A stretch of 64,000 bases of DNA, taken from contig NZ_BAABED010000001.1 of the NCBI RefSeq assembly GCF_039539965.1, positions 4,216,001 through 4,280,000 of the forward strand, read 5' to 3'. Of the stretch, positions 1 through 64,000 are shown in pieces (the first letter of the stretch is position 1; each line of letters opens with the position of its first letter). Source of the stretch: Arthrobacter methylotrophus (lineage in GTDB: Bacteria; Actinomycetota; Actinomycetes; Actinomycetales; Micrococcaceae). The notes beneath the pieces are model-generated. The model saw only the letters and a program-made list of their open reading frames with translations, was not told where the DNA came from and did not search any database. The position numbers were made by a program, and so were the translations under genes.

Positions 1-1053
1 GTCCACGTAACCGGTCATCACGAGCTTCTCGGCGACCGCGCCCGTCCGGCCAGGGCTGACCACGGAGTAGCTGGGCGTATTGGTGCCATAGCCACCGGCG
101 AACCAGCATTGCGGCATTCCGCTCACCAGGGTCTCCAGCCCAGGGTTCTGCACAAGGTTGCCACTAGGTGCCTGGGGAGGCACCGCCGGGCCGGCGACCA
201 GCGGCTTGACCGCTCCGCCGATCACTTGGTTGACGGTCTTCACCGTGGTCGTTGCGGGACGTGCCTTGAGCCATGTCAGGAATTGGTCGAAGAGGGCTGG
301 TTGGATGTTCAAGGGGTCCGTGCTGTTCGCATCAATGTGGTGGAAGGTCAGCTGCACCCAGCCGCCGGCCGCCTCGGCTTGGGTGACCGAGGTCTGCAGA
401 TCCGCCAGCGTCCACGTGGAATCCACCTCATCGGGCGCCGCGGTGTTGTAGGGATTGGCCGGCGGCATCGTCTCAGCCAGGGCGCAGGTGGAACAACTGA
501 AGCGCGTCTTGATATCACCAAGGCCACGGGCGCTGTTGTAGCCGCAACCCTGCGCGATGGTCTCGGCCGCTGCGTTCTCCGAAGCAAAGGGGTAGGCGAA
601 GTCGGTGATCGAGAACCCCCAGTTGCTCAGGTTCACCCTGTCGTTGCAGATCTGACGCTTGGCTTCGTCCGCAGGCAAGGTGATCAAGTCGGGGTGGGTT
701 ACGGTGTGACCGCCGATCTCGTTGCCGTCCGCGACAAGTCCGTGGAGGTCCGCAACGGACAGGTAGCCGGGATTGTCCGTGAATCCGGAGGTGATGAAGA
801 ACGTCCCTGCCATGCCTTGGGCCTTCATCGTTTGGGCCGCGTTCAGCTGGTCCGCATTCCCGTCGTCGAACGTCAGGGAAACCACGGTGGGATTGGCAGC
901 TTGCGCGGCGGGGGCCGCCACTACCAGCCCGACGCTGGCCAGGGCGATGGCGGCAACGGCCGCGATCGCACGGGAACGACGACGGCGGGAGCCCGCCGTC
1001 GGAATGACCCGCGGCTTGAGCTTCTCTTGAGTGGACGGATTGGACAAGTTCAT
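1..1053 (-). CDS. Secreted polysaccharide deacetylase (NodB domain), 3' end outside window
   Basis: Predicted extracellular carbohydrate deacetylase; the substrate (chitin oligomer, peptidoglycan or other N-acetylated glycan) cannot be told. The reading frame is open from ATG at 1053 to the window edge (351 codons, no stop), so the C-terminus is missing. It begins with an Arg-rich segment, a hydrophobic stretch and an AAPAAQAA cleavage-like region, so it is exported. The NodB fold follows: SLTFDDGN (motif with the catalytic and metal-binding Asp pair), GHTVTHPDL (the HxxxH metal site) and a late TFHHID motif. After about residue 290 a linker leads into a sequence like a carbohydrate-binding domain (NLVQNPGLE). 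The deacetylase call is firm, the exact substrate is not. Confidence 0.88.
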   Translation of the reverse strand, partial: MNLSNPSTQEKLKPRVIPTAGSRRRRSRAIAAVAAIALASVGLVVAAPAAQAANPTVVSLTFDDGNADQLNAAQTMKAQGMAGTFFITSGFTDNPGYLSVADLHGLVADGNEIGGHTVTHPDLITLPADEAKRQICNDRVNLSNWGFSITDFAYPFASENAAAETIAQGCGYNSARGLGDIKTRFSCSTCALAETMPPANPYNTAAPDEVDSTWTLADLQTSVTQAEAAGGWVQLTFHHIDANSTDPLNIQPALFDQFLTWLKARPATTTVKTVNQVIGGAVKPLVAGPAVPPQAPSGNLVQNPGLETLVSGMPQCWFAGGYGTNTPSYSVVSPGRTGAVAEKLVMTGYVD

Positions 1054-1363
1054 AGACAGACCCCATCTGGCTGCGGCTCAAGGAACCGTAACGGCACGCA
1101 GAACGGGGATACCGAACAGCCCCCGGAACTGACGGAACATTTGCCTTGAGCCTAGGGACCGTTCGCCCGGCCTGGCATGCGTGGCGCCTACCCGTCTTTT
1201 GCCGGTACTACTCGGCTCACCACTTGCGGAGGCCGAGGATCCATCCGAGTAGTTGACTAAGTGCCGTGAGTGGCCTGTGTGGCAAAACGGGTGAAAGTCA
1301 CTCCTGCGTCGCGAGTGTTAGGCGCCTACCGTGGGCACAACCGGGCTGGAAGGAGTGGTTCTC
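1054..1363. other. Divergent intergenic region, no gene seen
   Basis: About 310 bases separate the deacetylase start from the next gene on the opposite strand. It must hold both promoters, but no strong palindrome or clear -35/-10 pair was found by eye. An AAGGAG ribosome site lies at its right end (1350-1355) and sets the start at 1364. Confidence 0.4.
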
Positions 1364-1660
1364 ATGCTTGATCCCCGATCAAGAGACACCCTAGGGGTGT
1401 TGGTGCCTGTTTTGCAGTGGCGCCGATTCGTGCTGAGCCCACGACTGCGCCAAGCACTTTCCCGGGCAGCGGAGCTGGCCAAAGCGGCGTCGTCCCCTTT
1501 CAAAGTTGGCGACTACGTGTCCGGTGACGATCCTTTCAACGGCTGCCAGGAAGGCGTAGTAACCGCCATCAACGGCTCATCGATCGGGTTGCGGACAACC
1601 GCCCCCACGGCCGGGGCTGTTGTCTACTACGACTACCGCCAGTTGCGGAAGCCGTGGTGA
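1364..1660 (+). CDS. Hypothetical protein, 98 aa
   Basis: Not recognised. The ATG at 1364 is chosen because AAGGAG lies 8 nt upstream; an in-frame GTG at 1331 has no such site. The N-terminal half is Arg-rich and helical-looking (QWRRFVLSPRLRQALSRAAELAK). The second half looks like a small beta-barrel (FKVGDYVSGDDPFNGCQEGVVTAING), reminiscent of SH3/KOW-like folds, but no motif proves this. Its stop overlaps or abuts the start of the following HTH gene, so the two are probably cotranscribed. Confidence 0.6.
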   Translation: MLDPRSRDTLGVLVPVLQWRRFVLSPRLRQALSRAAELAKAASSPFKVGDYVSGDDPFNGCQEGVVTAINGSSIGLRTTAPTAGAVVYYDYRQLRKPW

Positions 1661-1662
1661 AC

Positions 1663-1899
1663 ATGTCCGCCGCCGGCTTTCCAGCCAACCGTTTCATGAC
1701 AATCGCAGAGGTCGCCGAGGCCTTGCGGGTATCCAGGATGACTGTTTACCGCCTCGTGAATTCGCACGCTATCCATGCAGTCCGCTTCGGGCGGTCCTAC
1801 CGCGTTCCGGAATCGGCGGTGGAGTCCTACATTGAACATGCTGCCGTGGACGAGGCCGAGCAAAAGGCGCGCGACGACGGCCGCCAGCAGCACGATTGA
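1663..1899 (+). CDS. Excisionase-family helix-turn-helix DNA-binding protein
   Basis: A 78-residue protein made almost wholly of one MerR/excisionase-type winged helix: RFMTIAEVAEALRVSRMTVYRLV, then a wing with FGRSYRVPESAVESYI. This matches the small actinobacterial HTH proteins annotated as excisionase family DNA-binding protein. Despite the name, most of these are chromosomal regulators, and nothing nearby (integrase, att site) suggests a prophage. ATG 1663 lies 3 nt after the upstream stop; a GTG at 1654 is an alternative. Target unknown. Confidence 0.8.
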   Translation: MSAAGFPANRFMTIAEVAEALRVSRMTVYRLVNSHAIHAVRFGRSYRVPESAVESYIEHAAVDEAEQKARDDGRQQHD

Positions 1900-1911
1900 C
1901 AGGCGCCGACG

Positions 1912-3054
1912 TTAGGACGTTGCACAGACCACGCGGTTCCGCCCGAGGGACTTCGCCTGGTACAGGGCTTTATCAGCGGCCGCGATCATGTGCGTTATCT
2001 CGGCGTCGTTCGCCGTGCTGGGCGCGATGCCGTAGCTCACAGTGGGGAATGTGATGCCCTCCGAGGACTTTGCCGCGGCCAAACGGCGGCTGATTTCGCT
2101 CGCAACGATCTCGGCGCTCTCCACGTTGGCTCCTGGAAGCAGGATGGTGAATTCCTCTCCGCCATACCGTCCGACGAGATCCGTGTTGCGGACCGAGGCC
2201 CGGCACGCGGCGGCAAATGCCTGGATGGCCGTGTCGCCCGCGGCGTGGCCATGGCTGTCATTAACGGCCTTGAAGTGGTCGAGGTCGGCAAGGATCAAAG
2301 TGGAGACCGAGCCTGCAGAGTGCAATCTGTTGATTTCCTGCGTGGCCAACTCCATGAAGGCCGTGCGGTTGAGGAGCCCCGTCAGGCCGTCGTGTGTTGC
2401 GCGTTCGTTCAGCCCATTAATCAGCTGCTCGTTGCTCAGCGCCGTCATGCTGAAGGACACCGAGACCAGCAGCACCAAGGTGACTACGCTGGTGCTTGCC
2501 GAGCTGAGATAGGTGCCGAAGTCCGGCCCGTCGGGTCCTTCCACGAGGTACGCGACCCCTTGGCAGAGAAAGAATGCGGCGAGGACTCCCGCGGCCGCTG
2601 CCAGGGACCGGTGGGCGTGTGATGCGCTGGGCTTCAAACGCCACAGTTCAACCGTTGCCAAGCCCATGCCCATGGACATCATGGCCAGATACACGAGTCC
2701 GCCGGACCATACATTCGTTGCAGGGTTCTCGAGCGCAGCGGCCACAGCGGTGACGATGGGTCCCGTGAGGAGCTGCCACCACGGCATCGGGAGCAAACGC
2801 AACGAACGCGAACCCGCCCACACGCTGAAGGACCCCGACACCAGCAAAGTGCTGCCAAGGGGGACCGCCCAGATTTGCTGTGACGTCCCGCTGAGCAAGT
2901 ACGCCACGTTCCCCGAAAGAAGGAACACCAAGGCGAGGCACCACCAGCCGCTATACGGAGAGCGGGTCCGGCGGAACGCACCGAAAAACAGCAGGCAGAG
3001 GGTAAACGCGACGACACCCAGAGCTATCTTCAGACTGACCGGATCGAGACCCAT
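1912..3054 (-). CDS. Membrane-bound diguanylate cyclase (GGDEF domain)
   Basis: Makes cyclic di-GMP from two GTP at the inner face of the membrane. The first about 205 residues form roughly six or seven hydrophobic segments with short loops and no recognised ligand domain. A complete GGDEF domain follows: DGLTGLLNR near 222-230, metal-binding DLDHFK near 257-262, and the active-site variant GGEEF at 298-302. An RNTD sequence at 289-292, five residues before GGEEF, fits the RxxD inhibitory I-site, so product feedback is likely. There is no EAL or HD-GYP domain. No operon partner is evident; the neighbouring 3-hydroxybutyrate gene on the same strand is 91 bases upstream. Confidence 0.92.
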   Translation of the reverse strand: MGLDPVSLKIALGVVAFTLCLLFFGAFRRTRSPYSGWWCLALVFLLSGNVAYLLSGTSQQIWAVPLGSTLLVSGSFSVWAGSRSLRLLPMPWWQLLTGPIVTAVAAALENPATNVWSGGLVYLAMMSMGMGLATVELWRLKPSASHAHRSLAAAAGVLAAFFLCQGVAYLVEGPDGPDFGTYLSSASTSVVTLVLLVSVSFSMTALSNEQLINGLNERATHDGLTGLLNRTAFMELATQEINRLHSAGSVSTLILADLDHFKAVNDSHGHAAGDTAIQAFAAACRASVRNTDLVGRYGGEEFTILLPGANVESAEIVASEISRRLAAAKSSEGITFPTVSYGIAPSTANDAEITHMIAAADKALYQAKSLGRNRVVCATS

Positions 3055-3145
3055 ATTCGCTTCCCCTCGTGCGATACAAGCCTACGGCACCACAGATGAT
3101 TCGCCCCGGTAACCACCATCGAACCGTTGCCGGGCCGAGCCGGCG

Positions 3146-3889
3146 TCAGCGGGCGGACCAGCCCCCATCCATGGTGTAGCTTGCCCCGGTGACCATACCG
3201 GCGTCGTCGGACGCTATCCACGCGGCCAGCGACGCTACTTCCTCCGGCTCCACGAGGCGCTTCACTGCTGACTCCGTCAGCATGACCTTCGCGAGGACCT
3301 CCGACTCCGGGATATCGTGCAGCAGGGCCTGGTCCGCGATCTGCTTCTCGACGAGGGGCGTACGTACGTACCCCGGATTGATGCAATTGGAGGTGACTCC
3401 ATGCTGCCCGCCTTCGAGCGCGGTGACTTTGCTTAGACCCTCGAGTCCGTGCTTCGCCGAGACATACGCGCTCTTGAACGGCGATGCCCGCAGCCCGTGG
3501 ACCGAAGAAATGTTGATGATCCGGCCGAAGCCGTTGGCGTACATGTGCGGAAGTGCGGCTCGGATGAGCAAGAAGGGCGCCTCGAGCATGAGGGTCATGA
3601 TGCGGCGGAAGTCTGCCGGTTCAAACTCCTCGATGGGAGCAACCTTCTGGATGCCGGCATTGTTGACGAGGATGTCGCAATCCAGGCTGAGGCCCGCCAA
3701 CGCTTCCGTGTCGAGCAAGTCGACGGCCCAGGCGGTGCCGCCCAACGTGTCGGCGAGCGCCGCGGCTCCGGCCGCATCGACGTCGGCCACTACAACCTTC
3801 GCGCCGCGGGCGGCGAGGGCTGTAGCACATGCTGCCCCGATGCCGCTCGCCCCGCCGGTGACCAGGGCCTTGCGGCCTTCCAGGGTCAT
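3146..3889 (-). CDS. D-3-hydroxybutyrate dehydrogenase (SDR family)
   Basis: Predicted to oxidise (R)-3-hydroxybutyrate to acetoacetate with NAD. The 247-residue protein is a classical SDR: TGGASGIG nucleotide-binding loop near residue 11, NNAG near 75-78, catalytic Ser in NISSVHG, and the Tyr-Lys pair in YVSAKHG. The C-terminal part (AVKRLVEPEEVASLAAW ... TGASYTMDGGW) is the pattern typical of bacterial 3-hydroxybutyrate dehydrogenases. The start codon overlaps the MFS transporter stop in an ATGA, so the transporter is upstream and the two are translated together: import then oxidation of the ketone body or PHB monomer. A related sugar or polyol dehydrogenase cannot be fully excluded. Confidence 0.85.
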   Translation of the reverse strand: MTLEGRKALVTGGASGIGAACATALAARGAKVVVADVDAAGAAALADTLGGTAWAVDLLDTEALAGLSLDCDILVNNAGIQKVAPIEEFEPADFRRIMTLMLEAPFLLIRAALPHMYANGFGRIINISSVHGLRASPFKSAYVSAKHGLEGLSKVTALEGGQHGVTSNCINPGYVRTPLVEKQIADQALLHDIPESEVLAKVMLTESAVKRLVEPEEVASLAAWIASDDAGMVTGASYTMDGGWSAR

Positions 3890-5262
3890 GCTCGGACACC
3901 CACGGGAAGGCCGTGGCGAATGGCATCGGCGTTGTCGACGTCTTCAAGCGCGACGCCGCGGGTCTCCTTGAGCGTCAGCACGACGACGGCGGTAATGGCG
4001 CATGAGATCACCAGGTAGACGGCAGTGGGAAGCCATGACCCGGTGTCCTTGAGCCACTCGGTCGCGAGGAGCGGGGCCAGCGAACCAGCGAAGATCGACG
4101 TGACCTGCGAGCCCAGGGAAACGCCCGAGTAGCGCATGCGGGTGGGGAAGAGCTCGGTCATGATGGCCGGCTGTCCCGCGTACATGAAGGCGTGGAGGCA
4201 CAGGCCGATGGTCACGGCGGCAACGATCACCACGGGGTTCTTGGTGTCGAACATGGGGAAGGCGAAGAACGGCCAGGTGGCACCGCTTATGGCACCGATC
4301 AGGTAGACCGGCTTGCGCCCCCAGGTGTCTGCCAGCCTGCCTAGCTGGGGGATGATCACGAAGTGGGCGACGTGTGCGATCAACAGGGCGAGCAGCAAGG
4401 ACGAGGTGTCGTACTTGTCCACGGCTTTGAGGTAGACGATGGAGAAGCTCACCACGAGGTAGTACATGATGTTCTCGGCGAGCCTCAGTCCCATGGCCTG
4501 CAGGATGCCCTTGGGGTACTTGCGGATGACTTCGCCGACGCCGTAGCTCACGGCCTGTTCTTTCTCCACCTGGGCTTTTGCCTCAAGGAAGATCGGTGCT
4601 TCGGTCACGTGGGTGCGGATGTAGTAGCCCACGAAGACGATCACGGCGGAGAGCCAGAAGGCCACACGCCATCCCCAGCCGAGGAAGGCTGCGCTGCTGA
4701 GGGTAGTGGACATGATGAACAGGACCAGCGTGGCGAGGAGGTTGCCAACCGGCACGGCGGCCTGCGGCCAGCTCGACCAGAATCCGCGGGACTCCTTGGG
4801 GCTGTGTTCTGCCACCAGGAGCACGGCGCCACCCCATTCGCCACCCAGCGCGAAGCCCTGGATAAAGCGGAGTGCCACGAGCATGGCCGGCGCCCAGTAC
4901 CCGAGGTCGGCGAAACCGGGCAGGCAGCCCATGAGGAAGGTGGATACGCCGACAATCACGATGGTGAGCTGAAGTGTGGGTTTGCGGCCGAGCCTGTCGC
5001 CGATCTGGCCGAAGACGATGCCGCCCAACGGCCGGGCCACGAATCCCACCGCGTACGTCAGGAATGCTTGGATGATGCCGTCGAGATCGTTGCCGGTGGG
5101 CGGGAAGAAGTACTTGCCGAATACCAGCGTCGCTGCGGTGGCGTACAGGAAGAATTCGTACCATTCCACCACGGTGCCCACCATCGAGGCGGCGACGATC
5201 GTCTTGAGGCCTGTGCCTTTGCTTGAGGCCGTGGCGCCTGCGGAGCGTTGTCCTACGCTCAT
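3886..5262 (-). CDS. MFS transporter, metabolite:H+ symporter type
   Basis: Twelve-segment major facilitator protein of the sugar/metabolite:H+ symporter class (ProP/ShiA/KgtP-like). Visible marks are VVEWYEFFLYATAATLVF in the first helix, the loop motif GDRLGRKPTLQ, and GEWGGAVLLVAEHSP, all typical of this group. The ATG at 5262 is preferred because AAGGAG lies 6-7 nt upstream; a longer frame to 5337 would run through the palindrome. It is translationally coupled to the 3-hydroxybutyrate dehydrogenase gene downstream, so the likely cargo is 3-hydroxybutyrate or a similar short carboxylate. That cargo is inference. Confidence 0.85.
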   Translation of the reverse strand: MSVGQRSAGATASSKGTGLKTIVAASMVGTVVEWYEFFLYATAATLVFGKYFFPPTGNDLDGIIQAFLTYAVGFVARPLGGIVFGQIGDRLGRKPTLQLTIVIVGVSTFLMGCLPGFADLGYWAPAMLVALRFIQGFALGGEWGGAVLLVAEHSPKESRGFWSSWPQAAVPVGNLLATLVLFIMSTTLSSAAFLGWGWRVAFWLSAVIVFVGYYIRTHVTEAPIFLEAKAQVEKEQAVSYGVGEVIRKYPKGILQAMGLRLAENIMYYLVVSFSIVYLKAVDKYDTSSLLLALLIAHVAHFVIIPQLGRLADTWGRKPVYLIGAISGATWPFFAFPMFDTKNPVVIVAAVTIGLCLHAFMYAGQPAIMTELFPTRMRYSGVSLGSQVTSIFAGSLAPLLATEWLKDTGSWLPTAVYLVISCAITAVVVLTLKETRGVALEDVDNADAIRHGLPVGVRA

Positions 5263-5293
5263 CTCCAACTCCTTAGTGTCTGCGCTGACACGC

Positions 5294-5308
5294 GTTGTGA
5301 TCCACAAC
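5294..5308. promoter_or_regulatory. Perfect palindrome, candidate LysR-type operator
   Basis: GTTGTG-ATC-CACAAC is a perfect 6-3-6 inverted repeat in the 129-base gap between the MFS gene and the divergent LysR gene, 32 bases before the MFS start. Position and symmetry fit an operator for the LysR regulator; no footprint consensus was available to test against. Confidence 0.55.
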
Positions 5309-5391
5309 ACGAAATGCTCCACTGAGTATTGCCGCACATTTCTGTCGCTTCAATGGCCAAAAAGGCACCAAGTATGTGCAGAATTGCAGAT

Positions 5392-6288
5392 ATGAACCCG
5401 AATCCCGACGACCTTCTGGTCCTCCTCGCCGTATCGCGCTCAGGAAAGTTCACGACGGCGGCCCAAGCCCTGGGGCTGAACCACACCACCGTTTCCCGAA
5501 GGATCGCCGCGCTCGAGAAAGCGCTCGGCGGCCGGGTCCTGGCGCGGGCAGCCGGAGGCTGGGAAGTGACGGAGCTCGGAGCCGAGGCAGTGGGCGTAGC
5601 CGAGCGGATCGAAGCTGCGGTGGGCACGCTGGGACCGGAGGACCGCGCACCGGACCCCATTGCCGGCGTCGTACGCATGACCGCAACCGACGGTTTCAGC
5701 GCGTACATCGCGGCGCCCGCCGTGGCGCGCTTACGGCGCGTGCACCCCGGGCTCACGGTCGAGATCATCACCGTGACCCGCCGGGCGCTCCAGCAGCGTT
5801 CCGGCCTGGACGTCGAGGTTGTGGTGGGCGAACCCCAAGTGCACCGGGCCGAGGCGTTGCTGTTGGGCGAGTACATGCTGGGGATGTATGCCTCGCGTGA
5901 GTACTTGGCCTTTCACGGCGTGCCCGGCACCGTGGAAGAGCTGACGCAGCATCAACTGGTCTATTTCGTGGACTCGATGCTGCAAGTGGACGATCTCGAC
6001 GCCCCTCGCCGGCTGGTCCCCTCCATGCGCGATGGCTTGAGCTCCACCAACGTCTTCGTCCACGTGGAGGCGACGCGCGCCGGGGCAGGCATCGGCTTCC
6101 TGCCGTGCTTCATGGCCGACCGGCACGCGGACCTTGTGCGGCTGCTGCCCTCGGACTTCGCTGAGCTGCTCCCCTACTGGATGGTCCTCCGGCCCGACTC
6201 GATGCGCCGCCCGGCCGTTGCCGCCGTCGTGCAGGCCCTGCGAGAGGAGACGGCCGCGCACCGCGAGCTCCTGCTCGCCCGCCGCTAA
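5392..6288 (+). CDS. LysR-family transcriptional regulator
   Basis: N-terminal winged helix: DLLVLLAVSRSGKFTTAAQALGLNHTTVSRRIAALEKALGG, which has the AA-x-L-x-x-NHTTVSRRI pattern of LysR proteins. A periplasmic-binding-like effector domain of about 210 residues follows. The ATG at 5392 (MNPNPDD) puts the HTH at the usual distance from the N-terminus; ATGs at 5329 and 5374 are in frame but add an unlikely tail. It is transcribed divergently from the transporter and 3-hydroxybutyrate dehydrogenase operon and probably controls it. The effector is likely the transported compound. Confidence 0.87.
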   Translation: MNPNPDDLLVLLAVSRSGKFTTAAQALGLNHTTVSRRIAALEKALGGRVLARAAGGWEVTELGAEAVGVAERIEAAVGTLGPEDRAPDPIAGVVRMTATDGFSAYIAAPAVARLRRVHPGLTVEIITVTRRALQQRSGLDVEVVVGEPQVHRAEALLLGEYMLGMYASREYLAFHGVPGTVEELTQHQLVYFVDSMLQVDDLDAPRRLVPSMRDGLSSTNVFVHVEATRAGAGIGFLPCFMADRHADLVRLLPSDFAELLPYWMVLRPDSMRRPAVAAVVQALREETAAHRELLLARR

Positions 6289-6320
6289 ACCCCGCTCACG
6301 GCCGGGACTAACCCCCGCGC

Positions 6321-6375
6321 GAACTGGCAGTTGATGCCCTTAAATTCGCGTTTCAAGGGCATCAACTGCCAGTTC
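6321..6375. terminator. 55-bp perfect inverted repeat between convergent genes
   Basis: Two perfectly complementary 21-bp arms (6321-6341 and 6355-6375) flank a 13-base loop, between the LysR gene and a convergent methyltransferase gene. The right part extends into the last codons and stop of the methyltransferase gene (stop at 6340-6342). It can serve as a bidirectional terminator but is longer and more perfect than most and has no T-tract. Confidence 0.65.
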
Positions 6376-7299
6376 GCCCCTGTGTTTCGGCAGGGGGTCG
6401 TGCCGGACCTGGGCTCCGACGGCGAACGCCCGGACCTTGGCATCGTTCCAGATGTGCGCGGGAACAGCTCCGCCGAGCAGCTTCCGGGCCAGTTGAGGAT
6501 CGTCCCCGAAGGGTTCGTGGCTCCCCGCCATGATCATGTTGCCGTACCGGCGCCCCTTGAGCATGGCGGGATCGGCGATGATCATGGTGTGCGCGAACGT
6601 GTCCGCGATGGTAGCGGCGTCCTCGCGGGCGTTCTTGAGGTCCGGGGCATCGCCGGAATTCACCACATAGAGCCCACCCGGAGCCAGCACCCTCTGCGCG
6701 TGATCGTTGAATTCGCGGGTTGTCAGTGACCTGGGAGTGAAGGCGCCGGCAAAGACGTCCCGGATGATGAGGTCCCGGGTGTCCGGAGTGAGGCTCTCGG
6801 TGACCTCCCTGGCTTCGCCCACGCGGATTCGAAGCAAGGGGGCCTTGGGGAGATCGAACCAACCACGGACGTATTCGGCCAGCTTGCCGTCGAGCTCCAC
6901 CACCACTTGGCGCGCATCCGGGTAAGCGGCATGGAAGTACCTGGCGAGTGAGCATGCTCCCCCGCCAAGATGCAAGGCGCGCAGCTTCGGCCGCGACTCG
7001 GGCGGCCACTTGGATTCGACCAGGGCCGCAATCCAACGCATGTACTCGAAGTCCAGGAACAACGGCTCTGCAACATCGATGTGCGAACTCATCACGCCGT
7101 TGATCCTCAAGAGCCAACCGTTGGAGTTGTCCGGGTCGGCGACGAGTTCGCAGTCACCGGTGTCGATGTAATACACGCCCTCCACCGGACCGTTGGGCTT
7201 CGTGCCGGCCGGTACCTCAATGACCCCGGCGACTTGTCCGGCGATCCTGCCCTTGCCACGCTTTGCCACTACAGCAGCCCTCTTCCGGTCATGCTTCAA
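6340..7299 (-). CDS. Spermidine synthase-like SAM-dependent methyltransferase
   Basis: A 319-residue protein of the actinobacterial fused spermidine synthase/methyltransferase-like group. A short N-terminal beta region (VYYIDTGDCELVADPDNSNGWLLRINGVMSSHID) precedes the Rossmann domain. That domain carries ALHLGGGACSLARYF (SAM-binding loop), VVVELDG (acidic residue after strand 2), DVFAGAF and APGGLYVVNS. True spermidine synthases have a DD dyad near the amine site. Here the corresponding stretch reads LIIRDVFAG, so polyamine synthesis is doubtful and the substrate is unknown. The final codons lie inside the 55-bp inverted repeat. Confidence 0.75.
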   Translation of the reverse strand: MKHDRKRAAVVAKRGKGRIAGQVAGVIEVPAGTKPNGPVEGVYYIDTGDCELVADPDNSNGWLLRINGVMSSHIDVAEPLFLDFEYMRWIAALVESKWPPESRPKLRALHLGGGACSLARYFHAAYPDARQVVVELDGKLAEYVRGWFDLPKAPLLRIRVGEAREVTESLTPDTRDLIIRDVFAGAFTPRSLTTREFNDHAQRVLAPGGLYVVNSGDAPDLKNAREDAATIADTFAHTMIIADPAMLKGRRYGNMIMAGSHEPFGDDPQLARKLLGGAVPAHIWNDAKVRAFAVGAQVRHDPLPKHRGELAVDALETRI

Positions 7300-7340
7300 C
7301 CCTAATTGACGCGGGGGTCAGGGATTCAACGCAGTTAGCG

Positions 7341-8039
7341 TCAGACCACCAGGGCAATCGCGAAGCCGTCCCACCCCTTGGATCCAACCGTTTGGATGGC
7401 CGTTGCATCGAGGCGCGGATCCTTGCCCATCATTTCCAAGGCGCTCACGATGCCCGGAGCGTTCACCTCGTCCATGGAGGGATCCAGGATGGCGCCCTCC
7501 CAGATGACGTTGTCCATGACGATCACCGTTCCCGGCCTCCCGAGCCGGATGGCCCAGTCCAGGTAGCTGGAATCGTTCTCCTTGTCGGCATCTATGAAGA
7601 CGAAGTCGAACGGGCCGTCCCGGGCAGGATCCTCGGCCAGCGCAGCGAGGGTCTCCAACGCCGGCCCGATCCGGATGTCCACCTTGTGGCCGATCCCTGC
7701 CATGTCCACGTTCGCTCGGGCAACCTCAGCGTGCTTCGGCAGGTATTCGCACGTGACCAGGCGTCCGTCGTCGGGCAGTCCCTGCGCCATCCAGATCGCG
7801 CTGAACCCGGCCAAGGTACCGATTTCCAGCACGCGCCGCGCACCGGACAACTGCACCAGCATCTTGAGCAGCTTTCCGGCGTTGGGCGCCACTTCGATGG
7901 GCGGCATCCCGGCGTCAAAGGCTGACTGCACCGCGTGCCTTAGCGCCGCATTCGGGCGAACGACGGCGGCGGACAGGTATTCCTCGACGGCCGCCCAGGT
8001 GGGCTGGACCTTGTGTTCAAACCTGGCGTGTTCAAGCAT
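7341..8039 (-). CDS. Class I SAM-dependent O-methyltransferase (COMT-like family 3)
   Basis: Predicted to methylate a hydroxyl group, classically of catechols or caffeoyl-type phenols. The 232-residue length is right for methyltransferase family 3. Motifs: RRVLEIGTLAGFSAIWMAQ (motif I), GRLVTCEYLPKHAEVAR, the metal-binding FVFIDADKENDSSYLDWA, and IVMDNVIWEGAILDP (second metal ligand region). No operon partner points to a substrate; it reads in the same direction as the spermidine synthase-like gene, 41 bases upstream of it. Confidence 0.85.
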   Translation of the reverse strand: MLEHARFEHKVQPTWAAVEEYLSAAVVRPNAALRHAVQSAFDAGMPPIEVAPNAGKLLKMLVQLSGARRVLEIGTLAGFSAIWMAQGLPDDGRLVTCEYLPKHAEVARANVDMAGIGHKVDIRIGPALETLAALAEDPARDGPFDFVFIDADKENDSSYLDWAIRLGRPGTVIVMDNVIWEGAILDPSMDEVNAPGIVSALEMMGKDPRLDATAIQTVGSKGWDGFAIALVV

Positions 8040-8081
8040 GGCCCCAGTCTGGCACCGGGTCCCGGTGGAGGGAAGGACCGG

Positions 8082-8405
8082 CTATTCGCCTTTCGCGATC
8101 GCGTTCTCCAGTCGCTCCACTTTGCCAGTGAGCTCTCCCCTGTACCCAGGCCGGATATCCGCCTTGATGACCAGGGAAACCCTGCTTCCATATTTTCCGA
8201 CCGCCTCGGTGGCGCGCTTGACGACGTCGAACACCTCATCCCATTCGCCCTCGATGGTGGTGAACATCGAGTCCGTCTGGTTCGGGAGCCCCGATTCGCG
8301 GACGATCTTCACGGCCTCGGCAACGGCGTCGTGCACCGAGCCATCGACGGATACGGCGCCAGCAGCGGGCTGGCCGGACGGGGCAACTGAGAAGGCAAGC
8401 AACAT
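8082..8405 (-). CDS. Thiamine-binding (MTH1187/YkoF-type, former UPF0045) family protein
   Basis: A 107-residue ferredoxin-like alpha/beta protein. Recognisable family features are the N-terminal strand LLAFSVAPSG, VHDAVAEAVKIVRESGLPNQTDSMFTTIEGEWDEVFDVVKRA, and a late VSLVIKADIRPGYRG. Members bind thiamine or pyrimidine precursors and are annotated as thiamine-binding proteins; their role is poorly known. No thiamine gene or riboswitch is visible nearby. It diverges from the TetR gene, 70 bases between starts. Confidence 0.8.
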   Translation of the reverse strand: MLLAFSVAPSGQPAAGAVSVDGSVHDAVAEAVKIVRESGLPNQTDSMFTTIEGEWDEVFDVVKRATEAVGKYGSRVSLVIKADIRPGYRGELTGKVERLENAIAKGE

Positions 8406-8475
8406 GAAACCAGTCTTTCACGCGCAAGAATGTCACAAAAGTGACGGAAGCCCCTCCGTTGCTACTGTGAGCAGC

Positions 8476-9096
8476 ATGGACCGGCCCGTAGAACGCAAGC
8501 CCCTCAGGGCTGATGCTGCACGCAATGTGGACAAGATCATCACAGCAGCACGCCAGTGCTTCCGCGAGCTGGGGCCCGAGGTTCCGCTTCAAACGATCGC
8601 GGCCACCGCTGGTGTCGGCCCGGCTACCCTGTTCCGCAACTTCGCTGACAAAGAACAACTCGTCCTCGCCGCACTGTCGAGGGAGCTCAGGCTCCATGTG
8701 GACCCGGTCGTGGAAGAGTCCCTCGCGGGCATGGACGCCGCCGTCGGGCTCATCAACGTGATCGACGCCGTGGTGCAGGTTGCCAGCGAAGACGCGAATC
8801 TGCTTGGCGCCGTCGCCGGCCGCCGCGGGCTGCTGGTTGGCATCACCGGGGGCTTGATCGACTCCATGGCTGAACTGCTGATGCGCGGCCAAGGGCAGGG
8901 TTCGCTGCGCAAGGATATTTCGATCGAGGACATGGTGCGACTTGTTGCCATGCTGATCGGTGCCGTTGACACCATGGAGCAGGGATCCCGCGCATGGGAG
9001 CGGCCGGTTGCCCTGCTTGAAGACGCCATCCGCAGCGAACGTCCGTCGCGCCCCCTGCCGCAGCAAACCCCCATCCCGGGGATGGCGTTCGAGTAG
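8476..9096 (+). CDS. TetR-family transcriptional regulator
   Basis: A 206-residue regulator. The TetR N-terminal HTH is clear: ADAARNVDKIITAARQCFRELGPEVPLQTIAATAGVGPATLFRNFADKEQLVLAAL. The C-terminal helical domain is unrelated to known subgroups by eye. The ATG at 8476 is chosen since the long frame upstream reads antisense to the methyltransferase gene. Divergent from the thiamine-binding-type gene and convergent with azlD; its target is not evident. Confidence 0.9.
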   Translation: MDRPVERKPLRADAARNVDKIITAARQCFRELGPEVPLQTIAATAGVGPATLFRNFADKEQLVLAALSRELRLHVDPVVEESLAGMDAAVGLINVIDAVVQVASEDANLLGAVAGRRGLLVGITGGLIDSMAELLMRGQGQGSLRKDISIEDMVRLVAMLIGAVDTMEQGSRAWERPVALLEDAIRSERPSRPLPQQTPIPGMAFE

Positions 9097-9108
9097 ATCG
9101 ATTGCCGG

Positions 9109-9420
9109 TTAGTGCCAGCCGAGCAGCCGCAGGCAAGCCGCCGCCGCTGATCCGACGATGACCACCACGAGGAAAGGGGCCCGGAGCCACAAGGCGATGG
9201 CCCCCGCAGCCAGTGCGCCGAGGCGGGCGTCGAAGGCGAGGGCCTGCCCCGACGCCACCGCGTTGACCACGGTCAGGGATGCCAGCAGGCCGATGGTCAT
9301 GGTGCCGGCCACGCGCATCATCCGGGGACTCCGCAGCAGCTTCGCGGGCACGAAATAGCCCGAAAGCTTGGTGAAGTACGCAAGTCCACAGGCGACGAGG
9401 ATCCAAAGCCAGAGGTTCAT
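9109..9420 (-). CDS. azlD: AzlD-type branched-chain amino acid exporter small subunit
   Basis: A 103-residue protein with four hydrophobic helices, beginning MNLWLWILVACGLAYFTKLSGYFVP. This size and pattern are typical of AzlD, which pairs with AzlC for export of branched-chain amino acids or analogues. The start codon overlaps the azlC stop in an ATGA, which strongly supports the pairing. Confidence 0.85.
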   Translation of the reverse strand: MNLWLWILVACGLAYFTKLSGYFVPAKLLRSPRMMRVAGTMTIGLLASLTVVNAVASGQALAFDARLGALAAGAIALWLRAPFLVVVIVGSAAAACLRLLGWH

Positions 9421-10172
9421 TCGGCGCTACTTTCCCGACTCTCCTGGCCACCGGGTTCCGCGTGGCCGTGCGCGTAAGGGTCGACGTCGGGCTCCATGCC
9501 TTCATCGCTCCGTCCGTGACTGAACCAGCCGATGGCTCCGGCGACTACGGCAGCTACGAGGATGGGCACGCCGGCCGGGACAAACGGTACCGCAATGACG
9601 GTTGCCAAGGCAGCAGCTGCGGCAATCGCCCAGGGCTCTCGGCCCTTGAGTCGCGGCCACAGCAAACCCAGGAACGCCGCAACTGCGGCCCCGTCGAGCC
9701 CCCATTGCTTGGGATCGCCCAAAGCATCGCCAGCCAAGGCGCCCACTGCCGTGAAGATGTTCCACAGCACGAAAATGCCGATGCCCGCGGTCCAGAAGCC
9801 GCGGCGCCGTTCATCCGGAGAGCTTTGGCCCGATGCGGTGGCCGTGGATTCGTCGATGGTGATGTGGGCTTGAGGGTATTTGAGCCAGCCTTTGGGGCGT
9901 AACAGCGCGTTCATCTGCATTCCGTAAATGCCGTTGCGCAGTCCCAGCAGGGCGGCCGCGGTCATGGCGGCAACCCCGGATCCGCCACCGGCCACCACAC
10001 CAATGAACGCGAATTGCGAGCCACCACTGAACATGAAAAGGCTGAAGGTCATGGTCTGCCAAAAAGTGAATCCGGACGCCGAGGCCAACGCCCCGAACGA
10101 GACGCCGTAGAGGCCTGTTGCGATGCTGATGGACAGGCCGACCTTCACCGCCGGGGATTCACGGAGTTTCAT
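9417..10172 (-). CDS. azlC: AzlC-type branched-chain amino acid exporter large subunit
   Basis: A 251-residue polytopic membrane protein with the AzlC signature: GVSFGALASASGFTFWQTMTFSLFMFSGGSQFAFIGV, followed by LLGLRNGIYGM and ITIDESTATA. Together with AzlD it should form an amino acid exporter. The C-terminus is an extended hydrophilic tail rich in Glu, His and Gly, longer than in many homologues. The 5' end overlaps the upstream DoxX-like gene by 14 nt, suggesting a three-gene operon. Confidence 0.88.
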   Translation of the reverse strand: MKLRESPAVKVGLSISIATGLYGVSFGALASASGFTFWQTMTFSLFMFSGGSQFAFIGVVAGGGSGVAAMTAAALLGLRNGIYGMQMNALLRPKGWLKYPQAHITIDESTATASGQSSPDERRRGFWTAGIGIFVLWNIFTAVGALAGDALGDPKQWGLDGAAVAAFLGLLWPRLKGREPWAIAAAAALATVIAVPFVPAGVPILVAAVVAGAIGWFSHGRSDEGMEPDVDPYAHGHAEPGGQESRESSAE

Positions 10173-10653
10173 ACGCGTGTTTCGCCCCGGCCAAGCTCCA
10201 TGCCCACAGGATCAGGGGCAGCTGCAACGGGAGCCGCAACGTATGGATCCGCCGCTCGGACGCGGTTCCGCCAGCACCGTACGCGCGGCGGAGCGCATCC
10301 ACGTGGCCGGCCAGGAATGCCGTGAACATCAATGCGGTGCCGCGTGCTGCGGCCTTGCGCGTGGCAGGAATCAAGAGCCCGACGGCGGCAGTCGCCTCGA
10401 GCAGCCCGCTCACCGCGATCCACTCCTCCCGGGACATGACCGCCAAGGCGCCATTCCGCGGGGTGGTCATGCTGTCGTTGTTTTCGAGGTCGACGTACCC
10501 GGTCCCGTCGTCTTCACGGCAAAGGTAGTCCGGGACCACCGAGGTGAAGAATTTTGGCTGCTGGAAGTGCTTCTTGGCGCTGACAAGCAACAGTGCACCC
10601 ATGGCCACCGCGGAAATTGTCTGGGTTGTCCGGGCGGACCATGAAAAAGGCAT
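10159..10653 (-). CDS. DoxX-like four-helix membrane protein
   Basis: About 164 residues with several hydrophobic helices (TISAVAMGALLLVSAKKHF; VSGLLEATAAVGLLIPATRK; ALMFTAFLAGHVDALRRAY; LQLPLILWAWSLAGA). The pattern SGLLEATAAVGLLIPATR resembles the conserved third-helix region of DoxX-type proteins. Function unknown. ATG 10653 is used; an in-frame TTG lies four codons upstream. The 3' end overlaps azlC. Confidence 0.65.
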   Translation of the reverse strand: MPFSWSARTTQTISAVAMGALLLVSAKKHFQQPKFFTSVVPDYLCREDDGTGYVDLENNDSMTTPRNGALAVMSREEWIAVSGLLEATAAVGLLIPATRKAAARGTALMFTAFLAGHVDALRRAYGAGGTASERRIHTLRLPLQLPLILWAWSLAGAKHAYETP

Positions 10654-10719
10654 GTCTTCATGCAACCACAGGCCCGCCCGACGCGGTAACCGGCGAGTTG
10701 CGTCACGCCGTCCTCGCAG

Positions 10720-10785
10720 CCCAACTGACTGGCAGTTGTTGTCGTTATGACGCCTCAGAACGACAACAAGTGCGAGCTAGTTGGG
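10720..10785. repeat. 66-bp inverted repeat, copy 1
   Basis: Two 27-nt arms (10720-10746 and 10759-10785, 23 of 27 pairs complementary) around a 12-nt loop. It starts CCCAACT and ends AGTTGGG. The same 27-12-27 architecture and closely related sequence recur at 42281-42346 and 54792-54857. The right arm covers the stop codon of the GDPD gene. Confidence 0.85.
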
Positions 10786-11712
10786 AACCTCTAACTGGGC
10801 GATGACCTGGGCCGGTTTGTTGGTGGTGATCTCGTGAATGCCCAGTCCTTGGCACAGGGCAACATCGTTCTCCGTATCGACGGTCCACACCCGGAAGCGC
10901 CGGCCGGATTCCAACCAGCGCTGAACGGTGCGGGCATGCTTGCGAACGTAGTCGATACCCGGGCCGGCGAGCCCAACCTCACAGTCATCCAGGATCCGTT
11001 CGCCCTCCTGCTGGGTTGCCTTCATGAGGTTTGCCACGGCTCCCCCTGTGATGACGCCCAGTCCAAGTTCATCGCGGACTTCCTCCACGGTGACGTCGTC
11101 CACCAGTTGGCAAATGTGCTCCGCAGGAACGAACTGGAGCAGGTGCTTGACGGAATCCGGGCTGAAGCTCATGAACGAAACCCGGACGTTGTCCAACGTG
11201 GACGTCTCCGCGTTCCAGCCTTCGCTGCCCAGAAGCTCCAGTACACGGTCTTCGAGCTTGAGCTGGTAAGGGCTGGGGTGCTTGAGTTCAATGGCCAAGC
11301 CGATCTCCCTACCGGCACCGCGCAGGATCTCCAACAGCTCAGGGAGCGTGAGGAACTGGTCCGATTTCGCGCCATATTGCTCTGGGATCCGGGCGCCCTT
11401 CCAAGAAGAGAAATCCAGCTGACGCAGCTCCTCGAGTGTCTTATCGGCCACTGGACCCGTCCCGTCCGAGGTGCGGTCCAGATTTGAGTCGTGAAGCAGG
11501 ACGACCTGCTGGTCCCGGGTCAAGTGGACATCTCCCTCGACGCCGTCGGCGCCGTCGGCGATTGCCTTCAAGTATGCGGCACGCGTGTGCTCCGCGAATG
11601 CCGCACTGGCTCCGCGGTGGGCGTAGACCATAGGCCTCGGGTTTTGCTCCGTGCTTTGGTCTGGGCTGTGCTCCATGCTTTGCTCTGTGCGACCGAGCTT
11701 GTCATTCGTCAT
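10777..11712 (-). CDS. Glycerophosphodiester phosphodiesterase
   Basis: Hydrolyses glycerophosphodiesters to glycerol 3-phosphate and an alcohol. The PI-PLC-like TIM barrel motifs are complete: YAHRGASAAFAEHTRAAYLKAIADGADGVEGDVHLTRDQQVVLLHD holds the metal-binding HR, E(G)D and catalytic HD. AIELKHPS and RVWTVDTENDV follow. There is no signal peptide, so it is probably cytosolic. ATG 11712 is chosen; an in-frame GTG at 11745 and ATG at 11676 are alternatives, none with a good ribosome site. It diverges from the DUF445 gene with only about 50 bases between. The stop codon lies in a 66-bp inverted repeat. Confidence 0.88.
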   Translation of the reverse strand: MTNDKLGRTEQSMEHSPDQSTEQNPRPMVYAHRGASAAFAEHTRAAYLKAIADGADGVEGDVHLTRDQQVVLLHDSNLDRTSDGTGPVADKTLEELRQLDFSSWKGARIPEQYGAKSDQFLTLPELLEILRGAGREIGLAIELKHPSPYQLKLEDRVLELLGSEGWNAETSTLDNVRVSFMSFSPDSVKHLLQFVPAEHICQLVDDVTVEEVRDELGLGVITGGAVANLMKATQQEGERILDDCEVGLAGPGIDYVRKHARTVQRWLESGRRFRVWTVDTENDVALCQGLGIHEITTNKPAQVIAQLEVPN

Positions 11713-11762
11713 GGAGATACGGTAGCCCACGCCTATGGCAGCCACGGGGCTACGCTGGGCAC

Positions 11763-13124
11763 ATGCAGGTGAACTCTGAACAAATCACGGTGACGGACAG
11801 CGACAGTGGCCTTCCGGGAGGGGCCCCGCGGCACGGAGGCCACGTCAAGGCCTCGACGGTTGCGGCCGACGTCGGGCAGCGGAACGGTGACGCCGAAAAG
11901 GCGGCTGCCCTGCGCCGGATGAAATCGGTGGCGCTGGCACTGCTGATCGTCATGGCGGTAGTTTTCACCGCCGCTTTCGCCTTGCAAAAGCAGTATCCGT
12001 GGCTGGAATACGTGCGGGCCGCAGCAGAGGGAGGCATGGTGGGAGCGCTGGCCGACTGGTTCGCCGTCACCGCGCTGTTCAAATACCCCATGGGCCTGAA
12101 AATCCCTCACACAGCCATCATCCCGAGGCGCAAGGACCAGATCGGCGCCTCGCTCGGGGAATTCGTGGAGACCAACTTCCTGTCCGAACAGGTGGTCCAG
12201 GAAAAGCTTGCGAGCCTTGACATCGCCCGGAAAGCCGGAAAATGGCTCGGGTCTGCCGCGGGCGCCGAGCGCGTCGCAAAGGAAGGGTCAGCGCTGATCC
12301 GAGGTGCGTTCACGGTGCTGAACGACGACGACATCCAAGCAGTGATTGAGGGCATGGTTCGCAAGCATTTGCTCGCACCGCCGTGGGGGCCACCGGTGGG
12401 ACGGATGGCCGAGCGGCTCTTCGCCGAAGGCCACCACCACAAGCTTGTGGACCTCCTGGTGGATCGCGCGGCCGACTGGGTGGAGGCGAACCACTCCACG
12501 GTGAACCGGGTCGTGTCCGACCGTTCTCCCCTCTGGGTTCCGTCCTTCGTGGACGACCTGGTGGGCGACAGGGTCTACAACGAGATTGCCAAGTTCGTCC
12601 GGGCGGTGCAGCGGGACCCCGATCACCAGGTGCGCCAGTCAATCGACACGTATCTCGGGGACCTCGCCCAGGACCTTCAGCACGATCCCGCAATGATTGC
12701 CCGGGCCGAGGGAATTAAGACCCAGATCCTTGGTGATCCCGAGGTCCGCGAACTGGCCTCCCGCACCTGGGGCACCATCAAGAACGCGCTGCTCACCGCC
12801 GTCGACGATCCCGACAGTGAGCTGACGCAGCGTTTCAAGAGCGCCATGCGGGACTTCGGTGCCCGGCTTGTCAGCGACGACGAGTTGGCAGGCAAGGTCA
12901 ACGTCTGGATCGGCGACGCTGCCGGCTACCTCGTCAAAACGTACCGCTCCGACATCGCCGGGGTCATCACGGACACCGTTGCCCGCTGGGATGCCCAGGA
13001 AACCTCGGAAAAGATCGAACTCCAGGTTGGCAAGGACCTGCAATACATCCGCATCAACGGAACCGTGGTGGGGTCGCTGGCAGGGCTGGCAATCTTCGCC
13101 GTGGCGCACTTGGTGTTCGGCTGA
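11763..13124 (+). CDS. DUF445 family membrane protein
   Basis: A 453-residue protein of the DUF445 family, unknown function. A hydrophobic helix (KSVALALLIVMAVVFTAAFAL) is followed by EGGMVGALADWFAVTALFKYPMGLKIPHTAIIPRRKDQIGASLGEFVE, the family hallmark. A long helical domain and a C-terminal membrane helix (VVGSLAGLAIFAVAHLVFG) complete it, preceded by the conserved LQYIRINGT. The topology fits a protein anchored at both ends. No ribosome site is obvious at ATG 11763. Confidence 0.88.
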   Translation: MQVNSEQITVTDSDSGLPGGAPRHGGHVKASTVAADVGQRNGDAEKAAALRRMKSVALALLIVMAVVFTAAFALQKQYPWLEYVRAAAEGGMVGALADWFAVTALFKYPMGLKIPHTAIIPRRKDQIGASLGEFVETNFLSEQVVQEKLASLDIARKAGKWLGSAAGAERVAKEGSALIRGAFTVLNDDDIQAVIEGMVRKHLLAPPWGPPVGRMAERLFAEGHHHKLVDLLVDRAADWVEANHSTVNRVVSDRSPLWVPSFVDDLVGDRVYNEIAKFVRAVQRDPDHQVRQSIDTYLGDLAQDLQHDPAMIARAEGIKTQILGDPEVRELASRTWGTIKNALLTAVDDPDSELTQRFKSAMRDFGARLVSDDELAGKVNVWIGDAAGYLVKTYRSDIAGVITDTVARWDAQETSEKIELQVGKDLQYIRINGTVVGSLAGLAIFAVAHLVFG

Positions 13125-13146
13125 CTTCCCCACAACCGGCACCAAT

Positions 13147-13351
13147 GGACATGCCCACCTTTGAGTAGCTCGAAGGGACATGCCCCACGTGGTCATCCAG
13201 AACCGGAAATGGACATGCTCACCCCTTGCCACAAGCAATGGACATAATCCCAATATGTCCACTCCTCACACCCAGCAAGGGACATGCCCCACGCGGTGTG
13301 CGCGCGAAGAAGGGACATGTCCACTCCTTGCAGCGAAGAAGGCGCATGTCC
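13147..13351. repeat. Array A of seven GGACATG-type palindromic motifs
   Basis: Between the convergent DUF445 and pxpC genes lie seven copies of a GGGACATGTCC-like motif, starting near 13147, 13175, 13211, 13240, 13279, 13312 and 13341. The one at 13240-13260 is the long form, GGACATA, 7 nt, TATGTCC (perfect 7-bp arms). Others read GGGACATGCCCC or GGGACATGTCC. Spacers of about 20-30 nt are not identical, so this is not a CRISPR array. A second array with the same motifs is at 38477-38692. Confidence 0.85.
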
Positions 13352-13365
13352 GGTGGAGCGGAACC

Positions 13366-14343
13366 TCAGCCGAGGAAGCGGATCCGCTGGCCAGGGCGCG
13401 CCTGGCCCAGCAGGTCCAGATCCGCGCGGCGCACCACCGCGATGACCGGATAGCCACCTGTCACGGGATGATCAGCCAGGAATATCGTGGGGAGGCCCGA
13501 CGGCGGCACTTGCAGGGCGCCGAGCACCATGCCTTCGCTGGGCAGTTCCTCGTTCCGGGTCTGGGTCAGCGGGCGGCCCACCAGCCGGGCGCCAATCCTG
13601 TTCGAATCAGGCGACAGGGTCCATTCCTGGCTGACAAGGCGGCGCCAGGACTCGTCGTCGAACCAGTCTGATCGGGGGCCGCGGTCCACGCGGGCGGTGA
13701 TGGCTCGCCCGGGATCAGGGGCCCGGCGGATAGCAGGGAGCGTGCCCGCCCCACGCCCCGTGCCCGCCCCACGCCCCGTGCCCGCCCCACGCCCCGTGCC
13801 CGCCCCACGCCCCGTGCCCGCCCCACGCCCCGTGCCCGCGCCGGGCCCCGGGCCAGGCCCTGACACCAAACCGTTGCCCGCGGAAACTCGCCCAACCACC
13901 AATTGTTCGCCCGATTTCAACGGAGCAGGGCCTTCACCGGAGAGCATGTCCGTACTGCTGGACCCGAGGAGCTGGGGCGCATCGATTCCGCCCTGCACCC
14001 CTAGGTAGTACCTCAGTCCGAACAGCGGTGCGCCAAAGTCCAACACAGCACCAGGTGCCACCCGGACGGCTTGGTTGAGCGGAATCTCGGCACCGTTGAG
14101 GGTCACGATTCCCTCTGCGCCCGCCACCGCAACGGTGGACGCGGTGATGAACCTCAAACGCAGGCCGCCCAACAGGATCTCAAGCCCAGCCGCCTCCGGA
14201 GAGTTCCCCACCAGCAGGTTGGCAAGGCGCAGGGATTGCCGGTCCAGGGCACCGGAAGGACTCAGCCCCAATGAAGCCCAACCCTGTCTGCCAAGGTCTT
14301 CCACCACAGTGAGCGGGCCGGGGTTCAGCACCACAATCCCCAT
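13366..14343 (-). CDS. pxpC: 5-oxoprolinase subunit C (biotin-dependent carboxylase-like, KipA type)
   Basis: Third subunit of the ATP-dependent 5-oxoprolinase that opens pyroglutamate to glutamate. Family marks: [43 protein letters not shown] at the N-terminus, [14 protein letters not shown], and [17 protein letters not shown] near the end. The gene touches pxpB at a TGATG junction. Between about residues 166 and 202 the protein contains TGRGAG repeats encoded by an 18-bp minisatellite; this insert lies between conserved blocks and is probably a surface loop. The frame stays open, so the gene looks functional. Confidence 0.9.
13741..13848. repeat. 18-bp in-frame tandem repeat inside pxpC
   Basis: Five exact copies of an 18-bp unit (CGTGCCCGCCCCACGCCC on the + strand) and a sixth diverged copy, with no interruption. 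It encodes repeated Thr-Gly-Arg-Gly-Ala-Gly in pxpC. Copy-number change would keep the frame. Confidence 0.95.
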
Positions 14344-15023
14344 CAGACCTCCACGAAGCGCACCAGGTCACCCGGCCTGATCAGCGCGGGCTCGGCTTTG
14401 GACGCGTCCCAAAGTGCCGCCGTCGTGATTCCAATCAATTGCCAACCGCCCGGCGAGGATCGCGGGTAGACGCCGCTGAACTCGCCCGCGAGCCCAACAG
14501 AGCCAGCCGGTACCGCTGTCCGGGGAGTGTTGCGTCGCGGGACACGGAGCCGTTCGTGGCTGGTGACCAGGTACACGAATCCGGGCGCAAAACCCGAAAA
14601 GGCGGCCGTCCATTCAGAGCTCGTGTGGAGTTTGACCACGTCCGCCTCGCTCATCCTGAGGAACTGCGCCGTTTCTGTGAGGTCGGGGCCTCCGTAGGAC
14701 ACCTCGATGGTCACTTCACGGCCCGAGCTGACGACGTCGCGTGCCGGTTCGGCGGATTGCAGCCAGTCGCAGACCTCGGAGGGGCGGATCGTCCCCGGAT
14801 CGAAGGTGACCAGGACAGTCCGTGCAGCGGGCACGACGTCGATGATCCCCGGCGGTACGGCTAGACCCGACGCGCCGGCCCCGGTCAGCCCGCGGTAGTA
14901 AGCCACAACGGCGGTCAGCTCGGGCAGTTCCACCAAGAACGCGCTGTCTCCACAGGGCAAAATAATCCGGGTGCCGGAGTCACGCGAACCGAGGGCCTCA
15001 GGCGAAGGATGCAATCTCCACAC
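14343..15023 (-). CDS. pxpB: 5-oxoprolinase subunit B (KipI type)
   Basis: Second subunit of bacterial 5-oxoprolinase. The KipI-family features are clear: IILPCGDSAFLVELPELTAVVAYYRGL, a mid-region EVTIEVSYGGPDLTETAQFLRMSEADVVKLHTSSEW, GFAPGFVYL, and PGSVGLAG-like and SPGGWQLIG blocks near the end. The start is uncertain: no ATG fits. GTG at 15023 is preceded by AGGAA; TTG at 15014 is an alternative. Either overlaps the end of pxpA, consistent with coupled translation in a pxpA-pxpB-pxpC operon. Confidence 0.85.
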   Translation of the reverse strand: MWRLHPSPEALGSRDSGTRIILPCGDSAFLVELPELTAVVAYYRGLTGAGASGLAVPPGIIDVVPAARTVLVTFDPGTIRPSEVCDWLQSAEPARDVVSSGREVTIEVSYGGPDLTETAQFLRMSEADVVKLHTSSEWTAAFSGFAPGFVYLVTSHERLRVPRRNTPRTAVPAGSVGLAGEFSGVYPRSSPGGWQLIGITTAALWDASKAEPALIRPGDLVRFVEV

Positions 15024-15747
15024 CGGCTTCCTCAAGGCCGGCGCGCACCGCCGCGGCCAGCTCCACGGCGCCCGGGGTATCGCCATGGATGCACAGCGAG
15101 TCGGGATTGACCTGCACCACCGTGCCGTCCACGGCCAATACCTCGCCCCGTACGGCAAAGCGCACGGCCCGCTCGACGACGGCCGCGGCGTCGTGCACGA
15201 CGGCGCCTTCCTGCGAGCGCGGCACCAGCGTGCCGTCCGGCAAATAGCCGCGGTCGACGAAAGCCTCCCGAAACACCGGGTGACCGGATTCTTCGGCAAG
15301 ACGCAGCAACGCGGAACCAGGCAGCCCAAGGACGGGAAGCCCGGGATCGTAGGCGTGAATTGCCGCAACTACGGCTTCGGCCTGATCGACGTCGTGGACG
15401 ATCCTGTTGTACAGGGCACCGTGCGGCTTCACGTAGTCCACGGATGCGCCCACGGCATGGGCCACTCCGTCCAGTGCACCTAGCTGGTAGAGGACGTCGC
15501 CGAAGAGCTCATCGAAGGACATGTCCATCGATCGCCGCCCGAAACCGTGCAGGTCCCGGTAGCCCACGTGGGCGCCGACCCGGACGTCGAGCTCAAAGGC
15601 CGCACGGCAACTGTCCAGCATGGTCACGGGGTCTCCGGCGTGGAAGCCGCAGGCGACGTTGGCGCTGCTGACAATCCGGAACATCGCCGCATCGTTCCCC
15701 ATGGTCCAGGAGCCGAACGACTCCCCCGAATCAGCGTTGAGGTCCAC
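14998..15747 (-). CDS. pxpA: 5-oxoprolinase subunit A (LamB/YcsF family)
   Basis: First subunit of 5-oxoprolinase. The signature is DLNADSGESFGSW right after the start, then VSSANVACGFHAGDP and a late FVDRGYLPDGTLVPRS. The GTG at 15747 is chosen because it gives the family's usual length of about 249 residues and has GGAAGG upstream; longer frames read through the upstream gene. It overlaps the EcsC-family gene by 17 nt and pxpB by about 26 nt, so four genes may form one transcript. Confidence 0.9.
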   Translation of the reverse strand: MDLNADSGESFGSWTMGNDAAMFRIVSSANVACGFHAGDPVTMLDSCRAAFELDVRVGAHVGYRDLHGFGRRSMDMSFDELFGDVLYQLGALDGVAHAVGASVDYVKPHGALYNRIVHDVDQAEAVVAAIHAYDPGLPVLGLPGSALLRLAEESGHPVFREAFVDRGYLPDGTLVPRSQEGAVVHDAAAVVERAVRFAVRGEVLAVDGTVVQVNPDSLCIHGDTPGAVELAAAVRAGLEEAGVEIASFA

Positions 15748-16534
15748 TATGTCCGCCTTCCAGCGCGTTCTGGCGGGCGGCTGGAAGCAGCTCGCCCGGA
15801 ATGATGTCCGGCATAGGACCAAATGCCTCCCGCGCCGAGGCGGCCACTGCGCGCCCCATGACGCGATTCCCGACGCCACCCACCACAGCCCCCACGCCGA
15901 AAGGCAGGGCACGGCCAAGGAACGCAGCACCTTGGCGCCTGAGCAACTTCTTGAGGAAGGCGCGCTGGATCGCGTCGCGAACCACGCCGAATCCTCCGCC
16001 AGGCAGCTTCCTGATGAGAGTTCTGCCCCAGGCCTGCGTCACGCCGTTGCCCTTGCCGAGCGATTGTCCACTGAGCGCACCCAACAGGGTGGTGCCCTCC
16101 TCGCCGAGCATGATCGCCATGACCATAGTGCGTGCACGGTCCGGATCGGTCAGGCGGATGCCGTGGAGCTCGGCCAAGGAAGCGGCATAAAGCGCCGTTC
16201 CTTCCAGGAAACCGATGGTCGCCACGGCGGACAGGCCCAGCGAGGCTGCGGTGCCGATGCCAGGCACGACGGCGGTTGCCCCGACGGCGGCCCCTCCACC
16301 AGTGACGGCGGCGAGGTAGTCGCGCTCCAGCTTGGCGGCCAGCTGTGCCGCCGTGGCCTGCGGGTGTTTGCGCTGCAGGCGACGCAGGTTCGCCAGGACA
16401 AGGGGACGCTGGACGTCGACGGCGCGGAGCAGCACGTGGTGGACACCGGGCTTGGCTTTGCCGTTGGCGTCGAACATGGCGTTGTGGGCGGTTTCCTGCG
16501 CAATCTTAACTGCCGGGTTGGGCCGTCTGGCCAT
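15731..16534 (-). CDS. EcsC-family protein
   Basis: A 267-residue protein with alternating Gly/Ala-rich hydrophobic stretches: TGGGAAVGATAVVPGIGTAASLGLSAVATIGFLEGTALYAASLAELHG, then GVGAVVGGVGNRVMGRAV. This matches the EcsC family of unknown function, often membrane-associated. GAGGTG lies a few bases before ATG 16534. It overlaps pxpA, but a role in pyroglutamate use is not known. Confidence 0.75.
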   Translation of the reverse strand: MARRPNPAVKIAQETAHNAMFDANGKAKPGVHHVLLRAVDVQRPLVLANLRRLQRKHPQATAAQLAAKLERDYLAAVTGGGAAVGATAVVPGIGTAASLGLSAVATIGFLEGTALYAASLAELHGIRLTDPDRARTMVMAIMLGEEGTTLLGALSGQSLGKGNGVTQAWGRTLIRKLPGGGFGVVRDAIQRAFLKKLLRRQGAAFLGRALPFGVGAVVGGVGNRVMGRAVAASAREAFGPMPDIIPGELLPAARQNALEGGHSGPQR

Positions 16535-16578
16535 TCTTCACCTCTGCATTCAGCCGTTGGATTCGTGCGGTAGTTCCT

Positions 16579-16595
16579 TGGCCTAGCCTAGGCCA
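16579..16595. promoter_or_regulatory. Perfect 7-3-7 palindrome in a divergent gap
   Basis: TGGCCTA-GCC-TAGGCCA lies between the EcsC gene start (minus strand) and a small plus-strand gene. It could be an operator for either transcript; no regulator is assigned. Confidence 0.4.
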
Positions 16596-16667
16596 CATGT
16601 CCCCTTCCCGGCGTAGACTTGAGTGCATTCACGGGAACAGTCCAACGAAGGACGGGGAGTATCCGGA

Positions 16668-16814
16668 ATGAACAAAGCAGCAGAGCCCAACGACGTCCGG
16701 CATCACAGTGACGCGCCTGCCGAAGGGGAAACCGACGGCTGGGTCCTTCACGAGACCGGGCTACACAGCCAGGATCCCGCCGAAGGGCCGGACACCGACG
16801 ACGCCCCCGCATAG
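16668..16814 (+). CDS. Hypothetical acidic small protein, 48 aa
   Basis: Not recognised. ATG 16668 is preceded by GGGGAG at a workable distance. The product is hydrophilic, acidic and disordered-looking (EPNDVRHHSDAPAEGETDGW ... GPDTDDAPA). It lies just upstream of the alkylation-repair-like gene on the same strand and may be cotranscribed. Coding status rests on the ribosome site and codon use only. Confidence 0.45.
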   Translation: MNKAAEPNDVRHHSDAPAEGETDGWVLHETGLHSQDPAEGPDTDDAPA

Positions 16815-16840
16815 CAGCCCGCGCACGCCTAGGCGTAAAA

Positions 16841-17554
16841 GTGACTTCGCATGGAGTGCTCGTCTCTCCGGGGGATACCCAGCCGGGGGAATTGTTAGCG
16901 CGCGTCCTCGACGAATTGCGCGCTTTGGAGAAGCACGACGCCGCGAGCTTCCGTGCCGTCCGTCGCCGCGTCTCCGCGGAGATCGCCCCGATGGAGGCCG
17001 CCGTCGTCTTCAGTCTCGCCGACGGGCTGGCCGAAGCCGGGTTCAGGTGGGAGGGATGGGAGTTCATCAACGCCCACCGCGCGGCTTTTGCTGCCCTCAC
17101 GCCGGCACGGCTGGAACATCTGGGGCGAGGCATCGCTTCTTGGAGTAATGCCGATGCCTTTGCCACCATCCTGCTGGGGCCAGCGTGGCGCGAAGGGCTC
17201 GTCTCGGACGCTGACATAGACGGCTGGGCACGGAGCGCGGATCACTGGTGGCGGCGCATGGCACTTGTCTCCACTACCGTTCTCAACACGAGGTCCCGAT
17301 GGGGAACGGGGGACACGCAACGGACGCTCGCCGTCGTCGGGATCCTGATCCATGATCGCGACGAGACGGTAGTCAAAGCGGTGAGCTGGGCTTTGCGATC
17401 CTTGGTGCCGTGGGATCCGCGAGCCGTCCGGGGGTTCTTGGAAATGCATGAGACCGAGCTTGCCGCGCGAGTGAAGCGCGAGGTTCGGACCAAGCTGGAG
17501 ACGGGGCTGAAATCGCGCCGGCGCAGCGTTCATGGCACTCGCCTTTCCATATGA
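16841..17554 (+). CDS. DNA alkylation repair-like protein (AlkD/HEAT fold)
   Basis: About 237 residues of helical HEAT-like repeats. The block FATILLGPAWREGLVSDADIDGWARSADHWWRRMALVSTTVLNTR and the later VVGILIHDRDETVVKAVSWALRSLVPWDPRAVRGFLE match the DNA alkylation repair family, where the fold removes alkylated bases. Whether this one has glycosylase activity is not provable here. GTG 16841 is used; a GTG at 16856 is possible. The last codon overlaps the glycosyltransferase start in an ATGA. Confidence 0.75.
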   Translation: MTSHGVLVSPGDTQPGELLARVLDELRALEKHDAASFRAVRRRVSAEIAPMEAAVVFSLADGLAEAGFRWEGWEFINAHRAAFAALTPARLEHLGRGIASWSNADAFATILLGPAWREGLVSDADIDGWARSADHWWRRMALVSTTVLNTRSRWGTGDTQRTLAVVGILIHDRDETVVKAVSWALRSLVPWDPRAVRGFLEMHETELAARVKREVRTKLETGLKSRRRSVHGTRLSI

Positions 17555-18834
17555 AGCGCCCGGCCATGCATATCGCTTTCGTCTGTTTACCTGCAGCGGG
17601 CCATGTGAACCCCACCTTGCCGGTTGTTGCGGAGTTGGTGCGCCGGGGCCACCGCGTTACTTATGCCACGTCGGCAAAGTATGCCAAGGCGGTTGAATCT
17701 GCTGGCGCCTCGTTCTTTCCCAGCGGGGAGGATCTGGCCAGCTTCCTGCCCCGGCGCGCCGCTTCCCCTGAGGGGGGTCCGGCGTCGTCCCCGATGGCGG
17801 GGATGTTTGCCGGAATGGGGGCCGGGATGATGCCGGGACTGCTGGAGCGGATTCTTGAGAGCGCCAGGGCCGAATTCCCGGCGCTGCTGGTCCGTCTGGC
17901 GCAGGACCCGCCGGACGGAGTCTGCTACGACGCCATGACCTTATCCGGGAAGATGGCAGCTGCGAAGCTCGCATTGCACGATATTGCGTTGCTTCCGAGC
18001 TATGCCACCAATGAACATTTCTCGATGCGCGATCTTATGCCGGGCCCACCCCCGGCTGCCATGATTGAAGCCTGGAAACAGATCGGTCGGCTGATCAACG
18101 ATTTCGCCGCCGAGCACGGTGTGGGCCATCTGCAATTCATGGGAGGGCCTCCCGCGTCGTTGAACATCTCCTTCATCCCGCGGGAGTTCCAGCCCGCGGG
18201 GGAGACGTTCGACGCCAGGTTCCATTTCGTGGGCCCCTGTCTCGGCGTACGGGGAAACGAGGACGGCTGGCAGCCCCCGGCGATGGACATGCCCCTTTTG
18301 TTCATCTCCTTGGGTACTACCCCGTTGAACGACCGACCGGATTTCTTCAGGATGTGTCTGGAAGGATTTGCGGACACCGGCTGGCAGCTTGCCATGGCAA
18401 TCGGAGAGCGCGCGGAACCGTCCGAGCTCGGGAAGATCCCCGGAAACGTCGACGTACGCCCCTTCTTTCCGCAGCTGGAAGTCCTGCGGCATGCACGTGC
18501 CTTCCTCTCCCACACCGGGATGAATTCGACCATGGAAGCGCTGTATTTCGGGGTGCCGCTGGTGGCCTACCCGCTACAGCCCGAACAGCAGGCCAATGCA
18601 CGCCGGGTCGAGGACCTGGGACTCGGCCGCCGCCTCCCCGTGGACGGGCTCTCTCCCGAGCTGATCCGGGAAACCGTCATTGAGGTCAGCGGCGACCAAG
18701 TGATCCGGGGCAACCTCGAGGCCATGAAGGCGCGCGTCCGTGCTTCCGGCGGAGCCCCCGCCGCGGCCGACGCCATCGAAGATTTCCTGCGCGGCCCCGC
18801 TGTCCGCCTTCCAGTGCCGCCCAGCTCTGTCTAG
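17551..18834 (+). CDS. GT1-family glycosyltransferase (macrolide/UGT-like)
   Basis: Transfers a sugar from an NDP donor to a small acceptor. N-terminal Rossmann domain: HIAFVCLPAAGHVNPTLPVVAELVRRGHRVTYATS, with the typical catalytic-region GH. The C-terminal donor-binding block reads LSHTGMNSTMEALYFGVPLVAYPLQPEQQANARRVEDLGLGRRL, the MGT/UGT signature with the usual HGG changed to HTG. Length of about 427 residues is normal. Translational coupling to an alkylation-repair-like gene is unusual and gives no clue to the acceptor. Confidence 0.88.
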   Translation: MKRPAMHIAFVCLPAAGHVNPTLPVVAELVRRGHRVTYATSAKYAKAVESAGASFFPSGEDLASFLPRRAASPEGGPASSPMAGMFAGMGAGMMPGLLERILESARAEFPALLVRLAQDPPDGVCYDAMTLSGKMAAAKLALHDIALLPSYATNEHFSMRDLMPGPPPAAMIEAWKQIGRLINDFAAEHGVGHLQFMGGPPASLNISFIPREFQPAGETFDARFHFVGPCLGVRGNEDGWQPPAMDMPLLFISLGTTPLNDRPDFFRMCLEGFADTGWQLAMAIGERAEPSELGKIPGNVDVRPFFPQLEVLRHARAFLSHTGMNSTMEALYFGVPLVAYPLQPEQQANARRVEDLGLGRRLPVDGLSPELIRETVIEVSGDQVIRGNLEAMKARVRASGGAPAAADAIEDFLRGPAVRLPVPPSSV

Positions 18835-18895
18835 CCCACCCGACGGGTACCACACCTTGTGGCCTTCAAAACGTGCGGCAGGTTCGGGAGGTTGC

Positions 18896-21238
18896 TCATC
18901 TTAGAATGCCTTGAGTGCTGGGGCCGAATTGTTTTTGAACCCAGCTGAACTGCTCCCTGGTGAGTATGCCTTGGGTCATGACCAGATTGAGAATCTGACC
19001 GGTGAACCCCTCCCCCAGACGGATGGGCTGGGTCGTGGAGGGAAGGTGGGTTTGTGTCGCGGCGACCGTGGTCCAGGTCCCTGAGTAGCCAGCGGAGCTT
19101 GCGGTCATGCGCAATTGCTGGTTGACCTTGTCATAGACCGCGGTCAGAAAAAACCACTGGTTTGATGTCTGTCCTGTCAGTATCTGGACCTGATCGAGGG
19201 TGCCGCCTGTTGTCCAAGTATCCAGTTCAGGCTGTCCTTGCGCACTCAACCGTACCGCCGCAGCCAGGTCTCCGGTGTCGGAGAGCTGCGCTATCAGCGA
19301 CTGGATGGCGTTTCCGCCCGGCGCCGGATTGGTGGGGCAGAACCACCCTGAGACGCTGAAGCTCTCCGCTGTGTTCACGGCAGGCGACAGCGTCTCCCCG
19401 AACTGGCCGGGAAGGCCGTTAAGTTGTAGGGCGTTACCCGTAGGGCTCCCCGGGTAGCCCGCGCTTGCATCTCCCTCACAGGACTCCGTCGCATAGGGCG
19501 TCCCATTGGCTTGGATGGCAACGGGAACCCAACTTCCGCCACTTGGTGCAGTGATCGGGAGCACTGTAGCGGGCACGGGCACGGTGTTTGTCACCCTGAA
19601 CTCGTAGGACGCTGGATAGCTGACATTGCCGACGTAGTCGAAGGCCCACACCTTCAAAGAAGTAAAGCGGTCGGCGGGCCCCACCGTCACCGTTGCCTTC
19701 CGCCCCTCGGCCGGACAAACCACCACGAATTCGCGGACCCGAGGCGTATCGCAACTGAGCGTGACCGGCAGTGACGTAGGTCCGGGCGCGTCACTTACCG
19801 CGTATGCGAAACCCCGGGCCGGATACGTGCCCGGCTCACTAATGCTGAAATCGTATTGCCCCACACCAACAGTCCCTCCGCCATTGACCGTACCGGTATT
19901 GGTTCCGGTGATGGTCGTAATGCTCGTCGGCGGCGTGATGACCGGCGTCTCCGGCGGCAATAGCTTCCCCATAAAGTAGCCCGAGACGTCGGCAATCAGG
20001 TGGGATGTTCCGGCAGAACGGTTGAACAACGTCACCTTCCCGTCAGCCCCCACCGGCACCGTCACCGAGTTCGCCACCGTCTGACCCACACCAAAATTCA
20101 CATTCGACGCATTCGGACGCTCCGTCCCGGAAGCAAACGCACTCACGAACCCGAACGACTGAGGCCCCGTCACCGTCAGATTGAACACCACAGCCGAAAC
20201 ACTCGCCGGGATCCCCGACACACCGCCCACCTGAAACGACAAAGGCGCATCAGCACCCGCAGGCGAACCGCCACGCGTATCCAGCATCCGCGAAGGAGCC
20301 AACGGCGCAAACGCACCCGGAACCACCGGAGCCCCCGACAGGTAATAGCCAGAAACGTCCGCAATCAGGTGGGATGTTCCGGCAGAACGGTTGAACAACG
20401 TCACCTTCCCGTCAGCCCCCACCGGCACCGTCACCGAGTTCGCCACCGTCTGACCCACACCAAAATTCACATTCGACGCATTCGGACGCTCCGTCCCGGA
20501 AGCAAACGCACTCACGAACCCGAACGACTGAGGCCCCGTCACCGTCAGATTGAACACCACAGCCGAAACACTCGCCGGGATCCCCGACACACCGCCCACC
20601 TGAAACGACAAAGGCGCATCAGCACCCGCAGGCGAACCGCCACGCGTATCCAGCATCCGCGAAGGAGCCAACGGCGCAAACGCACCCGGAACCACCGGAG
20701 CCCCCGACAGGTAATAGCCAGAAACGTCGGCAATCAGGTGGGATGTTCCGGCAGAACGGTTGAACAACGTCACCTTCCCGTCAGCCCCCACCGGCACCGT
20801 CACCGAGTTCGCCACCGTCTGACCCACACCAAAATTCACATTCGACGCATTCGGACGCTCCGTCCCGGAAGCAAACGCACTCACGAACCCGAACGACTGA
20901 GGCCCCGTCACCGTCAGATTGAACACCACAGCCGAAACACTCGCCGGGATCCCCGACACACCGCCCACCTGAAACGACAAAGGCGCATCAGCACCCGCAG
21001 GCGAACCGCCACGCGTATCCAGGGCTCGGAACGGTGAAAGGGAGACAAATGTGCCAGGGTCAACCGGTCCAGTTGGACCGCGCATCCCAGCAGATGCCGG
21101 GGAATTCTCGGGAACGCGAGCAGACGCCGGGCGGGCCGAAACCCCTATCGAGGCGAGTAGTCCAAGCAGGACACCGAAAACAGCCAAGAACTTTAATCCA
21201 CGCACGCCCAACGAGACCCCCAATTGCCCCGACGGCAT
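18896..21238 (-). CDS. Large secreted repeat protein with C-terminal LamG-like domain
   Basis: A 780-residue exported protein. It starts with a signal peptide (LKFLAVFGVLLGLLASIGVSARPASA). Three near-identical copies of a 123-residue beta-rich module follow, each with LDTRGG at the start, PASVSAVVFNLTVTG in the middle and SHLIADVSGYY near the end. Then come an Ig-like or fibronectin-like middle and a C-terminal LamG/concanavalin-like domain (ALQLNGLPGQFGETLSPAVNTAESFSVSGWF). There is no LPXTG anchor, so it is probably released or loosely wall-bound. The module is frequent in extracellular proteins of actinobacteria; binding to glycans or cell wall is inference. Confidence 0.8.
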   Translation of the reverse strand: MPSGQLGVSLGVRGLKFLAVFGVLLGLLASIGVSARPASARVPENSPASAGMRGPTGPVDPGTFVSLSPFRALDTRGGSPAGADAPLSFQVGGVSGIPASVSAVVFNLTVTGPQSFGFVSAFASGTERPNASNVNFGVGQTVANSVTVPVGADGKVTLFNRSAGTSHLIADVSGYYLSGAPVVPGAFAPLAPSRMLDTRGGSPAGADAPLSFQVGGVSGIPASVSAVVFNLTVTGPQSFGFVSAFASGTERPNASNVNFGVGQTVANSVTVPVGADGKVTLFNRSAGTSHLIADVSGYYLSGAPVVPGAFAPLAPSRMLDTRGGSPAGADAPLSFQVGGVSGIPASVSAVVFNLTVTGPQSFGFVSAFASGTERPNASNVNFGVGQTVANSVTVPVGADGKVTLFNRSAGTSHLIADVSGYFMGKLLPPETPVITPPTSITTITGTNTGTVNGGGTVGVGQYDFSISEPGTYPARGFAYAVSDAPGPTSLPVTLSCDTPRVREFVVVCPAEGRKATVTVGPADRFTSLKVWAFDYVGNVSYPASYEFRVTNTVPVPATVLPITAPSGGSWVPVAIQANGTPYATESCEGDASAGYPGSPTGNALQLNGLPGQFGETLSPAVNTAESFSVSGWFCPTNPAPGGNAIQSLIAQLSDTGDLAAAVRLSAQGQPELDTWTTGGTLDQVQILTGQTSNQWFFLTAVYDKVNQQLRMTASSAGYSGTWTTVAATQTHLPSTTQPIRLGEGFTGQILNLVMTQGILTREQFSWVQKQFGPSTQGILR
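19975..21022. repeat. Three 369-bp in-frame tandem repeats
   Basis: The + strand sequence around CCACGCGTAT recurs at 21009, 20640 and 20271, exactly 369 bases apart, and the intervening sequence is almost identical copy to copy. Units run 21022-20654, 20653-20285 and 20284 to about 19975 (third one incomplete). Very low divergence at synonymous sites shows recent duplication or active gene conversion. Confidence 0.95.
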
Positions 21239-21319
21239 GGATCACCGTCATTTTGCGACAATCTACCAGAAGCGAGCTGGTCCACCGCAGCCAAACAACG
21301 CTGCCGTACTGAGGGCCCA

Positions 21320-21357
21320 CGTAACTGCCGTTCTGGACGCTCAGAACGGCAGTTACG
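21320..21357. terminator. Perfect 16-bp stem-loop downstream of the GH65 gene
   Basis: Arms of 16 bp (21320-21335 and 21342-21357) around a 6-nt loop, lying after the GH65 stop and before the secreted protein gene, both on the minus strand. Position and stem fit a terminator, though no T-run follows. Confidence 0.6.
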
Positions 21358-21438
21358 ACGCCATCGAGGATTTCCTGCTGGAGCAGGTTCCGCGGGACGA
21401 GGTTGCCCGTCCTCGTCCCGCGTAGCAAGCCGTTGGGA

Positions 21439-23850
21439 TCAGATGCGCACGTTGCCGATCACCGGGAGTCCCGCTGTCGGGAAGAGGCTCGGGAAGACCG
21501 ACGGTTCGGGAACCGGCACTGTGTCGAGCTGCACGGTAACTGCCTCGACGCCGACGACGATCCGTTCCCCGCGCACGCTGAGCTCCAAAGGCTCCGCACC
21601 CTCCAAAGGCGCCGTGCCCTCCAAAGGCTGCGCACCGGCGTCGGGCGCTGAATCCGCAACCAGCGCAAGGCTGATGGATCCTGGCCGTAGTTCGACGGAC
21701 AACAGCCGCCCGCGGATCGTGAGCCGGAACGACAAGCTGTCCCACTCTGCCGGCAGCCGCGGGTCGAAGTGGAGGACCTGGCCCTGGTCCCGCATGCCCG
21801 CGAAACCGCACACCAAGGAACTCCAGATGCCGCCCGTGGACGCGATGTGCACGCCATCAACGGTGTTGTTGTGCGTGTTGTCCAGGTCGATGAACAAGGC
21901 TTCGGTGAAGTGCTTGAGCGCGACGTCGGAGTAGCCCACCTCGGCCGCCATGATGCCCTGCACGCATGCGGACAAGGTGGAATCGCCAGTGGTGATGGGA
22001 TCGTAGAAGTCGAAGGCGCGCTGCTTTTCCTCGGCCGTGAAGTCCTGCCACTGGAGGAACATCGCCAGCACCGTGTCCGCCTGCTTGAGGACTTGGTGCC
22101 GGTAGATCACCAGCGGGTGGAAATGAAGCAGGAGCGGGTACTTGGACCGCGGCGTGGACCAGTCCCACGGCTCCAGGGTCATGAAGTCGTTGTCCTGGCT
22201 GTAGATCTCCATGTCCGGATCGTAGGGAAGGGACATGCGCGCGGCGGCCTGTTGCCACACCATCCGCTCGGTTTCCGGGACGTCCGGATGTTCCAAGGCC
22301 GCGGCGGCGCGCAGATTAAAGCGCGCCATGACGTTGGTGTAGAGGTTGTCGTTGACCACGGCCGTGTATTCGTCCGGGCCGGTGACGCCGTGGATGTGGA
22401 ACATCCCGTCTTTACCGAAGAAGCCCAGCGAGGCCCACATACGCGCCGTCTCGATCAGCAGATCCGCGCCCACCTCGGAACGGAAGCTGCCATCGCCACT
22501 GGCCCACTGGTAGCGGTTGGCGGCGAAGGAGATGGCGGCAGCGATGTGGAACTGCGCGGTGCCGGCGGCGTAGTACGCACTTGCCTCAAGCCCGTTGATG
22601 GTGCGCCACGGGAAAAGAGCTCCGTCCACGCTCAGCTCCTTGGCCCGGATCCGGGCATCGGGAAGCATGGCGTGGCGGGATTCCAGCACCTGGCGGGCGG
22701 CGGCCGGGTTGGTGTACGTCAGGTACGGCAGCAGGTACACCTCCTGGTCCCAGAAGTAGTGGCCCTCGTAGCCGGAGCCGCTGACCCCCTTGGCCGGGAT
22801 GCCCGCGACACCGGCACGCGCGGTGGCCTGGGCTAGCTGGAACAGGCTCCAGCGCACGGCCTGTTGCTGTTCGGGCTGGCCGCCAATAGTGATGTCCGCG
22901 GATGACCAGTAGTTACGGTAATGCGCTTCACCTTCGGCGAGGATGGCACTGAACGGCACGAGCCCGAGCTCGGCGTGTGATGCCAGGATCTCGCCGGGGT
23001 CCGTTGCGCTCACGTCGGCGCTGTTGACGACGTAGCTGACGTTCTTCTCCAGGCGGAACGTCTCGCCCTCATTGACTGCCATGACGTAGCGGACCGTGGA
23101 CTCGTCCTCCCCCACCACGGTTTCGAAGGGTTGGCCTTCAGCGGAAATCCAGTGGTCCACTGCCATGCCGATGCGCTGCCGGGATTCCGCGGTTTCCCAA
23201 GCCATTCGCAGGGATCCGTCGGAACCTTGGAGGTGGAGCGGGAGCAGCACCCTGCCGGCGTGGCGGCCCGAGCGGCGGGGATCGTGGGCCGAGTGGTCCT
23301 CCACAGGCTGGTCCTGCCTGTTGATCACCAGGGACGTGATGTCCACAGACACCAGCCGATCGGCTGTGAGGCTCAGTTCGATGCCAAGGGAACCCCTGGA
23401 TTCGATCCCGACGGCGCGGCGCTCCACCGTCGTGACGGTGGCACCCGAGCGGCATTCCCAGGTGATCGCGCATTCGTACACGCCCGTGGCGAAGTCAATG
23501 CTGCGGCGATAGTTCTGCACCGCAGACTCGGCGAGGCTCAACTGCTCGCCGTCGATGACTACATTGAAGTTGTTGGCATCGGGGATGTAGACGATCCTCT
23601 GTCCGGTGCGTGCAAAGCCATAAGCGTTCTCGGCGTGCTTGATGTCCCACGTTTCGTGGAAACCGTTGATGAACGTACCGGGAAGTTCGGCGTCCGCCCC
23701 GGCCCAGTGGGCGCCGCGGATGCCCAAATGGCCGTTGCCAAGGCTGAAGAGAGTTTCGAGCGTACCGGCGTCACCGGGAACGTGGATGCTCTCCACGAGC
23801 TTCCACGGTTCGCACGGGAAGCGCAGCCGGTCGGAGCTGATAAGTGCCAT
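21439..23850 (-). CDS. GH65 glycoside phosphorylase (trehalose/maltose/kojibiose phosphorylase family)
   Basis: Splits an alpha-linked glucose disaccharide with phosphate to glucose and beta-glucose 1-phosphate. The 803-residue protein has the GH65 layout: N-terminal beta-sandwich (GNGHLGIRGAHW; PGTFINGFHE), an (alpha/alpha)6 barrel with YEGHYFWDQE near 361-370, and the catalytic acid Glu about 494 in GVTGPDEYTAVVNDN. VDGVHIASTGG then leads to the C-terminal sheet. ATG 23850 gives the normal family length. The beta-phosphoglucomutase gene just upstream would take the glucose 1-phosphate. Which disaccharide is used cannot be read. The 3' region encodes a PLEG-type repeat from an 18-bp tandem repeat at 21583-21636. 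Confidence 0.92.
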   Translation of the reverse strand: MALISSDRLRFPCEPWKLVESIHVPGDAGTLETLFSLGNGHLGIRGAHWAGADAELPGTFINGFHETWDIKHAENAYGFARTGQRIVYIPDANNFNVVIDGEQLSLAESAVQNYRRSIDFATGVYECAITWECRSGATVTTVERRAVGIESRGSLGIELSLTADRLVSVDITSLVINRQDQPVEDHSAHDPRRSGRHAGRVLLPLHLQGSDGSLRMAWETAESRQRIGMAVDHWISAEGQPFETVVGEDESTVRYVMAVNEGETFRLEKNVSYVVNSADVSATDPGEILASHAELGLVPFSAILAEGEAHYRNYWSSADITIGGQPEQQQAVRWSLFQLAQATARAGVAGIPAKGVSGSGYEGHYFWDQEVYLLPYLTYTNPAAARQVLESRHAMLPDARIRAKELSVDGALFPWRTINGLEASAYYAAGTAQFHIAAAISFAANRYQWASGDGSFRSEVGADLLIETARMWASLGFFGKDGMFHIHGVTGPDEYTAVVNDNLYTNVMARFNLRAAAALEHPDVPETERMVWQQAAARMSLPYDPDMEIYSQDNDFMTLEPWDWSTPRSKYPLLLHFHPLVIYRHQVLKQADTVLAMFLQWQDFTAEEKQRAFDFYDPITTGDSTLSACVQGIMAAEVGYSDVALKHFTEALFIDLDNTHNNTVDGVHIASTGGIWSSLVCGFAGMRDQGQVLHFDPRLPAEWDSLSFRLTIRGRLLSVELRPGSISLALVADSAPDAGAQPLEGTAPLEGAEPLELSVRGERIVVGVEAVTVQLDTVPVPEPSVFPSLFPTAGLPVIGNVRI

Positions 23851-23890
23851 GGAATGTTGGGTTCCTTCTGTTTCTGGTGAAACGGCGTAG

Positions 23891-24628
23891 TTAGAGAAGA
23901 TCGTCGAGGTCGTCGACCACGAAGGTTGCCCCGGCGTCGAGCAGGGTCTGGTGGCCCGCCCCGCGGTCCACCCCGATGACCGCGCGGAAGTTCCCGGCAC
24001 TGCCGGCCTGCACGCCGGACACGGCGTCCTCGACGACGACGCATCCCGCGGCGGGAACGTCGAGCAACTTGGCGGCATAGCGGAACGTGGCGGGATCCGG
24101 CTTACCGGGAAGCCCGACGGCGGCGGCCACCTGGCCATCCACTACCACCGGGAAGTAGCCATCCAGTCCGGCCGCCTTCAGGACTGCGGGTGCGTTGCGG
24201 GAAGAGGATACGACAGCGAGCTTCAGCCCCAGCTCCAAGGCGGCGTGGATGAAGCGGAGGGAACCGGCGTAGGGCTCGACGCCGCGCGAATCCACGATCT
24301 CGTTGAAGATCAGGTTCTTGCGGTTGCCCAGGCCCTGCACGCTCGCGTTGGCTGGATCGTCGTCGGTGGGTCCTTCCGGCAGCGTGATTCCACGGGAAGT
24401 GAGGAAATCCCGCACACCGTCGAAGCGCGGCTTGCCGTCGATATGGTCGAAGTAGTCGCTTTCCTGGTAGCCGTCCGGATGGCCGGATTCAGCCAGGTAG
24501 CCGTCGAACAGCTCCTGCCAGGCTCGTTCGTGCACGACGGCGGTGGGCGTCAGCACGCCGTCGAGGTCGAAAAGGAGCGCGGTAGCGCCCGTCCAGGCAG
24601 TTTTCTGGATTGTTTGGCTGTCAGTCAT
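23891..24628 (-). CDS. pgmB: Beta-phosphoglucomutase (HAD family)
   Basis: Converts beta-glucose 1-phosphate to glucose 6-phosphate. HAD motif I is LLFDLDGVLTPT with nucleophile Asp21 and general acid Asp23; the cap carries DYFDHIDGKPRFDGVRDFL, typical of beta-PGM; motif II is LAVVSSSRNAP; then GKPDPATFRYAA and VVVEDAVSGVQAG. The gene lies between lacI-type regulator and GH65 gene on one strand, with short gaps, which together make a complete disaccharide phosphorolysis pathway. Confidence 0.92.
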   Translation of the reverse strand: MTDSQTIQKTAWTGATALLFDLDGVLTPTAVVHERAWQELFDGYLAESGHPDGYQESDYFDHIDGKPRFDGVRDFLTSRGITLPEGPTDDDPANASVQGLGNRKNLIFNEIVDSRGVEPYAGSLRFIHAALELGLKLAVVSSSRNAPAVLKAAGLDGYFPVVVDGQVAAAVGLPGKPDPATFRYAAKLLDVPAAGCVVVEDAVSGVQAGSAGNFRAVIGVDRGAGHQTLLDAGATFVVDDLDDLL

Positions 24629-24645
24629 GGTGTGCAGCGTTCCGT

Positions 24646-25674
24646 TCAGCGCTGGCGGCGCGTCGTTTTGCGTTCAATGAGCTTGGTGTCGAGGAAGTGG
24701 TTGGAGGGTTCGTTGGGGGCATCAGCGTTCTGGAGCCGGTCAACCAGGAGGTTGGCGGCGAAGGCACCCTGGTCCGCCACTGGCTGTGCCACAGTGCTCA
24801 GGCCAAGGAACCAACTCATGGGGTGGTCATCGATTCCAATCACGGAGATATTTTTTGGGGCGGCCAAGCCATGCTCGCGCATGGCCATCAAGGCCCCGAA
24901 GGCCGCCTCGTCACAGTCGGCGAAGACAGCGGTCGGAAGGCTCCTGTGGGCAATGAGTTCGTTCATGGCTTTACGACCGCCGTCGATGGTGGAATCCGAG
25001 CTAATGACAAGGTCCGGATGCACGGTCAAGTGATGGTCTTTCAATGCCCGGCCGAATCCTTTGAGGCGGTCGCTGGAGGTCAGCACGGAATTCTCCTGGG
25101 TTTCGCGGCCGGAAAGCACGGCCAAATCCCAATGGCCCAGCCCCAAGAGGTGGGAGGTGGCCTGCCACGCCGCGAGTTCGTCGTCAATCCCTACGTTGTC
25201 CCACGGTACGGAAGTCATCCCCACGCTCGCAACTGCAAGACCGGACGCAGCCAGGAGGGAGACCTCGGATTCGCTCAAATCGACGTTGAGAAGCAGGACG
25301 CCATCGACGCGTTGGGACAAGCCGAGGAGGTCGCCGAAGATCTTCCGTTTGACGCTCGCCTTGCCGCGCATGCTGATCAAAACAGTGTCGAAACCGCTGT
25401 CTCCGAAGACTTCCTCGGCTGCTTCAACGGCCTGGGCAAAGAACCACGCCGTGGCGGTCGGGGCGATGATCGCGATGGAACCGGTACTTCCGCCGGCCAA
25501 GCGGGCTGCTGCGGACGATGCTTTGTAACCAAGCTTTGCGGCGGCGTCGGCCACTTTCACTTGCGCTTTCTCGGACACGTTCGGCAGGTTCCGCAGTGCG
25601 CGGGAAACTGTGCATATCGACAAGCCCGAGAGGACTGCAACGTCCTGGATTGTCGCGCGGTGAGCCCTAACCAT
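24646..25674 (-). CDS. LacI-family transcriptional repressor of the GH65 operon
   Basis: The N-terminal HTH reads ATIQDVAVLSGLSICTVSRALRNLPNVSEKAQVKVADAAAKLGYKAS, with the hinge helix, followed by a periplasmic-binding-like effector domain (SVIGIDDHPMSWFLGLSTVAQP near the end). It is the first gene of the lacI-pgmB-GH65 unit, 17 bases before pgmB. An almost perfect LacI-type operator at 25741-25754 indicates autoregulation. Inducer probably the disaccharide or a phosphorylated product. Confidence 0.92.
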   Translation of the reverse strand: MVRAHRATIQDVAVLSGLSICTVSRALRNLPNVSEKAQVKVADAAAKLGYKASSAAARLAGGSTGSIAIIAPTATAWFFAQAVEAAEEVFGDSGFDTVLISMRGKASVKRKIFGDLLGLSQRVDGVLLLNVDLSESEVSLLAASGLAVASVGMTSVPWDNVGIDDELAAWQATSHLLGLGHWDLAVLSGRETQENSVLTSSDRLKGFGRALKDHHLTVHPDLVISSDSTIDGGRKAMNELIAHRSLPTAVFADCDEAAFGALMAMREHGLAAPKNISVIGIDDHPMSWFLGLSTVAQPVADQGAFAANLLVDRLQNADAPNEPSNHFLDTKLIERKTTRRQR

Positions 25675-25740
25675 TCAACACAGCCTCAACCCTTTCATCT
25701 TCTGGATTTGACGACACTTCCTTGCACCGCCGAAGAAGAG

Positions 25741-25754
25741 TGTAAGCGTTTACA
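25741..25754. promoter_or_regulatory. LacI-family operator
   Basis: TGTAAGCGTTTACA, a 14-bp near-palindrome with the central CG of LacI/CcpA-type sites, 6 of 7 positions symmetrical. It lies 67 bases upstream of the LacI gene start and downstream of the esterase gene stop, so it serves the regulator operon. Confidence 0.8.
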
Positions 25755-25810
25755 ATTTTGGCAATCAAGAGTTGTATTCCAGTACCGTCGAATGTGACAT
25801 GCGCCTCACT

Positions 25811-26428
25811 TTAGCGGAGGACGTAAAACCGCAAAAAAGCGCTGACATCGGCCAGTTCCCGGGCCTCGATCCGGTGGCCCATGCCAGGATACGTTCGCGC
25901 TGTGAGGGCCGTGTTCTTGTTGAGCCATTCGCCGGTGTGATCAATGGCATCCCTGAAGATCACGGGATCGGCCTTGTCCCTGCCCCAGAAGAACGGCGGT
26001 GGCGAATCGAAGGATTCACTGAGCGTCAACAACTCGTTTTCCAGGACGAACCCGGAAAGGCCCGCGGTCGCTTTGAAGCCTTCGGGACGGAGTCGCAAGA
26101 GGGTGCTGGCCATGGCCATGCCCTGGGAGTAGCCCAGGAGGCTCACACTGCTGTGATTGCGTTTGACTGAGTCAATCCAGGCAAAGACCTTGTTGGTGGC
26201 CGTGATGACCTCCGCAAAATCGTTGGCGAGGAAGTAGTCCAGCAGGAACCAACCGTAGTGGTCACCGATCGTCATCGGCCCCCGGAGGGCGGCGCACGTG
26301 AATTCCCGTGGAAGCCGGGGAAAGAGATCCACCATTCGTTGCTCGTCCGTGCCATATCCGTGCATCATCACCAGGAGCGGCGTTCCGGCACGCTCATTTT
26401 CCGGTTTGGACCAGACCACAGTTTCCAT
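25811..26428 (-). CDS. Alpha/beta hydrolase, phospholipase/carboxylesterase type
   Basis: A cytosolic esterase of 205 residues. The oxyanion region is LLVMMHGYGTDEQ, the nucleophile elbow GYSQG has Ser101, and Asp154 in GRDKADPVI and His185 in GMGHRIE complete the triad. It resembles the YpfH/Apl-like carboxylesterase group. Divergent from the MarR gene, with the two starts within about 50 bases; no operon partner. Confidence 0.87.
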   Translation of the reverse strand: METVVWSKPENERAGTPLLVMMHGYGTDEQRMVDLFPRLPREFTCAALRGPMTIGDHYGWFLLDYFLANDFAEVITATNKVFAWIDSVKRNHSSVSLLGYSQGMAMASTLLRLRPEGFKATAGLSGFVLENELLTLSESFDSPPPFFWGRDKADPVIFRDAIDHTGEWLNKNTALTARTYPGMGHRIEARELADVSAFLRFYVLR

Positions 26429-26475
26429 GGGACGAGCCTATGGGACGCTTCCGGGGAGACGCCTATGCTTATGAA

Positions 26476-26949
26476 ATGCAAAGTGTTGGTGCGGACGAAG
26501 GGGCGGCCAAGACGGTGGACCACCGGGCCTTGGCAGTCTCGATGATCGACATTTCCTCCGATGTCCGCCGGAAATCCCACAATGAGACAGGCGTCAGGCC
26601 GCTGTCGAACGGCGTCCTGGAAATCCTGCGGGTCATCGAAAGCCACCCGGGCATCACCGTTGCGGAAGTCGCCTCGCGCCTCGGGCGGCAGTTCAGCAAC
26701 GTCAGCGTCCAGCTCCGTGAGCTCGTGGCCGCGGGCCTCGTTACCCGGGCCCGAGACGCGGCAGACAAGCGCTACGTGGCGCTCCATCCCACAGCGGAAT
26801 CCCAGCGGATCAAGGCACTTCTTGAAGGTTCCTGGGCGGAGGTCCTTGCCTCGGCAAGTTCCCGGCTACTGCCCGAGGAGCGCAAGCAAATTGCCGCAAG
26901 CCTCCCAGCCCTGCAGCGCCTCGCCTCCATCCTCGCGGAGCCCGAGTAA
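26476..26949 (+). CDS. MarR-family regulator next to a drug efflux gene
   Basis: A winged-helix regulator: NGVLEILRVIESHPGITVAEVASRLGRQFSNVSVQLRELVAAGLVTRARDAADKRYVALHPTAESQRI contains the recognition helix and the wing with the MarR-typical D-x-R-Y. ATG 26476 is chosen; ATG 26440 is also in frame and no ribosome site decides. It is 89 bases before the efflux pump gene, with a strong palindrome between, so it very probably represses the pump. Confidence 0.83.
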   Translation: MQSVGADEGAAKTVDHRALAVSMIDISSDVRRKSHNETGVRPLSNGVLEILRVIESHPGITVAEVASRLGRQFSNVSVQLRELVAAGLVTRARDAADKRYVALHPTAESQRIKALLEGSWAEVLASASSRLLPEERKQIAASLPALQRLASILAEPE

Positions 26950-26988
26950 GCAATATCACGCCCAATAACTGCCCTCGGAAGACAAGAT

Positions 26989-27014
26989 TAATACTTATAC
27001 TTTTATAAGTATTA
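26989..27014. promoter_or_regulatory. MarR-type operator before the efflux pump
   Basis: TAATACTTATA-CTTT-TATAAGTATTA, two perfect 11-bp arms in an unusually AT-rich patch, 24 bases before the pump start codon and close to where -10 and -35 should be. Typical of MarR-controlled efflux genes. Confidence 0.75.
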
Positions 27015-27038
27015 CTACTTTGAGGAGCAGGCGCGACT

Positions 27039-28490
27039 ATGGCAGCACAGTTGGCAGTTGCAAGGACGAAACAACGAAGCAGGCACCACCGTTGGTGGGC
27101 GTTGGTGTTCCTGGCGCTCGCCCAGTTCATGGTGGTTTTGGACGGCACTATCGTGAATCTGGCACTGCCACGCCTCCAGATAGAGATGGGCATCAGTGAC
27201 GCGACACGTTCCTGGGTGATCACGGCCTACGCGCTGGCCTTCGGCGCCTTCCTGCTGCTCGGCGGTCGGATCGCCGATTTCTGGGGCCGCAAGCGGACAT
27301 TCAGCCTGGCCGCAGTAGGCTTTTCGCTCGCATCCCTGCTCGGCGGTATCGCCCAGCAACCGTGGGAGCTGATCGGCGCCCGCGCCCTACAGGGCCTGTT
27401 CGCGGCGCTCTTGGCTCCAGCAGCACTGGCCTTGCTGACAGTGGCCTTTCCCAGTGGAAAAGACCGCGGCACCGCGTTCGCGATCTTCGGCTCCATCACC
27501 GGCGTCGGGGCCGCCGTCGGCGTTCTTCTGGGTGGCTTCCTGACGGAACACGTGACCTGGCGCTGGTGCTTCTTTGTCAACGTGCCCATCGCGATTATCG
27601 CCCTCGTCGGCGTGTGGTCCCTCGTACGGGAGAGCAAGGCCCACGGCTCCACCAAATATGACTGGCCCGGCGTCGTCCTCGCTGCCCTTGGACTCGGATC
27701 CCTTGTCTATGGATTCACCAACGCAGAGGACGGCTGGGGAGCCCCCGAGGCCTGGGGCTTCATTGCAGTGGGCGTCGCGCTGATGGTGCTCTTCGTCGTC
27801 GTCGAGCGGAAGGTCAAACATCCGCTTCTGCCGCTGCCCGTCGCCACCGAGCGGAACCGCGGAGCCGCCTTCCTGGCCTCCTTCCTGTCCGGCGCGGTAC
27901 TCATCGGCGGCATCCTCTTCATCAACTTCTATATCCAGATTGTGCTTGGCTTCGCGCCCTTCCTCGCCGGCCTTGCTTCCCTGCCCATGACGGTGGTCTT
28001 GATCATCACCGCAGGGCTCGTCGCGAAGAACCTGCCGAAACTCGGCGCGAAAATCCCGACGGCGGCGGGGCCGGTCTTCATTGCGGCCGCAATGCTGTGG
28101 CTCACGCAGGTCAGCGCCGCCGGCAGCTACCTCGTCAACGTACTGCCCGCCCTGCTTCTCCTGGGTGCCGGGCTGGGTATGGTGTTCGTGCCGATGCAAA
28201 ACCTCGCCCTGTTCGGTGTGAACAAGGACGATTCCGGCGTCGCGAGCGCCCTGGTCAATGCCTCGCAGCAAATCGGCGGTTCCCTCGGAATCGCCTTGTT
28301 CAGCACCATCGCCGTCGCCGCGGGCGGCGGAGGCTCGCTGGCCGCCCTCTCCACAGGCTATGCAGCCGTCTTCCTCTGGGCCGCGGGCATCGCGATCCTG
28401 ATCACCCCGATCGCCCTCCTTCTCATCACCATCGACCGCAAGAAATTCACGGGGTCCGACGGCGACACGCCCATCGTTCACCTGGGATGA
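27039..28490 (+). CDS. DHA2-family MFS drug efflux transporter (14 TMS)
   Basis: Proton-driven multidrug exporter of 483 residues. The EmrB/QacA family motifs are present: MVVLDGTIVNLALPRLQIEMG in helix 1, GRIADFWGRKR loop, RALQGLFAALLAPAALALL, and motif C GSITGVGAAVGVLLGGFLTEHVTWRWCFFVNVP. About 14 hydrophobic helices can be traced. GAGGAG lies upstream of ATG 27039. Regulation by the upstream MarR protein through the AT-rich palindrome is likely. Confidence 0.92.
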   Translation: MAAQLAVARTKQRSRHHRWWALVFLALAQFMVVLDGTIVNLALPRLQIEMGISDATRSWVITAYALAFGAFLLLGGRIADFWGRKRTFSLAAVGFSLASLLGGIAQQPWELIGARALQGLFAALLAPAALALLTVAFPSGKDRGTAFAIFGSITGVGAAVGVLLGGFLTEHVTWRWCFFVNVPIAIIALVGVWSLVRESKAHGSTKYDWPGVVLAALGLGSLVYGFTNAEDGWGAPEAWGFIAVGVALMVLFVVVERKVKHPLLPLPVATERNRGAAFLASFLSGAVLIGGILFINFYIQIVLGFAPFLAGLASLPMTVVLIITAGLVAKNLPKLGAKIPTAAGPVFIAAAMLWLTQVSAAGSYLVNVLPALLLLGAGLGMVFVPMQNLALFGVNKDDSGVASALVNASQQIGGSLGIALFSTIAVAAGGGGSLAALSTGYAAVFLWAAGIAILITPIALLLITIDRKKFTGSDGDTPIVHLG

Positions 28491-28598
28491 AGCCGCCCCA
28501 GCGCTCCTGAACCCTCGCGCCAGCCCGCGCCGTCCGTCCCGGGCGTAGACTCTGTTGCGCCGGTTCAGGGCGCAGGGCAGCAGACAAAGGGGAAGAGC

Positions 28599-29030
28599 AT
28601 GACGGGCAACTTCGTTGCGGGTTCAACCATCACGATTCACGCAAACGCAGATCGGGTGTGGTCAGTGCTCACCGATCCCCAAGCCATCAAGGAGTTCATG
28701 TTCGGAACCGAGGTTGTCACCGACTGGACGGTTGGCGGGTCCATCGCTTGGCGCGGTACTTGGCAAGGCAAGGAGTACGAAGACAAGGGCACCATCCTGG
28801 AATTCGAGCCCGGGAAGCGGCTGGTAAACACCCATTTCAGCCCGTTATCCGGCCAGGAAGACACTCCCGGGAATTACCACACGCTGACGTGGACGCTCGA
28901 GCCTGAAGGCGGAATGACCAAACTGACGCTGACCCAGGACAACAACGCCAGCTCCGAAGAGGCGGCACATTCGAAGGGCATGTGGGACAGCCTGGTGGAA
29001 AGCGTCAAAAGAATCGCGGAGCGCGGCTAG
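28599..29030 (+). CDS. SRPBCC (AHSA1-like) domain protein
   Basis: A 143-residue START-like protein, with HANADRVWSVLTDPQAIKEFMFGTEVVTDWTVGGSIAWRG and a late SKGMWDSLVESVKRIAE helix. AAAGGGGAAG precedes ATG 28599. Members bind hydrophobic ligands or act as Hsp90-activator-like proteins, but the role here is unknown. Convergent with the GAF-ANTAR gene, 9 bases between stops. Confidence 0.87.
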   Translation: MTGNFVAGSTITIHANADRVWSVLTDPQAIKEFMFGTEVVTDWTVGGSIAWRGTWQGKEYEDKGTILEFEPGKRLVNTHFSPLSGQEDTPGNYHTLTWTLEPEGGMTKLTLTQDNNASSEEAAHSKGMWDSLVESVKRIAERG

Positions 29031-29039
29031 CGCAGTCGC

Positions 29040-29777
29040 TTAAGCCTGGAAGTGCGAGACTGGCTCCTCGTTGGTCAAGGATCGGAGCAGGGATTCCGCG
29101 ACATCCCGGAGCTTCTGGTTCCTGCCGTTGGAGGCCTTGGTCAGAATCCTGATTGCTTCTTCCTGGCTGCACCTGTTCTGGCCCATAATGACGCCGGTTG
29201 CCAGATCAATGGCCGTCCGGGAACGCATGGCCTGCTCGAGGTCTTCCGCGCGTTGTCGCGTGGCACCGATCCGAACCGCCAGCCTCAAGGCCTTTTCTGC
29301 TTGGCTCCCGAATTGCTCGCAGCTACGGATGGAGGCCTCATCGAAAGCATCCCGCTGCGGGGCGAACAGGTTGATCGCCCCGGTCGCGCCCTCCTCCAGG
29401 CGCAGGGGCACGCAGAGCACGGCCAAGTGCCCGCGTTCGGCGATAGTGGAGCAGTATTCAAGCCACCGCGAGTCCGCCGACGTGTCCGAAACCAGGACCG
29501 GCCTCCCGCTTCTCATGGCCTCCAAGCACGGTCCGTCTCCGTATGCTTGCTGCACCTCGTCGATGAGGCGGGCCTCGTGGCTGCTTCCGGCGACCGTCAT
29601 TGATCTGCGGCGCCGGCTCAACGTGACCCCGCACAGGACGTCCTGGCCGCGCGAGGCTGACAGCGATGACGCCGCGAACACCGCAAGGTCTTCGAGGAAG
29701 CCACTCACATCCTCGCTGTCGATAACCAAATCCTGGAGTTGCTCCACTACGGAGGCGTTTTGGCTCATTTCGTCCAT
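29040..29777 (-). CDS. GAF-ANTAR domain RNA-binding antitermination regulator
   Basis: A 245-residue sensor: GAF domain at about residues 25-170 (FLEDLAVFAASSLSASRGQDVLCGVTLSRRRRSMTVAGSS ... VLCVPLRLEEGATGAINLF), then a helix and an ANTAR domain at about 180-235 (AMRSRTAIDLATGVIMGQNRCSQEEAIRILTKASNGRNQKLRDVAESLL). Such actinobacterial proteins bind paired hexaloop hairpins in nascent RNA. No target hairpin pair was recognised nearby. ATG 29768 is an alternative start. Confidence 0.92.
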   Translation of the reverse strand: MDEMSQNASVVEQLQDLVIDSEDVSGFLEDLAVFAASSLSASRGQDVLCGVTLSRRRRSMTVAGSSHEARLIDEVQQAYGDGPCLEAMRSGRPVLVSDTSADSRWLEYCSTIAERGHLAVLCVPLRLEEGATGAINLFAPQRDAFDEASIRSCEQFGSQAEKALRLAVRIGATRQRAEDLEQAMRSRTAIDLATGVIMGQNRCSQEEAIRILTKASNGRNQKLRDVAESLLRSLTNEEPVSHFQA

Positions 29778-30025
29778 GGCTCAGTCTACGAGCAACACGG
29801 GGCCGTAATGGAGGAAAAAGGCTTCCCAATCCTGCGTCCGCCACGTGGACACACCCTCCGCCGGGGTTGCGCACGTGGAAGGTGCGTTGGACAATTCTTC
29901 TAAGTCCGCGCAGGCCGGACCACGGCCGGGTCTTCGGCCTTTTCGCTCAAGCAGCCGGGCGCCGTCACTCAAGGTGAAGGTACTGCCCCATGAGCAATTG
30001 CCCGATACCGGTTCGGATCTAGTCG

Positions 30026-30457
30026 ATGTCGGCCCTCTCCGAATCCCCGGTACCCCACGAATCGCATGAACCCCATGCCGTTCCTCTGTGGTGTAGCGGT
30101 TGTGGCACAGACGAGCATCTGGTCATCGAATCCATCCAGGCCACGGCTCCGCGTCCTTCGCAGCAACTCGCCGTGTTCTACACATGTACCTCCTGCGGGC
30201 GTTCCTACAGCCATCCAGCTACCGTCCAGCAGGCGGGGGCCATCCTGAATCGTCGGGGGATTCAGGATGGCCTCTTGGAGTTCGGAACCCACTATTTCCA
30301 CTGCAGCGAGCCCCTCAGGGAGGTGGAAACCGCACTGCGAAGCGTCGAAATACCGCCGTCCGGCCGGCCGCGATCGCGCAGCTCTCCCCAGAAAGCGTTC
30401 CTACACACCAGGACCCTGAGATGCAGTTGTGGGTTCGAGTTGGAATTACCTGCCTAG
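30026..30457 (+). CDS. Cys-rich putative zinc-binding protein, paralogue A
   Basis: Function unknown, 143 residues. Cysteines form pairs that look metal-binding: WCSGCGTDEH, YTCTSCGRSY, YFHCSEP, and a C-terminal RCSCGFELELP. A second gene at 37746-38174 encodes a clear paralogue with the same spacing (WCxxCGTxEH, TCxxC, ILNxRG, FGxxYxHCxEP, LRCxCGFxxELP). Both copies lie before a gene for a small hydrophilic protein. A zinc-ribbon-like structural or nucleic-acid role is inference. ATG 30026 has only a weak ribosome site. Confidence 0.7.
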   Translation: MSALSESPVPHESHEPHAVPLWCSGCGTDEHLVIESIQATAPRPSQQLAVFYTCTSCGRSYSHPATVQQAGAILNRRGIQDGLLEFGTHYFHCSEPLREVETALRSVEIPPSGRPRSRSSPQKAFLHTRTLRCSCGFELELPA

Positions 30458-30490
30458 CCACGCCGTGCAGCATTACCCAAAGGAAGCAAT

Positions 30491-30682
30491 ATGAAGCTCG
30501 AAAGTGCATACAAACACCACCCCGAAGACGGCCGTCGGCAAGAGCCCGATGAGCTAAGCGAACAGAACAACAAGCATCGGAAGGAAGCGGATTCGACGCG
30601 GCAGTCCCGATTGCCCGATCCTCCCGACCCGGACAACCTCCCCATCGAGTACCCCGCTCCGCGGGAAATCGAATGGCCGTAG
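30491..30682 (+). CDS. Hypothetical hydrophilic small protein, 63 aa
   Basis: Not recognised. ATG 30491 follows AAAGGAAG at good distance, and the gene starts 33 bases after the Cys-rich gene, so cotranscription is likely. The product is highly charged and Pro-rich (HHPEDGRRQEPDELSEQNNKHRKEAD; PDPPDPDNLPIEYPAP), without hydrophobic core, so probably disordered. Confidence 0.65.
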   Translation: MKLESAYKHHPEDGRRQEPDELSEQNNKHRKEADSTRQSRLPDPPDPDNLPIEYPAPREIEWP

Positions 30683-30815
30683 GGCACCTTCCGGTCCGGC
30701 GAAGGACATCCAGCCCCTTCTTCGACTACCCCCTCCGGGGCTAACCCGCCCTTCGTCGGACCGGTCCAATGTCGCCATCCCGGCCGGCGCAACGTCGCGC
30801 TGGTCATCCACGATA

Positions 30816-30905
30816 GATTCTGCTGGATCATTCCGGCCCCCAGGCCCGCGTGCCCCGTCATTCCGGGGCCGACGCAAAGCCACTGTCCAATGATCCAGCA
30901 GAATC
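30816..30905. repeat. 90-bp nested inverted repeat
   Basis: In the gap between the small protein gene and the fructose operon (30683-31096, no gene seen) lie perfect 17-bp arms at 30816-30832 and 30889-30905, 56 bases apart. Inside is a second stem, CGGCCCC at 30834-30840 with GGGGCCG at 30865-30871. Either a structured RNA or a palindromic mobile element remnant. Confidence 0.7.
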
Positions 30906-30978
30906 GGCCGCGCCCCGACCCACCCAGCCACAAACGCGCTCTCCAAACACCCCTCAAACCCATCCCACACACCCAAAT

Positions 30979-31022
30979 CTTTGTTTATGTTGTTTTCTGT
31001 TGACAGACCAACATGAACAAAG
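30979..31022. promoter_or_regulatory. FruR-type operator upstream of the fructose operon
   Basis: Two 14-nt arms (30979-30992 and 31009-31022) are inverted with one mismatch: CTTTGTTTATGTTG and CAACATGAACAAAG, 16 nt apart. The spacing of near two helical turns and the TTTGTT/AACAAA ends fit a DeoR-family site, placed about 75-120 bases before the regulator start. Confidence 0.75.
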
Positions 31023-31096
31023 ATAGAGTCAAGCAATTCCACATCATGTGACCACAGTCACTGATGCACCGACAGCTTGTACGCGATGGAGGGTAT

Positions 31097-31909
31097 GTGT
31101 TTGCTGAGGAGCGCCAACAACTGATTTCCGAGCTCGTCGCCGAGCTTGGACGGGTCAATGTCACAGACCTCGCGGACCGGTTCAGCATCACCACGGAGAC
31201 TGTCCGCCGTGACCTCGCCGCCCTCGAATCCGCCGGCAGCCTCCGCCGCGTGCACGGCGGGGCGGTCCCCTCGGACCGCCTCAGCACCCGCGAGGAAAGC
31301 GTGGTTGAACGTGCTGTCCAGCGCCAACCGGAAAAGCTCCGCATCGCCGAGGCAGCCCTTGCCCTCATCCCCGCGAACGCGGCCGGCAGCATCCTGATCG
31401 ACGCCGGCTCCACCACCGAGGCGCTCGCCCGCCTGCTGGACCAGCGCACGGCCCAACACGCGGCGTCCTCCAACGGGAATGGCCCGCGTGAAGAACTAGT
31501 GGTCATTACCCACGCCATCCCCATCGCCGGGCGGCTCTCCGGCAACCCGAACATCGCCCTCCAGATCTTGGGCGGACGCGTCCGCGGGCTAACCCAAGCC
31601 GCCGTCGGGCAGTCCACGGTCGACGCCGCTTCCCGGCTCCGCCCGGACGTTGCCTTCGTCGGCGCCAACGGTATCCACGCCACATTCGGGCTCAGCACTC
31701 CTGACCCCGAAGAAGCCGCCGTCAAGGCCGCCTTCGTCACGTCCGCACGGCGCGTCGTCGTCCTCGTGGACTCTTCCAAGCTGGACGCGGAAACCCTCGT
31801 CCAGTTCGCTGCCCTGAAAGATGTGGACACCGTGATTACTGACCACGAACCCTCTGAGGAGCTCTCCGCCGCTTTGGCCGAGGCCGGCGTCGACGTGGTG
31901 GTCGCATGA
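31097..31909 (+). CDS. fruR: DeoR-family regulator of the fructose PTS operon
   Basis: DeoR repressor expected to sense fructose 1-phosphate. HTH: ERQQLISELVAELGRVNVTDLADRFSITTETVRRDLAALESAGSLRRVHGGAV, the classic DeoR pattern. The effector domain has IAEAALALIPANAAGSILIDAGSTTEAL and FVGANGIHATFGLSTPDPEEAAVKAAFV. The GTG at 31097 (V-F-A-E-E-R) is preferred because GGAGG lies 4 nt upstream and homologues begin just here; an ATG at 31064 adds 11 unlikely residues. ATGA overlap with fruK. Confidence 0.9.
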   Translation: MFAEERQQLISELVAELGRVNVTDLADRFSITTETVRRDLAALESAGSLRRVHGGAVPSDRLSTREESVVERAVQRQPEKLRIAEAALALIPANAAGSILIDAGSTTEALARLLDQRTAQHAASSNGNGPREELVVITHAIPIAGRLSGNPNIALQILGGRVRGLTQAAVGQSTVDAASRLRPDVAFVGANGIHATFGLSTPDPEEAAVKAAFVTSARRVVVLVDSSKLDAETLVQFAALKDVDTVITDHEPSEELSAALAEAGVDVVVA

Positions 31910-32910
31910 TCGTCACCCTGACCGCCAACCCGAGCCTGGACCGCACCGTGGAGCTCCCGGCCCCCTTGGCCCGCGGCGAGGTGCAACGCGCCGTCGCTGT
32001 CCACCAACACTCCGGCGGCAAGGGCGTCAATGTCTCCCGGGCACTGGTCGCCTCGGGCTTGGACACCGTCGCCGTCCTGCCGGGCGGGGATTCCGATCCC
32101 GTCCTCGCGGGACTGCTCGACGACGGCGTCCCCTACGCAGCGCTTCCCATCAGTGAGCCGTTGCGCAGCAATGTGACGCTCACCGAACCGGATGGCGTCA
32201 CCACCAAGATCAACGAACCCGGCCCGGAGTTGAGCCTGGACGAGCAGGAAGCCCTGATCGGGCTGCTGCTGGACCGCTCCCGTGGCGCGAGCTGGGTGGT
32301 TCTTGCCGGTTCTCTCCCACCAGGAGTTCCAGCAGATTTCTACGCCACGATCGCCCGCCGGCTCCGTTCCAAGAACAACAATCCAGCAAACGGCAGACCG
32401 CCACTTATCGCGATCGACTCCTCCGGCGCCCCGCTTGCTGCCGCCATCCGTGGCGATTCCAACGGCATCAGCGGCAAGCCCGATCTCCTGAAGCCGAACG
32501 CGGAAGAACTTGCCGAACTGGCTGCCGCAGCCGGCTTAACAGACGTCCACACGGCTGACGAACTGGAAGCGGACCCGGTCCTTGCCGCCCAGGCAGCCGC
32601 CGCCGTCGTCGGCAGCGGTGTGGGTGCAGTACTTGCAACACTCGGTTCCAAGGGCGCCGTCCTGGTAACCGCCGACGGCGCGTGGTTCGCCACGCATCCG
32701 CCGATCCAAGCCGTCAGCACCGTTGGTGCCGGCGATTCGTCCCTTGCTGGCTATCTGCTGGCCGCCACCAACGGCGGATCCGCGCAGGACTGCCTTCGTC
32801 AGGCTGTGGCACATGGTGCCGCCGCTGCTTCGCTGCCGGGCTCCACTGTCCCGGCGGTATCCCAAACAACTCCCGACGCCGTGACCATCACGGCCCTTCA
32901 GAAGGACTAA
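31906..32910 (+). CDS. fruK: 1-phosphofructokinase
   Basis: Phosphorylates fructose 1-phosphate to fructose 1,6-bisphosphate with ATP. PfkB-family signatures: LTANPSLDRTVELPAPLARGEV and HSGGKGVNVSRALVASGLDTVAVLPGG at the N-terminus, and the catalytic loop VSTVGAGDSSLAGYLLA with the GAGD base. Length 334 is normal to slightly long. Start overlaps fruR in an ATGA; fruA starts 2 bases after the stop. Confidence 0.95.
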   Translation: MIVTLTANPSLDRTVELPAPLARGEVQRAVAVHQHSGGKGVNVSRALVASGLDTVAVLPGGDSDPVLAGLLDDGVPYAALPISEPLRSNVTLTEPDGVTTKINEPGPELSLDEQEALIGLLLDRSRGASWVVLAGSLPPGVPADFYATIARRLRSKNNNPANGRPPLIAIDSSGAPLAAAIRGDSNGISGKPDLLKPNAEELAELAAAAGLTDVHTADELEADPVLAAQAAAAVVGSGVGAVLATLGSKGAVLVTADGAWFATHPPIQAVSTVGAGDSSLAGYLLAATNGGSAQDCLRQAVAHGAAAASLPGSTVPAVSQTTPDAVTITALQKD

Positions 32911-32912
32911 CA

Positions 32913-34949
32913 GTGACCCAGCTCATCACCCCCCAACTGGTCACCCTTGACCAGAACCTCGGCGATTCTCCCGCCGATGTCATCCGCTTCCTGGCAGGCA
33001 AAGTTGCCGCAGCCGGTCGCGCCTCCGAGGTTGAAGGGCTCTTCGCGGACGCCTTCGCCCGCGAGCAGAAGACTGCCACGGGCGTGCCCGGCGGGATTGC
33101 CATCCCGCACTGCCGCTCCGCTGCCGTGATCGAGCCGACCCTGGCAATGGCCCGGCTTTCGCGCAAAGTGGACTTCGGCGCCAAGGACGGTCCCGCGGAC
33201 ATCATCTTCTTCATTGCAGCCCCGGAAGGAGCGGACCAGGAGCACCTGAAACTGCTCTCCAAGCTGGCCCGTTCCCTCATCAAGAAGGACTTCACTGCAG
33301 GGCTGCGCGCAGCGGCCTCTGAGCAGGACATCGTTGACTTGGTTGACGGCGCGCTGGCCGACAAGCCGGCCGCGCACGCCGCAGAATCGGCAGCAGCGCC
33401 CGCCGCCGAGGCCGCGCCGGTTTCGGCCCGTGCCGCTTCTGCCAGGCCGAAGCGTATTGTCGCCGTCACGGCTTGCCCCACCGGCATTGCCCACACGTAC
33501 ATGGCGGCCGATTCACTCGTGGCTGCGGGCAAGGAAGCCGGGGTCGACCTGCAGGTGGAAACCCAGGGCTCGGGAGGCTTCACCGCACTGGACCCGGCAG
33601 TCATCGCGGCTGCTGATGCCGTGATCTTCGCGGTAGACGTCGACGTCCGTGGCAAGGAGCGCTTCGCCGGCAAGCCCGTCATCAACGCACCCGTGAAGCG
33701 CGGCATCGACGAGCCGGCCAAGATGGTCCAGGAAGCCATCGCTGCCGCCTCCGACCCGCACGCCCACCGGGTTCCGCACTTCGGCGCCGAAGAGAGCGCC
33801 GAACAGGCGTCAGAGGCTGCCAGCGAGCACCTCGGCACGAAGGTCAAGAAGGTCCTCCTGACCGGCGTCAGCTACATGATCCCGTTCGTCGCTGGCGGCG
33901 GCCTCCTCATCGCCTTGGGCTTCCTGCTGGCCGGTTACGACATTGCTCTAGGGACAAAGGCCAATGACATCTTGGCCCACAACACGCTGCTCAACCTTCC
34001 CGACGGCAACCTCGCCCTGTACCTGGGTACCGTTGCCTTCAAGATCGGTGGCCTCTCGCTTGGCTTCCTGGTCCCTGCCCTGGCCGGATACATTGCCTTC
34101 GGCATCGCGGACCGGCCCGGCATTGCCCCCGGCTTCGTGGCCGGTGCTGTTGCCGGATTCATGGGCGCAGGCTTCCTGGGCGGCCTGGTGGGCGGTCTGC
34201 TGGCCGGTCTCACGGCACACTGGATCGGTACGTTTAGCGTTCCGCGCTGGTTGCGTGGACTCATGCCGGTGGTGATCATCCCGCTTTTGGCTTCAATCGT
34301 CGCTTCGGGCCTCATGTTCTTGGTTCTCGGCGGCCCCATCGCATGGGTGACCACCCAGCTCAACACCTGGCTCACCGGCATGACCGGCGCGTCCGCCGTC
34401 GTTCTCGGCATCATCCTGGGGCTCATGATGTGCTTCGACCTGGGCGGCCCGGTCAACAAGGTTGCGTACTCCTTCGCCGTTGCCGGCCTGGGCGCTGGCA
34501 GCTTGGCCAACCCGGCACCGCTTCAGATCATGGCTGCCGTCATGGCAGCAGGCATGGTCCCGCCGCTGGCAATGGCTCTCGCCACCACCCTGAACAAGAA
34601 GGTCTTCAGTCTGGCTGAGCGCGAAAACGGCAAGGCTGCATGGTTGCTGGGCGCCTCATTCATCTCCGAAGGTGCCATTCCGTTCGCGGCGGCCGACCCG
34701 TTCCGGGTCATCCCCGCGAGCATGGTCGGTGGTGCCGTGACCGGCGCACTGTGCATGGCTGCAGGCGTGACCTCTCAGGCCCCGCACGGCGGCATCTTCG
34801 TCTTCTTCGCCATCGGAAACCTGGCGATGTTCATCATCTCGATCGCGGTCGGCGCCGTGATTACCGCGCTGGTCCTGCTCGCCCTCAAGCGCTGGGCAGT
34901 CCGGAAGCCCGTCGAGGCAGAACGCGTTCCGGCCGTCGTCGCGGCCTGA
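32913..34949 (+). CDS. fruA: Fructose-specific PTS enzyme IIABC
   Basis: Imports fructose and delivers fructose 1-phosphate. The 678-residue protein has the order IIA-IIB-IIC. The IIA phospho-His is His66 in GIAIPHCRSA; an Ala/Pro-rich linker follows; IIB carries VTACPTGIAHTYMAADSL with phospho-Cys188; IIC has TGVSYMIPFVAGGGLLIALGF, GPVNKVAYSF and about eight to ten membrane helices. The GTG at 32913 sits 2 bases after the fruK stop; a longer frame to 32682 runs out of frame through fruK and is rejected. Confidence 0.95.
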   Translation: MTQLITPQLVTLDQNLGDSPADVIRFLAGKVAAAGRASEVEGLFADAFAREQKTATGVPGGIAIPHCRSAAVIEPTLAMARLSRKVDFGAKDGPADIIFFIAAPEGADQEHLKLLSKLARSLIKKDFTAGLRAAASEQDIVDLVDGALADKPAAHAAESAAAPAAEAAPVSARAASARPKRIVAVTACPTGIAHTYMAADSLVAAGKEAGVDLQVETQGSGGFTALDPAVIAAADAVIFAVDVDVRGKERFAGKPVINAPVKRGIDEPAKMVQEAIAAASDPHAHRVPHFGAEESAEQASEAASEHLGTKVKKVLLTGVSYMIPFVAGGGLLIALGFLLAGYDIALGTKANDILAHNTLLNLPDGNLALYLGTVAFKIGGLSLGFLVPALAGYIAFGIADRPGIAPGFVAGAVAGFMGAGFLGGLVGGLLAGLTAHWIGTFSVPRWLRGLMPVVIIPLLASIVASGLMFLVLGGPIAWVTTQLNTWLTGMTGASAVVLGIILGLMMCFDLGGPVNKVAYSFAVAGLGAGSLANPAPLQIMAAVMAAGMVPPLAMALATTLNKKVFSLAERENGKAAWLLGASFISEGAIPFAAADPFRVIPASMVGGAVTGALCMAAGVTSQAPHGGIFVFFAIGNLAMFIISIAVGAVITALVLLALKRWAVRKPVEAERVPAVVAA

Positions 34950-35013
34950 CGCCACCGTCAACGGGACGGCGCGCCTCTAGACTTTTCCCAAGCCCACAAT
35001 CGAAGGAGCAACA

Positions 35014-35292
35014 ATGTCCGAACGTACCGCCACCATCGCCAGCCGCGTCGGCCTGCACGCCCGCCCGGCAGCCATCTTCGCCGAGGCCGCCGGCGAGCTT
35101 GACCTCGAGGTCACCATCGCCCGCGAAGGCGAGCCCATCGACGACGCCATGGACGCCGCCAGCATTCTCTCCCTCATGAGCCTGGGAGCTTCATTCGGCG
35201 ACGTCGTGGTGCTCCGTGCCGAGGGCGCCGGCGCCGACGAAGCACTGGACCGTCTCGTGAAGATCCTCGAGACAGACCACGACGCCGAATAA
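35014..35292 (+). CDS. ptsH: PTS phosphocarrier protein HPr
   Basis: Carries phosphate from enzyme I to EIIA. 92 residues, with the active site SRVGLHARPAA (His15) and the conserved helix region SILSLMSLGASFGDVVVL. GAAGGAG lies 7 bases before ATG 35014. It lies 64 bases after fruA, so it is probably in or tied to the fructose operon; enzyme I (ptsI) is not in the window. Confidence 0.95.
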   Translation: MSERTATIASRVGLHARPAAIFAEAAGELDLEVTIAREGEPIDDAMDAASILSLMSLGASFGDVVVLRAEGAGADEALDRLVKILETDHDAE

Positions 35293-35314
35293 CCCACCGA
35301 GCATGCCCCCTCCT

Positions 35315-35361
35315 GGCTGCGAGGGATGGACATATTCCTACTATGTCCATCCCTCGCAGCC
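35315..35361. terminator. 20-bp perfect hairpin carrying the GGACATA element
   Basis: Perfect 20-bp arms (35315-35334 and 35342-35361) with a 7-nt loop, between convergent ptsH and topoisomerase genes. The upper stem is the 21-bp core GGACATA, 7 nt, TATGTCC (35328-35348) that recurs in the arrays at 13147 and 38477. A terminator role is plausible, and it also looks like a solo copy of the repeat family. Confidence 0.75.
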
Positions 35362-35411
35362 TACGGGGAGCATGCTCCTTGCTTTTCAGGGCAAATGTTC
35401 AGGGCAAATGT

Positions 35412-36362
35412 TCAGGGCAAAGACGCCCAGTAGGCCGCGATATCCCGCTCCGTGGCCCTGAGATGAGCGAGATCGCCGGCCAGGAACCCGTCGACGAGGC
35501 GCGGATCTATGTAGGCGGCCCTCGCCACCGTTGGGGTGTTGCCAAGCAGTTCGGCAGTTTGCTTGATGGCTTCAAGGATTCGACGGCGGGCAGGCACTTC
35601 AGATTCGCCTGCCAACGCCATGCCGGCAGCCACTGTGCCTTTCCACGTCCGGAAGTCCTTGGCCGTGTAGTTGCCGCCCGTGATGTGACGAAGATATTCG
35701 TTGACCATCGTGGCGTTCAAGGAGACCCGGTTGCCACGTTCATGAAAGACCAGCAGCGGCTCCTTTGCAGCCCTGCTGGCCACGGGTTCGAGGAATCGGG
35801 CCAGCGCAGCGTCCTCGATACTTGATTCCCATGCTTGGCCGCTCTTTCCCGGGAAATCCAAGGACACCACGTCTCCGGTGACCTGCACGTGCTTGCACCT
35901 CAACGTGGTGAGGCCATACGAGCCGTTGCGGCGCGTGTAGCCATCTGATCCAACGCGCAACGCCCCGAGATCCATGAGCCGCACTGCCGCGGCCAGGGCC
36001 CTGGTCTTTTCCGAGGGTGACTCTCTCAAGTGTCGTGATGCCAAGCGGCGCGCCTTGGGCAGGACAGTGCCGAGCCGCGCAGCCCGGGTGAACTTTTCAG
36101 TGTCCTGACGGGCCCGCCACTCCGGGTGGTAGATGTATTGGCTCCGGCCGGCGTCGTCCACCCCCATTGCCTGGATATGCCCGTTCTCAAAGGGACATAT
36201 CCAGACATCCGCCCACGCCGGAGGGATCGCCAGCGCATCAAGGCGCTTGCGATCCCCACCCGCGATAAGGGATCCGTCCGGGCGGTGGTAGCTAAATCCG
36301 CGGCCCGACCTTGTCCGGGAAATGCCGGGCATCCCGGGTTTGCTGCGGCGGAGCCGTGGCAT
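35412..36362 (-). CDS. DNA topoisomerase IB (poxvirus/bacterial type)
   Basis: Relaxes supercoils through a 3'-phosphotyrosyl nick. 316 residues: N-terminal domain with GFSYHRPDG, IPPAWADVWICPFENGHIQAMGVDDAGRSQYIYHP, catalytic domain with LRVGSDGYTRRNGSYGLTTLRCKHV, KDFRTWKGTVAAG, and nucleophile Tyr284 in ARAAYIDPRLV. It lies near dps, ku and ligD, a grouping that suggests work on DNA damage or stationary-phase chromosome upkeep. Confidence 0.92.
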   Translation of the reverse strand: MPRLRRSKPGMPGISRTRSGRGFSYHRPDGSLIAGGDRKRLDALAIPPAWADVWICPFENGHIQAMGVDDAGRSQYIYHPEWRARQDTEKFTRAARLGTVLPKARRLASRHLRESPSEKTRALAAAVRLMDLGALRVGSDGYTRRNGSYGLTTLRCKHVQVTGDVVSLDFPGKSGQAWESSIEDAALARFLEPVASRAAKEPLLVFHERGNRVSLNATMVNEYLRHITGGNYTAKDFRTWKGTVAAGMALAGESEVPARRRILEAIKQTAELLGNTPTVARAAYIDPRLVDGFLAGDLAHLRATERDIAAYWASLP

Positions 36363-36408
36363 GCCCTGACACTTTGTCTAGATAGCGGGCCGCTAGGTTT
36401 CTAGGCCC

Positions 36409-36888
36409 TTAGGCTTCCTGCGGATCGGCCACGGGTTCGCTGGCGGGCATGATCTCGGCACTGATCATCCAGGCGAGTTGTTCCAAACGGGCGATGAACG
36501 CATGCAGCAGATCCGCCGTCGTGGGATCTTCCTCATCCACCTCATCGTGGACATCGCGCATAGTCTTGACCGTCCGCTCCAGTCGGTCGGTGATCAGCTT
36601 CACGGCGTCCTTGGTCTTGGTTAGTCCCGCCGGGAACTGTTCCAGCCTGGTGGAGCCAGCGATCGTGCTGCTCCGGCCATCGGGCAGGGCATGAAGCGCC
36701 CGCATCCTTTCGGCTGTTTCGTCGGCGAACTCCCGAGCTGCTGCCACGAGTTCGTCGAGTTGGAGGTGCAGGTCCCGGAAATTGGCGCCCACGATGTTCC
36801 AGTGGGCCTGTTTTCCTTGGAGCTGGAGTTCTATTAGATCCGTCAGGACAAGCTGAAGATTATCTGCAAGAGTTTGCGATGCTTTCAC
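36409..36888 (-). CDS. Dps-family DNA starvation/ferritin-like protein
   Basis: Ferritin-like shell protein that oxidises and stores iron and may coat DNA. 159 residues, with the Dps ferroxidase stretch KQAHWNIVGANFRDLHLQLDELVAAAREFADETAERM (His, Asp and Glu ligands). The GTG start at 36888 has GGAGGGG 5 nt upstream. It reads toward the topoisomerase gene; stress control is likely but no promoter consensus was identified. Confidence 0.92.
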   Translation of the reverse strand: MKASQTLADNLQLVLTDLIELQLQGKQAHWNIVGANFRDLHLQLDELVAAAREFADETAERMRALHALPDGRSSTIAGSTRLEQFPAGLTKTKDAVKLITDRLERTVKTMRDVHDEVDEEDPTTADLLHAFIARLEQLAWMISAEIMPASEPVADPQEA

Positions 36889-37222
36889 GGTTTCCCCTCC
36901 AAGACGACTGCTGACAATAGGGTCTGATGCATTTCAGGAACGAGCACAAGACCTTCCATCTACCCTACGACGATACCCAAAAAATTTGCTAAGTGTGCTT
37001 AGCACTTGATTTGATAAGCGACCTTAGTAGTACCATGGAGGAAGTCGGAGGCAGCCCGTACCGGATGAAAATTCCGGAAAACGAGGCGGCATCCGCTCCA
37101 GCAGGACCTCGCATGCGGTCCGGGGGCCTGGTGAGGAACAACGGTTCGCAAGCGAACCGACAACCGAATACATCGCATGGGATCCGGGCGCTTGCCAGCG
37201 GTCCCACTCAAGTAAGGAATGT
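36889..37222. other. Divergent stress-gene gap with a small palindrome
   Basis: About 334 bases between dps and a small membrane protein gene, no convincing gene. It holds TGCTAAG-TGTG-CTTAGCA (36987-37004), perfect 7-bp arms overlapped by an AAGTG/CACTT pair, in a locally AT-rich patch. This may be an operator or promoter-linked site for either side. Confidence 0.45.
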
Positions 37223-37399
37223 GTGACTGTGAACACTCTTCTGATCATTGCAGGCGTTGTGGCAATCGTCCTTCTGCTCGTTGGCGGCTTCTCGCAAGCC
37301 GTGAGCTGGCTCCTCTGGGTCGGCGTGGTCCTCCTCATCGTCGCGGCCATCGGCTGGCTTCTCAGCTTTATGTCCGGCCGGAGGTCGCACGGCGTCTAA
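37223..37399 (+). CDS. Small hydrophobic membrane protein, 58 aa
   Basis: Two closely spaced membrane helices (LLIIAGVVAIVLLLVGGFS and WLLWVGVVLLIVAAIGWLLSF) and a basic tail (SGRRSHGV). It resembles the short actinobacterial hydrophobic proteins of the DUF6131 type. The GTG at 37223 has AAGGA 5 nt before it; GTG 37229 is possible. It precedes the CsbD gene on the same strand, consistent with a stress-response set. Confidence 0.7.
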   Translation: MTVNTLLIIAGVVAIVLLLVGGFSQAVSWLLWVGVVLLIVAAIGWLLSFMSGRRSHGV

Positions 37400-37502
37400 G
37401 CAACGGCACTTAGCCGACGAGGACGGCTGGCCCCTCATCGGCCAGTCCCCACGCCGCTTGGCGTAATGAAGCAATCCATTACCAGCAAAAAGGAGTACGT
37501 CC

Positions 37503-37679
37503 ATGGGTGCAGATGACAAGATCCAGAACGCCGGAGAAAAGCTTGCGGGCAAATCCAAGGAAACGGCTGGAAAGCTGACGGATGACCGGAAGCTGGAAGC
37601 CGAAGGCAAGATGGATCAGACCAAGGCCGACCTGAAAGCGGCCGGGGAAAAAGTAAAGGACGCCTTCAAGAAGGACTAA
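37503..37679 (+). CDS. CsbD-family stress protein
   Basis: 58 residues, all amphipathic helix with Lys, Asp and Ala: DKIQNAGEKLAGKSKETAGKLTDDRKLEAEGKMDQTKADLKAAGEKVKDAFKKD, the CsbD pattern. AAGGAG lies 8 nt before ATG 37503. Members are general stress proteins, in Bacillus under sigma B; their molecular role is unknown. Confidence 0.92.
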   Translation: MGADDKIQNAGEKLAGKSKETAGKLTDDRKLEAEGKMDQTKADLKAAGEKVKDAFKKD

Positions 37680-37687
37680 ATCCGCTC

Positions 37688-37724
37688 GAAGTGCGGCTCC
37701 CGCCCTGCGCGGGGGCCGCACTTC
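37688..37724 (+). terminator. Hairpin terminator after the CsbD gene
   Basis: GAAGTGCGGC (37688-37697) and GCCGCACTTC (37715-37724) pair perfectly around a GC-rich loop that itself can fold, 8 bases after the CsbD stop. A strong GC stem, without a long T-tract. Confidence 0.7.
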
Positions 37725-37745
37725 TCGGTTCAAGGAGTGATGTCA

Positions 37746-38174
37746 ATGCCGACTATCTCTGACCCGGTTGTTCCCAGCGGCGCACCGCGCCCAGGAGCGG
37801 AACGAATCTGGTGCGGCAAATGCGGTACCAACGAGCACGTGATTCTAGATTCAATTGAGCCCCTGGAACCGCCGTCCGCAGAGCTCGTGGATATCGCTTA
37901 CACGTGCGTTGAATGCGATACGTTTTATGCCCATGCCTCGACTTTCAGGGACGTGGCGGAGATCCTGAACCAACGCGGCACGGTATCAGGGGTGCTTCAA
38001 TTCGGCGGTGAATACATCCATTGCGGGGAACCCATGAAGATCGCGGGAACCGGATTCCACAGCGTGTATGCACCAATGTCCACCGAAGACCCCGCGGTGG
38101 ATCTTCTCGACGTGTACCTGGCGACGAAGGTGTTGCGGTGCCGCTGCGGGTTCCGGATGGAACTTCCGTCATAG
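37746..38174 (+). CDS. Cys-rich putative zinc-binding protein, paralogue B
   Basis: Function unknown. Shares with the product of 30026-30457 the ordered blocks [41 protein letters not shown] and [13 protein letters not shown]; the seven aligned cysteines and the DSI/ESI segment after the first pair are kept. AAGGAG 8 nt upstream selects ATG 37746 over GTG 37737 and ATG 37740. It is followed after 26 bases by the Rho-N-type gene. Setting among CsbD, Dps and repair genes hints at a stress role (inference). Confidence 0.75.
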
Positions 38175-38200
38175 CCGGGACTGGACCGCAGGAGGAACTC

Positions 38201-38467
38201 ATGCCAAACAAGAAGAACCCCAGCCTCAAAGATCCGGAACTTTACGAAACTCTCCGGGAGGACGGCGCCTCGAAGGAAAAGGCCGCCAGGATCTCCAATG
38301 CGGCTGCGAAAGAGGGCCGCAAGGAAATCGGCCGCCGCGGGGGCACCTCGGGAGACTACGAGGACTGGACCGTGGCCCAACTGAAGTCCCGCGCCAAGGA
38401 GCTGGGCCTCACAGGCTACTCAAGCAAGAAGAAGGCCGAGCTGATCTCGGCGTTGAGGAACCACTGA
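38201..38467 (+). CDS. Small protein with Rho-N/SAP-like C-terminal domain
   Basis: 88 residues. N-terminal half is a basic helical segment ([40 protein letters not shown]); the C-terminal half, [37 protein letters not shown], is a Rho N-terminal/SAP-type helix-extended-loop-helix that binds nucleic acids. GGAGGA precedes ATG 38201. Homologues are common in actinobacteria; SAP domains also occur in some Ku proteins, and Ku is the next gene, convergent. Confidence 0.87.
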
Positions 38468-38476
38468 ACCACCACT

Positions 38477-38692
38477 GGACATGCCCTCCGCTCAGGCCAA
38501 GGAACGGACATATTCCCTTCATGTCCACTCCTGCCTTCGCACGAGGGACATGTCCAGTCTTCGCGCGGGGACAACGAGGGACATGTCCAGTGGTGTCGCG
38601 CAGGGGGACCGGGGGACATGTCCAGTGTTCGTGCCAAGGAACGGACATATTCCCATCATGTCCACTCCTGCCTCCTCACGCGGGGCATGTCC
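38477..38692. repeat. Array B of seven GGACATG-type palindromic motifs
   Basis: Seven motifs between convergent Rho-N and ku genes: GGACATGCCC at 38477; 21-bp long forms at 38506-38526 and 38643-38663 (GGACATA, 7 nt, ending CATGTCC); GGGACATGTCC at 38545, 38578 and 38613; GGGGCATGTCC at 38682. A direct repeat of about 72 bases (near 38499-38571 and 38636-38708) shows part of the array was duplicated. Sister of the array at 13147-13351. Confidence 0.87.
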
Positions 38693-38722
38693 AGTCTTCG
38701 CGGGGCGCACGACGGCGGCGCG

Positions 38723-39625
38723 TCAGGCTTTCTTGACCCTCGCCCTGGGCTTGCTGGCCGCCTTGGCGCTAGCGGCGTCGTCGGACTCCTCAGCGGCCGA
38801 ACCAGCGGCCGAACCAACGGACGAACCAGTAGACGCCTTGCCGCGCTTCTTGTCGAGGCTGCGTTTGAGCGCTTCCATGAGGTCGATGACTTCTCCACCT
38901 TCGCCTTCGCTCGCAGAAACGCCGAACGTCTCCTCGGTGTCGATGGAGTCGCCCTTTTCGAGTTTGGCGGCGATGAGTTGGCGCAATTGAACCTGGTAGT
39001 TGTCGGTGTATTGCTCGGGCTCGAAGTCACGCGCCATGGAGTCCACGAGGGCCGAGGACATCTCCAGCTCCTTGTCCGAGATTTTGACGTCGGTGTCCAG
39101 CGAGGGGAAGTTGGCCTCGCGGACCTCGTCGTCCCAGAGCAGGGATTGCAGCATCAGCACGTCACCACGTACCCGCAGCGCGCCCAACCTGGTCTTCTGC
39201 CGGAGGGCGTACTGCACAATGGCGACGCGCTCGGTGTCCTGCAGGGTGCGCAGAAGCAGCATGTAGGCCTTGGGAGACTTGGAGTCCGGTTCGAGGTAGT
39301 AGGGACGCTCGTACATGATGGGGTCCAACTGCTCCGCAGGGACGAACTCCACCACTTCGATCTCGCGGCTGTTCTCCGCGGGCAGCGACTTCAAATCGGC
39401 CGCGGACAGCACCACGGTGCGGCCTTCCTCTTCGTAGGCCTTGTCGATATCCTCATAATCCACAACAGAGGCACAGATTTCGCACTTCCGTTGGTAGCGG
39501 ATGCGGCCTCCGTCCTTGTTGTGGACTTGGTGGAGACTGACGTCGTGGTCCTCGGTGGCACTGTAGAGCTTGACGGGTACGTTGACCAGCCCAAACGCGA
39601 TAGAACCCTTCCATATGGCCCTCAT
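38723..39625 (-). CDS. ku: Non-homologous end joining protein Ku
   Basis: Binds DNA double-strand ends and recruits LigD. 300 residues, with the bacterial Ku core beginning MRAIWKGSIAFGLVNVPVKLYSATEDHDVSLHQVHNKDGGRIRYQRKCEICASVVDYEDIDKAYE. It continues through LLRTLQDTERVAIVQYALRQKTRLGALRV and ends in a Lys/Ala/Arg-rich tail (ASAKAASKPRARVKKA), probably DNA-binding. Divergent from ligD with 38 bases between starts, so shared regulation is expected. Confidence 0.96.
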   Translation of the reverse strand: MRAIWKGSIAFGLVNVPVKLYSATEDHDVSLHQVHNKDGGRIRYQRKCEICASVVDYEDIDKAYEEEGRTVVLSAADLKSLPAENSREIEVVEFVPAEQLDPIMYERPYYLEPDSKSPKAYMLLLRTLQDTERVAIVQYALRQKTRLGALRVRGDVLMLQSLLWDDEVREANFPSLDTDVKISDKELEMSSALVDSMARDFEPEQYTDNYQVQLRQLIAAKLEKGDSIDTEETFGVSASEGEGGEVIDLMEALKRSLDKKRGKASTGSSVGSAAGSAAEESDDAASAKAASKPRARVKKA

Positions 39626-39663
39626 GCACTAAGTGAACATCACAAGAAGGCGGAGGTGAAGAG

Positions 39664-42261
39664 GTGGCAACCAGTCAAAAGGAACGCGTCAATGTTGAAG
39701 GTCATGAACTGACGCTCACCAATCTAGGCAAAATCATGTACCCGGAGACTGGCACCACCAAGGCAGAAGTGCTCGAATACTATGCCGCGGTGGCCCCGTT
39801 CCTCATCCCCGCCGCAGCCAACCGACCGGCCACCCGCAAACGCTGGGTGCACGGGGTGGGGACCACGGAGGAGCCCGGGAAGATGTTCTTCCAAAAGAAC
39901 CTGGACGACTCCACGCCGTCGTGGGTTCCCCGGGTGACCATTCAGCACAGGGACCACAGCAACGTTTACCCCCTAGTCAACAACTTGGCCACCCTGACGT
40001 GGCTAGCCCAGATCGCCGCCTTGGAAATTCACGTGCCGCAATGGCAAGTGGACGCCGACGGAACCATGCTGCCACCGGACCGCCTCGTCCTGGACCTTGA
40101 TCCGGGTCCCGGAACCGGTCTTCCGGAATGCGTCGAAGTCGCCAAGCTGGCGCGCAGCATCCTGCAGGACATAGGCCTTGATCCCGTCCCTGTGACGAGC
40201 GGCAGCAAAGGGATCCATCTCTACGCGGGGCTGGATGGCACCCGCAAATGGGAGCAGGTCTCCGCGTTCGCGCACGAATTGGCACGCTCGCTCGAGGCTG
40301 ACCATCCGGACCTCGTGGTCAGCGACATGAAGAAGACCCTGCGCAACGGCAAGGTCTTGGTGGACTGGAGCCAGAACAGCGGGAACAAGACCACCATCGT
40401 CCCCTATTCCCTTCGCGGACGCGCCCACCCGATGGTCGCCGCACCGAGAACCTGGCGGGAACTCGCTTCCCCCAAGCTTGAGCACCTGGACTTCACTGCC
40501 GTCATGAAGCGCGTCAAAGAGGGGAAAGACCCCTTCGCCGCAGTGACTGCCGCGCGATCGGGGCATGCGCCCGCAGGCAACGATTCCAGGCGCTCTGCCA
40601 CGTCCGGAAACAAGAACGACGACGGCGACTCACCCGGCTCTGCCCGCGCCAGCACCGCCGTCGGGGGCACCGCCGTCGCGGCCACCGCCGTCGTGCGCAC
40701 CGCCGTCGTGAACCCGCGGCTGGCCAGCTACGTGGACAAGCGGGACCCCCAGAAGACGCCCGAGCCGTTTCCCGCCGTCGAACACCGTGAATCGCGTCCG
40801 GTCCAGGCTGACGCAGAGCCCCACCCTCCGGGCGGGATCTTCGTGATCCAGGAGCATCACGCCCGCCGTTTCCACCTGGATTTCCGCTTGGAGCACAATG
40901 GCGTCCTGGCGTCCTGGGCCTTGCCGCGGGGCGTTCCGGACACTCCGGCCAAAAACCACCTGGCCGTACGGACCGAAGACCACCCGATGGAGTATGCGCA
41001 GTTCGCGGGCATCATTCCCAAGGGCGAATACGGCGCCGGAACGGTCAGCATTTGGGACAGCGGCGAGTTTGAGTGCGAAAAATGGCGCGACGGCAAGGAA
41101 GTCATCGCCACCCTCACCGGCAAGCCCGGCGGCGGATTGCACGGCACCCGTCGATTCGCACTCATCCACACGGGAGAGTCGCCATCGCAGTGGCTGATCC
41201 ATCTGATGAAGGACAATCCGGGCCATCGAACGGTCCTGTTGCCTGAGAGCGCGCCACAGTCGAACGGGACCCCCAGCTACGCGCCCATTCTCGCGACGTC
41301 CGGGACCGCAGCCGACGTCTCCGAAGGCGATTGGCTGTTTGAGCTCAAGTGGGACGGATTCCGGACCATCGTTTCAGGTTCGGGCGGCAAAATCAGGCTA
41401 ACGAGCCGCTCCGGAATCGACATGACACCCACGTATCCCGAACTGTCGGATCCGCGTTTCTGGCCGGACCACGACTTCGTGGCAGACGGTGAAATCGTGG
41501 CACTTGGCAAGAACGGCCGGCCCAGCTTCGAGTTGCTCCAGAAGCGGATGAACCTCTTCAAGCCGGGTGACGTCGAGCGCGCCCGGGCCGGGGTCCCCGT
41601 GCAGTTGATGCTTTTCGATCTCCTGTACGACGCCGGATCTCGCGGCAGTGCCGCAAAAGGGGACAGTGCCGACCTCACCTCCCTGCCGCTCGGCGAGCGC
41701 CGTGACAGGCTGGCGGCGTTCCAAGCCAGGCTGCCTGCTGAGGGTTCCCCCATCCATATATCCGAGGTCCTGAAGCATGACCTCGACGACATCCTGGCCA
41801 GCGCCGCCGAGCTTGGCTTGGAGGGGGTCATGGCCAAGCGTGCGGATAGCCGGTACCAGCCGGGGCGGCGTAGCAGGTCCTGGATCAAGCTGAAGCTGGA
41901 GCGCATGCAGGAAGTGGTGGTGGGTGGCTGGCGCCCGGGCGCCGGGGCAAGGCTCGGTACCATCGGGGCGCTGCTTGTGGGGATTCCCGACGGCGACAAG
42001 TTGCGCTATGCGGGGCGGGTAGGCACCGGGTTCAAGGACTGGCAGTTGCGCGAGATCCTGGAGCGCCTGCAGGGGCTCGATCGCCCGGAGTCCCCCTTCC
42101 ACGACATCCCGGCCGAAGACGCGGCCACCGCACATTGGGTTTCGCCGGAGCTCGTGGGAGAAGTGACCTTCGGCGACTGGACAGGCAGCGAGAGAATGCG
42201 CCATCCGGTCTGGCGCGGGTGGCGTCCGGACAAGTCCCCCGACGACGTCGAGCGCGGCTAG
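39664..42261 (+). CDS. ligD: Multifunctional NHEJ ligase LigD (polymerase-phosphoesterase-ligase)
   Basis: End-processing and sealing enzyme of bacterial NHEJ, 865 residues in mycobacterial order. Polymerase domain, about 1-290, with catalytic DLD at 144-146 and SGSKGIHLYAGL. A linker of about 300-355 contains TAV repeats from a 15-bp tandem repeat (40653-40708). Phosphoesterase, about 390-525, with FVIQEHHARRFHLDFRLEHNG. ATP-dependent ligase from about 550, nucleophile Lys562 in FELKWDGFR, then DGEIVAL, EGVMAKR and SWIKLK motifs. GTG 39664 has GGAGG 7 nt upstream. Confidence 0.95.
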   Translation: MATSQKERVNVEGHELTLTNLGKIMYPETGTTKAEVLEYYAAVAPFLIPAAANRPATRKRWVHGVGTTEEPGKMFFQKNLDDSTPSWVPRVTIQHRDHSNVYPLVNNLATLTWLAQIAALEIHVPQWQVDADGTMLPPDRLVLDLDPGPGTGLPECVEVAKLARSILQDIGLDPVPVTSGSKGIHLYAGLDGTRKWEQVSAFAHELARSLEADHPDLVVSDMKKTLRNGKVLVDWSQNSGNKTTIVPYSLRGRAHPMVAAPRTWRELASPKLEHLDFTAVMKRVKEGKDPFAAVTAARSGHAPAGNDSRRSATSGNKNDDGDSPGSARASTAVGGTAVAATAVVRTAVVNPRLASYVDKRDPQKTPEPFPAVEHRESRPVQADAEPHPPGGIFVIQEHHARRFHLDFRLEHNGVLASWALPRGVPDTPAKNHLAVRTEDHPMEYAQFAGIIPKGEYGAGTVSIWDSGEFECEKWRDGKEVIATLTGKPGGGLHGTRRFALIHTGESPSQWLIHLMKDNPGHRTVLLPESAPQSNGTPSYAPILATSGTAADVSEGDWLFELKWDGFRTIVSGSGGKIRLTSRSGIDMTPTYPELSDPRFWPDHDFVADGEIVALGKNGRPSFELLQKRMNLFKPGDVERARAGVPVQLMLFDLLYDAGSRGSAAKGDSADLTSLPLGERRDRLAAFQARLPAEGSPIHISEVLKHDLDDILASAAELGLEGVMAKRADSRYQPGRRSRSWIKLKLERMQEVVVGGWRPGAGARLGTIGALLVGIPDGDKLRYAGRVGTGFKDWQLREILERLQGLDRPESPFHDIPAEDAATAHWVSPELVGEVTFGDWTGSERMRHPVWRGWRPDKSPDDVERG

Positions 42262-42280
42262 CCCAGCGCGCGCAACCCGT

Positions 42281-42346
42281 CCCAACTGACTCGCACTTAA
42301 CGTCGTTTAGAGGGCTCATAACGACGTTAAGTGCGAGTCAGTTGGG
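42281..42346. repeat. 66-bp inverted repeat, copy 2 (perfect)
   Basis: Perfect 27-bp arms (42281-42307 and 42320-42346) with a 12-nt loop, 19 bases after the ligD stop and before a convergent small gene. CCCAACT and AGTTGGG ends as in the copies at 10720 and 54792. Confidence 0.92.
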
Positions 42347-42369
42347 CTGGCGCGGGGGGTGAGTAACCT

Positions 42370-42630
42370 CTAAGAAGAGTGCGGCAGCTGAGGACGGCTG
42401 GTGCGGTGGACCGCGATGACCGCCGCCTGCTGGCCCACGCGGCCGTGGTTGGCGCCGCGATCCTTGGGGTGCTTGGCCTTGGCGCTAGCATCTGGCCAGA
42501 CCGGTCCTTGGGTCGAGCCCAGGGTCATGGACACTGTTGCCGGAGCCGGCGAGGGCGCCGTGTCCATGGATTCGACCAGATGGCTGGCAACCTCGGAGTT
42601 GATTTGTTGCTCAACATGCTTCGCAGTCAT
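42370..42630 (-). CDS. Hypothetical protein, 86 aa
   Basis: Not recognised. ATG 42630 is preceded by AAAGGAAG, which favours this strand over the overlapping plus-strand frame. The N-terminus is short and helical (TAKHVEQQINSEVASHLVESMDT), then an Ala/Pro/Ser/Thr stretch and a basic His-rich end, so the protein is likely largely disordered. It lies 71 bases downstream of the next small gene on the same strand. Confidence 0.5.
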   Translation of the reverse strand: MTAKHVEQQINSEVASHLVESMDTAPSPAPATVSMTLGSTQGPVWPDASAKAKHPKDRGANHGRVGQQAAVIAVHRTSRPQLPHSS

Positions 42631-42701
42631 TGTTCTTCCTTTCTGCAGTGAAACGAAGGGATTTTCATACTAGGTGGGAGCGATCCGCTTGGCTCCAGGA
42701 T

Positions 42702-42929
42702 CTACCAGCGGACCTTCTTCTCGGACTTGGCCAGCTTGCCACTGGCCTGCGTGGGCTTGTGTCCTTTACCGGTGCTCTGCCAACTGTTCGCTGCACCACC
42801 ACGGGACTTGCTGGCCAGCATTTCCTTTTGGGCGTCAGTCAGTTTCGATTTGATACCGGCAGCCGGGGCGTCGGTTTCCTGCGTGGCAGGTTCCGGCTCG
42901 ACGTTGGTTTCGGGTGTGTTCGCTGTCAT
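42702..42929 (-). CDS. Hypothetical small basic protein, 75 aa
   Basis: Not assigned to a family. AAGGAG lies about 9 nt upstream of ATG 42929. The first half is acidic (PETNVEPEPATQETDAP), the second basic (LTDAQKEMLASKSRGGAANSWQSTGKGHKPTQASGKLAKSEKKVRW). This split-charge, low-complexity pattern could bind nucleic acid, but that is only suggested by composition. Confidence 0.65.
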   Translation of the reverse strand: MTANTPETNVEPEPATQETDAPAAGIKSKLTDAQKEMLASKSRGGAANSWQSTGKGHKPTQASGKLAKSEKKVRW

Positions 42930-43308
42930 ACAGTGCGCTCCTTAAGCTCTTTTCTGCCGGAGGAGGTTTCTGGACTGCGACGTCCGCTGCGAGACCCTGG
43001 GTCCAAATAGCAGCAGCAACAGGAACGGCGCGGAGGCGAAGCCTCAACAGGCATGGATTTTTGTCGTATCAAACTCAGCGGCACCGGTAAGAGTCTGCAG
43101 TGCCGTTCCCGGCATGTGCGACGAACCAGGACCCGCTGGTCTATTCAAAAATCAGTGTTCCCATGCACCCACCCTAGACACTCCGGGCCATGTTTGTGAA
43201 CCCCGCGCGTTTTCTCATGCCCACGCCGTCAGGGACGGCTCCAACACGTCACCGACAACGCTGCGTGGGATGGCGCCGGCGACAGCCGATTCAAGACCGG
43301 CGTGTGTG
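42930..43308. other. Intergenic region, nothing distinct seen
   Basis: About 380 bases between the 75-residue protein gene start and the 3' end of the MarR gene. No frame here has a ribosome site or recognisable product, and no long palindrome or repeat was found. Confidence 0.4.
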
Positions 43309-43836
43309 TTAGCGCAGGCAGCGGTCGTCCGGGTCAATGGCGGTCATGATGCGCCGGCTGATCTCGCGGAGTTGTTTCAGCTGGGCCTTGGTCAGCGGGT
43401 CGAAGACGAGGCTGCGGACGGTTTCGACATGGCCGGGTGCGCTAGCGACAACCTTGTTCCAACCATCGTCAGTGAGGGTGGCAAGGGTGTATCTGCCATC
43501 GCTCGGATCCTGGGCCCTGCGGACCCAACCGCGCTTTTCCAGCTTCGCCACCACTTGGGACAGCCGCGGGAGCATGGCTTCGGCCATCACAGCCAGTTTG
43601 CTCATCCTCAGCGTGCGTTCCGGGGATTCCGACAGCGCGGACATCACGGCGTACTCGAAGTGGCTGAGTCCGGCATCCCGCTGAAGCTGTGCGTCCAACG
43701 CCCCCGGCAACCGAAGGGCCATACTGGCCAGCGCAATCCAAACAGCCTGTTCGTCTTCGCTCAGCCATCGGGGCTCGCTCACGGCCTGGGCAGTGGCCGA
43801 GTCACCGGAAACCTCCGCGATGCGTGACCTTTCCAT
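43309..43836 (-). CDS. MarR-family regulator of the DoxX/dioxygenase operon
   Basis: 175 residues with the full MarR fold: dimerisation helices at both ends, HTH in LSHFEYAVMSALSESPERTLRMSKLAVMAEAMLPRLSQVVAKLEKRGWVRRAQDPSDGRYTLATLTDDGW, including the wing DPSDGRY. ATG 43836 gives the usual length; upstream codons run through the AT-rich promoter region. It diverges from the DoxX and extradiol dioxygenase genes, the arrangement of MhqR-type quinone-responsive regulators. Confidence 0.9.
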   Translation of the reverse strand: MERSRIAEVSGDSATAQAVSEPRWLSEDEQAVWIALASMALRLPGALDAQLQRDAGLSHFEYAVMSALSESPERTLRMSKLAVMAEAMLPRLSQVVAKLEKRGWVRRAQDPSDGRYTLATLTDDGWNKVVASAPGHVETVRSLVFDPLTKAQLKQLREISRRIMTAIDPDDRCLR

Positions 43837-43926
43837 GCCTGCAATAGTACAGGGATCACTTTGGATGTGAAGTATCTTCTTCAAAAAAACACTTGCATAT
43901 TGAAGTAATTCATGATTAGTGTTTAG

Positions 43927-43938
43927 TTCAAGCTTGAA
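43927..43938. promoter_or_regulatory. Palindrome in the MarR-DoxX divergent promoter
   Basis: TTCAAGCTTGAA, a perfect 12-bp palindrome, with further CTTCAA/TTGAAG half-site-like words in the AT-rich 43870-43915 stretch. It is the best candidate for the MarR binding site between the divergent starts 43836 and 44008. Confidence 0.5.
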
Positions 43939-44007
43939 GTGACTTCGGGAGCCACGCACTCTCCGGCCGCGAACATCACCCACCCCCGCATCAAAGAGGA
44001 ATCCACC

Positions 44008-44373
44008 ATGAACATCACCCTTTGGATCATCGCCTCCGTCCTCGCCTTGGCCTTTCTGGCTGCGGGCCTGATGAAGATCGCCCAGCCGCAGGAAAAGCTC
44101 GCCACGTCCGGTCTGGCCTGGACCGAAGATTTCAGCTCCGGAGCAGTGAAGGCCATCGGCTCAATCGAAGTCCTCGCAGCCCTCGGCCTGATCCTTCCGG
44201 CCGTCAGCGGTATCGCCACCTTCCTCGTCCCGGTTGCTGCCACCGGCCTGGCCATCGTGATGGTCGGCGCCATCATCACCCACCTCAAGCGTGGCGAGAA
44301 GCAGGCCGTCATCGTCAACGTCGCCCTTGGCGTCCTGGCCCTCTTTGTCGCCGTCGGGCGGTTCGGCGCCTAG
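44008..44373 (+). CDS. DoxX-family membrane protein
   Basis: 121 residues with four membrane helices: LWIIASVLALAFLAAGLMKIAQP, AIGSIEVLAALGLILPAVSGI, LVPVAATGLAIVMVGAIITHL and VIVNVALGVLALFVAVGRF. AAAGAGG precedes ATG 44008. DoxX proteins often accompany redox or quinone stress enzymes; here the next gene is an extradiol dioxygenase, 50 bases away. Confidence 0.9.
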   Translation: MNITLWIIASVLALAFLAAGLMKIAQPQEKLATSGLAWTEDFSSGAVKAIGSIEVLAALGLILPAVSGIATFLVPVAATGLAIVMVGAIITHLKRGEKQAVIVNVALGVLALFVAVGRFGA

Positions 44374-44423
44374 GTCCCTTTGCTCCACCCCCTGTGTCCC
44401 CGGCTCGAAAGGAAACCCTTCCC

Positions 44424-45290
44424 GTGACTCAGAGTCCCTTTAACCCGACTGTTCCCGCCGGCGCCTATGACGAGCTGCTCGCCCGCGTCCTTCCCCAAGC
44501 CCGCGACCAGAAACTGTGGGAACCCTCCGACGGGCCGATGCCCTCGCTTTTCGTCAGCCACGGCGCACCGCCCACCCTCGATGACCCGCAGTGGCTGGAC
44601 GATCTCTACCAGTGGGGCCGGTCCATGCCCAAGCCACGCGCCATCGTGGTCGTTTCAGCCCACTGGGAGAACGCCCCCATCGCCATATCCGGAAGCGCCG
44701 CCGGCACCCCCCTGTACTACGACTTCGGCGGCTTCCACCCACGGTATTACACCCTCAAATACGACACCCCCGACGCGACAGACCTCGCGCATCGGCTCGC
44801 AGGCACGCTGGGCGCCGGCACCCCGATCCACCATTACGTGGACCGCGGGCTGGACCATGGCGCGTTCATCCCCCTGATGGCGATGTACCCGGCAGCAGAC
44901 GTCCCTGTGGTGCAGCTGTCGATGCCCGGCCTCGACCCCGAAGCACTCCTCAAACTCGGTCAGCGCCTGCGCTCCCTCCGTAGTGAAGGCATCCTGGTCA
45001 TCGGCTCGGGATTCATGACCCACAGCTTCGCCATCATGCGCGACCCCAGCCTGGCTCCCTACACAGCCGCCTTCGACGAATGGGCCATCGCTACCATCAC
45101 CCGCGGCGACGTCGACGCCCTTACCGACTACCGCCGCAAAGCGCCCGCCGCGGACATCGCCCACCCCACGGCCGACCACTTCGTACCACTAATGCTCACA
45201 CTCGGTGCCGCCGACAACCCGCAATCAGCCACATCCGTCATCGACAGAATGTTCTTCGGGAACTCCATTCGATCCCTCCAATTCGCCTAA
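44424..45290 (+). CDS. Class III extradiol ring-cleavage dioxygenase (4,5-DOPA dioxygenase type)
   Basis: Non-haem metal dioxygenase of 288 residues, resembling DODA/YgiD, which opens catechol-like rings. Metal-ligand and active-site regions: LFVSHGAPPTLDD, VVVSAHWENAPI, YVDRGLDHGAFIPLMAMYP and HPTADHFVPLMLTLGAA. GTG 44424 follows AAAGGAAA. With MarR and DoxX next to it, the set looks like a catechol/quinone detoxification module comparable to the MhqR regulon of Bacillus (inference). Confidence 0.88.
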   Translation: MTQSPFNPTVPAGAYDELLARVLPQARDQKLWEPSDGPMPSLFVSHGAPPTLDDPQWLDDLYQWGRSMPKPRAIVVVSAHWENAPIAISGSAAGTPLYYDFGGFHPRYYTLKYDTPDATDLAHRLAGTLGAGTPIHHYVDRGLDHGAFIPLMAMYPAADVPVVQLSMPGLDPEALLKLGQRLRSLRSEGILVIGSGFMTHSFAIMRDPSLAPYTAAFDEWAIATITRGDVDALTDYRRKAPAADIAHPTADHFVPLMLTLGAADNPQSATSVIDRMFFGNSIRSLQFA

Positions 45291-45431
45291 AGGCCTTGGT
45301 CAATCTCGAAATCGGCGGACCGCCACGTTAACCGGCCCCCAGGGCCCAACAACAGCATGGCCTCCACGTCCGCGCTCGGTTAGGATGGCAGTTCCAGCGA
45401 CCTGCGCCACGTCTTGAAGCCAACAGGTTTT

Positions 45432-46235
45432 ATGTCAGCACCCTCGTTCCACGCGTCCCATTCCGTCGTGACCTCCCGGCTCCGTTCCGCCGGTTGCGTG
45501 TTTGCCGAAGACGAGGCCAAACTCCTGATCGCTGCGGCGCAAGCTCCCGAAGAGCTCGAGCGGATGGTCGAACAACGCGTCGCAGGGTTACCCCTTGAAC
45601 ATCTCCTTGGCTGGGCTGAGTTCTCCGGCCGGCACATTGCCGTGGACGCCGGCGTTTTCGTCCCTCGTCACCGCACGGAGCACCTCGTCCAGGAGGCGGC
45701 CCGCTGCGCCTGGCCGGGCGCCGTCGTCGTCGATCTGTGCTGCGGTTCGGGTGCTGTGGGCACTGCCTTGGCGGCAGCTGTGGGCGGCATCGAACTGCAC
45801 GCCGCCGACGTCGACCCCGCCGCCGTCCGCTGTGCCCGCCGCAACGTCGGCCCGGTGGGCGGACAAGTGCATGAAGGCGATCTTTTCGCGGCCTTGCCGG
45901 GCACCCTTCGGGGACGGGTGGACGTGCTGATGGCCAACGCACCTTATGTGCCTACGGACTCGATCGGGATGATGCCGCCGGAGGCACGGCTGCATGAACC
46001 GCTTGTAGCGCTCGACGGCGGCGCGGACGGCTTGGACGTGCAGCGCCGGATCGCGGAAGAGGCTCCGTTATGGCTGGCTTGCGGGGGCCAGCTGCTGATC
46101 GAGACGAGCGTCCGGCAGGCGACGACGACGGCGGCGCTGTTCGAGCTCGCGGGCCTGTCCGCCCACGTGGTCCATTCCGAAGAATTCGATGCCACGGTGG
46201 TGCTCGGAAAACTACAGGAAACCCACCGAAAATGA
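45432..46235 (+). CDS. PrmC-related putative protein-(glutamine-N5) methyltransferase
   Basis: SAM-dependent methyltransferase related to the release-factor methylase. N-terminal helical domain with EHLLGWAEFSGRHIAVDAGVFVPRHRTEHLVQEA matches the PrmC lead-in. The SAM loop is VVVDLCCGSGAVGTALAAAV. The catalytic NPPY motif of PrmC/HemK is NAPY here (MANAPYVPT), which marks the related subgroup of unknown substrate. ATG 45432 is used; TTG 45414 is an alternative. Confidence 0.82.
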   Translation: MSAPSFHASHSVVTSRLRSAGCVFAEDEAKLLIAAAQAPEELERMVEQRVAGLPLEHLLGWAEFSGRHIAVDAGVFVPRHRTEHLVQEAARCAWPGAVVVDLCCGSGAVGTALAAAVGGIELHAADVDPAAVRCARRNVGPVGGQVHEGDLFAALPGTLRGRVDVLMANAPYVPTDSIGMMPPEARLHEPLVALDGGADGLDVQRRIAEEAPLWLACGGQLLIETSVRQATTTAALFELAGLSAHVVHSEEFDATVVLGKLQETHRK

Positions 46236-46489
46236 TCAGCAAACTGTGCGTTTCGTGGTCCCGGCCCAAACAATTTGGGAGGGCGGTTCCGGAACACGCC
46301 TAATCCCCGTGATTCCAGGGCTGTAGGTGGCATGTAAATGTCAGGCATGTGCGTCGAAAAGGGGCCAAATCGGCCCCCGAATTCGGAGTCCGACTCTCAG
46401 TTTCGGGGAATGTCGCGTAAAATTGAAACCCTGCCCAGAGCGGAGCAGCTGTATGTCGCAAGCAAATGATCTCCCTAGGAGAAACCCAA

Positions 46490-48085
46490 ATGCCCACAGA
46501 CCGAAGCATCACCGACTCCTCAGCAGGCGCTAGGAACGCCGCTGCAACGAGCAAAACCGCACCACGCGGTGCCTCAAAATTGAAACTTCCAACACGCCGT
46601 CGACTCAAGGTGTCCGACGTCAACGTCGTAGACCAGCCGATGCTGAAAAAAGCCCTCGGTGGCACGATCGTCGGTAACACCATGGAGTGGTACGACGTCG
46701 GGGTTTTCGGCTACCTCATCACCACGATGGGTCCAGTCTTCCTGCCCGAGGCCGACAAGTCCGTGCAGACCCTTTTCCTGCTCGGAACCTTCGCCGCGAC
46801 TTTCCTGGCGCGACCGCTCGGCGGTGTGGTCTTCGGTTGGCTGGGTGACAAGGTGGGCCGCCAAAAGGTGCTCGCCACAACACTCCTGCTCATGGCGGCG
46901 AGTACTTTCGCCGTCGGACTCCTGCCCGGATACGCACAAATCGGCATTTGGGCAGCGGTGCTGCTCGTCGTCCTGAAGCTGGTCCAGGGCTTCTCCACGG
47001 GTGGCGAATACGCCGGCGCCACCACGTTCGTGAGCGAATACGCTCCGGACAAGCGCCGCGGTTTCTTCGCGAGCTTCCTGGATATGGGCTCGTACATCGG
47101 CTTTGCCCTCGGCGCGGCCCTTGTGTCCATCCTGCAGCTCACCATCGGCCAGCCGGCCATGGAGGACTGGGGCTGGCGCCTGCCGTTCCTCATCGCGGGC
47201 CCGCTCGGCGTCATTGCCGTCTATTTCCGTAGCAAGATCGAGGAATCTCCCCAGTTCCAGGCCACTTTGGATGCCCAGGAGGCAATCGCCGCGGACGCCG
47301 CAGCCGGCGATGCCGCAGTGGCAAAGGGCCCCATCGGCATCGTCAAGGCTTACTGGCGCCAAATCATCCTCGCCATGATCCTCGCGGCTGCCGCCAACAC
47401 TGTGGGCTATGCCCTGACGTCGTACATGCCCACTTACCTGACCGAGTCCAAGGGCTACGACCCCGTTCACGGCACGCTGCTGACCATCCCCGTACTGGTG
47501 ATCATGGCCGTTTGCATCCCGTTGACCGGTAAGCTCTCTGACCGAATCGGCCGCCGCCCTGTGCTGTGGATCGGTGCCGTCAGCACCATCGTGTTCGCCA
47601 TTCCGGCATTCCTGCTGATCGGCCTCGGGGACATTTGGTCCACCCTTGCCGGCTTGGCCTTGGTCGCCTTCCCTGTCACCTTCTACGTGGCCAACCTCGC
47701 CTCCGCACTGCCGGCGTTGTTCCCGACGTCGAGCCGTTACGGCGGAATGGGCATCGCCTACAACTTCTCCGTGGCGATCTTCGGCGGTACCACTCCGTTC
47801 ATTGTGGCCGCCCTGATCCAAGGTTCCGGCGATGACATGATGCCGGCGTACTACCTCATGGGCACCTCCGTGGTGGGCGCGATCGCCATCTACTTCCTGC
47901 GTGAATCCGCGCAGCGCCCGCTCCCGGGTTCCATGCCCAGCGTGGACACCCAGGCCGAAGCTCGCGAGCTGGTGGCCACCCAAGACACCAACCCGCTGAT
48001 CGACCTGGACGAAATGCCGTTTGAGGACCCGCTACCCGGCACTCCCGAAGCAGCGGAGCCGGGCCGGGAACACGTCCCGGCCTAG
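46490..48085 (+). CDS. MFS transporter, proline/betaine-type metabolite:H+ symporter
   Basis: 531-residue, 12-helix symporter of the ProP/metabolite group: GGTIVGNTMEWYDVGVFGYLIT in helix 1, FGWLGDKVGRQKVLATT loop, KLVQGFSTGGEYAGATTFVSEYAPDKRRGFFASF in helix 4-5. AGGAGA sits 7 nt before ATG 46490, so the upstream ATG 46466 is rejected. The substrate may be an osmolyte such as proline or betaine, or a carboxylate. Long Thr/Ala/Lys-rich N-terminal and acidic C-terminal tails are notable. Confidence 0.85.
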   Translation: MPTDRSITDSSAGARNAAATSKTAPRGASKLKLPTRRRLKVSDVNVVDQPMLKKALGGTIVGNTMEWYDVGVFGYLITTMGPVFLPEADKSVQTLFLLGTFAATFLARPLGGVVFGWLGDKVGRQKVLATTLLLMAASTFAVGLLPGYAQIGIWAAVLLVVLKLVQGFSTGGEYAGATTFVSEYAPDKRRGFFASFLDMGSYIGFALGAALVSILQLTIGQPAMEDWGWRLPFLIAGPLGVIAVYFRSKIEESPQFQATLDAQEAIAADAAAGDAAVAKGPIGIVKAYWRQIILAMILAAAANTVGYALTSYMPTYLTESKGYDPVHGTLLTIPVLVIMAVCIPLTGKLSDRIGRRPVLWIGAVSTIVFAIPAFLLIGLGDIWSTLAGLALVAFPVTFYVANLASALPALFPTSSRYGGMGIAYNFSVAIFGGTTPFIVAALIQGSGDDMMPAYYLMGTSVVGAIAIYFLRESAQRPLPGSMPSVDTQAEARELVATQDTNPLIDLDEMPFEDPLPGTPEAAEPGREHVPA

Positions 48086-48116
48086 TCCCGGGCCGCGGGC
48101 TGAAGCCCCCAGCGGC

Positions 48117-48629
48117 TCAAGCCTTGCGGTTCGCCTTCTGCTCCTGCATCCGCTTTGCCTGCGCTTGGATCTTCGGACCGTAGCCGCCGTTCAGTGCGGT
48201 GTCCTTGATGTGGCTGGCTTTCGCGAGCCGATCTCCGTCGGCCGCGTCCTTCAGCGCCTTCAGATCAGCTTGAAGGGCCGCCGGAAGCTTCGCGGCCAGC
48301 TTCGGACGCTTGTCCAGGATGAACGTCGCGATCTTCGCGGCGCGCTGACCGTAGTTGGGCTTGCTGCTGTCACCGTTCACGAAGAACCGCAGGGCGGTCG
48401 CCAACGGATGCCGCGCCAAAGCGGTCTTGGCCGCGGCGGCGGTGGCGGTCGGCTGGGTGGCGACGGCCGCCGTCGTGTTTGGTGCGTTTGACGAGGTTGC
48501 GGCGTTTGCGGCGACCACGCCTCCGCCCAGCAGGAGGCCGGCCGCAAGAACGCCGACGACGGCGGCGCGGGCCTTGCTGCCTTTGCGCCTCTGGGTGGGG
48601 GTAGTGGAGAGTTCTGTGCTGCTTTTCAT
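48117..48629 (-). CDS. Small secreted protein, function unknown
   Basis: 170 residues starting with a classical signal peptide: basic TQRRKGSKAR, hydrophobic AAVVGVLAAGLLLGGGVVA, then AANAATSS. The mature part is helical and basic (KTALARHPLATALRFFVNGDSSKPNYGQRAAKIATFILDKRPKLAAKLPAALQADLKALKDA), without known domain. AAGGA precedes ATG 48629. It diverges from a response regulator gene and could be a target of that two-component system. Confidence 0.75.
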   Translation of the reverse strand: MKSSTELSTTPTQRRKGSKARAAVVGVLAAGLLLGGGVVAANAATSSNAPNTTAAVATQPTATAAAAKTALARHPLATALRFFVNGDSSKPNYGQRAAKIATFILDKRPKLAAKLPAALQADLKALKDAADGDRLAKASHIKDTALNGGYGPKIQAQAKRMQEQKANRKA

Positions 48630-48797
48630 GTTCAGTGTCCTTCGTCCTGGCCGGCGGCGCATCCACCAGCGCTCTTCACAACACTCTTGTCCGGCCACGT
48701 GAACTGATTGTTCGGCCAATGTTCGAGGAATGTAAAACCGGCCCCGCCAGCTGCCAAGCGCGCTCCGGGGAATCCGTCCTTGCTGTTGAATGGAGGC

Positions 48798-49493
48798 ATG
48801 GAAGACAGCCGCGGATTGGTGTTGATTGCCGAGGACGAACAGGCAATCGCCGATATCCAGCGCCTGTATCTGGGCCGCGCCGGTTTTGGCGTCCATGTGG
48901 AACGGGATGGGATCTCCGCGCTGGCACAGATCAGGCGGCTCAAACCGGTCGCGGTGATTCTCGACGTCGGACTGCCGGGCCTGGACGGGATCGAACTCTG
49001 CAGGCAACTGCGGCAGGCGGAAGACTGGACGCCGGTACTGTTCGTGACAGCCCGGGATGAGGAGGTGGACCGCGTCCTTGGCTTGGAACTGGGCGCCGAC
49101 GACTATCTCACCAAGCCGTTTTCGCCCTCCGAACTCGTCGCCCGGGTCAAGGCTGTGCTGCGCCGGACCGAAGGCACGCCGCGTCCCAAGCCGCTGGTGC
49201 TGGGCAGCGTGGAGTTGGATCCGCTGAACCGAACCGCGCGCGCAGGCACCGTGGAACTCACCTTGACCGCCACCGAGTTCGACCTCCTCGCCTATCTGAT
49301 GGCCCAGCCCGGCCGGGTCTTTTCGCGTGAGCAACTGCTTTCGGCAGTCTGGGGACAGGCCAGTTATGCGGCGGGAAGGACCGTGGATGTGCACGTCGCG
49401 CAGCTCCGCGCCAAACTCGGCGAGCACTCCCCCATCGCGACGAGCCGCGGCGTCGGGTACTCGGCAGTCGGGCCCTCCGGAGGCAGCGCGTGA
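48798..49493 (+). CDS. OmpR/PhoB-family response regulator
   Basis: 231 residues: receiver domain with acidic pocket AEDE near 11-14, phospho-acceptor Asp56 in VILDVGLPG, and Lys106 in LTKPFSP; then a PhoB-type winged helix with LTATEFDLLAYLMAQPGRVFSREQLLSAVWG and RTVDVHVAQLRAKLGEHSPIATSRGVGYSAV. Overlaps the kinase gene by a GTGA. The ATG is very close to GGAGG, so an upstream TTG is possible. Confidence 0.93.
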   Translation: MEDSRGLVLIAEDEQAIADIQRLYLGRAGFGVHVERDGISALAQIRRLKPVAVILDVGLPGLDGIELCRQLRQAEDWTPVLFVTARDEEVDRVLGLELGADDYLTKPFSPSELVARVKAVLRRTEGTPRPKPLVLGSVELDPLNRTARAGTVELTLTATEFDLLAYLMAQPGRVFSREQLLSAVWGQASYAAGRTVDVHVAQLRAKLGEHSPIATSRGVGYSAVGPSGGSA

Positions 49494-50836
49494 GGCGCTG
49501 GTTCGGTACGCTGGCCGGGCGCACGACGGCGGTGATCGCCGCCGTCGCGACTGTCGCCGTCGTGCTTGCCGGCCTTCTGGCAGCGCAATTGGTGAACGCC
49601 ACAGCCGTGGACGAAGCCAAGAAGTATCTCGCAGTTGAGGCCGATTCCCTCAGCAAACAGTCAAACCTCGGAAGCCTCCAGGACCTTCGCGCCGATCTGC
49701 TCACCCATGGCGCGAGGCTCGCTGCGATCGGTCCCGATGGCCGCGTGACCGGTGGCGGGGCCCGGCTTGTGGATGCGAAGACGGTGGCGGATGTGCTGGC
49801 CGGCAAGGCGGTGTCCAAAACGGTGGACGGTCCGCAGAACACGGTGGTCCTCGAGGCTCGGCCTTTGGCGGCGGGAGGTGGCGTGGTGCTGGCGCAGCCC
49901 GTGTCCGAGATCCGGGCCGCCGCCGCTCCCCTGTTGAGCCGCATGCTGATCGCCCTTGCAGTGTGCCTCGTGTTCTCGATCGTGGCGGGCGGCCTGTTGG
50001 CGCAATGGCTGAGCCGGCCGTTGGTGCGTACGGCACAGTCGGCGCACCGGCTCGCGGCGGGCGAACGTGCAGTGCCGGTAGCGCCCGGCGGCCCGGCCGA
50101 AGTGGTGGAGGTTTCCCAAGCCTTGGCCGCCCTCGACGCCGCGCTCCGGACCAGCGAGGGACGCCAACGCGAATTCCTGCTCTCTATTTCGCATGAAATC
50201 CGGACACCCCTCACGGCGCTGCGGGGCTACGCCGAGGCCCTCGCGGATGGCGTAGTCAGCGGAGCCGAAGTGAGCGGGGTCGGGCGGACCCTGGTGGCCG
50301 AAACCAACCGTTTGGACCGATTTGTCCGGGATCTCCTGGAATTGGCACGGCTCGAGTCCGACGATTTCCGTGTGGAACTGCAGCCCGTGGACGCATCCTT
50401 GATCCTGCGCGAGAGCTGGCAGGCCTGGCAGGCAGTGTGCGTCCAAAACGGGATCGCGGCGCGGCTCGAACTGCCGTCCGGAGCATTGCGCGTCCGCAGT
50501 GATGGCCAGCGGTTGCGCCAAGTGGTGGACGGACTGCTGGAAAACGCGCTGCGCGTGACTCCCGAGGGCTCCCCCGTGGTGCTCGCCGCTAACGTTTCCG
50601 GTAGCGGGCTCACGGTGGAAGTGCGCGACGGCGGCCCTGGACTCACGGAGGCGGACGCCGCCGTCGCGTTTGAACGTGGTGCGCTCTTTGCCAGATACAG
50701 CGGTGCGCGGCCCGTGGGCAGCGGACTGGGCCTGTCCATTGCGGCGAGGATCGTGCAGCGGCTGGGTGGACGCATTAGCGTGCGCACGGCTCCGGAAGGT
50801 GGCGCGGCGTTTGTGGTGGAGTTGCCGGGCATTTGA
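49490..50836 (+). CDS. Membrane sensor histidine kinase
   Basis: 448 residues: first membrane helix about 13-35 (AVIAAVATVAVVLAGLLAAQLV), an extracytoplasmic sensor of about 110 residues, second helix about 150-173, HAMP, then HisKA with phospho-His235 in FLLSISHEIRTPLTALRGYAE. The ATPase domain has N-box LLENALRVTPEG, G1 VRDGGPGL and G2 GSGLGLSIAARIV. GTG 49490 overlaps the response-regulator stop. The signal is unknown; the divergent secreted-protein gene is a candidate output. Confidence 0.93.
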   Translation: MRRWFGTLAGRTTAVIAAVATVAVVLAGLLAAQLVNATAVDEAKKYLAVEADSLSKQSNLGSLQDLRADLLTHGARLAAIGPDGRVTGGGARLVDAKTVADVLAGKAVSKTVDGPQNTVVLEARPLAAGGGVVLAQPVSEIRAAAAPLLSRMLIALAVCLVFSIVAGGLLAQWLSRPLVRTAQSAHRLAAGERAVPVAPGGPAEVVEVSQALAALDAALRTSEGRQREFLLSISHEIRTPLTALRGYAEALADGVVSGAEVSGVGRTLVAETNRLDRFVRDLLELARLESDDFRVELQPVDASLILRESWQAWQAVCVQNGIAARLELPSGALRVRSDGQRLRQVVDGLLENALRVTPEGSPVVLAANVSGSGLTVEVRDGGPGLTEADAAVAFERGALFARYSGARPVGSGLGLSIAARIVQRLGGRISVRTAPEGGAAFVVELPGI

Positions 50837-50874
50837 CCGTTCCGGCGGGCTTCAAGCAAACGTAGACTCTCCGC

Positions 50875-51276
50875 ATGGCTGAAGATCCAGTGGGTTCGCT
50901 GCACCATGTCGAGATTTGGGTGCCACATTTCGAGCGCGCGGCGGAGGAATGGGGCTGGCTGCTCGGGGAACTCGGCTACGAGCCGTTCCAGCTGTGGCCC
51001 CACGGTTGCAGCTGGAAACTCGGGGCCATGTACATCGTGGTGGAACAATCCGCGGCGATCACCGGAAGCACGCATCGCAGAACGGAGCCCGGACTCAACC
51101 ACCTCGCCTTCCATGCAGGCACCAGGGAAAACGTGGACCGGCTCCAGCAGCTCGGCGCCGACTCCGGTTGGTACGAGATGTTCGAGAGCAAATATCCCCA
51201 TGCCGGGGGTCCTGACCACTACGCCGCCTATCTGGTGAACACGGACGGCTACGAGGTAGAACTAGTTGCGGGCTGA
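50875..51276 (+). CDS. VOC (glyoxalase/bleomycin resistance fold) family protein
   Basis: 133 residues with the VOC fold: LHHVEIWVPHFERAAEEWGWLLGELGYEPF, GLNHLAFHAGTRENVDRLQQLGAD, and the final metal-ligand region HYAAYLVNTDGYEVELVAG. His and Glu positions are kept, so metal binding is likely; reaction unknown. It follows the kinase gene by 38 bases but no link to it is evident. Confidence 0.85.
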   Translation: MAEDPVGSLHHVEIWVPHFERAAEEWGWLLGELGYEPFQLWPHGCSWKLGAMYIVVEQSAAITGSTHRRTEPGLNHLAFHAGTRENVDRLQQLGADSGWYEMFESKYPHAGGPDHYAAYLVNTDGYEVELVAG

Positions 51277-51387
51277 TGAGCCGTCGGCGGTAGTGGGACT
51301 GTGGCAGCCGCCCCGCGTCTTCCCTGGAATGTTGAACGCACCGAGGCTGAACTCATCGTTAGTTAGCCCACGGAACACATGTACGGG

Positions 51388-52701
51388 TCAGCCGAGGATG
51401 CGACAGGGCACCTTGACACCCTTGATGGGCCAGTCCGTAGGGGCTATCGGGACGATCTGCTCCGGTTCGGCGCCAGGAGTCCGGCATGCCGCGCGGGCCT
51501 GCTCGAGGTGGTCCGTCCAGATTGGTCCGAACTCGCGACCCACGGCCACGGGGAAGAAGTAGACGACCATCAGCACGGCCAGAATGCCGAGCAAAGCTGG
51601 TCGCGCCGAGCCCCCCAGAACTTCCCCTAGAAGCGGCAAGAGGGCGAGGAGGAACATGGACGGCGCGACAGCGTAACGCCCGAGGTGCAAGGCGTTCCAT
51701 CCGGCGTCGTCGAATGCGGCGTAGTCGAGGAACGGGCGGAAGTTCAGGGCCACGGCCGCGCACGCTATCACGAGCGACCCGCCAAGGAACGCGCCTGCGG
51801 CCACCTTCTCCCGTATCCGGCCTCGCACAAGGATGACAGCGGACGCCGCGAGGAAGAGAGCCGCCGCCAGCGCCACGGGCACCCAACCGAAACGGACCAC
51901 CACGCGGGATATTTGCCCCGCCGTTCCGAACATTACGGCGGACGGACCGTCGACGAACCACCCGTATACGACCGATAGCCAGTTCACCGGCGGCGCGGCC
52001 GGGTTTTCGCGCGGGTACGCCAGCGTTGTGAAAACCTGCGCCCCGACACCGGCGAGGAGGGCTAGCCGCGGACCCCAAAGCCGCGCGTCTCGGAGTCGGT
52101 ATGCAAACAGGGGAACGAACACCGCAGCCTGTATCTCCGTCAGGCCGACGAGCAGCGCCGCAACTGTTAGGACGGCACCTTCAACCCATGTCCGGGGCCG
52201 TTTCAGAAGGAGCCACGGCGCCAAGTACAGGAAGTACCAATGCAGGTTCGCGAGGTTTCCGAGTGCCTCCTCCGGGCTGGCGGCAACCAGGACAGGCACC
52301 GCTGCGAACCCGAGCCGGACCCAGACATTCCTGGACAGCACGGACGAGCAGTGGAACACGAGCGCCGCGACACCGCCCACGATCAAGCACGCCGCCACGG
52401 TCACGGCGATCGCCCACGCATCCACAGGGAGCAGCCTCACGACCAGCCACGCGACGCCACGAGGCACCACGTGGAGGTACCCCTGGTACGGGGCGAAGAT
52501 GCCTCGGAGGCCGGCGTCCTTGAGCACGTCGTTGATGAAGATCCCGCCATCCTCTGCCCACAGGGTTCCGATAGCCGGGGCCGGGAGCCGCGCGAGCGAG
52601 AGCAGGGCCGAGACCAGGACGATCGACGCGTACACCACAGGGTTCCGCCAGTGGACAGTAGGAGCGAAAAAAGCGCGACGGTGCACAGTCAGGACAGCCA
52701 A
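51388..52701 (-). CDS. Polytopic membrane protein, possibly a GT-C-like enzyme
   Basis: About 437 residues with ten or more hydrophobic segments. An early extracytoplasmic loop carries AIGTLWAEDGGIFINDVL, an acidic motif placed as in GT-C membrane glycosyltransferases, but I cannot assign a family. Later loops include SPEEALGNLANLHWYFLYLAPW and YPRENPAAPPVNW. The start is doubtful: TTG 52701 or GTG 52686 precede the first conserved-looking helix; the frame continues to ATG 53013 through sequence of non-coding appearance. Confidence 0.6.
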   Translation of the reverse strand: MAVLTVHRRAFFAPTVHWRNPVVYASIVLVSALLSLARLPAPAIGTLWAEDGGIFINDVLKDAGLRGIFAPYQGYLHVVPRGVAWLVVRLLPVDAWAIAVTVAACLIVGGVAALVFHCSSVLSRNVWVRLGFAAVPVLVAASPEEALGNLANLHWYFLYLAPWLLLKRPRTWVEGAVLTVAALLVGLTEIQAAVFVPLFAYRLRDARLWGPRLALLAGVGAQVFTTLAYPRENPAAPPVNWLSVVYGWFVDGPSAVMFGTAGQISRVVVRFGWVPVALAAALFLAASAVILVRGRIREKVAAGAFLGGSLVIACAAVALNFRPFLDYAAFDDAGWNALHLGRYAVAPSMFLLALLPLLGEVLGGSARPALLGILAVLMVVYFFPVAVGREFGPIWTDHLEQARAACRTPGAEPEQIVPIAPTDWPIKGVKVPCRILG

Positions 52702-53041
52702 GCGGGGACCCCCAAGAGAAAATTGCAGACAGAATGCAAATTTTACATCGTCATCGAATCCCCGGGGCCCGCTAGTGCACCCTCTCGTGGGCAGACACGC
52801 GGTTCGCTTCCGGCAAGCGCGTGATAGGCGACTTTCGCATCCGTTCACCGGCAAGGAGAGAGTGTTTTGACCGAATGTCCGGTGGTGCGCCATCAGCCAA
52901 AGAATTACGGGCAGATGCCAGGGATAAAGCACGTTGGCTGCGATCTTCAGAGGATCTGTGAGCCCGCCGATGTCTTCCAAGGGTCCCGTCTGCACTTGGA
53001 ATGATGCCGTCAAAGCAGGTAATCAGGTTCGTTCGGCCGTC
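52702..53041. other. Intergenic region, possible leader of the membrane protein gene
   Basis: About 340 bases between the membrane protein gene and the Clp-N gene, both on the minus strand. The minus-strand frame stays open to 53013 but its product is rich in unlikely residues, and an AT-rich patch lies at 52720-52760. No repeat or palindrome was seen. Confidence 0.4.
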
Positions 53042-53515
53042 TCACTCAGTGCCGGGACCCGGGTTCTGGAGCCGGGCCTTCAGTGCCGCCGTATCCACGC
53101 CCAGCTTATTGAGCAGGACGGCTGCCGGATCGGGTTGCTGCCGTTCCAGCAGGGCGAGCAGGAGATGCCGGGTGGTGATCCTGCGGGCCTTCTCCTTGGT
53201 CGTCAGAATCAGGGCGTCCTGGATGACTGAGCGGGCGGCCGACGTGAAGGTGGTCCTGCTGCTTCCCTTCGGCGCATTCAGTGGCCCGAAGTCCCCCAGC
53301 GTGATGCCGACGGCTTCCAAGGCCTCCTGGTCGAGGGCATCGAGCTGAGCGCGGGCAGGTTCAAGGTCCACGGCCAGGACCCGGCAGCTTCCCGGGTCAT
53401 GGAGCAATCCCAGTAGCAAATGATCCGTACCGATTCTCCGGTCACCGCGGCGCTTGGCTTCCTCGGCACCGGCATGGACAGCGGTCCTGGCCTCAGCGGC
53501 AAATCGTTCAAACAT
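53042..53515 (-). CDS. Stand-alone Clp N-terminal (double Clp-N) domain protein
   Basis: 157 residues made of two Clp-N repeats: FAAEARTAVHAGAEEAKRRGDRRIGTDHLLLGLLHDPGS and FTSAARSVIQDALILTTKEKARRITTRHLLLALLERQQPDPAAVLLNKLGVD. There is no ATPase module, so it cannot unfold proteins itself; it may act as an adaptor or decoy for ClpC-like machines or as a partner of the HTH protein. It starts 7 bases after the stop of the HTH gene, with GGAAAG as ribosome site. Confidence 0.88.
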   Translation of the reverse strand: MFERFAAEARTAVHAGAEEAKRRGDRRIGTDHLLLGLLHDPGSCRVLAVDLEPARAQLDALDQEALEAVGITLGDFGPLNAPKGSSRTTFTSAARSVIQDALILTTKEKARRITTRHLLLALLERQQPDPAAVLLNKLGVDTAALKARLQNPGPGTE

Positions 53516-53522
53516 GGGAGAC

Positions 53523-53726
53523 TCACTTTCCGTATTTGGCGTGGACCGACTGCCGGGAGACGCCTAGGGCATCGCCGATTTGCTCCCAGGACCAGCCCTG
53601 CTGCCGGGCGAGGGCCACGTTGGTAGCCTCCACTCTTTCGGCCAGGCGATGCAGGGCTCCGACGGCGCGGAGGCCGGTTGCCGGGTCCGTCGCCGGGATG
53701 GGGGAAGTCAGCTCATCACCGTTCAT
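53523..53726 (-). CDS. Small helix-turn-helix regulator paired with the Clp-N gene
   Basis: 67 residues: a helical lead (LRAVGALHRLAERVEATNVALARQQGWSWEQIGDALGVSRQSVHAKYGK) that ends directly in an HTH (WSWEQIGDALGVSRQSVHAKY). The partnership of such an HTH with a Clp-N protein recurs in actinobacteria. ATG 53726 is chosen because the palindrome at 53725-53750 would otherwise lie in coding sequence; a longer frame to 53801 exists. Likely autoregulator. Confidence 0.8.
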   Translation of the reverse strand: MNGDELTSPIPATDPATGLRAVGALHRLAERVEATNVALARQQGWSWEQIGDALGVSRQSVHAKYGK

Positions 53727-53778
53727 GCTGTCAGTTTGAACTGACAGCATGCGTCTGTCAATACAGACTGACAGACGC
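53725..53778. promoter_or_regulatory. Two adjacent inverted repeats at the HTH gene start
   Basis: ATGCTGTCAGTT-TG-AACTGACAGCAT (53725-53750) has perfect 12-bp arms and overlaps the HTH start codon. Directly next to it, GCGTCTGTCA (53751-53760) and TGACAGACGC (53769-53778) form a second perfect 10-bp pair. Both contain CTGTCA/TGACAG, so one protein could bind both, probably the HTH product. Confidence 0.75.
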
Positions 53779-54300
53779 GGCGCCGGCCGAATGCGGCTCA
53801 ACCCGCCGGCGCATGGCGATCCTCGGCCAGCGGCTCAGGCCTACCAAGGTCTCGCACTCGAGGATGCCGCGCAGTCCGTCGTCGAGCATGTCCGGCTCCA
53901 GCTCCTCGAAACCCAGCCTGCGATAGTACGGTGCGTTCCACGGCACGTCGCGGAACGTGGTCAGGGTCAGCCACTCCAGCCCCTCCGCCTGCGCCCACTT
54001 TTCGGCGTTATCAAGCAGCTCACTCCCGAGACCTCGACGCGCATGCGAAGGGTGGACACTCAATTGCTCCACGTGCGCATTACCATCCAGCCGCTCAAGC
54101 AGGAGATAGGCCACGGGAACATCCGAGGCATCGGTGAAGACCAAGGCGCCGCCGCGCGTCTGGAAGAGTGCCAGCTCAGTGACGGTCAATGGCTCGTCCT
54201 CAGCGATGGCATCCATTCCTAATGAGCGGAAGATTTCGCCCGCGGCGAGTTCGATTCCGCGCAGCCGTTCCAGCTCGTCCGCGCGCGCTGCCCTGATCAT
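53758..54300 (-). CDS. GNAT-family N-acetyltransferase
   Basis: 180 residues with the GNAT core: MIRAARADELERLRGIELAAGEIFRSLG, VAYLLLERLDGNAHVEQLSVHPSHARRGLGSELLDNAEKWAQAEG (acetyl-CoA loop RRGLGS), then LTLTTFRDVPWNAPYYRRLGFEEL. Substrate unknown. Its stop lies within the second inverted repeat of the HTH gene, and its start overlaps the SRPBCC gene stop in an ATGA. Confidence 0.9.
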   Translation of the reverse strand: MIRAARADELERLRGIELAAGEIFRSLGMDAIAEDEPLTVTELALFQTRGGALVFTDASDVPVAYLLLERLDGNAHVEQLSVHPSHARRGLGSELLDNAEKWAQAEGLEWLTLTTFRDVPWNAPYYRRLGFEELEPDMLDDGLRGILECETLVGLSRWPRIAMRRRVEPHSAGAASVSLY

Positions 54301-54752
54301 GCGGCCGCACCGCTGCCAGCGAGGTATCGATTGCGCTGTTCAATGAGGTTCCGGAGGTATCTTCCCAGAACAGCTTTCTCCGCAAGCCGGCCCACCACTC
54401 CGAAAGGCGCCGCGAACTCGACACGATCGATCATGAGCGTGCCGCCGTCGTCGGGAATGAACTCATGAAGGTGCCGAAAGAACCGGAAGGGACCACGCAC
54501 TTGCTCGTCCGTGAAGGAATCGGGGAAGTGAAATTGGGTGATCCGGCTGCTCATCCGCAAGGGCAGGGCGAAATGCCAAGCCTGCCAGGTGACCTCGTCG
54601 CCTTCCGAGAGCAGTCCGGACACGACGCCGGCCACTGTGCGTTCCCGGGACCTGGCCATGGAACCAAGGTGCGCGTCAACGTTGCGGGCTAGGTCAAATA
54701 GCTCCGCGGGTTCACGTTGGATGTGGGTGTGGCAGGCGAACGAAACAGTCAC
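54297..54752 (-). CDS. SRPBCC family (polyketide cyclase/ligand-binding-like) protein
   Basis: About 151 residues: VSFACHTHIQREPAELFDLARNVDAHLGSM, LSEGDEVTWQAWHFALPLRMSSRITQF, LHEFIPDDGGTLMIDRVEFAAPFGVVGRLAEKAVLGRYLRNLIEQRNRYL. This is the START-like pattern seen in small SRPBCC proteins of actinobacteria. GTG 54752 is the most probable start; the frame stays open upstream into the 66-bp repeat. ATGA overlap with the GNAT gene. Confidence 0.8.
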   Translation of the reverse strand: MTVSFACHTHIQREPAELFDLARNVDAHLGSMARSRERTVAGVVSGLLSEGDEVTWQAWHFALPLRMSSRITQFHFPDSFTDEQVRGPFRFFRHLHEFIPDDGGTLMIDRVEFAAPFGVVGRLAEKAVLGRYLRNLIEQRNRYLAGSGAAA

Positions 54753-54791
54753 CCTTAGATCCTGCCACTGTTTCCCTTTGCGCCCGCTCAG

Positions 54792-54857
54792 CCCAACTGG
54801 CTCGCAATTGTCGTCGTTTTGAGGCCTCATAACGACAACAACTGCGAGCTAGTTGGG
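54792..54857. repeat. 66-bp inverted repeat, copy 3
   Basis: 27-nt arms (54792-54818 and 54831-54857, 24 of 27 complementary) with a 12-nt loop, in the divergent gap between the SRPBCC and FUSC genes. Same ends and geometry as the copies at 10720 and 42281. A divergent gap is not where a terminator is expected. Confidence 0.9.
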
Positions 54858-54955
54858 TCCCGCAACACAAAGCAACGTTGTGACCCAGCTAATGGCACGG
54901 ATCGTGGGGTGTTGATAGCTTCCGAGTGATCGGCTGAAATGATTGGTGGTGTCCG

Positions 54956-56014
54956 ATGCGATCAATCATGGCCCATGCCCGCGCCCTTCATGCGGTCCCA
55001 CCGGCAAGCAACGATCACCTCGCCGCAGTCCGGGTCGCACTGAGCGTCGCGGTGCCAGCATTGGTACTTCTCGCGCTCGGGCGGCCGGACCTCATCATCT
55101 ACGCAGTCTTCGGCGCCCTGACAGGCATGTACGGCCGTGCCGAGTCGCACCAATTGCGGCTCAAGCACCAGGCCCAGGCCGCCGCGGTGCTCTTGGCCGC
55201 GGTGTCCGTGGGCACTTTCTTGTCCGTCTCCCATATTCATTCATGGGGCCTCGTCGCGGTCGAATCGATCTTGGCAGGCGCGGGTTCATTGTTCTCGGAC
55301 AAAGTACGGCTCAAGCCGAACGGTCCGTTCTTCGGGATCCTGGCGCTAGGAGCATGCGCCTCCGTTCCAGCGCATATCCCGTTCTTTGCCGCCGTCTTGA
55401 TCTGCGCAGCATCAGCAACATTCTCGATGGTGGTCGGTTTTGCCGGTTGGTTCCGGCACCGGATATGGGAACGAGGCGCCATCCGGGACATTCCGGCATT
55501 CAGCGTGAAGCTCCGCCAGGCCGCCGGGATACACGCGGCCCGGTACGTGCTCGCCGTCGGCGCGGCCGGAGCCTGCGGAGTGCTCACCGGCAGCGGACAC
55601 CCCCACTGGGCCATGGCGTCGGCCGCTGTTCCACTGGCCGGAGCCGATATGCCAAGCCGGCTACACCGCGGCATCCACCGCATCGTAGGGACGTTCCTTG
55701 GCTTGGCGATTGTCGCCGTCGTACTCTTCCCCGGCCCGCTATCGCCGCTGCATTACTTCCCCGGACAAACGACGATCATCCTCGCCCTGCTGGTGATCGC
55801 TTTCCAGTTTCCCACGGAGCTGTTCATGGCCCGGCACTACGGTTGGGCCATGGTGTTCTTCACCCCGGTCATCTTGCTCATGACCCAACTGACGGTCCCC
55901 ACAGATCCGGGCGTGCTGGTCCTGGAACGCGGAGTGGAGACTTTCGTGGGAGCCGTGATCGGGATTGCGGTGGTAGTGCTGGTCCAGGCTCCGCGGTTTG
56001 CCTCGCGGAGCTAG
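54956..56014 (+). CDS. FUSC-family integral membrane protein
   Basis: 352 residues with about eight to ten helices in two similar halves, each ending in a cytoplasmic-type segment (RAESHQLRLKHQAQAAAVLLAAVSVGTFL; MPSRLHRGIHRIVGTFLGLAIVAVV). This is the fusaric-acid-resistance-like (FUSC/YccS) plan for aromatic acid efflux. Efflux of an aromatic compound is inference. Convergent with the SDR gene, one base between stops. Confidence 0.85.
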   Translation: MRSIMAHARALHAVPPASNDHLAAVRVALSVAVPALVLLALGRPDLIIYAVFGALTGMYGRAESHQLRLKHQAQAAAVLLAAVSVGTFLSVSHIHSWGLVAVESILAGAGSLFSDKVRLKPNGPFFGILALGACASVPAHIPFFAAVLICAASATFSMVVGFAGWFRHRIWERGAIRDIPAFSVKLRQAAGIHAARYVLAVGAAGACGVLTGSGHPHWAMASAAVPLAGADMPSRLHRGIHRIVGTFLGLAIVAVVLFPGPLSPLHYFPGQTTIILALLVIAFQFPTELFMARHYGWAMVFFTPVILLMTQLTVPTDPGVLVLERGVETFVGAVIGIAVVVLVQAPRFASRS

Positions 56015-56015
56015 C

Positions 56016-56792
56016 TTACTTTGCGGGGAGGCGGGGTGGACCGGAGGTAAGCTTCGCCGGCAGGAAACGCATAAAGGCTGTGATCGCCTTGTACCGCTTG
56101 GTGGGGATGGAAACGCCTTTACCCTTTGCGTTGTCTTCCAACCCTTCCCGGACAACGCGCTCGGCCTGCAGCCACAAGAAGCGCGGAGCGACCGACTTGT
56201 CCATGCCCATGCGGTCATGGAATTCGGTGTGCGTGAAACCCGGGCACACGGCCGTGACTTTCACACCGTTGCCGGCATAGGCCGTGTTCGCCCAACGGCT
56301 GAAGCTCACTTGCCAGGCCTTCGCGGCCGAATAGCTGCCCCGGTTCGCGAAGGCCGCAACACTGGCGACGTTGACAATCCGGCCGGTCCGGCGCGCCAGC
56401 ATGCCCCCCAAGGCCGCATGGCACAGCTCCATGGGCGTCTGGACGTGCAGGCGCAGGTGCCGCTTTTCGTCTTCCACATCGTTCTGTTCGAAGGACTTCA
56501 GCAGCCCGATTCCGGCGTTGTTGACCAGCACGTCCACCGGCCGCGAAGCGTCCCGCAAGCGGTCCGCCACAGCCGCGACCCCGACGTCGGAGGTCAGGTC
56601 GGCTGGCAGAACCTCCGCCGAGATACTGAAGTCCCGTTCAAGCACCTCGGCGGTTGCCCGCAGCCGCGCTTCGTCGCGGGCGACGAGGACGAGGTGGTGG
56701 CCGGATTCGGCGAGTTGGCGGGCGAATTCCGCCCCAAGCCCTGCAGTAGCGCCGGTGACCAAGGCAGTGAGTTCATTGGCTCGAGTTGTCAT
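56016..56792 (-). CDS. Short-chain dehydrogenase/reductase (SDR)
   Basis: 258 residues with TALVTGATAGLGAEFARQLAE, VDVLVNNAGIGLL, and active site VNVASVAAFANRGSYSAAKAWQVSF (Ser, Tyr-x-x-x-Lys). The fold is complete; the C-terminus (YKAITAFMRFLPAKLTSGPPRLPAK) suggests membrane contact. Substrate not assignable. It follows desD on the same strand by 45 bases but is not a known siderophore gene. Confidence 0.88.
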   Translation of the reverse strand: MTTRANELTALVTGATAGLGAEFARQLAESGHHLVLVARDEARLRATAEVLERDFSISAEVLPADLTSDVGVAAVADRLRDASRPVDVLVNNAGIGLLKSFEQNDVEDEKRHLRLHVQTPMELCHAALGGMLARRTGRIVNVASVAAFANRGSYSAAKAWQVSFSRWANTAYAGNGVKVTAVCPGFTHTEFHDRMGMDKSVAPRFLWLQAERVVREGLEDNAKGKGVSIPTKRYKAITAFMRFLPAKLTSGPPRLPAK

Positions 56793-56837
56793 GCGCCCAG
56801 ACTAGTCCCGTTGACTCCGAGTCTGGGCCGAAGTGGC

Positions 56838-58694
56838 CTACACGAACTTCGGGTTGGCGAGCCGCCCTGCTATCTGGAGGCCACCGGACGGATCCGCGAG
56901 GTCCAGCATGTGTTGGTTGTTGCGCAGCTGCAGGCGGTTCAGGCAGGAAAGCTCGAAGTCGGGCGCGAAGAGATCGTGCATGGCGAACTGCTCCGCCAGC
57001 TCCGGATGGCGCGCTTGGTATTCACGCACGACGGCGGCGGCCGTCGCCCAAAATTCGTCCTCGCTGATTGTCCCGTCCTCCACAAGGAGCGCGGCGAGGA
57101 AACGGAAGATGCAGTCGAAAACGTCGGTGAAGACGGCCAGTACCATTTCTTCGGCAGGAATCTCGGCTTTGATGCGCGAGACCTCCTCTGGAAGGTGGAG
57201 CCGCTCCCCCATCACCACGATTTCCTCGCCGATGTCCTTCATGATCGCCCGGACCGGTACGCCGTCTTCCAGCACCAGGATGACGTTCTCGCCGTGCGGC
57301 ATGAGCGCGAGTTCGTATCCATAGAGGAAATGGACCACGGGCACGAGATAGGCCTCGAAATAGCTGCGCAGCCACTCGGCCGGCGCCAGTCCCGAGCGCC
57401 GGATCAAGGCGGAGACCATCGACACACCGTCGGCATCGACGTGCAGCAGGGAAGCCATGGTCGCCAACTGCTGACCCTCCTTGAGCAAGGGAAGCGGACT
57501 CTCCCTCCACAGGGCCGACAGCATCTTCCGGTACGGGGAACCCTTCGCTGAAGCAGCCTCGTAGTAAGGGTTGTGGTACCCGATGGCTGCGGCCTCACGG
57601 ATGATGGCCAGGCCCCGGTCCTGGAGCTCCTGGTCATCGGCGATGAGTTGCTGGAGCCAATCGTTGATCGCCGGAGTGGCTCTCATGTATTCCGGCGAGA
57701 GACCCCGCATGAAGCCCATGTTCAGCACCGACATCGCGGTCTTGACGTACGACTTCTCCGGCGCGGTGGTGTTGAAGAACGTCCGGATGGATTGCTGCGC
57801 TTGGTAAACGTCCTCCCCCGTCCCCAGGTGGACGATGTGGCGCTGGGCGATTTCTGCTGCGAACGTCACGCTGAGCTTGTTGTCCCACTGCCAGGGATGC
57901 ACCGGCATGAGGAAGTAGTCCTCCGGCTCCACGCCCCTGGCCAGCAACTCCGCGTCAAAGCCGGCCAGCGTGGCGGCACCGAGCTCGGTTTCGAAGTGGG
58001 TCCGGTAATCCAAGCCCGCCCTTGAGGTGAACACGGCTTTGCTCCGGTGGACCCCGATCCATTGGAGTTGCACGGCGGCGCCGGTTTCCGGGGCGAACGA
58101 GTGGTAGTCCGAGATGCCGAAGCCGAGCCTGCCGTTGTTGGCAACGAAGCACGGATGCCCCTCGCTCATGCTCTGTTCAATCGCTTGGAAGTCGGCTGCG
58201 GGGTCCGAGCCGCCGGAAACCCCTGCAACAAGGTCCATTGAGCTGCGGCTGGCACCCTGTTTGTAGGCGTGGCTCGCCAGCGTGCTGCTGATTTCCTCAA
58301 GGTAGACGGGCAGCATCTCCTCCCGGATGCCAAGGGTGTCACGGAATTCCGTGATGAAGGCCAACGCATCCAGGGGCAGCCCGGGGGCGCCTTCCGCGGC
58401 TCCGAGCTCGATCCGCACCATGGATTCCGCGACAATCGACCAATGATCGAGCTCCAGGATCCGCGCACGAAAGCGGTACTCAACGGTGCCGTCGTCGCTG
58501 GCTAGGCTATAGAGGCCGACGCCGTCTTCACGGATCAGCTCCGGTTCCAGGAGCTCCGGGGTCAGGATGCGTTCGTGCGAAAACTCAGCGAGCGCTTTGC
58601 GGACCAGATGTCGATTGGCGATGGCCCAACGTTCCGGGTTCAGGTGGGCAGTGGACTGATCGGCGGGCATTGTCTCGTCAAGAATGCTGGTCAT
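56838..58694 (-). CDS. desD: IucA/IucC-type NIS siderophore synthetase (DesD)
   Basis: ATP-dependent ligase that joins and cyclises N-hydroxy-N-succinyl(acetyl)cadaverine into a desferrioxamine-type siderophore. 618 residues: ASRSSMDLVAGVSGGSD, GHPCFVANNGRLGFGISDYHSFAPE, VHPWQWDNKLSVTFA, KTAMSVLNMGFMRGLSPEYM, and the late ALMPHGENVILVLEDGVPVRAIMKDIGEEI, all IucA/IucC hallmarks. ATG 58694 overlaps the desC stop in an ATGA. Last gene of the desABCD operon. Confidence 0.94.
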   Translation of the reverse strand: MTSILDETMPADQSTAHLNPERWAIANRHLVRKALAEFSHERILTPELLEPELIREDGVGLYSLASDDGTVEYRFRARILELDHWSIVAESMVRIELGAAEGAPGLPLDALAFITEFRDTLGIREEMLPVYLEEISSTLASHAYKQGASRSSMDLVAGVSGGSDPAADFQAIEQSMSEGHPCFVANNGRLGFGISDYHSFAPETGAAVQLQWIGVHRSKAVFTSRAGLDYRTHFETELGAATLAGFDAELLARGVEPEDYFLMPVHPWQWDNKLSVTFAAEIAQRHIVHLGTGEDVYQAQQSIRTFFNTTAPEKSYVKTAMSVLNMGFMRGLSPEYMRATPAINDWLQQLIADDQELQDRGLAIIREAAAIGYHNPYYEAASAKGSPYRKMLSALWRESPLPLLKEGQQLATMASLLHVDADGVSMVSALIRRSGLAPAEWLRSYFEAYLVPVVHFLYGYELALMPHGENVILVLEDGVPVRAIMKDIGEEIVVMGERLHLPEEVSRIKAEIPAEEMVLAVFTDVFDCIFRFLAALLVEDGTISEDEFWATAAAVVREYQARHPELAEQFAMHDLFAPDFELSCLNRLQLRNNQHMLDLADPSGGLQIAGRLANPKFV

Positions 58695-59338
58695 CGCTGT
58701 TCTCCTACGGTTTCCGCTGCATTGGCAGCGAGGATGGGTGTCAGGGTCGCGAGGAAATCGGCGCGCGTGCAAAAGCTCAGCAGCGCTTCCTTGCGGGTTT
58801 CGGGCTGGCTGGTTTCGGGCTGGCCTGTTTCGGGCTGGTGGGTTTCGGTGCAGCCCGGTGCCTGCTCGACGGCGGGAAGCGTCACCAGACCGCTGGCGCG
58901 GAAGCCCACGCGTTGGTTGAGGAGGTGGATCTTGTGGTTTCGGGAATCCGGTTCCACCACGACGCGTGCCGTCCCGGGATCTTCGAAGAGGTGCGCCATG
59001 ACGGATTGCATCACGCAGGTGGTGTACCCGGGAATCGAAGGGCCGGCGGGCGCGGCCACCAGGAGGTGCATTCCGGTGTCGCCCGGCTGCACGTTGTAGA
59101 CGCTGGCCAAAGGCGACTCCTCGGGCCGGTACCTTTCCATCAGGAACGCGGGGACGCCGCCGTCGAGGCCTAGGAACGCTTGGTGGTGACCGCTGCCGGC
59201 GATGCGCGTGTACTCCTCCACAACGTCCTGGACTGTTGCCGACACCATGCCCCAGAAGCGCGCACGCGCCGCGCTCACCCAGCTGTGGAGGAGAACTGCA
59301 TCGGCGGCCGGATCGACGGGACGGAAAGTAAACGTCAC
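58691..59338 (-). CDS. desC: Hydroxycadaverine acyltransferase (DesC, GNAT-like)
   Basis: Acylates N-hydroxycadaverine from an acyl-CoA. 215 residues of the siderophore acyltransferase group: HSWVSAARARFWGM, VEEYTRIAGSGHHQAFLGLDGGVPAFLMERYRP, GMHLLVAAP, and ARVVVEPDSRNHKIHLLNQRVGF. GTG 59338 overlaps desB in a GTGA. Near the C-terminus a 15-bp tandem repeat (58796-58850 on the + strand) encodes QPETG/QPETS-type repeats, inserted before the last helix. Confidence 0.9.
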   Translation of the reverse strand: MTFTFRPVDPAADAVLLHSWVSAARARFWGMVSATVQDVVEEYTRIAGSGHHQAFLGLDGGVPAFLMERYRPEESPLASVYNVQPGDTGMHLLVAAPAGPSIPGYTTCVMQSVMAHLFEDPGTARVVVEPDSRNHKIHLLNQRVGFRASGLVTLPAVEQAPGCTETHQPETGQPETSQPETRKEALLSFCTRADFLATLTPILAANAAETVGEQR

Positions 59339-60705
59339 GCGCTGGCCTCCGCGGGAACTCTGGCAGGTGCCGACGCCGGAACGGGTGCTCCAAACTGCTG
59401 GAACGCGATGCTGCGTTCCACGGGATAAACTTCGCGGCCGGTAATTTCGCGCAGGATGCGGGAGTTGCGGTACGCGGCCATGCCCAGGTCGGGAGTGACG
59501 AAGCCGTGGGTGTGAAGCTCCGCGTTCTGGACGAAAATTTCGCCGGGCTCGACGCCGATGCCGTAGTTCCGTGCGACGTCGAAGCGGCCCCTGGGGTCGC
59601 GCCGGATGCGGTCCTGGATTCCCGAGAGGAACACCGGCTCCTTGTAGGAGTATCCCGTGGCAAGGACTACCGCCTCGGACTCCAAGGAGTAGTCGCGCCC
59701 CTGCTCTCCATGGTGTAGCTGCAGCGTGTGCATACCCGCGGCAGGGTTCCATTCCGCGGCTACCAGGCTTGAGTGCGTGTGAAGCCGGGTGTCCACCATT
59801 CCGGAAAGGCTCTTCGCGTAGAGGAGATCGTAAATGGCGTCGATCAGCTCGGAGTTGATGCCCTTGTACAGGTTCTTCTGGCTGCTGATGAGCGAATCGC
59901 GCTGCTCGCCGGGCAGGGAATGGAAGTAGTCCACATACTCCGGCGAGGTCATCTCGAGGGTGAGCTTGGTGTACTCCAGGGGGAAGAACCTGCCCGAGCG
60001 GGTGACCCAGTTCAGCTGGTAACCGTGGACGTCGATCTCCTGGAGGAGCTCAAAGTAGATTTCGGCCGCGCTCTGGCCGCTGCCAACGATGGTGATGCTG
60101 CGCTTGGACTGGAGTTGACTCTTCCTCGACAGGTAGTCGGCGTTGTGGAGGACAAGTCCGCCGCCGTCAACGATGCCGGCACACGCCTGGGGAATGTTCG
60201 GCGAGGTCCCCGTGCCGAGGACCAGCCGCCTGGCGCGAAGCACCTCGGCGCCGGCGGGTCCTTGGAGCGAAAGGTGGTACACGCCGTCGTCGTACGCCGC
60301 ATTTAGCACATCCGTGCCAAAACGTAGCGAGGGCAGCTGCCCGGCCACCCACTGGCAGTACTGGTTGAACTCGGCCCGCAGCGGGTAGAAGTTCTCCCGG
60401 ATGTAGAAGCGGTACAGTCGCCCGGTCTGTTTGAGGAAGTTCAAGAACGAGTACTTTGACGTGGGATCCGCCATTGTCACAAGGTCGGCCAGGAACGGGA
60501 CCTGCAGGTGCGCGGGCTCCAGCATCATGCCCGGGTGCCAGTCGAAGGATTCCCTGCGCTCGAGGAATACGCACTCGAGCCCGTCCAGCGGCGCACTGAG
60601 CGCGGCAAGGCCCAGATTGAAGGGCCCGACGCCGATGCCGGCGACGTCGTAGATCTTGCCGCTGAGTTCGGGGTGGCTTTCGGGTCCGCTTTCGGGGGCG
60701 CTCAT
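59335..60705 (-). CDS. desB: Lysine/cadaverine N-monooxygenase (DesB)
   Basis: FAD- and NADPH-dependent N-hydroxylase, 456 residues. Motifs: GIGVGPFNLGLAAL (FAD), HPGMMLEPAHLQVPFLADLVTMADPTSKYSFLNFL, ITIVGSGQSAAEIYFEL (NADPH), and the late VVLATGYSYKEP, all typical of IucD/SidA-type enzymes. In a gene order with a lysine decarboxylase it should act on cadaverine. ATGA coupling with desA. Confidence 0.95.
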   Translation of the reverse strand: MSAPESGPESHPELSGKIYDVAGIGVGPFNLGLAALSAPLDGLECVFLERRESFDWHPGMMLEPAHLQVPFLADLVTMADPTSKYSFLNFLKQTGRLYRFYIRENFYPLRAEFNQYCQWVAGQLPSLRFGTDVLNAAYDDGVYHLSLQGPAGAEVLRARRLVLGTGTSPNIPQACAGIVDGGGLVLHNADYLSRKSQLQSKRSITIVGSGQSAAEIYFELLQEIDVHGYQLNWVTRSGRFFPLEYTKLTLEMTSPEYVDYFHSLPGEQRDSLISSQKNLYKGINSELIDAIYDLLYAKSLSGMVDTRLHTHSSLVAAEWNPAAGMHTLQLHHGEQGRDYSLESEAVVLATGYSYKEPVFLSGIQDRIRRDPRGRFDVARNYGIGVEPGEIFVQNAELHTHGFVTPDLGMAAYRNSRILREITGREVYPVERSIAFQQFGAPVPASAPARVPAEASA

Positions 60706-62288
60706 GCCGCGGCCCGCGCCTGCTCGGCCGCCTGATCCGCGAGCAGGCCTGCGCCTGTCCGCCGGATGAGCTCGACGATTTCCCGAATATCACCGAGGGT
60801 CGCCTCGGCATTGAGCAGGGTGAACTTCAAATAGTGGCGGCCAGCCACCGTGGTTCCGGCGACGACGGCCTCTCCGGAGTCGAAGATCGCGGCTCGAATG
60901 GCGGGGTTGAGGACGTCGCTGGCGCCCTCGGCGAGGGCGCTTCCCCCGGCGACGGGGCGGTAGCGGAAAACAAGGGTGCTCAAACACGGTTTCGCAGCAA
61001 GCTCGAAGTCCGGATCGTTAGCCAGCAGGAATCCGACGCGTTCTGCCAGGTCGATCGCTTCGTCGAAGAGCGCGCCGATGGCGTCAGCACCCATGATGCG
61101 CAGAGTCAGCCAAAGCTTCAGGGCGTCGAAGCGACGCGTGGTCTGGATGCTCTTGTCCACCTGATTGGGGATTTCAGCCAAGGCGGCGCTCTCCGGATTC
61201 AAGTAGTCGGCGTAATAGGTGACGTGCCGCATCATGGCTCCAACGCGGAGTAGCACGGCGCTGGAGCTCACCGGCTGGAAAAAGGTCTTGTGGTAATCCA
61301 CCGTCACGGAGTCGGCCAAGCGAGTGCCCTCGAGGAGGTGCCGGTAACGGTTGGAGACGAGCAAGCCCCCGCCGTATGCAGCATCGATGTGCAGCCAGGA
61401 ATCGTAGGCATGAGCCAAAGCGGCGAGTTCCGCGAGCGGGTCCACAGCCCCGAAGTCCGTAGTCCCGGCGGTGGCCACGACAGCCATAGGCACCAGCCCG
61501 GCGTCGTGCGCTTCCGCCAAGGCGGCCGCCAAGGCGCAAGGATCCATGCGATGATCCGCACTGGTCGGCACGGCGATGACGGCATCGAAGCCCAGGCCCA
61601 GCATCGACGCCGCCTTCCGGATGCTGAAATGACTGTCCAGGGAAGTAAAGATCCGCAGGCGCTCGAGGAGCACCGGCAACCGCGACTCGCCGATTTCGGC
61701 CCGCAGCTTGGCCACTGCATGGTTGCGGGCGATCAGGAGGGCCTGGACATTGGACTGGCTGCCGCCCGAGGTGAACACACCGTCGGCGTCCTTGCCGAAG
61801 CCAAGCCGTTCCGCGGTCCAGTCGATCAGGCGGCGCTCGATCATCGTGGCGCCAACGCTTTGGTCCCACGTGTCCATGGAGGAGTTCACTGCCGATAGCA
61901 CGGCTTCGCCAAGCAGCGCCGGGATCACCACCGGACAGTTCAAATGCGCGGCATAGCGGGCGTCGTGGAAATAGACGGCGTCTTGGAGGTAGAGCTCGTC
62001 GAGCTCCTCCAAGGCGGCGGCAGTGTCCGGCAGCGGTTGTTCAAGGTCGACGGCGGCCACCCGGGCCGCCATCTCGGCATGCCCGACGCCGGTGAACGGC
62101 CGGGCAGTCCGCTGCACCTTGGTGGCGACCGCGTTGACCCCCTGCAGCACCTGGGCGACGTACCTCGGCGAATTTCGGGCATTGAAAAGCTGGTTGGTGG
62201 CCGCAAGGGCCAGCTCCACGCTGGAGCCGAAATCCTTGTCCGGTTCAGTCCGGTCTTCGACACTGGCTTCGACACTGGGCGACGTCAC
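60702..62288 (-). CDS. desA: PLP-dependent lysine decarboxylase (DesA)
   Basis: Makes cadaverine from lysine, the first step of desferrioxamine-type siderophores. 528 residues of the group II (aromatic amino acid decarboxylase-like) family: GVFTSGGSQSNVQALLIARN, VVATAGTTDFGAVDPLAELA, LHIDAAYGGGLL, and PLP-lysine in VDYHKTFFQPVSSSAVLLR. First gene of the operon; an iron-box-like site lies about 50-70 bases upstream of ATG 62288. Confidence 0.94.
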   Translation of the reverse strand: MTSPSVEASVEDRTEPDKDFGSSVELALAATNQLFNARNSPRYVAQVLQGVNAVATKVQRTARPFTGVGHAEMAARVAAVDLEQPLPDTAAALEELDELYLQDAVYFHDARYAAHLNCPVVIPALLGEAVLSAVNSSMDTWDQSVGATMIERRLIDWTAERLGFGKDADGVFTSGGSQSNVQALLIARNHAVAKLRAEIGESRLPVLLERLRIFTSLDSHFSIRKAASMLGLGFDAVIAVPTSADHRMDPCALAAALAEAHDAGLVPMAVVATAGTTDFGAVDPLAELAALAHAYDSWLHIDAAYGGGLLVSNRYRHLLEGTRLADSVTVDYHKTFFQPVSSSAVLLRVGAMMRHVTYYADYLNPESAALAEIPNQVDKSIQTTRRFDALKLWLTLRIMGADAIGALFDEAIDLAERVGFLLANDPDFELAAKPCLSTLVFRYRPVAGGSALAEGASDVLNPAIRAAIFDSGEAVVAGTTVAGRHYLKFTLLNAEATLGDIREIVELIRRTGAGLLADQAAEQARAAA

Positions 62289-62340
62289 GTCGGCTTCCTA
62301 CTTTCAGGGTTGAGACACTGGGTTCGCTCCACAAGGAGAC

Positions 62341-62359
62341 AAAGGCAAGCCTTACTTAG
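62341..62359. promoter_or_regulatory. Iron-box-like (DtxR/IdeR/DmdR type) site before desA
   Basis: AAAGGCAAGCCTTACTTAG matches most of the 19-bp iron-box pattern TTAGGnnAGSCTnnCCTAA, with the AGGC-A-AGCCT centre intact. It lies in the desA promoter region, where iron-dependent repression is expected; a further TTAGGTTTACC half overlaps its right end. Confidence 0.65.
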
Positions 62360-62519
62360 GTTTACCTTTTCGTCAAACTTTTGTGTTGTTATTCACCGAA
62401 AGATGAGGGTTGTTTGCATGTGACTGGAATTCGCGGGCCAGAAGGGCTAATTTAGCCACTTCAACGCGGCCTCACGCCAGGTAGCCTCGGCGGAGTGCGC
62501 ACGGTAGCGTGCCCCTCAA

Positions 62520-62705
62520 GTGCGCGGCGTACGCCTCACCGAAACCGATCCTCCCCCGCGGCCGATCGCCGGCGCCCGCCGCGGCCCGCTTGAAGACTCG
62601 GGAGGCTTGCCGGGGTACGGGGAGATCCTGGACGTCCTCCCCGACTCCGCCGACCCGAATCAGTCGAAGTGTCGGAATGGATCGCCGGGGGTCCCCCGCG
62701 TCTAG
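62520..62705 (+). pseudogene. Fragment of a plasmid pRiA4b ORF-3-type gene
   Basis: The frame encodes PRPIAGARRGPLEDSGGLPGYGEILDVLPDSADPNQSK, the conserved C-terminal block (PPEDxGGxxGYxE-L) of pRiA4b ORF-3-like proteins. Near 62660-62670 the continuation shifts frame: the next frame reads SEWIAGG, as in the family's EWxGG ending. The N-terminal part is missing. So this is a frameshifted, truncated relic. Confidence 0.7.
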
Positions 62706-62710
62706 CGCTT

Positions 62711-62875
62711 CTAGATGTCCCGCCGAGGTCCCATGGCGAGCACCAGGACGATCAGTTGGGCGTCCCGGATCTCATCGATGATCCGGTAATCTCCGGTGCG
62801 GACACACCAGTCACCGCTGCTGCCGGAGAGTTTCTTTACTTCCGGCGGACGTGGCGTTTCGGCAAGGAGCTCCAT
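62711..62875 (-). pseudogene. N-terminally truncated RelE/ParE toxin relic
   Basis: Minus-strand frame of 54 residues: ELLAETPRPPEVKKLSGSSGDWCVRTGDYRIIDEIRDAQLIVLVLAMGPRRDI, the second half of a RelE/ParE toxin (VKKLxG, RxGDYRIIYEI, V-x-x-x-GHRRDVY). The first about 30 residues are absent, with an in-frame stop shortly upstream, and the final GHRRD is GPRRD. No antitoxin gene is next to it. Confidence 0.75.
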
Positions 62876-62901
62876 TGCGGCCTAGATCCGCCACTGAACA
62901 A

Positions 62902-62985
62902 TGGATCGGGTACCTGCGGGTGAGCACGTTGGACCAACCGGCACAACCGGCCTGCCGAACCGACAACGCTAGTTTGATCGAATGT
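62902..62985 (+). pseudogene. N-terminal fragment of a serine recombinase
   Basis: The frame from 62902 reads WIGYLRVSTLDQPAQPACRTDNASLIE; IGYxRVSTxDQ is the start of resolvase/invertase-type serine recombinases, with the catalytic Ser in RVST. The rest of the enzyme is not found downstream. A short relic of a mobile element. Confidence 0.65.
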
Positions 62986-63237
62986 CCATTATTGGCGTTG
63001 AAATACGGGATTTCAGCAGCTGGAAGCCCCCATGTATTGGCGAGTCTTATGGTGCCGCTGCCAAAAGCAAATCCACGCAGACAGCCTCGGGGCGAAAGCG
63101 TCCCGCCGGTCCAAAAGTGTAGTAATAACCGTCAGAAATCAGTGTTTCGCCTACCCGTTTGATTCGGGATTATGGGTATCAATAGAAGCATCCGTTCGGC
63201 CGTTACGGGCCGGTGAGCCAATCGAAAGGGATTAATC
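62986..63237 (+). other. Leader and promoter region of the transketolase gene
   Basis: About 250 bases of lower GC content than the surroundings between the recombinase relic and transketolase. Only GAAAGGG before the start (63224-63230) is clear; a TATCAAT near 63176-63182 could be a -10 element. No gene seen. Confidence 0.4.
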
Positions 63238-64000
63238 GTGAATCCGACAGCAAATGCGGTGCGTGGCTTGTTAGATCCTGAGGCAGGGACCCTTGACTGG
63301 ACGTCCGAGGACCGGCTTGCGGTGGATACCGCCCGGGTTTTGGCTGCTGATGCGGTGGAGAAGGTCGGTAATGGTCATCCGGGCACGGCGATGAGCTTGG
63401 CGCCGGCTGCGTATCTTCTTTTCCAGAAGTTGATGCGTCATGACCCGCGTGATCCTGCTTGGCTGGGTCGTGACCGGTTCATTCTGTCTCCGGGGCACTC
63501 GTCGTTGACTTTGTATATTCAGTTGTTTCTTTCCGGTTATGGTCTGGAGCTGGATGATCTTAAGGCGTTGCGTACGTGGGGTTCGTTGACTCCGGGGCAC
63601 CCGGAATACAAGCACACCGCGGGTGTGGAGATCACTACGGGTCCGTTGGGTCAGGGTCTGGCGTCCTCGGTGGGCTTTGCGTATTCCCAGCGCCGGATGC
63701 GGGGTTTGTTCGATGCCGATGCTCCTGCCGGTGAGAGCCCGTTCGACCACACGATCTGGGTCATTGCTTCCGACGGCGACCTCCAGGAAGGCGTGACTTC
63801 GGAGGCTTCTTCCCTGGCCGGGCACCAGGAGCTGGGCAATCTTGTGGTGGTTTACGACGAGAACCACATCTCCATCGAGGACGACACCGACATCGCGTTC
63901 ACCGAGGACGTGCTCAAGCGTTACGAGGCGTATGGCTGGCACACGCAGCGGGTGGACTGGACCCGGACCGGCGAATACGTCGAGGATGTCCAGGAGCTGT
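63238..64000 (+). CDS. tkt: Transketolase, 3' end outside window
   Basis: Transfers two-carbon units in the pentose phosphate pathway with thiamine diphosphate. 254 codons are present from GTG 63238 to the window edge. Marks: DTARVLAADAVEKVGNGHPGTAMSLAPAAYLLFQKLMRHDP, RDRFILSPGHSSLTLYIQLFLSGYGLELDDL, PGHPEYKHTAGVEITTGPLGQGLASSVGFA, and SDGDLQEGVTSEASSLAGHQELGNLVVVYDENHISIED (the ThDP/metal GDG...N motif). The first about 500 bases use many T- and G-ending codons; the part after about 63740 returns to the C-ending usage of the neighbours. Confidence 0.95.
   Translation, partial: MNPTANAVRGLLDPEAGTLDWTSEDRLAVDTARVLAADAVEKVGNGHPGTAMSLAPAAYLLFQKLMRHDPRDPAWLGRDRFILSPGHSSLTLYIQLFLSGYGLELDDLKALRTWGSLTPGHPEYKHTAGVEITTGPLGQGLASSVGFAYSQRRMRGLFDADAPAGESPFDHTIWVIASDGDLQEGVTSEASSLAGHQELGNLVVVYDENHISIEDDTDIAFTEDVLKRYEAYGWHTQRVDWTRTGEYVEDVQEL

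Follow-up and report, generated by a model that had tools for sequence, protein, structure and literature searches.

The BIME and REP elements of enterobacteria often lie behind genes and avoid divergent promoters, and protection or tuning of mRNA 3' ends has been proposed for the REPs of E. coli. MITE- and ERIC-like elements are dispersed imperfect palindromes of about 80-130 bp, and operators of the HspR/HAIR type are dyads with a 7-N7-7 geometry. As described in the parts of the source available to us, REPINs are inverted REP doublets at a fixed distance, which form hairpins, show compensatory changes and are tied to RAYTs; they sometimes form ordered tandem clusters, their less conserved spacer can pair, and REP doublets are reported to be randomly distributed in extragenic space (PMC3116915). 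The element family that we describe here is REPIN-like in form, yet we do not class it as REPIN, because no tie to a RAYT was found and neither the GTAG nor the CGTC tag was seen.

An initial annotation of the window (the whole stretch of DNA analysed, 64 kb) had pointed out seven related motifs at 13147-13351, and these are indeed present: six boxes, starting at 13147, 13176, 13211, 13280, 13313 and 13342, and one GGACATA-N7-TATGTCC at 13240-13260. The comparison with shuffled sequence that it proposed bears out an excess over chance, since GGACATGTCC occurs 18 times in the window with at most one mismatch, against 2.66 +/- 1.82 in shuffled sequence, and none of 100 shuffles reached 18. The statement that each motif is itself a palindrome applies to only one of the six boxes, the perfect GGACATGTCC at 13313; four of the six are GGACATGCCC or GGACATGCTC and are therefore oriented. 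The description of the spacers as non-repeated also needs qualifying, because they carry structure: 13211-13289 forms one 79-bp dyad, and a 29-bp interval between boxes recurs along the array (13147/13176, 13211/13240 and 13313/13342). The unit is not the 10-bp palindrome GGACATGTCC, as first proposed, but a 79-bp dyad of four boxes, of which the window holds four full copies. The window has six convergent gaps of 60 bp or more, and the copies occupy three of them. Three of these copies (35299-35377, 38477-38555 and 38614-38692) were absent from the earlier finding, and the first of them takes up the larger part of the 119 bp that separate the convergent genes for HPr and topoisomerase IB. Loose boxes also occur in the window, often again 29 bp apart. 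Scores are those of a covariance model (R1), built from copies of the same genome and used for the genome and genus searches.

11763-13124, + strand: flanking gene, DUF445 protein (PF04286, 393.9 bits)
13147-13156 and 13176-13185, unstranded: partial element, two extra GGACATGCCC boxes 29 bp apart (weak R1 match at 13144-13187, 25.2 bits)
13211-13289, unstranded: full 79-bp element of array 1 (R1 82.7 bits, and alignment), with a box at 13211-13220, the inner core at 13240-13260 and a box at 13280-13289
13313-13351, unstranded: partial element, perfect GGACATGTCC and GCGCATGTCC, 29 bp apart (weak R1 match at 13310-13353, 30.9 bits)
13366-14343, - strand: flanking gene, carboxyltransferase subdomain A/B protein, initially annotated as pxpC (PF02626, 272.7 bits)
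35014-35292, + strand: flanking gene, PTS phosphocarrier HPr (PF00381)
35299-35377, unstranded: full element, near-perfect hairpin (R1 77.1 bits)
35412-36362, - strand: flanking gene, bacterial topoisomerase IB (PF01028, PF21338)
38138-38467, + strand: flanking gene, protein with DUF7218 and Rho_N domains (PF23855, PF07498)
38477-38555, unstranded: full element, first copy of array 2 (R1 77.6 bits)
38579-38588, unstranded: single GGACATGTCC box between the elements of array 2
38614-38692, unstranded: full element, second copy of array 2 (R1 77.1 bits)
38723-39625, - strand: flanking gene, Ku (PF02735)

Inside the carboxyltransferase gene, at 13740-13850, an 18-nt unit is repeated in tandem about five times, and the protein repeats GAGTGR.

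Each 79-bp copy reads GGACATGCCC, 19 bp, GGACATA, 7 bp, TATGTCC, 19 bp and GGGCATGTCC; that is, two inverted halves flank a 7-bp centre whose sequence is free, and in each half an inner GGACATA and an RRRCATGYYY-like outer box lie exactly 29 bp from each other. The geometry is rigid, and 23 copies from the same genome align over 84 columns with zero gaps. Allowing spacers of 2 to 15 bp between exact inner boxes in Arthrobacter loci, the spacer was of 7 bp in all 204 distinct contexts, some of whose loci had been retrieved with a fixed-N7 pattern, and the offset of the outer CATG was exact in 194 of the 204 on the left side and in 191 on the right. Likewise, among the matches listed in a scan with GGACATA-N4..8-TATGTCC, all were N7 except for one N6. 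The outer boxes, GGACATGCCC and GGGCATGTCC, are similar to half-sites of p53 response elements, a likeness that we take as coincidence; by title, the literature matches listed for GGACATGTCC deal with p53 or other eukaryotic work. Separately, a classic terminator at 2929-3004 of locus L147 has, ahead of its T-run, a stem with GGAACATGCCC in it; this sequence is close to that of the outer box and may point to the origin of the latter.

Comparison of copies from matching gaps gave differences of 7.7% in the outer box, 5.1% in the inner box, 25.8% in the linker, 24.8% in the loop and 46.2% in the 20 bp outside, as calculated from 151 element pairs (nearest partner, dropping those with more than 34 differences), some of which are perhaps tandem copies within one genome and not orthologues. 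The rate of change in boxes is thus three to five times lower than in linkers, although this contrast is an upper limit, because copies without boxes escape detection and 120 of the stretches were retrieved by an exact inner core. In the 23 aligned copies, covariation between the arms was 0.199, against 0.162 +/- 0.012 in shuffles (none of 500 as high) and 0.083-0.118 in slid controls; 75.9% of the cells were paired, against 73.1 when shuffled (one of 500 shuffles as high), and 74 cells were changed on both sides, against 57.5 (one of 500). The remaining two of the five pair measures did not exceed the shuffles in these 23 copies, namely the pairs changed on both sides (21 versus 18.8; 83 of 500 shuffles) and the further pair types (52 versus 52.2). 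In a set of 69 copies, none sharing more than 72% identity, pairs 27-31/55-59 of the inner stem exceeded the shuffles with z values of 2.5, 2.6, 1.5, 3.3 and 3.6, and pairs 3/83, 5/81 and 35/51 reached 2.1, 2.9 and 2.3, with 12 of the 13 linker pairs remaining below z 2. Compensatory changes are therefore shown for the inner stem, and they could alternatively arise by copying between the arms of the inverted repeat.

The excess of motifs extends to the full genome, where GGACATGYCC has 125+114 strand matches against 9+8 for the reversed pattern, many of the single matches falling within genes. Model R1 retrieved 32 full-length places, plus partial ones, after merging matches on both strands with scores above 41 bits and excluding one overlapping secondary match (40.2 bits). 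Together with one partial element, they make 33 places in 27 gaps, 17 of them convergent, nine tandem and one divergent, as oriented with our own simple gene caller. As background we used gaps of at least 60 bp from 20 evenly spaced 20-kb stretches and the window; among these 212 gaps, 31 were convergent, four of which hold elements, and 48 divergent. The convergent excess (17/27 versus 31/212) had a p of 1e-8 and the divergent deficit a p of 0.02, so the initial finding withstood both the genome-wide and the convergent-gap comparisons that had been proposed for it. In other genomes, 44 gaps taken from the best model matches were distributed as 22 convergent, 17 tandem and five divergent. Including redundant loci, copies started at a median of 42 nt after the stop codon on convergent sides; in tandem gaps, the median distance from the upstream gene was 35 nt. 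The median distance to the next start codon was 156 nt. In all, the elements prefer gene 3' ends, and convergent gaps above all. Along the chromosome, a stretch of 1.45 Mb (G000:C1:1470877-2924506) has no element (P 0.002 for 27 uniform sites); the prevailing coding strand in the sample of 20 stretches flips near 2.2 Mb, and the element-free stretch may therefore span the terminus.

This location could also reflect a role in RNA, with the element being a 3' UTR hairpin that acts as a bidirectional terminator or that protects or tunes mRNA 3' ends. Such a role would agree with the position of the copies, near stop codons (medians of 42 or 35 nt) and far from starts (156 nt), and with the very stable folds of some of them, with z down to -13. 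The folding energy of the copy at 35299-35377 is -64 kcal/mol for RNA (z -11.9) and -36.9 for DNA (z -11.3); as DNA, the fold of 38477-38555 is also strong (z -6.1), and those of 38614-38692 (z -2.4) and 13211-13289 (z -2.0, equalled by 9 of 200 shuffles) are weak. The surroundings of array 1 would fit as well, because 12900-13700 contains no intrinsic terminator with a GC-rich stem and a T-run, and in two genomes without the family a classic terminator-like hairpin, identified by eye, replaces the element, behind HPr in G008 (L443) and between DUF7218 and Ku in G060 (L421). However, the elements carry no T-run, and the strand that would be transcribed shows no advantage. On the sense strand of 70 distinct tandem copies, we counted 41 G.U and 66 A.C in the boxes and 38 and 40, respectively, in the inner stems, with no excess of G.U over A.C, and the sense strand folded better than the antisense in 32 of the 70 (p 0.33). 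These two negative strand tests leave the hairpin-in-transcript function, one of the options initially considered, without support. In 16 copies from divergent gaps, whose orientation is arbitrary, the + strand folded better in 12 (p 0.07), a difference from which we draw nothing. In our own simple scan, classic terminators were equally frequent in convergent gaps with and without elements (27/71 versus 19/49), and occurred in 5/54 tandem gaps with elements versus 39/243 without them (p 0.29); the idea that the element substitutes for classic terminators was hence not supported across many gaps. Rfam gave no match above the gathering score in the whole window, and a relaxed search of six element loci retrieved, over the elements, just sub-threshold microRNA hairpins (best 31.8 bits versus a gathering score of 70). 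Given the negative strand tests and the equal terminator frequencies, we prefer a constraint on DNA; the constraint looks DNA-level, and we consider a role in RNA unlikely.

The family is widely but unevenly distributed in Arthrobacter. The pattern GGACATA-N4..8-TATGTCC appeared in 18 of 61 Arthrobacter genomes, including that of the window, and in none of 38 from other families of the order, and R1, at an E value of 0.01, found the family in 60 of 198 Arthrobacter genomes. Among these 60 carriers, 54 have at least 23 scored matches, counting strands apart, and the other six have 1 to 14, so that the distribution in the genus is mostly all or none. A four-box pattern with up to two mismatches, which is stricter than R1 and missed two genomes found by the model (G130 and G148), was present in 6 of 24 Arthrobacter genomes and in 1 of 271 from other genera of the same taxonomic family. 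Carriers, as named from at least 120 stretches, include Arthrobacter bambusae, A. humicola, A. oryzae, Arthrobacter sp. Hiyo8, Arthrobacter sp. MA-N2 and Pseudarthrobacter oxydans CC185. Of 158 core matches in loci L163-L296, which include some places counted twice, 134 had at least six of the eight outer CATG letters placed and 24 had four or fewer. On a DUF445 gene tree of the 30 best-scoring genomes (17 carriers and 13 non-carriers), the carrier label changes twice, against a shuffled mean of 10.1, and carriers therefore cluster, within the limits of a single gene as a weak species tree.

Two metagenomic assemblies carry the element under other labels. The MAG 'Acidobacteria bacterium isolate G2_11' (L168 and L212; G236, the same as the sister-genus carrier G661) has 14 copies, with differently oriented outer boxes and GCGCATGTCC on the left. 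It places within the window's own taxonomic family, so its public label looks wrong, and a spread to another phylum, suggested by the contigs of this MAG, was dropped; the four-box pattern, searched in 396 genomes from the phylum of G236, was found in a single one, G236 itself. A contig labelled Ramlibacter sp. RYN_567 (L255), with one full element, is probably a mis-binned Arthrobacter contig. We also discarded an origin in viruses or plasmids: array 1 had no plasmid match and array 2 no phage match, and in 48 viral stretches none of the 47 scorable core matches had six or more of the eight outer CATG letters placed.

All 33 places of the genome of origin (G000) have a counterpart in G117, of the same species, 32 of them identified by both flanks and one (3281261) by a single flank and part of the element. 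At three sites the two genomes differ by complete tandem units, each about 105 bp long: 109771, with two copies in G117; 287496-287702, with two copies in G117 instead of three; and 2924506/2924611, with one instead of two. Several other sites show small indels of up to 40 bp around the elements. There was no insertion difference indicative of copying to new sites among the 33 places, and no pair of empty and filled sites turned up between G000 and G117. Matching gaps of other species are often occupied as well. In the DUF445/pxpC gap of six genomes, elements are recognisable in G000, G022, G054, G145 and G200, with a varying copy number, and a degraded one in G129; the HPr/topoisomerase gap has one element each in G212, G200 and G129. 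Older gains or losses do exist between species, in that elements are present in the DUF7218/Ku gap of G212, G022, G200 and G129, and the gap is empty in five carriers (G050, G010, G044, G171 and G228) and in six non-carriers (G060, G013, G004, G042, G016 and G036).

The initial suggestion of a REP- or BIME-like element holds for the existence of a dispersed palindromic family and for its enrichment in convergent gaps of its own genome, and fails for the unit and for the linked RAYT (Y1) transposase. The Y1_Tnp domain (PF01797) was absent from G000 and G117 and was found in only 1 of 71 genomes searched; the same search was positive in 5 of 14 known genomes used as control. A RAYT-linked REP was accordingly rejected. 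The family is, as a REP would be, a dispersed, extragenic, multi-copy palindrome (32 full copies in 27 gaps), made of an inverted pair with a fixed spacer length and compensatory pairing, and its hairpins and tandem clusters also recall REPINs as the accessible parts of PMC3116915 describe them. A true REP/REPIN population spread by a RAYT is nevertheless highly improbable, because 30 of the 31 carriers among the 71 genomes, including that of the window, lack PF01797 (the sole positive, G032, is a carrier), and because the few flanking columns aligned, from consensus sequences of 23 and 69 copies, contain no GTAG or CGTC tag. The terminal inverted repeats, the dispersed copies, the preference for gene ends and the patchy distribution (60/198 genomes) would also be expected from a relic MITE, that is, from copies, themselves non-autonomous and with no present function, of a non-Y1 DNA transposon that is extinct or has gone unrecognised. 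This we regard as quite improbable, considering that boxes change less than linkers and loop (in detection-biased figures), that the internal spacing is rigid and that no autonomous copy was seen.

We favour, with modest confidence, a REPIN-like family without RAYT that is constrained as DNA, is now inherited vertically and is probably retained as a putative multi-box protein site. An ancestral copying machinery would have spread the copies; those present today would be inherited vertically, their number growing and shrinking mainly as tandem units are gained or lost. A putative DNA-binding protein would read the element as double-stranded or hairpin DNA, which would explain why the box spacing is kept fixed, and copies may have survived at gene ends because promoters are not broken there. 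We infer both this protein and its function; by eye, we recognised no partner among the protein clusters listed for the neighbourhood of elements, nor a partner gene beside the sister-genus copies. Against the favoured reading we count the weak DNA folds of two of the four window copies (z -2.0 and -2.4) and the five carriers without an element in a gap that is occupied in four others. A bolder and doubtful proposal is that the elements are putative sites of a clade-specific four-box chromosomal protein that marks gene 3' ends, convergent ones foremost, and which might act on the double-stranded chromosome as, for example, a bidirectional roadblock or a loop anchor. If true, bacteria would have a dedicated gene-end architecture that is gained or lost whole between related species.

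The initial annotation knew of no described element of this sequence, and the literature that we searched likewise gave no description of the family; GGACATGCCC in combination with 'bacteri' and 'intergenic' had no literature match, and the RepRanger paper, in the parts accessible to us, gives just counts for A. livingstonensis (PMC12306157). An old, positionally stable REPIN-like population without Y1_Tnp points either to a different machinery for copying or to elements domesticated as sites for proteins. With many Arthrobacter species sequenced, and the family nearly all-or-none among them, looking for its partner protein becomes a straightforward task of genome comparison.

Comparison with known systems delimits the family further. 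Its inner core, two 7-bp arms around 7 bp, is like an operator of the HspR/HAIR type, although the elements lie at gene ends and not at promoters, have two outer boxes at a constant offset and occur in dozens of copies. As a dispersed imperfect palindrome, the element also falls in the size class of MITE/ERIC elements, but no related transposase ends or target duplications were identified and its internal geometry is constrained. It shares with the BIME/REP of enterobacteria (PMC3733652) the condition of small extragenic palindrome, whereas its sequence differs, it has no GTAG/CGTC tag and its four-box unit is longer and rigid. The likeness is broadest with REPINs, as far as the available parts of PMC3116915 describe them: two conserved inverted blocks at a fixed distance, a spacer capable of pairing, compensatory changes, an extragenic location and tandem clusters. 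In contrast to REPINs, the Arthrobacter genome has no Y1_Tnp gene, and each half is composed of two boxes spaced by 29 bp, the halves enclosing a free 7-bp centre. Moreover, the elements favour convergent gaps, unlike the REP doublets, random in extragenic space according to the same parts of that source, and 33 of 33 places are common to two genomes of the same species.
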